A stretch of DNA of 25,427 nucleotides. Origin: a virus. Made by a program: the position numbers and the translations under genes. Position 1 is the first letter of the stretch, and each line of letters opens with the position of its first letter. The notes below the pieces were generated by a model that was not told the DNA's origin, ran no database searches, and saw only the letters and a program-made list of their open reading frames with translations. Below, piece after piece: positions 1 to 25,427 of the stretch. Location: positions 1-25,427 of the IMG/VR virus record IMGVR_UViG_3300013101_000079; one strand, given 5' to 3'.

Positions 1-57
1 GACGGTGAGGGCTTTGGTGATGAACTCGAAGGCGCACTCAAGGACTTCGGATTCTGA
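1..57 (+). CDS. 3' end of a gene with an acidic, Phe-terminated C-terminus (possible phage SSB protein)
   Basis: Only the last 18 codons are in the window, read in frame 1 and ending with TGA at 55-57. The visible tail is acidic (Asp and Glu at six of 18 positions) and ends in KDFGF. Phage single-stranded DNA-binding proteins of the T7 gp2.5 type, and bacterial SSBs, end in an acidic tail with a terminal aromatic residue that docks replication partners. The gene lies directly upstream of, and on the same strand as, a primase-helicase, which fits a replication module. The assignment is inference from a short tail and its context; any acidic protein could end this way. The 5' end lies outside the window. 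Confidence 0.45.
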   Translation, partial: DGEGFGDELEGALKDFGF

Positions 58-74
58 TTTAAACAGTGGACAAG

Positions 75-102
75 AAAAAACCCCCGCAGCAATGCGGGGG
101 TT
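75..102 (-). terminator. Intrinsic terminator reading leftward
   Basis: An 8-bp perfect stem (81-88 with 93-100, five G:C pairs then GCA) closes a GCAA/TTGC tetraloop, and two flanking A:T pairs extend it to 10 bp. On the minus strand the stem is followed by TTTTTTCTT, the layout of a strong Rho-independent terminator. On the plus strand the stem is followed only by TTGAG, so termination of the upstream rightward gene should be weak. The only leftward transcripts that could reach it come from the late operon, read antisense through the primase-helicase gene. Confidence 0.75.
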
Positions 103-134
103 GAGACCACGACCATGCCAACAAGGACATAGAC

Positions 135-3100
135 ATGATGAAAGACGCGACCAACGCCTTCCTGACCGCAATAGTACCAGACAATATGACGTTGTGCCTA
201 GTGAGACAACGCACTTGTCCCGATGAAGGAAGAGGCAAGTTTGGTTTCCGTCCCACGTTCTATTTACCCCATGCCAAAGACAGGCAAAGGCTCGACAAGG
301 CTATCGAACTGGCCTTGTCTGAGGCAGATACCAACTGGTACTTCGCCGTCTCTGGCTACGACAAGGGAAGGAGGCGCAAGAGGGAAAACGTAACCGGTAT
401 CAAAGTGTTACTGCTCGACATAGATATTAAGGCCGACGAGAAATTCTTTAGCTCCAAGGCCGAGGCCATACCGGCCCTCAAGAAGCTTCAACAAACCTGC
501 CCCAACCTACCTGCCCCATGGATTGTGGACTCTGGCTTCGGCCTGCATGTGTACTACGTCCTTGACCAGACGCTCACTGCCGACCAGTGGGCACCGATAG
601 CAACACTATTCGCCAACGTGGTGAAAGTAGTGGAACCGAAACTTATAGCTGACCCTGTCAGGACACGTGATGCGGCCAGCGTGATGCGCCTTCCCGGCTC
701 ACACAATGCGAAGACCAAGACACAAATCCCAGTTCGTATAATGAACGAAGGAACCATCGGTGATCTCGGCTTGATCAAAGCTGACCTCGCCCGTGAAGCT
801 GCCAACCACAACCTGTCGGGAGTAGACGAGGTTGTTGGCAACGAGTTGGTGCCAAACATGCCAGCCCTCCCTGCCTACATGGACGTGGCCACCGACGCTG
901 AGTTCGGCCTCGGCATGGAGAACGCACTGCGCCAAGAGTTCAGTGACCTTGAGCTTCGGCCCATCCTTGAAGGGTGCAAGCAGATGCGTGAGCTGTGCTT
1001 GAAGAAGGGTGACGTTGAAGAACCCTTCTGGATGCTGCAGCTACGCGTACTCAACACGGTGAAAAACCCTGACGATGTAGCCTGCTTCTTCTCAAGTGGC
1101 CACCCTACCTACTCGGAGGCAGGCACTCGCAGAAAGATGCGGCACATCAGAGAGAACTTTGACGCGGCCACCACCGGCTGCGAAGAGTTCAAGATCATGA
1201 ACAAGTCCGGGTGCTACAACTGCCCCAACGCCAAGAAAGTCTGGACACCAAGCCAGCTTGCCGTGGTAGCTGTTCAGAATGAAGAAGAAACGGCAGCAAA
1301 AGAGGAAGCTCATGAGAGCGCCGAGAGCGGCGTTGTTACCTCACAGGGCTACATCCCCCAGCCTACCTATGCTAAGCAGAAGAGAACACACGGTGGCAGG
1401 CACGAGGTAACGTATCTACCTGTCCGACAACCCGGCAAGAAAGCCGTACTCGAACATGAAGAGATTATCGGTGGCCATGTTAACGTGGCCCACAGTACTG
1501 CCATGGTTCATAACGTCGTGGTCAACCACGAAGAACAGGTATCCATGTCAGACGTTCGGGTTCACCTTGACGTTGTCAACATGGGGTACAGGAACCGCAC
1601 GGTAATCTCCTCCAAGGAACTCACTAGCTCGGGCTACGACGCATCGACTGACACACTCCGGTCATCGGGGCTGGTGTTTGAGACAGCGTACCCGGCCCAG
1701 AAGGCGGCTCTGTCCAACTACCTACACGAACTAGTCAGACTGTCTGCTCACAAGCGATTGTTATTCCGGCCCCGCAAGGGCTGGTTGAAGTCAGGTCGTG
1801 AGGGTGAGTGGTCATTCGTGGCAGGTGCCCGACACTACAAAGCTGACGGCAGGGTAGAGAACAACGTAACCAGCGCCGAGCACTTCGGTGAAGACGGCGA
1901 CAGCGAAGGCTTCATGGAACGCAACTGCTCAGGCATACCGAAGGGCAGGCTCGACCGCTGGAAGACAGGCATGGAGATTTACGACGGGGCCAAGATGGTG
2001 GTGCCACAACTGCTCATCCTGTCAGGCATGGCGAACCTTCTCATGCCCCTGTTCTCCAACGGACGCGGTGGAATCGTGCTGTCTCTGGTTGGTGACTCAG
2101 GCAAGGGCAAGACCACGCTGCTGAATTTCATGTGTAGTTTCATGGGCGACTATGACCGCTACTCAATCCCGGGTGATAGCACGGTGAACGCCATCGGCTC
2201 ACTGCTCGGGCAGGCGAACTGCCTCATGCTGCCTGTTGACGACACGGTGACAGAGAACGCTGAGTACATCAGCCAGCTCTTGTCCATGGTGACAGGTGGG
2301 CAGGAGAAGATGCGCATGACGTGGGACAGCAAGACGGGCGGTACGACAAAATACAACGACAAGTTCTACACCAGTATCCTGATCTCGTCCAACAAATCCA
2401 CCACTGCCACCATTGGCACTGGCGGGTCTGGGCGCAACCAACTACAGACTGAGGCCGCACGAAGCAGGACGCTTGAGTTCCCGGCCACACTGATCAAGGC
2501 ACCCGACCATATCAGTAAGGATGATTGGGACGCCTCAGCCAAGCTGGTCAGTCGTAACCACGGCCACGCTGTCGACATGTTTCTGCGCCACATCGTGGCC
2601 AATCAGGTGCAGGTTATCAATGAACTGAACAGGCTTGAGTCCAAGATATATAAGGAGCTGACTGCCAAGGTCGACGCCGACAAAGGGGCACAGGTCAGGT
2701 TCTGGTCACGGTTTCTGGCCGTCGTTGCAATGACTGCCAAGATCGTGAGCCGTGACCTGAACCTCGTGAAGTGGAATCACATGTCTATCCTGAACGCTGG
2801 CATGTCGTTGGTAGAGGCGACCGTCGCTCACGCCTCGTCGTCAGACTACGACTTGGTCGAGGACTTCTGGACTGCCTGTATCACTGAGCCTAACCCGAGC
2901 TACCCGAAGATCAACTTCGTCACCCGTAAGGGGCACGAACGCTTGATGGGTGACTGGCGCACGGAGACACGGCGCAACCGGATGCTTCATTCAGAGTGGA
3001 CAACCGGCTCGTTCCTACCTACTGGTCAGGTCAACGGGACACAGGTGGATGAGATACTTCCCGCCGCCAGCAACGCAAGCCGTTGGCGGATAGATTCGTA

Positions 3101-3401
3101 CGACATTAAGGGTAAGCGGGGCCGGTACATTCAACGTGAGCGTACCATCTTTATCCCAAGGCAGGAGTTGTTGAGTCTGGTACAGCGTGAGGCTGGCCAC
3201 ACGTTGGCAGTGACAGACTGGGCTGACTTGTCAACGCGGCTGAAGAGTGCGGGCTGCCAGATATTCGGACTGAAAGAAGGCGAGCCGTATGTACTGGCCC
3301 AGCCTCATGTGTATGTCAAGATCGGGGCCAGTAAGATCACCACGTTTGGTGCGTCGAAGGCAGTCGTTGAGATTCGACTGCCCCCTCAGAAACTCAGTTA
3401 G
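135..3401 (+). CDS. Primase-helicase: AEP-like primase domain fused to a P-loop (DUF927-type) helicase
   Basis: This 1088-residue protein probably primes and unwinds DNA at the phage fork. The N-terminal part has archaeo-eukaryotic primase-like motifs: LLLDID (metal-binding Asp95/Asp97), SGFGLHVYY (133-141) and a distal Asp173 followed by VMRLPGSHNAKT, as in RepB/PrimPol-type primases. A cysteine group follows (C281, C288, C349, C360, C363) that could bind zinc or an iron-sulfur cluster. The C-terminal half carries a Walker A motif GDSGKGKT (653-660), an acidic Walker B pair (Asp702-Asp703) after a hydrophobic strand, and a sensor-like LISSN near 750, resembling DUF927 helicases. The start is ATG 135, with AGGA at 124-127; a second ATG follows at once. 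The gene ends in TAG, with TAA two codons later, and its stop overlaps the stop of the convergent late operon. Primase and helicase roles are inferred from motifs. Confidence 0.8.
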   Translation: MMKDATNAFLTAIVPDNMTLCLVRQRTCPDEGRGKFGFRPTFYLPHAKDRQRLDKAIELALSEADTNWYFAVSGYDKGRRRKRENVTGIKVLLLDIDIKADEKFFSSKAEAIPALKKLQQTCPNLPAPWIVDSGFGLHVYYVLDQTLTADQWAPIATLFANVVKVVEPKLIADPVRTRDAASVMRLPGSHNAKTKTQIPVRIMNEGTIGDLGLIKADLAREAANHNLSGVDEVVGNELVPNMPALPAYMDVATDAEFGLGMENALRQEFSDLELRPILEGCKQMRELCLKKGDVEEPFWMLQLRVLNTVKNPDDVACFFSSGHPTYSEAGTRRKMRHIRENFDAATTGCEEFKIMNKSGCYNCPNAKKVWTPSQLAVVAVQNEEETAAKEEAHESAESGVVTSQGYIPQPTYAKQKRTHGGRHEVTYLPVRQPGKKAVLEHEEIIGGHVNVAHSTAMVHNVVVNHEEQVSMSDVRVHLDVVNMGYRNRTVISSKELTSSGYDASTDTLRSSGLVFETAYPAQKAALSNYLHELVRLSAHKRLLFRPRKGWLKSGREGEWSFVAGARHYKADGRVENNVTSAEHFGEDGDSEGFMERNCSGIPKGRLDRWKTGMEIYDGAKMVVPQLLILSGMANLLMPLFSNGRGGIVLSLVGDSGKGKTTLLNFMCSFMGDYDRYSIPGDSTVNAIGSLLGQANCLMLPVDDTVTENAEYISQLLSMVTGGQEKMRMTWDSKTGGTTKYNDKFYTSILISSNKSTTATIGTGGSGRNQLQTEAARSRTLEFPATLIKAPDHISKDDWDASAKLVSRNHGHAVDMFLRHIVANQVQVINELNRLESKIYKELTAKVDADKGAQVRFWSRFLAVVAMTAKIVSRDLNLVKWNHMSILNAGMSLVEATVAHASSSDYDLVEDFWTACITEPNPSYPKINFVTRKGHERLMGDWRTETRRNRMLHSEWTTGSFLPTGQVNGTQVDEILPAASNASRWRIDSYDIKGKRGRYIQRERTIFIPRQELLSLVQREAGHTLAVTDWADLSTRLKSAGCQIFGLKEGEPYVLAQPHVYVKIGASKITTFGASKAVVEIRLPPQKLS

Positions 3402-4084
3402 AAGTAACCTCTCTGCATTAAGCCTCGGGCGCTCTGTCCGGGGTTCACACCTTGAGGGTTGGGCATCGCTTGCTGCGGTGCCCCGCCTCCACCATATAAC
3501 TTACGCTGCTCCGCCATGGCATCATTCATCCCCGGTGCCTGCGGCCTTCCGCGCATCCCCCCATACATTCTCTGCTGCCACGTGTTCATCTGGTTCTGCC
3601 CAAGGTTAAACCGTGACGCTGTTGGCTTGCCCCGCTGGTTGTACTGCTCGCGAAGCTGGTTGAGCTGTGGCATCTGGCCATACTGCATCGGTGCTCCCGG
3701 CCTACCTTGTGAGGGTGGTGGCTGCGGTACGCCTCCCGGCCCCTGCGGCATGTACCCCGGATCGTATTGAGGCGGAGCCTGTCGTATCGGTGCCGACGTG
3801 TAGTCACGCTGAGGCGGGCCGTACCCCGGCTGGCCCTGCGGCACATACTGAGGCAGCGTAGTCTGTGTCGGCATGACGGCAGGTCGACCCACCATGCTTG
3901 GCGGAGCCTGCTGACCTTGAAGGTTCCCCATCCTGCCCTGCCACCCACCCTGCGGGGCTGGAGCAGGTGTCGCTGCCACCGGAGCGGGAGCGGGAGGCTT
4001 CGCTGTAGCCGTGTTGTTAGCAGGTGCAGTTGGCACGCCTCCTGCAGTTGGATTAAACCCACCCATTCCCGGTATTGCTGGCAT
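3398..4084 (-). CDS. Pro/Gln/Gly-rich low-complexity protein, likely virion-associated
   Basis: This 228-residue protein has no domain that I recognise. It is rich in Pro, Gln, Gly, Ala and Met throughout, with an AP-rich segment (about 30-47) and many PQ/PG/PP steps, so it is probably disordered. It ends in SARGLMQRGYF, a short motif that recurs in other virion-region proteins here. It is the last cistron of the leftward structural operon. The ATG overlaps the stop of the upstream ORF as TGATG, and the Shine-Dalgarno sequence GGGAG lies seven bases before it, so translation is probably coupled. The stop is TAA, sharing bases with the stop of the convergent primase-helicase gene. A structural or ejected role is inferred from position alone. 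Confidence 0.75.
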   Translation of the reverse strand: MPAIPGMGGFNPTAGGVPTAPANNTATAKPPAPAPVAATPAPAPQGGWQGRMGNLQGQQAPPSMVGRPAVMPTQTTLPQYVPQGQPGYGPPQRDYTSAPIRQAPPQYDPGYMPQGPGGVPQPPPSQGRPGAPMQYGQMPQLNQLREQYNQRGKPTASRFNLGQNQMNTWQQRMYGGMRGRPQAPGMNDAMAEQRKLYGGGGAPQQAMPNPQGVNPGQSARGLMQRGYF

Positions 4085-5871
4085 CAGAACGCTCCCTCTA
4101 CTAATTCGTCGAAGTAATATTTGTTGAAGTCTACCATCATACTTGTGATGCGATCATCCAACGCCTCAATCCTGTCCGTCTGTGCCTTGGTCTTCTCAGA
4201 CCTTCGGCGTAGCTGGCTGCGCAGCCGCGACAACGTGCGGATTCTTTTCTCAGTCCCCTTCAACTTACCCATAACCCCTGAACTCCAGAGATCACCGTCA
4301 GTCTTCATGAACGCGTTGTAGGTATCCGGGTCTTTGCTGTAGTTTTTCCGCAGCCCATCCCGCTCGGTGTCCGTCTGGATCAACTCGGTTCTGAGCTTGG
4401 TGTACCTGTCGCGATCATCATACCTTCCCTCGCCCAGCCCGTAGAACCTGCGCACCAAAGGTAAGTTTCTGGCTGCCTCACCCGGATTCCCTTGAGCTAA
4501 AAGGCCAACCGCGTCGGCTGTCCTGAACGCAAGCATCCCAACACCGCCAGTATAGGACTTCATCAGGTGAGCCATCGTCCTCGGGTTCACGCTCAACGCG
4601 CCGGGAGAGAAGCGGTTGCCTCCCGTCAAGTCGTTAGCCGCCTGAGTTATCTTCCGCGTCACCCACTCAAGCGAGCCATTCGGGTCAGGATCACGCACGT
4701 TGTACGCGTCAGGCGGTGGAGCTTTACTCTGCAAGTAGTTCGCCTGCCCCGGAGTAATCGGTATGCCCCTCCAGTCCTTGTTCACAGCCAGATCAACCAT
4801 CGGCCTGAACATCGACGGGGCAAGGGACTGCACCGGTGAGTCAAGAGTTGTCGACGGGATGGGAGAGAAGCTGTTCATCGCCAGCGACAGCATCTTACCG
4901 GGCATCTGGCTGAACGCCTCGGCAGTTGTCAGATTCCGTGTGTCCGCTGTCAACAGGTTGGACATGGTGGCCTCGCCTAAGCCCCAGAAGAAGTTGAACC
5001 CGTACGGCAACGGGATTGAAACGTACTCACCATCGGTGCCGGGGAGCATCATAACCATGTGGTGCTCACGAATCCACTCAGGCACATTCATCTCGTACAA
5101 GCTGCGCCCGTCGTCGTCCTCGCCTGCGATCAGGTAGTTGACCATCGTGCTTGCCGCCGCGTAGCCACCAAGCCGGGTCATAAGCATGGCTCCGTGCTTA
5201 CCTGCTATCGTCCTGCTAATGCGGGCGGTGCCTTGAATCGTGGGGTTAAGGAAGAACCAGTACTTGTTCATGCCCCGGGTCTTGGCCCCGAACCGCTGGA
5301 AGTTCACAGACAAATCCTTACCTGCGTTGGCGGCGTGGTTGATGGCTGCCCTGTGTAGCTCTTGGCCCTTCTCAATAATCTTGGCCATCTGCTGCTCATC
5401 AGTCATGGCGTCGAACTCAGGCCGAGCCTTGAGCTTGGCCATGACCGCGTCGACGCCCTTCATGTGATGTTCGTATACACCTGCGGCGACCATCGCACGC
5501 ACGCCGTTCTCCGTAGCGTTGGCTAGGTCTTCCATGCCGTTGGCGTACCAACTCCACATCTTCTTGACCGCTGACTTCGGGCTGGTAGCCGAGGCCACCT
5601 CATCCATTACCTTCTGCAAATCCTCCTTGACTGACGTTGGGTCTGAAGCTTCATACAGCAGCGAGGGCATACCTGCCTCCTTCAGCTCACGGATAATCCA
5701 GCGAGGGTTCAGCTTTTGCTTCCCGTCCTTGCCGGTGATGTACTTATCGGCCACCTCGTCGGGGCTTCTTGTGTCCATGAAAAAGTCACGTGACCAACTA
5801 GCTACATTGCCGATACCAACCGACTTCGAGATTTCTTTCAAGGCAGCTCGATCAACACCGGGGATAGACAT
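4084..5871 (-). CDS. LPD38-like C-terminal part of a polyvalent ejection protein (separated by an in-frame amber codon)
   Basis: This 595-residue ORF lies in exactly the same frame as the giant ORF upstream, separated from its TAG by only eight sense codons. It is predominantly helical. The segment VNFQRFGAKTRGMNKY...FFLNPTIQGTARISRTI (about 185-220) resembles LPD38, a domain found at the C-termini of phage polyvalent proteins. A hydrophobic stretch follows, and the last 110 residues form a charged coiled coil. The start shown is the first ATG after the amber codon. It has only a weak ribosome site (CGGA about 9 bases upstream; the better AGGGA is over 20 bases away), unlike nearly every other gene here. 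It may therefore be made by amber readthrough, as the second half of a split protein, or as a fusion broken by mutation. The stop TGA overlaps the next gene's ATG. Confidence 0.8.
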   Translation of the reverse strand: MSIPGVDRAALKEISKSVGIGNVASWSRDFFMDTRSPDEVADKYITGKDGKQKLNPRWIIRELKEAGMPSLLYEASDPTSVKEDLQKVMDEVASATSPKSAVKKMWSWYANGMEDLANATENGVRAMVAAGVYEHHMKGVDAVMAKLKARPEFDAMTDEQQMAKIIEKGQELHRAAINHAANAGKDLSVNFQRFGAKTRGMNKYWFFLNPTIQGTARISRTIAGKHGAMLMTRLGGYAAASTMVNYLIAGEDDDGRSLYEMNVPEWIREHHMVMMLPGTDGEYVSIPLPYGFNFFWGLGEATMSNLLTADTRNLTTAEAFSQMPGKMLSLAMNSFSPIPSTTLDSPVQSLAPSMFRPMVDLAVNKDWRGIPITPGQANYLQSKAPPPDAYNVRDPDPNGSLEWVTRKITQAANDLTGGNRFSPGALSVNPRTMAHLMKSYTGGVGMLAFRTADAVGLLAQGNPGEAARNLPLVRRFYGLGEGRYDDRDRYTKLRTELIQTDTERDGLRKNYSKDPDTYNAFMKTDGDLWSSGVMGKLKGTEKRIRTLSRLRSQLRRRSEKTKAQTDRIEALDDRITSMMVDFNKYYFDELVEGAF

Positions 5872-5895
5872 CGTCTGAATCCGGGCGTTGATTCC

Positions 5896-5898
5896 CTA
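5896..5898 (-). other. In-frame amber (TAG) codon interrupting the giant ejection protein
   Basis: The minus strand reads CGT TAG GGA. Upstream codons give LNPGFLGVNVFR and downstream codons give GINARIQT and then MSIPGVDRAAL, in one frame. The two sides read as one conserved-looking segment of the polyvalent-protein type (an NPGF motif, then an asparagine, a basic residue and a helix). Deleting or decoding this codon opens about 604 further codons. It could be a readthrough or suppressor site, a natural gene split, a mutation or a sequence error; the sequence alone cannot say which. Confidence 0.7.
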
Positions 5899-8800
5899 AC
5901 GGAACACGTTGACCCCGAGAAAGCCCGGGTTGAGAGTTGTCATGGCACGGCGCACAAAGCCGCTGGCGTTCGCAAAGGCCTTCACTACCTTGCTGTGCGA
6001 CTGGCTGGTCTTGGTGGTGGCGATGGCATCAGCATAGCGCACGTCGTAAATTATGACGGCTACTTCGGTGTCGCCTTTCTTGTACCGGACTACTGGCGGA
6101 GTGGTACCTGCCGGGAAGGCATAGCTGCTGGCCTCCGCAGGCCAGTTTTCCTTAATCCTGCGCTGCATGGCTGCTGAGTCAGAGTATGTCCCGTTCGGTG
6201 CTTCCTCCAAAACTACAGCAAAACGGTTGTCTGCCATGCTCGTTGCTTGGTTGACAACACGTCGGGCCAAGCCGTGGTTCTGTACCCCACGCTTGATGGC
6301 TCTGTCGGTGTTGACAATTAGCTGAGATATTGAGTCCGAAGCGAGGCCTCGTTCGGCACTACGCCCGTAGGCCTGATTAAGCTCGTGGCCGTATATGCTG
6401 GCGCTCGAATCGAAGTCGTCCCTCACCCACGCCATGTCGTCAAGCAGGTTAACCAGCGAGGACTGTGCATCCACATCAGACAGGGGCACGTAGGTTATGC
6501 GGTGCATGTTCTCCTGCCACGTCGCTTGGTCAATGCCTGAGTAATTCTCAAATTTAAGTGCTTCGAGGAACCCCTTCTGCTCGACCATGTCGTCGAAAGT
6601 CTTCTTGAACGCCATGTCAGGGGCGTACCGTTCTGCCTCTTTAGTGTCAATCAGGCCGAACCCACCGATGTTCCCCGGTGAGGCAGGTGCCAGTTTCTTA
6701 CGGCCAAACTCAGACAGGTTGAAGATCGCGTTGCTCAGCTCAGCAAGCTGCTGCTCATCGTAGGTCTCAGCCAGCCCTGTGACGATCTCTCTCGCCTGCT
6801 TGACAGAGACGCCGGAGCCTCCCACCTCGTTGTCAGCGGGGGCCATCTCTCCATTCTTCTTGGCTATCCAGTAGTTCCTGAACAGGGAGTGCACGGCGGC
6901 GGCGAAGCTCTGCATGTCTTTATTGGACATGGCCTTGCGGCCTTTGACTTCAACGCCCTCGGCTGTCCTGCCCTGTGCAATGTTGATGATGGGGGCCAGT
7001 TTAGTCGCCTTCATCTTGCGGATCATGTCCACGGCTTCCTGCGGCACGCGAGTCCACGCCCCATGCAGGTCAACCCTGTCAGGTACTAGCCCCTTGGCGT
7101 TCTTGAATACTTCCTGCACCCGTTTGATGGCGATCTGGGCATCTTGAACCTGACGGACAAACTCGTCCCAATGCCGCGCCTTGAGCACCTGCCGCTTCCA
7201 AGCGAACCACTTGCGTGAGAACAGGCGCGGCTTCTTGCCCTTGCCTCCGCCTCCCGACCCGCCGTTACGGTTCTCAGGATTCCAGTAGTCCTCGGCCACC
7301 TGCGTGGCCACCTGCCCGTGCAAGTAATCCTCAAACGCCTGCGCTTTCTCTGCGTCGCGAAGCTCTGCGTTGGTATCAGCCTCGGCCTGCGCCTTGGTCT
7401 TTGGCCCGATAGGCTTGTCATAATCGTCGGGCTTGGTGAGGTCAAGCTTGGCCCGGTACTCTTCCTCTTCCTTGGCTTTCTGCGCCTGTTCAGAATCAAG
7501 CTGCTTGACAGATTCCTCGTAGGCATCTTGTGAGGCTTGCTGTTTTGGAGTCAAGCTCATGCGACCGGCGGCACGTTTGCCTGCCGCACTGGGCACGCCG
7601 GTTTTATCAGTGAACATGCTCGGCTGGTGGGGCGTGCGAGTACGCTCGTCCACACCATCCATGGCCTGCTCTTCCTCGGGAATAAAGCTGACTGTTGGCT
7701 CGCCTCCAAACATGTCGGGCTGCTCAGGCTTCTGGTCGATCAACCTCTCCAACTTGTCGGCAATGCGGTTCATAGCCTGTACTTCTGGCGACTCGGGTGC
7801 TCTGGTTACGATATACGCCGCCTTACCTCTCTCCCCTTTCACTGCAGGCTGCGTAATTACATTGTACCCTCGCCGCTCCAGTGCTTCGTACACACGTCGG
7901 GCTTCGGGTGCAACAGCCGCGTCTGAGTGTACTACTCTACCGGCGGCCAACTGCTCATCAATGAATTTCTTGTATAAAGCTACTCCGAACCCACGGCCTT
8001 TCAAGTCGGAGTCTAAGTCCAAAGTCTGATCAATCTGTGTTACACCTGCCTCGTGGTCGACCGTGTACGTTATCCCTCCTATCTTATTTCCTTTGGAGTC
8101 TCTCATTTCCAAGGTTATGAGACCTTCTTCATCTGCCTCCAGTTCTTCAAATGTAGCTTGTTCTGGGGACTCAGGCTCAGGTGCTGGCTCAGGTGCTGGC
8201 TCAGGTGCTGGCTCAGGTGCTGGCTCGGGTGTGGTGTCCACCTCCATCCCCGGCAGAGTCTGCTGGGTCTGGTCAAATCCTGTGCCCGGGTCAACGCCAA
8301 GGTTAACGTCTGACTTGAGCGTCATGTCGGTAGTGTCTGACTCGGTGGTTCCAAGCTCACGGGTCTTGCCCGGTGTCGCCACGTCGCCAAGCAGTATGTC
8401 CTGCTGGTTGGGCAGAGAACCGTCGGCCTTGGGCTGGTGCCGTGTCTTGAGTAATTCCTGCTGGGCTGGTGCTTTCGTTATTGAGAACACAGAGCCTTTA
8501 GGTGCACCGGGGACATGCCAGCCAGTCTTCTCATCGAAGGTAGCCTTCGGATTTGTCGTGACCTCGTAGCCCTTCAGCTTCAACGCCGCATACGCGCGAC
8601 CGGCAGAGGTAGAAACCGAGTTATCTGACTCGACTGTGCGCCCTGCTGCCAACTGCTCGTCAACGAATGAGGTGTAAAGGTCAACACCGGCACCTTTTCC
8701 GCGTTGGATAGCAGGGTCAAGTTCCTCGGTTAATGAAATGCGTGCAGTCTTGCCGGTGTTGACAACGTCGTATCCGATTGCACCGACAACTTCCCCGTTC

Positions 8801-10503
8801 AACTCTGCTACATGTCGCCGGTCATGGAAGCCTCCTTCTTCTACGTCGACGTACTCCACCTCAGCCCCCTGCTCAACCCCTTCATCTATATTTTTCTGGC
8901 GCTGGTCACGCGGTGAAAGTTCCGGCCCCAGTAACTCGCCCTCGACAGGAGGAGGAGGAGAGGGGGGAGGCGAAGATGGCTCATCTGGTATGTCAGGCAG
9001 GTCGGCGGCACCAGCTTCTTCACCTGCCGCGATAACAAGAGTCGGTGCATCCGGCATATCCGGCTCGGGGATAGGATCAGTGGTTGGTTTCGGCTTGGGA
9101 GCAGGAGCCTCAGCAGAGCCAAAAGCTGCAGCCATGGCCCCTTCGGTCACACCGCCGCCCATCATGCCAAGGAAGCCCTGATTGGCTGCCTTCACGTAGT
9201 CAATAGGCTTGCCTGTTGCCAGCTCGCCGACAGCGGACTGACCGGCCTCTTCTGGGAACTCGGTAATGCCGCCACCGACGAAGCCTTTAGCTAGTCGGGT
9301 AAGGAATGACTTGCCTGATGCAGCGAGGCCTTCACCTGCGCCGCCGGTCACGAAGGCCAGCGGAGCAATGATGCCAGCAGCGAAGGACGCGGACTCAGCG
9401 GCGGACTCGTGAGCCTCCTTGAGTGACTTGCCCTCCTCGCGAGCGTCTTCAAGCACTTCCTCGTACACAGACTTGTACGTTTCTGCCGTCACGTAGGCAG
9501 AGTTAGCTGCGCCGAAGCTGCCAGCCTTGGTTAATTTCGGATATTTCTCCGTGATCTTCTTGAGCTTCTTGATCTTGTTCACGCCCTTGAGGAGCTTGAA
9601 CCCGCCAGTAACAATACCTGCCGACGGTATGGCTGACCCAGCAATGAGGTGGGCAACTTGGCGCAGGTTGGGCATGTCGAACTGGACTTCCCCATCCTCG
9701 TCGAGTGAAATAATATCGTGCTCAAGGGATTTCTTCATCCACTCTGGGATGGTCTCGCGTACGTCTTCACCTTGCTTCTGCAGGTACGCTGCAAACTTGT
9801 CGGTAACATCGTCGTCGCCGAATCCGAAGTCGGCCATGTCAGCCAGTAGGGAGCCAACATCGTACGCACTGGCCCACAGGGATTTACCAAGCCCTTCCAT
9901 CTCATCGCCCATCTTGGCGAAGAATCCACCCGGCGCTTCCGGGCCTTTGGGGGTCTGCGGAGATTGTGAGGCGCGGCGTATTGCTGTCTCGGCCTCGGTG
10001 CGTTTGTATAACTCTTCTGTCGGGGTAGAGACCTTGTCCTCAAGACCTGTCAGCGACATGTCGGGAGCGGTGCCACTCGTTTGCGACAGGTGGCCAGCCT
10101 TCACCTTGTCAATATGGTTGCGGGTTTCTTCGGGCAGGTCATCAAACTTACCGCCGTTCTTAATCCAGTCGTCGGTGTGCCCCGGCCCCCAGTTGTACGC
10201 TGCCAACGCATGTTCAATGTCGCCATCGTACTTGGTCAACATCTTGCTCATGTAATCAGCAGTGAACCGGACGTTCTCCCCCGGGTCGTCGATAGGTTTG
10301 GTTTGATCAAACGCCGTAACCCCATAGCCGGGGTCTTGGGCAGTGTTTGGCATGACTTGTCCGAGGCCACGAGCACCTTTCGGTGACACAGCACCGGGCT
10401 GGCCAGCCGACTCCGCCTGAATCTTTGCCTCAAGCAATGCTGGGTCAAGCCCGTATCGCTGGGCGTTCTGTCGAATCAGGTCGGCGTAGTCTTGGACGGC
10501 CAT
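5896..10503 (-). CDS. Giant internal/ejection protein: lytic transglycosylase, two tandem GNAT-like domains, polyvalent C-terminal region
   Basis: This 1535-residue protein matches the T7 gp16 role: a virion protein that is ejected, cuts peptidoglycan and helps form the DNA conduit. Residues 1-120 are an SLT lysozyme-like domain, with catalytic Glu31 in KIQAESAGQPG, then GARGLGQVMP and AAYNWGPG. Ala/Gly-rich hydrophobic stretches near 283-298, 371-388 and 441-462 could insert in membranes. A Pro/acid-rich linker (about 465-540) precedes a first GNAT-like domain (about 545-678, acyl-CoA loop QRGKGAG near 597-603). A PEPA repeat and a second GNAT-like domain (about 781-905, KGRGFG loop) follow. 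Linkers carry QPDMF and QPSMF, then a Gly/Lys-rich basic patch (about 1083-1111) and a helical region. The start is ATG 10503 with GAGGA upstream. It ends at an amber codon, with the frame open again for about 600 codons beyond. Confidence 0.85.
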   Translation of the reverse strand: MAVQDYADLIRQNAQRYGLDPALLEAKIQAESAGQPGAVSPKGARGLGQVMPNTAQDPGYGVTAFDQTKPIDDPGENVRFTADYMSKMLTKYDGDIEHALAAYNWGPGHTDDWIKNGGKFDDLPEETRNHIDKVKAGHLSQTSGTAPDMSLTGLEDKVSTPTEELYKRTEAETAIRRASQSPQTPKGPEAPGGFFAKMGDEMEGLGKSLWASAYDVGSLLADMADFGFGDDDVTDKFAAYLQKQGEDVRETIPEWMKKSLEHDIISLDEDGEVQFDMPNLRQVAHLIAGSAIPSAGIVTGGFKLLKGVNKIKKLKKITEKYPKLTKAGSFGAANSAYVTAETYKSVYEEVLEDAREEGKSLKEAHESAAESASFAAGIIAPLAFVTGGAGEGLAASGKSFLTRLAKGFVGGGITEFPEEAGQSAVGELATGKPIDYVKAANQGFLGMMGGGVTEGAMAAAFGSAEAPAPKPKPTTDPIPEPDMPDAPTLVIAAGEEAGAADLPDIPDEPSSPPPSPPPPVEGELLGPELSPRDQRQKNIDEGVEQGAEVEYVDVEEGGFHDRRHVAELNGEVVGAIGYDVVNTGKTARISLTEELDPAIQRGKGAGVDLYTSFVDEQLAAGRTVESDNSVSTSAGRAYAALKLKGYEVTTNPKATFDEKTGWHVPGAPKGSVFSITKAPAQQELLKTRHQPKADGSLPNQQDILLGDVATPGKTRELGTTESDTTDMTLKSDVNLGVDPGTGFDQTQQTLPGMEVDTTPEPAPEPAPEPAPEPAPEPESPEQATFEELEADEEGLITLEMRDSKGNKIGGITYTVDHEAGVTQIDQTLDLDSDLKGRGFGVALYKKFIDEQLAAGRVVHSDAAVAPEARRVYEALERRGYNVITQPAVKGERGKAAYIVTRAPESPEVQAMNRIADKLERLIDQKPEQPDMFGGEPTVSFIPEEEQAMDGVDERTRTPHQPSMFTDKTGVPSAAGKRAAGRMSLTPKQQASQDAYEESVKQLDSEQAQKAKEEEEYRAKLDLTKPDDYDKPIGPKTKAQAEADTNAELRDAEKAQAFEDYLHGQVATQVAEDYWNPENRNGGSGGGGKGKKPRLFSRKWFAWKRQVLKARHWDEFVRQVQDAQIAIKRVQEVFKNAKGLVPDRVDLHGAWTRVPQEAVDMIRKMKATKLAPIINIAQGRTAEGVEVKGRKAMSNKDMQSFAAAVHSLFRNYWIAKKNGEMAPADNEVGGSGVSVKQAREIVTGLAETYDEQQLAELSNAIFNLSEFGRKKLAPASPGNIGGFGLIDTKEAERYAPDMAFKKTFDDMVEQKGFLEALKFENYSGIDQATWQENMHRITYVPLSDVDAQSSLVNLLDDMAWVRDDFDSSASIYGHELNQAYGRSAERGLASDSISQLIVNTDRAIKRGVQNHGLARRVVNQATSMADNRFAVVLEEAPNGTYSDSAAMQRRIKENWPAEASSYAFPAGTTPPVVRYKKGDTEVAVIIYDVRYADAIATTKTSQSHSKVVKAFANASGFVRRAMTTLNPGFLGVNVFR
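8174..8233 (-). repeat. 12-bp tandem repeat encoding a PEPA-repeat linker
   Basis: The plus-strand unit GGCTCAGGTGCT occurs four times without change (8174-8221), followed by a fifth diverged copy (8222-8233). It lies in frame within the giant ejection protein and encodes alternating Pro-Glu-Pro-Ala, a rigid extended spacer just before the second GNAT-like domain. Copy number is likely to vary by slippage between related phages. Confidence 0.9.
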
Positions 10504-10506
10504 GTG

Positions 10507-11445
10507 TTATTTCCTCGGGCGGTAACTCGCCTGCGGTACTTCGGGTTGGAGTTCTTCGCCTCGTTGAATCTGCCCCCGCGTGCCTCTGTTGAGAAACTCC
10601 CGAGCCTCAGACACAGCGGACTCATCCAGAAACCCCGGGGTTTGCATCAAGCCTCCGCCCGATTCGCTTCCGGGTGGACTAAGCCGTTCTGTTGGGAAAG
10701 ACCTAGCGTCAGCACCGGGCGAAGTTGGGTAGTACGGGTGTGATCTGCTCCGCTGCTCTCCCTTCGGTATAAACCTGTCCTTGTACGCCTGCTCCTCCCC
10801 GGAAATCTCACCTCCTTCTCCGCCGCCTGTGACCGAGTCCCATGTTCGACTTAGCCACCCCTGTTCTTCCTCTTCAGGAACAACTTCTTCGCCGCCCTCT
10901 TCAGCGGCCACCGGGTTAAGTTCTGTGTACGTGGCAGGGTACTGCGAGAGCACCTGCTGCAAGTTGAACTCAGGCGCATCTTCTGCGCGACCGATAGTGG
11001 TGTTGTACGCACCCTCCAATCCCTTGTACAGCTTCTCAAGTTTGGCTATATCTGGGGCGGTGTCTGGTGTATACAAACCTGCCTCGATCATTTTCTGCAG
11101 CGCGAGCTTAGGCTCACCGTCGAACTTGACCATGTTGTTAAACGTCTCAAGTTCCTGAGCCGACATTCCGTCCTTGCCGTAGACACTTGAGACCATGGCA
11201 CCGGCGCGGTTGTAGAACTTGTCTTCCCGCTTGTCGGCAATGTTGGTGGCTGCTGTCGACTTGTCGAAAGCCAACCGCTCACTCATGAGTCCTTGTCGAC
11301 CCTCGGAAATTTTCAGTAGATTTTCCTGCCGCTGCTTCTCAAGAGCCAGCTTACGATCTTCCCGGGCGTTCTGCTGGTAAAGCTGAGCTTGGTTGCCAGC
11401 TTCCATCAAGCCAGCACCGACGGCTCTCATCATCCTGCGTCCCAT
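10507..11445 (-). CDS. Virion-region protein with N-terminal coiled coil and disordered C-terminus
   Basis: This 312-residue protein belongs to no family that I recognise. The N-terminus (about 10-70) is Gln/Arg/Lys/Glu-rich and should form a coiled coil. A helical middle follows (about 70-155), then an acidic Glu/Gly-rich segment (about 178-225) and a Pro/Ser/Gly-rich tail with GGGLMQTPGF and a predicted short helix. It sits just before the giant ejection protein, in the place where T7-like phages encode smaller internal core proteins, so an ejection or core role is inferred. The ATG overlaps the upstream gene's stop as TAATG, and GGGAG lies six bases before the start. The stop is TAA, followed by the next gene three bases on. 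Confidence 0.8.
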   Translation of the reverse strand: MGRRMMRAVGAGLMEAGNQAQLYQQNAREDRKLALEKQRQENLLKISEGRQGLMSERLAFDKSTAATNIADKREDKFYNRAGAMVSSVYGKDGMSAQELETFNNMVKFDGEPKLALQKMIEAGLYTPDTAPDIAKLEKLYKGLEGAYNTTIGRAEDAPEFNLQQVLSQYPATYTELNPVAAEEGGEEVVPEEEEQGWLSRTWDSVTGGGEGGEISGEEQAYKDRFIPKGEQRSRSHPYYPTSPGADARSFPTERLSPPGSESGGGLMQTPGFLDESAVSEAREFLNRGTRGQIQRGEELQPEVPQASYRPRK

Positions 11446-12326
11446 TATCGTCTCCCTCGTGGCATACGGTTCGGGTCGCCCATCAACGCGTCAGGCTGCT
11501 CATCCGGTGGAGGTATTACTGGCGGGGTAACAGGTACGCGCCCATCCCCCTCTTCAGGAAATCCACGAGGGGGGTTAACCCCGTAGTACGTGTCTTCACC
11601 GACGTTAACTTTATCGTCGTCACGTTGCCATTGAGGCCGTGCGGCGTAGTCAACGGCTGGCCCGCTTGGCCCGTAACTCGGCTCTGGAGGTAAACCTGCG
11701 GCGGCGGACATGAGCGGCGAATCAGCAACCTTATGCTTGGCTGCGGCTTCCATGGCGTCAGCCAGTGGCCTGCGTGCACCCAGTGCGGCTTCGTTGCCTG
11801 CTCGCATCATGTCGTTAGGGTTCATACCCTCGGCCATGGCCCGGCTATTCACGTAGTCAAAAGCCTTATTGATGCCCTTGTCTGCCATGTAATCGCGCAT
11901 ATCAGTAGCGGCTATCTGCTTCTGTTCTTCCGTGAACCCTGCTGCTTCTAGCTGCTCGCCATGGAGCACAGCTACCTTCAGAAGTACATCTTCCTTGAGC
12001 TGGGTTATATTTGTCCCGTCCATTACTTGATTGGCGGCTACCCCGAACTCCTCGACCATGTCGATGGCTTCAGTGGTAAGGCCAAGAACAATATCCATGT
12101 CCATTTCGATGGTGGCCGTCTTGGCATTTTTATCCATAACGCCCCTCACCGCCTTGTAGGCAATGTTGGCCATCGTCTGCCGCGTGTCGGTGCTGTCCCG
12201 CAGAAGCTTTTCGATCTGCTCAGAGCCAACGCCGTGGATATACTCCATAACGTCCATGACCATGGTGTCGAATAACTCTTGCTCCCTCGGGTCAACGGGT
12301 GGCGTACCTTCAACTTGTCTAGGCAT
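11445..12326 (-). CDS. Helical virion-region protein of unknown function
   Basis: This protein is about 293 residues long, with a helical, Met- and acid-rich N-terminal two-thirds (about 10-200) and a Pro/Gly-rich disordered tail. I recognise no catalytic motif. The tail contains DSPLMSAAAG and ends near PDALMGDPNRMPRGRR; the same DALMGD string lies at the C-terminus of the upstream gene product. I chose ATG 12326 because GGGGAGA lies eight bases upstream; a TTG six bases earlier (12332) is less likely. The start overlaps the end of the preceding gene by eight bases. It stands between two other small virion-region genes, so a structural or ejection role is inferred from context only. Confidence 0.8.
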   Translation of the reverse strand: MPRQVEGTPPVDPREQELFDTMVMDVMEYIHGVGSEQIEKLLRDSTDTRQTMANIAYKAVRGVMDKNAKTATIEMDMDIVLGLTTEAIDMVEEFGVAANQVMDGTNITQLKEDVLLKVAVLHGEQLEAAGFTEEQKQIAATDMRDYMADKGINKAFDYVNSRAMAEGMNPNDMMRAGNEAALGARRPLADAMEAAAKHKVADSPLMSAAAGLPPEPSYGPSGPAVDYAARPQWQRDDDKVNVGEDTYYGVNPPRGFPEEGDGRVPVTPPVIPPPDEQPDALMGDPNRMPRGRR

Positions 12327-13203
12327 TTGCAAATTCTCCCCAGTCGCCCATCAAGGCGTCTGTCTGGACTCTCCCATCGGTTCCTCGCTGCAGGCCTCCG
12401 GGCATAACTGACTGCTGTGCCCGACTCTGCTGCGCGTTCATTAAGCCATCGGCGGCTTCACTTCCCCCTCCACCGGCTCCAACAATGGCTCCTTCGCCAC
12501 CTCCAGCTCCGGGTACGGCAAGGGCGCTGCGGCCCGGGCCGACTTCGCCGTCCTTGGTGGTTCCGTAGTAGTCCACGTTCTTGAACTCACTTGGCTGGCC
12601 CGCCATGGCCAAAGCTGCACCGGCGATAGGCGCGATAACTGCTCCGTATTTCATGGCTGTGTCAAGCGACAAGCCTTTTGTGGCTGCGTCTTTCGTGGCC
12701 TGTGTGACCGTGGTCTTGGCTGCGTCCGAGATTCCGGGGACGATTGCCGTACTGCCTTCGGCCAAGGCTACCTCGCCCATGGTACTTCCAACTACACCCG
12801 GCATACCTGCAGACGCGGCGGGAGCGGCTGTACCTGCGAGCACGCTGGCTGAGTTGGCTGTCATTCCCGGCATCATGGCTGCGTTGGCCGCCAGTCCTGT
12901 ATCTACACCAACCGCTCCTGTTCCAATTATGGCTTCGCCTGCTGCAGTAGCTTCGCCAGCGGCGGCGGCACCGAAGCCGCCTTCGCCGATTCCAAACGTA
13001 CCTGCGATGGCTGTCGCTCCCGACCACATGGTCGAGCCGACGGCTCCCATAAATCCCCCGAAGGAGTTCACTCCTGCGAAGGCGGTGAACCCTACACTGG
13101 CTACGCCCGCTGTAAACACGGTGGCAGCGACAAGGGCTATAACCATCCAGTTATCCTTGACGAACTTCCAAGCTTTCTTCAGGCCTTTCTTGATAAAACT
13201 CAC
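12319..13203 (-). CDS. Membrane-associated virion protein (amphipathic N-terminus plus hydrophobic segment)
   Basis: This protein is about 294 residues. It opens with a basic amphipathic helix, SFIKKGLKKAWKFVKDNW, followed at once by a hydrophobic segment (MVIALVAATVFTAGVASVGF) and then a very Ala/Gly-rich region to about residue 200 with little charge. This architecture is common in podophage proteins encoded near the ejection proteins and suggests membrane insertion during DNA delivery. I chose GTG 13203: AGGAG lies eight bases upstream and the start overlaps the previous stop as GTGA; a GTG at 13242 lacks a good ribosome site. The C-terminus ends DALMGDWGEFANA. It terminates in TAG, with TGA three codons later (TAG ACA AGT TGA). 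The precise role is inference. Confidence 0.8.
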   Translation of the reverse strand: MSFIKKGLKKAWKFVKDNWMVIALVAATVFTAGVASVGFTAFAGVNSFGGFMGAVGSTMWSGATAIAGTFGIGEGGFGAAAAGEATAAGEAIIGTGAVGVDTGLAANAAMMPGMTANSASVLAGTAAPAASAGMPGVVGSTMGEVALAEGSTAIVPGISDAAKTTVTQATKDAATKGLSLDTAMKYGAVIAPIAGAALAMAGQPSEFKNVDYYGTTKDGEVGPGRSALAVPGAGGGEGAIVGAGGGGSEAADGLMNAQQSRAQQSVMPGGLQRGTDGRVQTDALMGDWGEFANA

Positions 13204-13658
13204 GCTGCTTTCTCCTGTGCTTCCTGCAAGTCCATGACCCACGCGTCGCCAACGGAACGGAACCCTGACAACTTGTAGAACATGTGCACTTTGCCGGTCG
13301 GGTCTTCATTGGCGATGCCCATAATAATTTTACTCGCGCGGTGCTCTCTGGCCCAACGCTTAAACTCACCCAGTATCTCAATCCCACCAGCCTCACACAT
13401 GAAGTGAATGTCAGTGGCGTAGACCATCTTGTTAAATATAAACTGGTCTACTGTGGCCAGTAAAACTCCGACGACACGATCAGTGTCGTCCCGCACAATC
13501 AGAATATCTGAACCATCCTCTCGTACTACCCTCACCATGTTCCGCTTGAATAGCACCGGGTTAAAATCAATCTCTGCCCAAGACGACTTCACGTGCTGGG
13601 ACTTACAGAACCTCACAATCTCCGTGACGGCTAAATAATTTGCAACGCTTGCCTTCAC
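13200..13658 (-). CDS. GNAT-family N-acetyltransferase-like protein
   Basis: The 152-residue product fits the Gcn5-related N-acetyltransferase fold: a helix-rich start, paired strands around ILIVRDDTDRVVGVLLA, a central strand and helix (IHFMCEAGGIEILGEFKRWARE), and the C-terminal FYKLSGF motif typical of GNATs. The acyl-CoA loop is degenerate: it reads EAGGIEIL where the usual pattern is Q/R-x-x-G-x-G/A, so activity is uncertain. The start is GTG, overlapping the upstream stop as GTGA, so translation is probably coupled. Similar GNAT-like genes occur among the structural genes of other podophages, where their substrate is generally unknown. It could modify a virion or host protein, or be a structural protein using the fold. 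Confidence 0.75.
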   Translation of the reverse strand: MKASVANYLAVTEIVRFCKSQHVKSSWAEIDFNPVLFKRNMVRVVREDGSDILIVRDDTDRVVGVLLATVDQFIFNKMVYATDIHFMCEAGGIEILGEFKRWAREHRASKIIMGIANEDPTGKVHMFYKLSGFRSVGDAWVMDLQEAQEKAA

Positions 13659-14908
13659 GCAACACCGGGAAGCGACGCAGACTCTCGGCCAATCTCAGGA
13701 CTCTGGGGGCTGCCGTACTGCTGAACGCTTGGGTCACTTGCCGACGGGTCTTCAGGGTTGTAGTTCTGCTCCACACCCGCGTCACCTCCGCTGCTTCCGT
13801 TGTACTCAGGGTACCCCGCCCACGCCAGATCACTCGGCCACCAAGGCGGAGCGTAATTGTTGTCCGCGTCACCAACCGCAGCTTGGGCGGGTGTGACTTC
13901 AGGCGGAAGCGTGTTGCCTGTCTTCGGGTCGTAGTTCGGCGGATTGACGAAGGTGCCATCATCGTTGTAGTAATCTTTCATGGTGGCGTCGAGGTTCCGC
14001 ACAGCCTGCTCGCGCTGGGAGGCTGTGAACTTCGGATTGTTGTTCGTCATGATCGAGCTGTACATTTCAGCAAACGCCTGCTCACGAGTCACGCCATACT
14101 TGGTGGCCGAGTCAAGCTGCGACTGCGCCCACGACAACGAGTTGGTAAGCATGTTTTCTTCGCTTGTCCAATCCCGGTTGAGCTGGTTTTGCCACGCGGT
14201 GTTCGCCTGCGTGTCTTCCCGATCTTCAATTCCGATCATGGCCTTGCGAATATCGCCGTACCCTGACAACTGTTCGGCAAGAACCTGCTGGTCACGTCTG
14301 GCCCCGGCTTCCATACCGGCGATACCGGCACGTGTGCCAAGCTCGGCGTTCAGCCTGCTGGCCTCGTTCGTTGCTGCCATGTTTTCACTGGCTGTCTTGC
14401 CATAAGTGTTGGCATCTTGAAGTGCAAACGGTTGGGCACCGGAGATCATGGCCCCCTGTGCGGCACCAGTAGCCAGTGAACTGTTCATCAATCCACGTGC
14501 TCCGCCCCTTGCCAACCCTTGGGCAGCGGCTTGCTGCATTAACGGCGAGTTGGAAGCGAGCATCTGCTGCAACTGGTACTGGGACAGCTCGTTCTGTCCG
14601 ACCTGTCGGTTGGTTGCGTTCGCCCGGGTGGCGTTCACGTCGTAGTTCCGGTCGGCGTACTTAGAATCTCCGATGGCTCCGATAGTGTCCATCAGCCCGC
14701 CGGTCATACCGACGTTTATGTTGTAGTTTTCCTTCCCGTTAATGCCTGTCTGGTACCCGTACTGGTCAAGATTTTCATCAGGTACGTAGTCAGGCCCGGT
14801 TGTCGGGCGGGAATCGCTTGGCGGCGGCTCAACCAGCGGGTTCTCAACGGGAGGCTGAGTAGTTACTGGGCCGTCGTCGTAGCCATTGTTTTCACCGGGT
14901 GCTGCCAT
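13655..14908 (-). CDS. Virion-region protein with conserved Ala/Gln-rich helical core
   Basis: The protein has 417 residues. The first 70 and the last 110 residues are Pro/Asn/Asp/Gly-rich and probably disordered. The core (about 85-330) is helical and contains SPLMQQAAAQGLARGGARGLMNSSL followed by GAAQGAMI and QPFALQDA, a pattern I associate with podophage virion proteins encoded beside tail and ejection genes; no enzymatic motif is visible. It lies between the nozzle-like gene and the GNAT gene. ATG 14908 is preceded by AGGTGA, and the gap to the upstream stop is only three bases. The stop TGA overlaps the next GTG start. The role is probably structural or ejection-related, with moderate certainty. 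Confidence 0.8.
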   Translation of the reverse strand: MAAPGENNGYDDGPVTTQPPVENPLVEPPPSDSRPTTGPDYVPDENLDQYGYQTGINGKENYNINVGMTGGLMDTIGAIGDSKYADRNYDVNATRANATNRQVGQNELSQYQLQQMLASNSPLMQQAAAQGLARGGARGLMNSSLATGAAQGAMISGAQPFALQDANTYGKTASENMAATNEASRLNAELGTRAGIAGMEAGARRDQQVLAEQLSGYGDIRKAMIGIEDREDTQANTAWQNQLNRDWTSEENMLTNSLSWAQSQLDSATKYGVTREQAFAEMYSSIMTNNNPKFTASQREQAVRNLDATMKDYYNDDGTFVNPPNYDPKTGNTLPPEVTPAQAAVGDADNNYAPPWWPSDLAWAGYPEYNGSSGGDAGVEQNYNPEDPSASDPSVQQYGSPQSPEIGRESASLPGVA

Positions 14909-14911
14909 AAA

Positions 14912-17900
14912 TCACCTGTCGTCTCGGAGTTCAGCGTCGTTCAAGAAGGTAATCATCTGAACAACATGGGGAAATTCTACCGCACTTTTGTGCGCGATGC
15001 GTAGGGAGACAGCGAACCCTCTGGCGGTAAGCCTGCCCTTGGTGTACTTTTCAGTGGTAGCGTCTTCTGGTTTCATCTCTTCCGAACCGAACGGAATAGA
15101 CTCGTACGGCTGCTCTGGATTATCCATAGCTTCGTAGTTCACACTTCGGGACACGCGCATGTTGGCATACCCTGCCACCTTGCCGTGAACGTGGAAGACA
15201 CTGAACCGTTTGGCTTTGCCGGGAGCAGGTGCGCCCGTCTGCTCAGACTTGCCATAGTAGTGCGTGAGTTCAATGTAGGACTCGATAGCGAACCCGTCGA
15301 AGCTGCGGCCCCTGTCCAACTCGTAGACAAAGTCCGTCTCGGGTGTTACTACGGAAATCCCTGCCTGTGGTGTGTGCGGCCTCTCCTCAGTGGAGAAAAA
15401 CGCGTGATCTTTGCCGGACGTACTCACTCCTGACGCGGTGGCGTAGACACGGGCGAACTGCTCACGGGCATCGTTGAACCAATACTGCTGGATTGTGTTC
15501 TGGGGTTCCTTCTCCGGGCCAACATAGGTCAGGGTCAGGACATATCCGTCGGCGAAAAACAGGCGGTACTGGTTCTTGTTGCGCACCACCACGCTATTCA
15601 CTACAGACTCGTCGGTAGTCTCCACACCCGCTGCCGACTGGAGGCGACGGAGCAGCCACGGGGACACATCGTAGGTCAGCGGAGCCGTGAAGAAATCAGA
15701 GTACTGATCCATGGTCTCCAGCGTTTCGATTCCACGGAAGCTGGCGAAGATGGGCCGGTTGCCGATGTTCTGCACTGTGTACTCGATGGCTCCAACTTTA
15801 TGGTTCACAACCTGCTGCTCGACTGTCTCAAGCGCAGCTTCGCCGAAGCCTTGTACGGCCCCGATCAGGACGTTCGTAGTCGACTCAGTGAACACTGCCA
15901 ACGCCTTGCCAGCGGCAGGCATCAAGCCGGTGATCTTGTCTCCGAACCCGTAGCTCGCAGCCAGCCCTGTAGAAGCACTGAAGTCCAGCGGGTCTGGGCC
16001 AGATGCGTACACCTCTCCCCAGATGTAGCCAAGGTGGAGCCTGTTCTCGTGAGGGGCGATGTGCCGGGGCTTATCGTCCTCGGCATCCACTCCTGTCGGG
16101 ATAAAGTCTAGGGTCTCACCGTCGTACCAGAACGCGAACCCTGCTCCGCTCACACCGTAGATAGCGTTCTGCTCCTCGGTGGCGAAAAAGTTGTACGAGA
16201 CCATCTGGTATCTGGAGTGGTTCTCATCCAGAAGTCTCGATCCCGGCAGTGTCGGCGTAGCCACACTTCCTGAGAGAGTGCAGATTTGCAGGCCTGTTCC
16301 TCCCGGCTCTGTCCACACTTCCGTACCTGAGGGTATGGAAGTTATAGACCAGTCTTTCAGGCGGAAGTAGCCAGCAGCCAAACCGGGTACAGGGATTCCC
16401 CCGCCCCACTGGCCTGACTGAATTACTGTACTCTCGACACTTATGTACCCAATGTCTGTCGTTCCCGTCGGGTCGTACAGGTACAGCTTCGCTCCCGGCA
16501 AGCGGTCAACGACAACCTGAAGGGCCACGGCATCGAGTGTGGGCTGACAGGGTGACGAGTATGTCTTCGCCACAAAATGGATACCGAAGTCCGACGCGTT
16601 AAGTGCCTGCGGCGAAGACGGTGCCCAAGGAATATTCCCTGAGGTGTAGTCCAGAAGGCTCGGGTCTACCGGGCAGCTTGCGGAGGTGCCGGAATTTGAT
16701 GGGGCAGTAATTATTCTTACCTTCCACGACGCCCCGGCAGCACCGGCGTCTCGGCATGTGAACACTGCGCGAACCGACTTCACCACGTCGTTGTCCAGCA
16801 GGCCCAACTTGAAGTCGCGTGCTTTCAGGTACAGCGAGGTACCTACAAGCCCGGGAATATACCCGCCTGATATGTTGCAGCTTGAGGTTACGCCGTCTTT
16901 TAGTTTTATATCATCCAGCGGGGTTGACCAAGCGCCTTGCGTGCCTGTGCCTTGAACCACTGAGTTCGGGAATTTGGTAATCGTCACAGCAGTCGGGTTC
17001 GCCGTATCCAAGGGATCAACCAAGCCGTCTACGAATGACAGTACGCTGCCAGTTGTCGCGGCCTCCCAACCATCGTCCGTGCTTTTCCACATGGTGGCAA
17101 GGTCGGACTTGCTTGACACCGACTCGGGAGCCAGTGCGTCCTTCTGGTGCAGGAACATGACTGACTCAATAGTCATGGCTCCTGTCTGGGTTTGGTTATT
17201 AAATATCTCAGCGATGGTCGGGCCGGTATCGGGGCCGTTTATGAACGCAGCCACTCCCAACGCGTTGCCGCTGTCGAAGCTGCCGTCACGTCTGTCTATC
17301 TCACCAACGGTGCCTGCCCATGCAGACGTGTCGCCAAGGACAGAGTCCCCGAACTCGAACAGTCCCGAGCCTGTGTTGAACCTGAGTGTCAGCGCGATGT
17401 GGAAAACCTCACTCGCCTCGACTGTGAATCCGTCCTGATTGATGGCCGTAATGTTCACGTACCGATCATCATTGGCCTCGGTCGAAACCAAGCCAACCTG
17501 ACCAGCGTCGTTATACACGTACATGCCGGGTATAAGCGTGCCTTCGTCGCCCTCAGCTACCCTGATCTGCAGCATGTCGCGTATGGCATGAAGCTGATCT
17601 TCGTGGTAGTGCAGACCAACAATAGTGCCGCCGCCCGGGACAGGCTTAACCACACCACGTAGAATTTCCGTGTATGTGCTCAGCGTACCGAGGAAATCCT
17701 CGTGCCTGCTGTGTACGTCTGACAACTTGTAGACAGTGACGCTGGACTCTTCTAGCACAAATGACCACGTCCCTGCCTCGTCGGCGATCACGCTTCCCCA
17801 GCGGGGGCGGACACGGCCTTGGCGGAACACGATTGACAGTGAGGTAACGCCACCTGACTCAACGTAGTCCACCATCGTACCAGATGATCCGTCCTCATCC

Positions 17901-18151
17901 TCAAACGTCCAGACAAGATCAGTCGGCTGATCTTGTGGCGTTCCCGTCACGTCGGCAGTAGGCAGGATCACTACCCAGTAGTCGGTAGCGGAGGGGGAGA
18001 TGTGCCCATCAAAGCGTTCCCAGCCATCGATGCGGGCGTACCCACGTTCCCAGCCAACCTCGTAGTTCAGGCAGGCTCGGATTCGACCGGGCAGGACGGC
18101 GGGTCTGGCGCGTACTAAATCGAGACCACCGTCGAGGAGGACATTATCCAC
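14912..18151 (-). CDS. Large tail nozzle-like protein (tail tubular protein B / P22 gp10-like role)
   Basis: This protein is about 1079 residues and nearly all beta. The N-terminus has a short Gly/Leu/Pro lead (LLDGGLDLVRARPAVLPG), then LNYE and GYARIDGWERFDGH, a signature of podophage tail proteins. The C-terminal half has HENRLHLGY, YASGPDPLDF and GDKITGLMPAAGKALAVF, as in the beta-propeller-like distal tail (nozzle) proteins of T7 gp12 and P22 gp10. The middle (about 395-550) carries an inserted beta domain with SLYLKARDF, FGIHFVAK and a closing beta strand, resembling a jelly-roll module widespread in phage and surface proteins. I chose GTG 18151 because GGAG lies five bases upstream and the start directly follows the previous stop; GTG 18196 is possible but has only a poorly spaced AGG. 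It probably binds the adaptor ring and closes the tail. Confidence 0.75.
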   Translation of the reverse strand: MDNVLLDGGLDLVRARPAVLPGRIRACLNYEVGWERGYARIDGWERFDGHISPSATDYWVVILPTADVTGTPQDQPTDLVWTFEDEDGSSGTMVDYVESGGVTSLSIVFRQGRVRPRWGSVIADEAGTWSFVLEESSVTVYKLSDVHSRHEDFLGTLSTYTEILRGVVKPVPGGGTIVGLHYHEDQLHAIRDMLQIRVAEGDEGTLIPGMYVYNDAGQVGLVSTEANDDRYVNITAINQDGFTVEASEVFHIALTLRFNTGSGLFEFGDSVLGDTSAWAGTVGEIDRRDGSFDSGNALGVAAFINGPDTGPTIAEIFNNQTQTGAMTIESVMFLHQKDALAPESVSSKSDLATMWKSTDDGWEAATTGSVLSFVDGLVDPLDTANPTAVTITKFPNSVVQGTGTQGAWSTPLDDIKLKDGVTSSCNISGGYIPGLVGTSLYLKARDFKLGLLDNDVVKSVRAVFTCRDAGAAGASWKVRIITAPSNSGTSASCPVDPSLLDYTSGNIPWAPSSPQALNASDFGIHFVAKTYSSPCQPTLDAVALQVVVDRLPGAKLYLYDPTGTTDIGYISVESTVIQSGQWGGGIPVPGLAAGYFRLKDWSITSIPSGTEVWTEPGGTGLQICTLSGSVATPTLPGSRLLDENHSRYQMVSYNFFATEEQNAIYGVSGAGFAFWYDGETLDFIPTGVDAEDDKPRHIAPHENRLHLGYIWGEVYASGPDPLDFSASTGLAASYGFGDKITGLMPAAGKALAVFTESTTNVLIGAVQGFGEAALETVEQQVVNHKVGAIEYTVQNIGNRPIFASFRGIETLETMDQYSDFFTAPLTYDVSPWLLRRLQSAAGVETTDESVVNSVVVRNKNQYRLFFADGYVLTLTYVGPEKEPQNTIQQYWFNDAREQFARVYATASGVSTSGKDHAFFSTEERPHTPQAGISVVTPETDFVYELDRGRSFDGFAIESYIELTHYYGKSEQTGAPAPGKAKRFSVFHVHGKVAGYANMRVSRSVNYEAMDNPEQPYESIPFGSEEMKPEDATTEKYTKGRLTARGFAVSLRIAHKSAVEFPHVVQMITFLNDAELRDDR

Positions 18152-18152
18152 G

Positions 18153-18926
18153 TCAACTCCGGGTTCCGGGCATCGTGTATTCCTTGAGCTGGTCACGCCT
18201 GAGTTTATTCATCCAGTCTCGGGCCAGCTTGGCGGCTCGTTGAACCTGCTTGTCAGCTTCATCGAACATAGCGTAGTACACCATCGCCTTGTAGATAATG
18301 AGCATGTGGTACTTCAGTGGAAGCCCACGTGGAGTGTCCTCATCTGTGAGGAACTCGTGAGGCAGGAGTTTGTACTCAAACTGAATGTGGTAATCGTCGT
18401 CGGGTGGCGACGCGTCGAAAACTATGCAGCCGGTTCTGTCTATCGAGTACCGTGAGGGCTGACCAAACGCGGTCTTGTTCATCCTGTCTCGGTCGCCGAA
18501 AAACCTCTCTGGGTGGACGTAGTAACAAATCTGGGGGTTGGGCTGCTGCGTGCTTCCGTCAACCATCCAGATGTAGCGGTAGTCTTGAGGGGCAACGAAC
18601 GGAACTATGTAGTCGTAGTACGCCTCATCTGGGTCACACTCTTCTGGGTCACACCCGGTGCAATCTGGGTTGGCCAGCTCTGCGATAGCGTAGGAAGTCT
18701 GGCCTCTAACCAGTGGCATGGAGGCACGGCGTACCATGAAATTCCACTGGTCTTGGTCTTCCTGAATCTCAATCCACGCCTGCCGCACCCAATTTATCAA
18801 CCGTGTTCGGTGCTCCGTTGTCTCCCCGTAGGCAGTCGCGGGAGGCACCTCGACGGTCGTGACTTTGCTCTCAAGCTCCGTGCCTGTCTCAGAGGCCAGA
18901 CGTTTTACAAGCTCAAGATAGTTCAT
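18153..18926 (-). CDS. Tail adaptor / head-to-tail connector (T7 gp11-like tail tubular protein A)
   Basis: The 257-residue product fits the adaptor proteins that sit between portal and nozzle in short-tailed phages. The N-terminal helices (MNYLELVKRLASETGTELES, then LINWVRQAWIEIQEDQDQWNFM) are followed by a beta-rich middle. A C-terminal helical part, YHMLIIYKAMVYYAMFDEAD with AAKLARDWMNKLRRDQL, is typical of gatekeeper/adaptor proteins. A Cys/Asp-rich loop (CTGCDPEECDPDEA, about 90-105) looks like a small insertion that could bind metal. It lies directly before the nozzle-like gene, as in T7 (gp11-gp12). The ATG starts three bases after the upstream stop with only a weak ribosome site, so coupled translation is likely. 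Confidence 0.75.
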   Translation of the reverse strand: MNYLELVKRLASETGTELESKVTTVEVPPATAYGETTEHRTRLINWVRQAWIEIQEDQDQWNFMVRRASMPLVRGQTSYAIAELANPDCTGCDPEECDPDEAYYDYIVPFVAPQDYRYIWMVDGSTQQPNPQICYYVHPERFFGDRDRMNKTAFGQPSRYSIDRTGCIVFDASPPDDDYHIQFEYKLLPHEFLTDEDTPRGLPLKYHMLIIYKAMVYYAMFDEADKQVQRAAKLARDWMNKLRRDQLKEYTMPGTRS

Positions 18927-18929
18927 GGT

Positions 18930-19712
18930 TTAGCCCGCTGCTTGTGCTAGGCCAAGAACTCCACCATCTGCTGTGCCCAGCTCGATGCGGGAATCCCGTA
19001 CACCAATGCGTTCCATTACGGCCAGCTTGATCTGCTCTGGCCCCCAGTCTGTCTTAATGCGTACCGCAGTGAGGTGGCACATCTCGCGGAACTGCGCTTC
19101 AGAGTACCCTTTAAACTCGTCGGTAAGCTCGCAGAGCTGTGCCAACATGTCGAGCATATCCTTCGGTTTGTCTGCTGTCTTGGGATCGTCGCCCAGATCA
19201 GAGAACATGAACCGCATTGAGGGAACCCATGAGGTCTCGAAGTAAATCCGGCCTTCATCATCAGTCTTGCGCTTCCGAACCATGCGCTTGCCTGCGGTGA
19301 GCTGGAGAATATTCCAGATCGGGAAGGGAATGGCACACTCTACGCCCATCGGGACGTAGCAGTGGAGTCTTCCCCACGCCATAAATTGTGGTCTGGTGGA
19401 TTCATGATCCATCGACCGGTGCAAGATTACCATGCGACGACGGCCTTGCCAGCCTGCCTGCGCCCGGAGATTCAAGCGTGCGAGGCCCATCGCTTTCAGG
19501 CGCTTGGCCTCGGCAATGTCCTCGGGTGTTTCAGTAATAACCTCGCCGTAATGACCGCTGTCTTCCGACATGGCGTCAATGAGCATCTTACGAAGGGTTG
19601 CACCGTTGTGACTCTTGGAAAACTTCAAGCCGATTCGCTCGCAGTATCCCCGTAGTGCGGTCAAGTCTGCGCCATCAAATCCGGTCTGGGCGGCTTCTGT
19701 AACACTATCCAT
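18930..19712 (-). CDS. Structural-region protein with SAP/LEM-like N-terminal helices, unknown function
   Basis: The 260-residue product lies between capsid and adaptor genes. Residues about 12-42 (ADLTALRGYCERIGLKF...SHNGATLRKML) look like a two-helix SAP/LEM-type module, which often binds nucleic acid or protein ends. The middle (about 75-175) is basic and aromatic, with strands such as RMVILHRSMDHE and HCYVPMGVECAIPFPIWNIL; the C-terminus is helical and acid/basic mixed. I do not recognise a family. Its position after the capsid gene suggests a head-completion, decoration or DNA-contacting role. The start is ATG 19712, with AGGAG seven bases upstream; a TTG at 19736 is out-competed. It is the first gene after the capsid-distal terminator. 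Confidence 0.75.
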   Translation of the reverse strand: MDSVTEAAQTGFDGADLTALRGYCERIGLKFSKSHNGATLRKMLIDAMSEDSGHYGEVITETPEDIAEAKRLKAMGLARLNLRAQAGWQGRRRMVILHRSMDHESTRPQFMAWGRLHCYVPMGVECAIPFPIWNILQLTAGKRMVRKRKTDDEGRIYFETSWVPSMRFMFSDLGDDPKTADKPKDMLDMLAQLCELTDEFKGYSEAQFREMCHLTAVRIKTDWGPEQIKLAVMERIGVRDSRIELGTADGGVLGLAQAAG

Positions 19713-19734
19713 TTTATAACTCCTGTGTGGTCTC

Positions 19735-19763
19735 AAAACACCCGACAGCGATGTGCTGTCGGG
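19735..19763 (-). terminator. Intrinsic terminator/attenuator after the major capsid gene
   Basis: A perfect 9-bp stem (19741-19749 with 19755-19763, CCCGACAGC/GCTGTCGGG) has a 5-base loop. On the minus strand it is followed by TGTTTTGAG. The U-tract is short and interrupted, so partial termination is likely. It lies between the capsid and the next structural gene and would give more capsid than tail mRNA, a common arrangement in T7-like phages. Confidence 0.75.
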
Positions 19764-19770
19764 CTTAACG

Positions 19771-19800
19771 CTTTACTCAGCTACGCTTTACTCAGCTACG
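19771..19800. repeat. Perfect 15-bp tandem duplication downstream of the capsid gene
   Basis: The 15-mer CTTTACTCAGCTACG occurs twice back to back (19771-19785 and 19786-19800), ending one base before the capsid stop codon. Read on the minus strand in capsid frame, each unit is GCG TAG CTG AGT AAA, so the capsid TAA is followed by two in-frame TAG codons. It may simply be replication slippage; no binding site is evident. Confidence 0.85.
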
Positions 19801-19801
19801 C

Positions 19802-20866
19802 TTAAACGTAGAGCTGAGACAGATCATCGGTAGCACCGACCTCGATACGAACAACCCACTCGTCGTTCAGGATCAGTTTCAAGTCCCACCAACGACAGGC
19901 AACGTATGAACGCTGGTCAGTCGGGTCAGACTTGGAAGCACCGGAAAGGACGTTGATTTTCACACCGCCGTAGCCTTTCTTGCCTGCGCCCTTCAGATCG
20001 ACAGTACCCAGCGCGTGCTTACCGCACACCAAGATTGGGTAAACGTCAACAGTGGTACCACCAGTAGACTTCAGGTTGGTAGTACCGACCGCTGCGCCTG
20101 CGTTCTCATAAGGAGTAAGCTGCGGAGTGGTCAGGATGCGAGCGTTTTCGATTGCGCCGAACTCGTACTCGGACACGATCTTCTTGGCACCGTATTCTGC
20201 AGTGGTCTTGAAACCGGGCAGCATACGAATGTCAGGGTGAAGATCAGTGTGCGTGAACGCGTAGAACGCGGCTTCGATTGGGTATGTGCCTTCGTTCAGC
20301 CCGCCGTGGTCAACCGTAGTAAAACGGGTAGCCTTGGCAGCCATGAGAGAACGCACGGCTTCTTGGAACTCACCGAGAGATACTGGTGTAGCAACGAAAT
20401 CGCGGTCAGCAACACCGCCACCAAAGATCACGTTGGTTCCCTGCGTGAAGGCAGCCCAGCCGACCGCTTCCTTGATGTTGGCAACGAGATCAGCCAGTAC
20501 ATCAGAAGAGTCACGGATGGCGTTATCTTCACCAAGCTCGCGCATACGGCTGGTTATCTCGAAAATCTCAGCGAACTCGCCAAGCGTTCCGAAAACATCT
20601 TCATACGCCAGACCACGAGACGCGGGGTTTACACCCTCTGTAACCTGATCGGTGTGGGCATCCACGTTGACAGCGCGACGGAACGCAATGGTTTCCGCTT
20701 TGTTGGCAGGGATGAATTTCTTGTCGCACGCCAAGTCCAAGACCAGTTGTGGTCTTGCGCGTTCGAGAAGGTCGAGTTCGGCATATACATTGGTTCTGTT
20801 ACCCGGGCCTGTTGCGGCACCACCGTAATCACCAACACCGTCATACTGTCTGGTTTGTGTACCCAT
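19802..20866 (-). CDS. Major capsid protein, N4-gp56 family
   Basis: The 354-residue product forms the capsid shell. It has the hallmarks of the N4-gp56 HK97-fold family: an N-terminal helix with LLERARPQLVLDLACDKKF, then IPANKAETIAFRRAV, VTEGVNPASRGLAYEDV, a mid helix with LADLVANIKEAVGWAAF, a strand pair around the AFYAFTHTDLHPDI motif, and the C-terminal WWDLKLILNDEWVVRIEVG. Length is normal for the family. It directly follows the scaffold gene, as expected. ATG 20866 is preceded by GAGG, 11 bases upstream. The gene ends in TAA, followed by a 15-bp tandem repeat and a hairpin terminator. Certainty of the family is high from motif order and context. Confidence 0.87.
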   Translation of the reverse strand: MGTQTRQYDGVGDYGGAATGPGNRTNVYAELDLLERARPQLVLDLACDKKFIPANKAETIAFRRAVNVDAHTDQVTEGVNPASRGLAYEDVFGTLGEFAEIFEITSRMRELGEDNAIRDSSDVLADLVANIKEAVGWAAFTQGTNVIFGGGVADRDFVATPVSLGEFQEAVRSLMAAKATRFTTVDHGGLNEGTYPIEAAFYAFTHTDLHPDIRMLPGFKTTAEYGAKKIVSEYEFGAIENARILTTPQLTPYENAGAAVGTTNLKSTGGTTVDVYPILVCGKHALGTVDLKGAGKKGYGGVKINVLSGASKSDPTDQRSYVACRWWDLKLILNDEWVVRIEVGATDDLSQLYV

Positions 20867-20891
20867 GACTTAAATTACCTCAGCAAAATAG

Positions 20892-21992
20892 TTATCGTCT
20901 GTCGCGCTGCGCACGTAAGCGTCGTTCGACTTCTACATCCCAGATTTCTTCATCTGACATGAATTGCTCGGGATTCCCCTGTGGTCGGCCTATGCCTCCA
21001 CCTTGTGGTTCTAGTCCCGGCACCGAACGGATTTGCTCGCGTCGCTGGCGCACCGTTTTTGTTGGCGACTGGTCGACTGGTTTCTGCTCAGAACCTGCTG
21101 GGTTTTCCAACTGGCGCTGTGCCCATACATCCTGCTTGTACCGGTCAAGGACGTAGATACATTCTGACGCATCTTTTGAGTCTGCCATTCTGGCCACTGA
21201 GGCGGGTTGCGCCCGTAGCCACTGGCCGAATCCTTCAGATGGTCGAACCTGCATCCAGTCTGGGTGAGCTGCGGCTAATGTGTTTAAGCTCTGCTCACGC
21301 TGTTGACCGAAAGAAGCCTGCTGTATATCTTGCAGACCTTGCGACACGACTCCGAGTTGCTGTTGCAAGTCTTGGGCGTGTGTTGCCTGTCGTCCAAACA
21401 GAGCGCCAATTGCTTTTGCTTCTTCAGGGAAAGCTTCCTTGAACTCAGCAAACTCCGGTACGTCGCCCAAGTCCAGTGTTGGAGTTGGAGAAGCAGCGGG
21501 CAGTTGTTGCCCCGGTTGTTGGCCACTTGTTGCTGAGGAGTTCGGTGCTTGGGCAGGAGGACGCTGGCCAGCGTGCTCTACCTGTGAGCGAAGTCTCTCG
21601 TTGGCTTGCTGCATCGGGGCCAATCTTCCGTGCAGGGCCGTGTACTGTGATCTCACGTCAGTGAGATCGGTGTTCATTAAGTCAAATGCCGCCTTGGCAT
21701 CATCGTCAAGGTCAGCATACCACGCCGGTTTCTCTTCCTCAACGACCTGTTGTTTATCAGGGGTTACGTTCTCTACAGGTTTGGAACCTGCCTCTTCCTC
21801 TTCACCCGGCAGGGGGTCGGCTGCGGGTGCGGCGGGCATGGGGGTTTGTACGCCGCCACCATCGGTAGGGTCAGGGTCAGGGTCAGGTTCAGTTCCGTTC
21901 CTGCGGTTTACTTCCTGCTCGAAAAGCTGCTCATCAGTGAGCTGGGTGTCAGGCTGTTCTTCAGTCTCAATCTTCTTCAAAGGTTGATTCAT
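20892..21992 (-). CDS. Scaffolding protein
   Basis: The 366-residue product probably directs procapsid assembly and is then lost. The sequence is typical: an acidic, Pro-rich disordered N-terminus (DPDPDP repeat near 37-42, then GEEEEAG), helical Gln-rich middle segments, a motif AHPDWMQV...GFGQWLRAQPA (about 243-265) seen in scaffolds that partner N4-gp56 capsids, and a basic C-terminal helix ending VERRLRAQRDRR that would contact capsid subunits. It sits between portal and capsid genes. ATG 21992 has GGAG nine bases upstream, and the start overlaps the preceding small gene by 26 bases. Assignment rests on position, composition and the basic C-terminus. Confidence 0.8.
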   Translation of the reverse strand: MNQPLKKIETEEQPDTQLTDEQLFEQEVNRRNGTEPDPDPDPTDGGGVQTPMPAAPAADPLPGEEEEAGSKPVENVTPDKQQVVEEEKPAWYADLDDDAKAAFDLMNTDLTDVRSQYTALHGRLAPMQQANERLRSQVEHAGQRPPAQAPNSSATSGQQPGQQLPAASPTPTLDLGDVPEFAEFKEAFPEEAKAIGALFGRQATHAQDLQQQLGVVSQGLQDIQQASFGQQREQSLNTLAAAHPDWMQVRPSEGFGQWLRAQPASVARMADSKDASECIYVLDRYKQDVWAQRQLENPAGSEQKPVDQSPTKTVRQRREQIRSVPGLEPQGGGIGRPQGNPEQFMSDEEIWDVEVERRLRAQRDRR

Positions 21993-22173
21993 CGTCGGGG
22001 TCTCCGGTCAGGTCTAAGATTATAAATCTCAAGGCTTTAATATACCCACGCAAGAAAGCTGTCTCAGTCTCGGTCTTGTTCGGGCGTTCGAGTGCGTCAC
22101 GTTTTTGCTCAATGAGACCTTCTATCTTCTCAATGTGCAGACGGACGGCTGGGTCAAATCTATCCATCTTCAT
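21967..22173 (-). CDS. Small coiled-coil protein between portal and scaffold
   Basis: This 68-residue protein is real on the evidence of coupling: its ATG overlaps the portal stop as ATGA, and its own end overlaps the scaffold start by 26 bases. The sequence is helical (RLHIEKIEGLIEQKRDALE, then AFLRGYIKALRFIILDL), with an acidic C-terminal end (DPDDESTFEED). It resembles small accessory head proteins found in podophage packaging modules, but I do not recognise a specific family. A role in head assembly or portal/scaffold nucleation is inferred from position only. Confidence 0.75.
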   Translation of the reverse strand: MKMDRFDPAVRLHIEKIEGLIEQKRDALERPNKTETETAFLRGYIKALRFIILDLTGDPDDESTFEED

Positions 22174-24626
22174 CCTACTGAGTCAAAACCCATTGACATA
22201 TTCTGGGCCTTGAGCTGTTCACGGTACTTGTCGATCTGCAGTTTAGCAGCGTCGAAGTAGTCACGGCTACGGCGAGTCTGCTCATCCATCTGCAGTGTGG
22301 CCATAAGGTTTTCGCGCTCCGAGCTGATACTGGCATTAAGTTTTTCGTACTCAAGGCCTTCCTTACTGGCGATTTCTATCAGCTTGGTCTCACGCCTGAT
22401 CAGTTCCTTCTGCATGTCGTGCTCCCGGTCACGTTCTTTGTCCTGAAGCTCAGCGTACTTCAACTCCAGCTTCATAATCTCAGCGTGGTCGATAACCTCC
22501 ATGTCGCGAGAGCCTGATTCCTGCGCCCGGGTCTGTTCGGACTGTGCCTTCGCGTTGTTAAGGTTCGTCTCAGACTCCAGCTTGGCAACCTCTGCCTGCT
22601 GAATGGGGTCAGGCTGAACATTGGCAGCGTCGGCCTCCTTCTGCTCTGGCGATTTTACCAACGTGTCAACAGGGATTTCGAGGAAGCTGAGGTAAATCCT
22701 GTACAGCTCCTCCATATCCAACCCGGCCTTAAGCTCAGGGTCTCCGAGAGCCATCTGAAGCAGCATCTGTACATGCTGGGCTTGGGTGTCTTTGACGAGT
22801 AGGTGGCTTGCGCCCCTGACTTCAACTTGGAAGTCGCCCTTAATATCTTCCTCGTCGCTCTCCATGAACCATTGATACAGGCCTGTTATCAACCCGTTGG
22901 TAATGTTGTCGTCCCAAGCATGGGCAGACTGGCGCTGCACAATGTTGGTCTGGTTCATGATGGTAATCTGTGCAGCGCCTGACAGCCCTTGCTGCTGGCT
23001 GCTGGCCTGTCCGTCGCCAAGCATCAGCGGCAGGTTGGTGTTGGTGTCAGCGTTCTGCAGCGCCTGCTGGTACACCGGCATCGTGGTGTTCACGGTGGAC
23101 GGGATAATAATGGCGTCAATGGCCTGCTTCATCGGCACGTCGACGTCGTTCTTGTACCAAAGTTTCGGCCCGTTGATGTGGTACGACTTGTCGGCTGGGA
23201 TTAGAACACCCTTCTCGACGGCGATCTGTGGCCCAGCACTCACGCTCACGTTGTGGAGTATGCTGCTCCACACCATGTCGATAACGTACTGATCATCACG
23301 CATCACGAACGGGACACCGAAGCCGAAAATGCTGGTCTCGTCTTCCTCGTAGTTCCACACCCGATACGGGAGTGTCGAGGTGGCTTCAAGCGGGGCCATG
23401 TCAACCCGGAGAACAATGTTATCGGCAAACCATACGGCACCGTAGTAGCTGGTCAGTTCATCTTCTTCTTCAATAGGGAACCCCATCTGACGCAGGACTT
23501 CTGCATCGATAACGCCCTCGTACTCCCACACGGCATAGGTATTCTCATACCTCGACATGTTGTGATTGGTGATAGCGGCCCGCTTCGAGAGGATGCCTTC
23601 GACTTGGCCCAACGAGGGGCGTGTCTTGAGCAGCTTGGAGGTCTGGTCAGGGTAAAACCCGTGGCTTTCCACCATCTGCTGCAGTTGGGTTCGCGAGAGT
23701 AGATGAAGCTCGAACGCGTGCTCGGCTTCTTCAATGCACCGGGCGCGTTGCGGGAAAAACATCCACGGTGAGACTCGGGCCACACCGGGAACCTTGACCT
23801 TCTCAACCTTGAGTACAGCAATCTCGCCTTCGTCGTCACGCTGATTGTCGTAGGAACGCTTGATCTGGTACCGGACATACGGGCCTTTTATGATCCCTGT
23901 GCCGAGCTTGCACCCGTCCATGATCACACTGCGTCCCATCTTCGGGTACCTGTTCTCTGACAACACGTCGCGAATACGCTGCTGCATCTTGCGGCACCGG
24001 CGATGAGATACTTTCTGTGCCAGCTCGTCGTAATTTAGTTCTTCCATTGGGGGTGGGGGTGGAGCCTGCTGGCCCTGCGGCATACGGGGAGCCATTGGCC
24101 CGCCTTGCTCGCCCATGCCCATCTGGTCGGGAGGCATGGCCGCCATTAACGCCTGCTCGGGAGGGGCACCGCCCGCCTGTTCTGGTGGGGCGTTTGCGGC
24201 TTGCTCCTTCTTGTATTCTTCCATGATCAAATTCATGGGAACATCAGGATAGGGTGAGGGATAGATTGCCCAGTTGGGCATGTTGGTTGGGAACAGCATG
24301 TCGCCGATTCTTGCCGACGCGATGCGAGTCTTACTTCTGGTTTTGTTATCGACTGCGCTGCCTCTGGAGTTACTTCGAGATGTACGGTCGTAGCCTGCTG
24401 TAATGTCTTCCTTGTCCCAGCCGCCTTCAGGCAAGCCCCAATACTGAGCTTCGTCAGCCAGCATCCTATTCTCTACTGAGGTCTTGTCGGAAATGGCCTT
24501 GCCAAGCTCCGTGGTTAATTCCCGCGTCAACCCGCTGAACATTTCGTCGCGGCGTTCAACCGAGCGCAACTTCTTTTCCTGTTCCTCTACGGAGATTTCT
24601 TCGACTGTTTCGGCCTGATCTTTCAC
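22170..24626 (-). CDS. Portal protein (head-tail connector)
   Basis: The 818-residue product forms the dodecameric portal through which DNA is packaged and ejected. It directly follows the terminase gene, and its length matches large podophage portals such as that of P22. Supporting segments are SKTRIASARIGDMLFPT, MDGCKLGTGIIKGPYV, VSPWMFFPQ, a stem-like helix FVMRDDQYVIDMVWSSILH, and a central Gln/Asn region. A low-complexity insert rich in Pro, Gly, Gln and Met (about 145-195) interrupts the N-terminal part. The C-terminal 140 residues form a long charged coiled coil, reminiscent of the P22 portal barrel. I chose GTG 24626: GGAG lies six bases upstream and the start overlaps the terminase stop as GTGA. 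Portal identity is well supported by order; the fine domain limits are approximate. Confidence 0.87.
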   Translation of the reverse strand: MKDQAETVEEISVEEQEKKLRSVERRDEMFSGLTRELTTELGKAISDKTSVENRMLADEAQYWGLPEGGWDKEDITAGYDRTSRSNSRGSAVDNKTRSKTRIASARIGDMLFPTNMPNWAIYPSPYPDVPMNLIMEEYKKEQAANAPPEQAGGAPPEQALMAAMPPDQMGMGEQGGPMAPRMPQGQQAPPPPPMEELNYDELAQKVSHRRCRKMQQRIRDVLSENRYPKMGRSVIMDGCKLGTGIIKGPYVRYQIKRSYDNQRDDEGEIAVLKVEKVKVPGVARVSPWMFFPQRARCIEEAEHAFELHLLSRTQLQQMVESHGFYPDQTSKLLKTRPSLGQVEGILSKRAAITNHNMSRYENTYAVWEYEGVIDAEVLRQMGFPIEEEDELTSYYGAVWFADNIVLRVDMAPLEATSTLPYRVWNYEEDETSIFGFGVPFVMRDDQYVIDMVWSSILHNVSVSAGPQIAVEKGVLIPADKSYHINGPKLWYKNDVDVPMKQAIDAIIIPSTVNTTMPVYQQALQNADTNTNLPLMLGDGQASSQQQGLSGAAQITIMNQTNIVQRQSAHAWDDNITNGLITGLYQWFMESDEEDIKGDFQVEVRGASHLLVKDTQAQHVQMLLQMALGDPELKAGLDMEELYRIYLSFLEIPVDTLVKSPEQKEADAANVQPDPIQQAEVAKLESETNLNNAKAQSEQTRAQESGSRDMEVIDHAEIMKLELKYAELQDKERDREHDMQKELIRRETKLIEIASKEGLEYEKLNASISSERENLMATLQMDEQTRRSRDYFDAAKLQIDKYREQLKAQNMSMGFDSVG

Positions 24627-25427
24627 ACTGCTCTCCGGTTTCCGTAGAAGTTAACTTCTCTTATATTATCATCACTTGAGGAACCACGTGCTTCGGTCTC
24701 AGTTTTAGCGTACTTCAACCCTGTCAACGCGTAGCGAAGGGAGTCAATCAGATCGTCGAACCTGTCTACAACCTTACCGTTTTTATCGCGGTGGTATCGC
24801 CTGAGTTCTTCAAGTAGTCGAGGGCAGGTCTCAAGGATTTTCAGCCTGCCCTCGGTCATGCGTTCCTGAATCAACATGATTCCAGACTCAATGCTGCCCG
24901 GGCCTTTTATGGCTCGCTTGAGCTTGAGTCCATGCTTCTTGTAAATATTAATCATCTTGTCACCGTCGGCCTGATTGGTGCCTGCGGTTTCTGAGATTCC
25001 GATCATCCATTTCCCTCGGGCGTTGATGGCTCCAACATGCACGGCGGGTGAGGCCTTGGCCTCCCGGTGCTCCGAGTAAACATAGATGGTGTCCGTCTCA
25101 CGATCATGGGCCAGCCACAACGCAGCAGTTGGATGCACCCAGCCAAAATCCAGCCCATATATTCTGGGCCAGTACTTCGGAATTTCCGTGGCCCGAATAG
25201 TGTAGCTGTCTGGGTCAGTGGTAAACACCGCGCCCGTCCCCAACTGGGGTTCCCCGAAGCGCCTCGCTCTCAACTCGTGGGGCTTGTACCGACGCTTCAT
25301 GTCGTCGATCATGGCCTTGGTAATATGGGCTACATCATCCCACCAGATATTGATGGTGAACACGGTGCCGTCTTTGGCCCGAGCCATTAAATCCTGAACC
25401 AACGGGGTCTCGCCCTTCAGCGGGGTA
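24623..25427 (-). CDS. terL: Terminase large subunit, C-terminal part (5' end outside the window)
   Basis: The frame is open to the right edge, so only about the last 268 residues are present. It begins TPLKGETPLV, the coupling-motif region at the end of the ATPase domain. The RNase H-like nuclease follows: GLDFGWVHPTAALWLAHD carries the first catalytic Asp, ISETAGTNQADGDK the second acidic position (Glu here), and RFDDLIDSLRYALTG the last Asp pair. It cuts concatemeric DNA and, with the missing ATPase part, drives it into the procapsid through the portal encoded next. A TTG at 25402 is internal, not a start. The stop TGA overlaps the portal GTG. Confidence 0.9.
   Translation of the reverse strand, partial: TPLKGETPLVQDLMARAKDGTVFTINIWWDDVAHITKAMIDDMKRRYKPHELRARRFGEPQLGTGAVFTTDPDSYTIRATEIPKYWPRIYGLDFGWVHPTAALWLAHDRETDTIYVYSEHREAKASPAVHVGAINARGKWMIGISETAGTNQADGDKMINIYKKHGLKLKRAIKGPGSIESGIMLIQERMTEGRLKILETCPRLLEELRRYHRDKNGKVVDRFDDLIDSLRYALTGLKYAKTETEARGSSSDDNIREVNFYGNRRAV

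Follow-up and report, generated by a model that had tools for sequence, protein, structure and literature searches.

A one-way terminator sequence upstream of a phage primase-helicase gene and the possible extension of late RNA across that gene

Organization of the locus

The DNA analysed here (the window) is a whole IMG/VR virus record of 25,427 bases. At its left end lies the 3' end of a rightward early gene (1–57, plus strand), with the visible tail DGEGFGDELEGALKDFGF*; from its acidic character we infer that this tail may be single-strand-binding-like. A gap of 77 nt separates the end of this gene (57) from the start of the primase-helicase gene (135–3401, plus strand), the final gene of the rightward early operon, whose 1088-aa product has DUF927 and DNA-primase PHROG matches. 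The late operon runs in the opposite direction. It encodes an LPD38 protein, a transglycosylase and tail, major capsid, portal and terminase proteins (4084–25427, minus strand), and its last gene (3398–4084, minus strand) encodes a P/G/Q-rich 228-aa protein that is 39% identical to the protein at the equivalent place in a relative, G003, described below.

Searches of the window gave no Rfam hits and no tRNAs. Three sigma-70-like promoters were found as against 7.8 expected, none of them in the primase/terminator region. Single-sequence searches returned no close relative of the primase or of the LPD38 protein, and a close primase was not found in GTDB genomes. Within the late operon, Pfam places a GNAT acetyltransferase domain at residues 773–873 of the 1535-aa transglycosylase protein (5896–10503), and a separate late gene (13200–13658) has an acetyltransferase PHROG match.

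The junction of the converging operons

The two operons meet tail to tail and, as an earlier note on this DNA had stated, their stop codons overlap: TAG of the primase-helicase gene (3399–3401, plus strand) and TAA of the late operon (3400–3398, minus strand) lie within a TTAG at 3398–3401. TTAG is among the four tetramers possible for 4-nt convergent overlaps in prokaryotes, and among 58 convergent overlaps in Escherichia coli a rho-independent terminator was predicted for one gene in 19 cases and for both in two (PMC2174442). Because most E. coli overlaps likewise lack a terminator, the stop overlap and the missing terminator are ordinary when taken alone; the parts of that source drawn on here do not discuss terminators lying beyond one of the two genes, which is where the window differs.

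We used a strict definition of an intrinsic terminator (a perfect stem of 8 bp or more with no more than one GU pair and at least five GC pairs, and at least five T in 7 nt). No site at the junction passed in either direction, so the early operon, too, ends here without a canonical terminator. The earlier statement that the junction has no hairpin terminator needs qualifying, however: there is no hairpin with a U-run on either strand, but U-less hairpins lie past both stops. One (3356–3385, minus strand; −17.6 kcal/mol), at a distance of 12 nt beyond the stop of the late operon, falls within the primase coding sequence; the other (3422–3444, plus strand) lies 20 nt beyond the stop of the primase gene and falls within the last late gene. 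Phage Rollin (L002) also has a 4-nt convergent overlap, at 11286–11289, and an 11-bp U-less hairpin at 11238–11271, 14 nt past its late stop, which is the strongest of 138 windows.

Ranked against windows along the same strand, a comparison made after the hairpins had been spotted, the late-side and early-side hairpins of the window stand at 2 of 126 and 9 of 97, those of G003 at 6 of 122 and 0 of 98, and those of Rollin at 0 of 138 and 9 of 158, respectively. Fourteen other overlap loci were ranked. L175, L192 and L210 resemble the window in their junction hairpins; L178 does not, nor do L181, L183, L202, L200 and L198, where the hairpins are no stronger than background, and the remaining loci are mixed.

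These hairpins could themselves make the RNA ends at the junction, through U-independent termination or through Rho release and trimming back, in which case the leftward terminator described in the next section would be a backstop for leakage. That the window, G003 and Rollin have them beyond both stops, and L175, L192 and L210 likewise, is consistent with this, as is the trimming of E. coli RNA back to protective hairpins, often within coding sequence, that is described in PMC5927463. Rut-like windows also occur close to the late stop in G003, at 17, 97 and 455 nt; the window has a single one, about 1.4 kb in, which is no more than shuffles give. Against it, neither the late-side nor the early-side hairpins of the window and G003 are followed by a U-run, the five background-level loci named above do not fit, the ranking came after the hairpins had been noticed, and the exact conserved place of the backstop would go unexplained. 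We regard this explanation as unlikely, though a serious contender.

A canonical rightward terminator is present at 6127–6146 (plus strand), inside the transglycosylase gene and 2.7 kb beyond the junction. Early RNA that runs past this point of convergence might be stopped here, or the site may be there by chance.

A leftward terminator upstream of the primase-helicase gene

A leftward terminator beyond the start of the primase gene, reported in the earlier note, is real as a sequence. The element (71–102, minus strand) has a perfect 10-bp stem (79–88/93–102) with seven GC pairs and a 4-nt loop, and the stem leads directly, on the leftward strand, into U6 at 80–75 and then C-UU. Read rightward, as in the primase mRNA, the hairpin has GAGACC after it and no U-run, and 79–102 is for this reason taken as a one-way, leftward terminator. 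Since it lies between two rightward genes, the only RNA that can reach it in the leftward direction is RNA that crosses the primase gene or starts within it.

Three strict sites occur on the two strands of the window: 79–102 (minus), 19740–19764 (minus), which is just after the major capsid gene, and the rightward site at 6127–6146 (plus) mentioned above. Shuffled windows had a mean of 0.28 strict sites, and 159 of 200 shuffles had none. By a composite score 79–102 was not extreme, a best site scoring at least as high being present in eight of 60 shuffles; long bulged hairpins score high by that measure, which therefore fails to single out 79–102 where the strict definition does. The site had also been called the first strong leftward terminator. 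It is the first canonical one, but a weaker, GU-rich terminator-like site that fails the strict definition precedes it inside the primase gene (2398–2425, minus strand), and because of this site we do not describe 79–102 as the first possible stop.

Two repeats accompany the terminators. The 10-mer TTGAGACCAC directly follows both intergenic hairpins, 79–102 and 19740–19764, at 101–110 (plus strand) and 19736–19727 (minus strand); both copies are just upstream of a gene start, on opposite strands. G003 has GAGAC at the equivalent place after its hairpin. On the minus strand, GCGTAGCTGAGTAAA occurs twice in tandem at 19772–19801, just ahead of the terminator downstream of the major capsid gene.

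An equivalent terminator in a distant relative

Scanning with an alignment of capsids gave five close records, one of which, G003 (55,720 bases, or 55.7 kb, read as loci L089, L168 and L169), carries the primase. The G003 primase is 36% identical to that of the window. Its gene and the last late gene overlap by four bases, CTAG (L168 9286–9289), and no canonical terminator is present at this junction. The 86-nt gap that precedes the primase gene holds a 12-bp hairpin, followed in the late direction by GCUUUUUAU (L168 12503–12533) and in the sense direction only by UUCC. This is the only strict terminator in the whole record, all three loci having been scanned; the strict and other scans detect it, and a looser, moderate scan misses it. 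The G003 primase gene, like that of the window, contains a weaker late-direction site (L168 12123–12142).

The terminator hairpins of the window and G003 are unrelated in sequence and occupy an equivalent gap in the same direction, so that the position and direction of the predicted terminator are kept while the hairpin sequence has turned over. This equivalent far-side placement suggests that late RNA may overlap the primase gene. It also bears on the possibility that the window's terminator is a remnant, or arose by chance, and does nothing at present. Shuffling leads one to expect about 0.28 strict sites per window, but an element of different sequence at the same place and in the same direction in G003 stands against such an origin, which we consider very improbable.

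The protein encoded upstream of the G003 primase has 344 aa and, like the product of the window's upstream gene, ends in an acidic tail (FDDDLENALAEFDFD*). Its sole match is PHROG 27714, of unknown function; a search for relatives returned only the protein itself, and no solved structure. An identity as SSB was considered for this protein and is not claimed, BLAST having shown no similarity to the Gp2.5-like protein of L038.

A palindrome, TGCTAAGNCTTAGCA, is present in nine copies in L169 (G003:35901–55720) between 5242 and 9989, five of them in intergenic gaps, and in one copy in L089 (11873–11887). It is absent from 218 of 220 loci, and from the window even with two mismatches allowed. It looks like a putative binding site for a regulator.

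Hairpins and junctions in the wider primase family

Primase alignments contributed 80 and then 46 further loci, giving 129 loci in all with a primase ORF. As to the joint occurrence of primase and capsid, none of 50 records with related capsids (tested from 80 capsid loci) had the primase, and one of 50 primase records (tested from 80) had the capsid.

Among gaps of 25–150 nt directly upstream of the primase, 56 of 74 contain a compact hairpin; the figures are 33 of 146 for other early gaps and 14 of 28 for gaps within minus-strand operons, the background being approximate because genes were called with a simple ORF picker. Most of the hairpins upstream of primases have no U-run on either strand, and where there is one it follows in the sense direction in some cases and in the late direction in others. 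Family-wide, these hairpins are evidence for a role in early mRNA and against all of them being antisense terminators. The hairpin at 79–102 could likewise act in the early mRNA, protecting the 3' end of the upstream gene after cleavage or setting expression of the upstream gene above that of the primase, its late-strand U-run then being incidental. Intergenic protective hairpins of this kind are known, for example between malE and malF (PMC5927463). What this does not account for is the U-run on the late strand in both the window and G003, in the latter as part of the only canonical terminator of the record, and we think it decidedly improbable as the explanation of 79–102.

Clustering of the primases at 55% identity gave 33 clusters; seven were left out (no visible junction or upstream gap) and 26 were compared, with a large minus-strand gene as anchor and the strict terminator definition in the final test. 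For G003 a junction distance of −4 was entered manually, since the automatic anchor skipped its 226-aa last late gene and took a large gene 676 nt away. A strict late-direction terminator was found upstream of the primase in three of six clusters with overlapping or abutting junctions and in one of 20 clusters with a gap (Fisher p 0.028, for a comparison designed after the data had been seen and uncorrected for relatedness); with the window and G003 merged as one lineage the counts become 2/5 and 1/20 (p about 0.09). The positive overlap clusters are those of the window, G003 and L177 (10 sites among its 23 members), and the positive gap cluster is that of L086; the overlap-junction clusters of L175, L197 and L216 have no far-side terminator.

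At the junction itself, strict early-direction terminators were present in none of the six overlap clusters and in nine of the 20 gap clusters, and strict late-direction terminators in none of the 26. A looser scan gave late-direction junction sites in five loci (L043, L079, L083, L009 and L061).

An apparent relation between U-run orientation and junction type (8:2 against 2:7) has been withdrawn, as it came in part from a spurious minus-strand ORF that a greedy gene caller had picked in the L010/L038 cluster; L038 really has a plus-strand ORF of 76 aa (10624–10854) and a normal rightward terminator (10902–10923). The idea of 'crossed terminators', which also rested on that ORF, was dropped.

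A model for late transcription across the primase gene

The arrangement of the window can be read as follows. Polymerase on the late strand would run past the end of the late operon, where no canonical terminator is found, cross the convergent primase-helicase gene and halt about 3.3 kb further on, at 79–102. The late mRNA would then end in a tail of 3.3 kb that is antisense to the primase, and the terminator would limit the overlap to the primase gene and shield the upstream early gene and the rest of the early operon. We hold this reading, a predicted leftward terminator combined with overlap of the primase gene by late RNA, to be somewhat likelier right than wrong. Read-through, termination activity and an effect on primase expression are what we infer from the layout. 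Rho could terminate the untranslated late tail early.

Late antisense transcription over the replication gene had been the central proposal of the earlier note, and the evidence divides over it. It gains from the position of 79–102, which only leftward RNA from across or within the primase gene can meet, from the equivalent site in G003 and from the way in which far-side terminators track overlap junctions. It loses from the U-less hairpins that the window, G003 and Rollin have just past the late stop, which could fix the RNA end there, and from the lack of a late-strand U-run in most hairpins of the family.

Late RNA crossing the primase gene might lower primase by head-on polymerase interference, by decay of duplex RNA or by occupancy of the template. 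That lowering primase late in infection is the function of the overlap is a tentative suggestion, which we rate as rather unlikely. A still broader proposal would make the layout a recurring phage switch, in which the 3' extension of a terminator-less late operon silences the primase-helicase gene once the packaging proteins have been made and the far-side terminator insulates the early neighbour, its position being kept while the hairpin sequence turns over. Such a generalization from the window and its relatives is speculative, and a little more doubtful again.

Should late RNA indeed pass over the primase gene, the end of the structural operon would in itself contribute to shutting replication down, and the change from early to late would be tied to the order of the genes instead of to a regulator. 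Among uncultivated phages the layout is a recurrent one, and what it predicts for strand-specific RNA data is simple. More generally, the expected end of a neighbouring transcript can be marked by a terminator directed into an operon.

Comparison with known systems

In kind, the arrangement resembles known convergent-overlap layouts. The excludon concept covers overlapping transcription of convergent genes that have no terminator between them, and noncontiguous-operon arrangements are said to occur in Staphylococcus aureus phages (PMC7154746). The window likewise has neighbouring transcription units of opposite orientation, no canonical terminator between them (yet U-less hairpins after both stops) and a long 3' overlap, which is here predicted. 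It differs in pairing an early with a late phage operon and in the terminator that lies beyond exactly one gene and faces into a same-direction operon.

Antisense RNA is described in several viral transcription programmes. In HFTV1, late antisense RNAs lie over DNA-metabolism operons and are proposed to shut them down, a silencing of replication genes like that suggested here; HFTV1 is, however, an archaeal virus, and its antisense RNAs have their own start sites and are described in that source without late-operon read-through (PMC12542753). The virulent phage PAK_P3 also has cis antisense transcripts between its early and late programmes, but in the opposite sense, its early antisense RNAs covering structural genes (PMC4933390). 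An antisense RNA downstream of the capsid gene is described for LUZ100 (PMC10134795). In mouse polyomavirus, late polymerase continues into the early region and gives giant late-strand transcripts antisense to early genes; this eukaryotic virus relies on polyadenylation failure and RNA editing, and not on an intrinsic terminator, in the account of PMC4583464.

A literature search found no phage described as having a terminator that faces into an early operon beyond a convergent replication gene. Rhizobium phage RHph_TM3_14A has a related primase type and a convergent opposite operon, but the terminator at its junction is an ordinary two-way one (L003 11082–11104).
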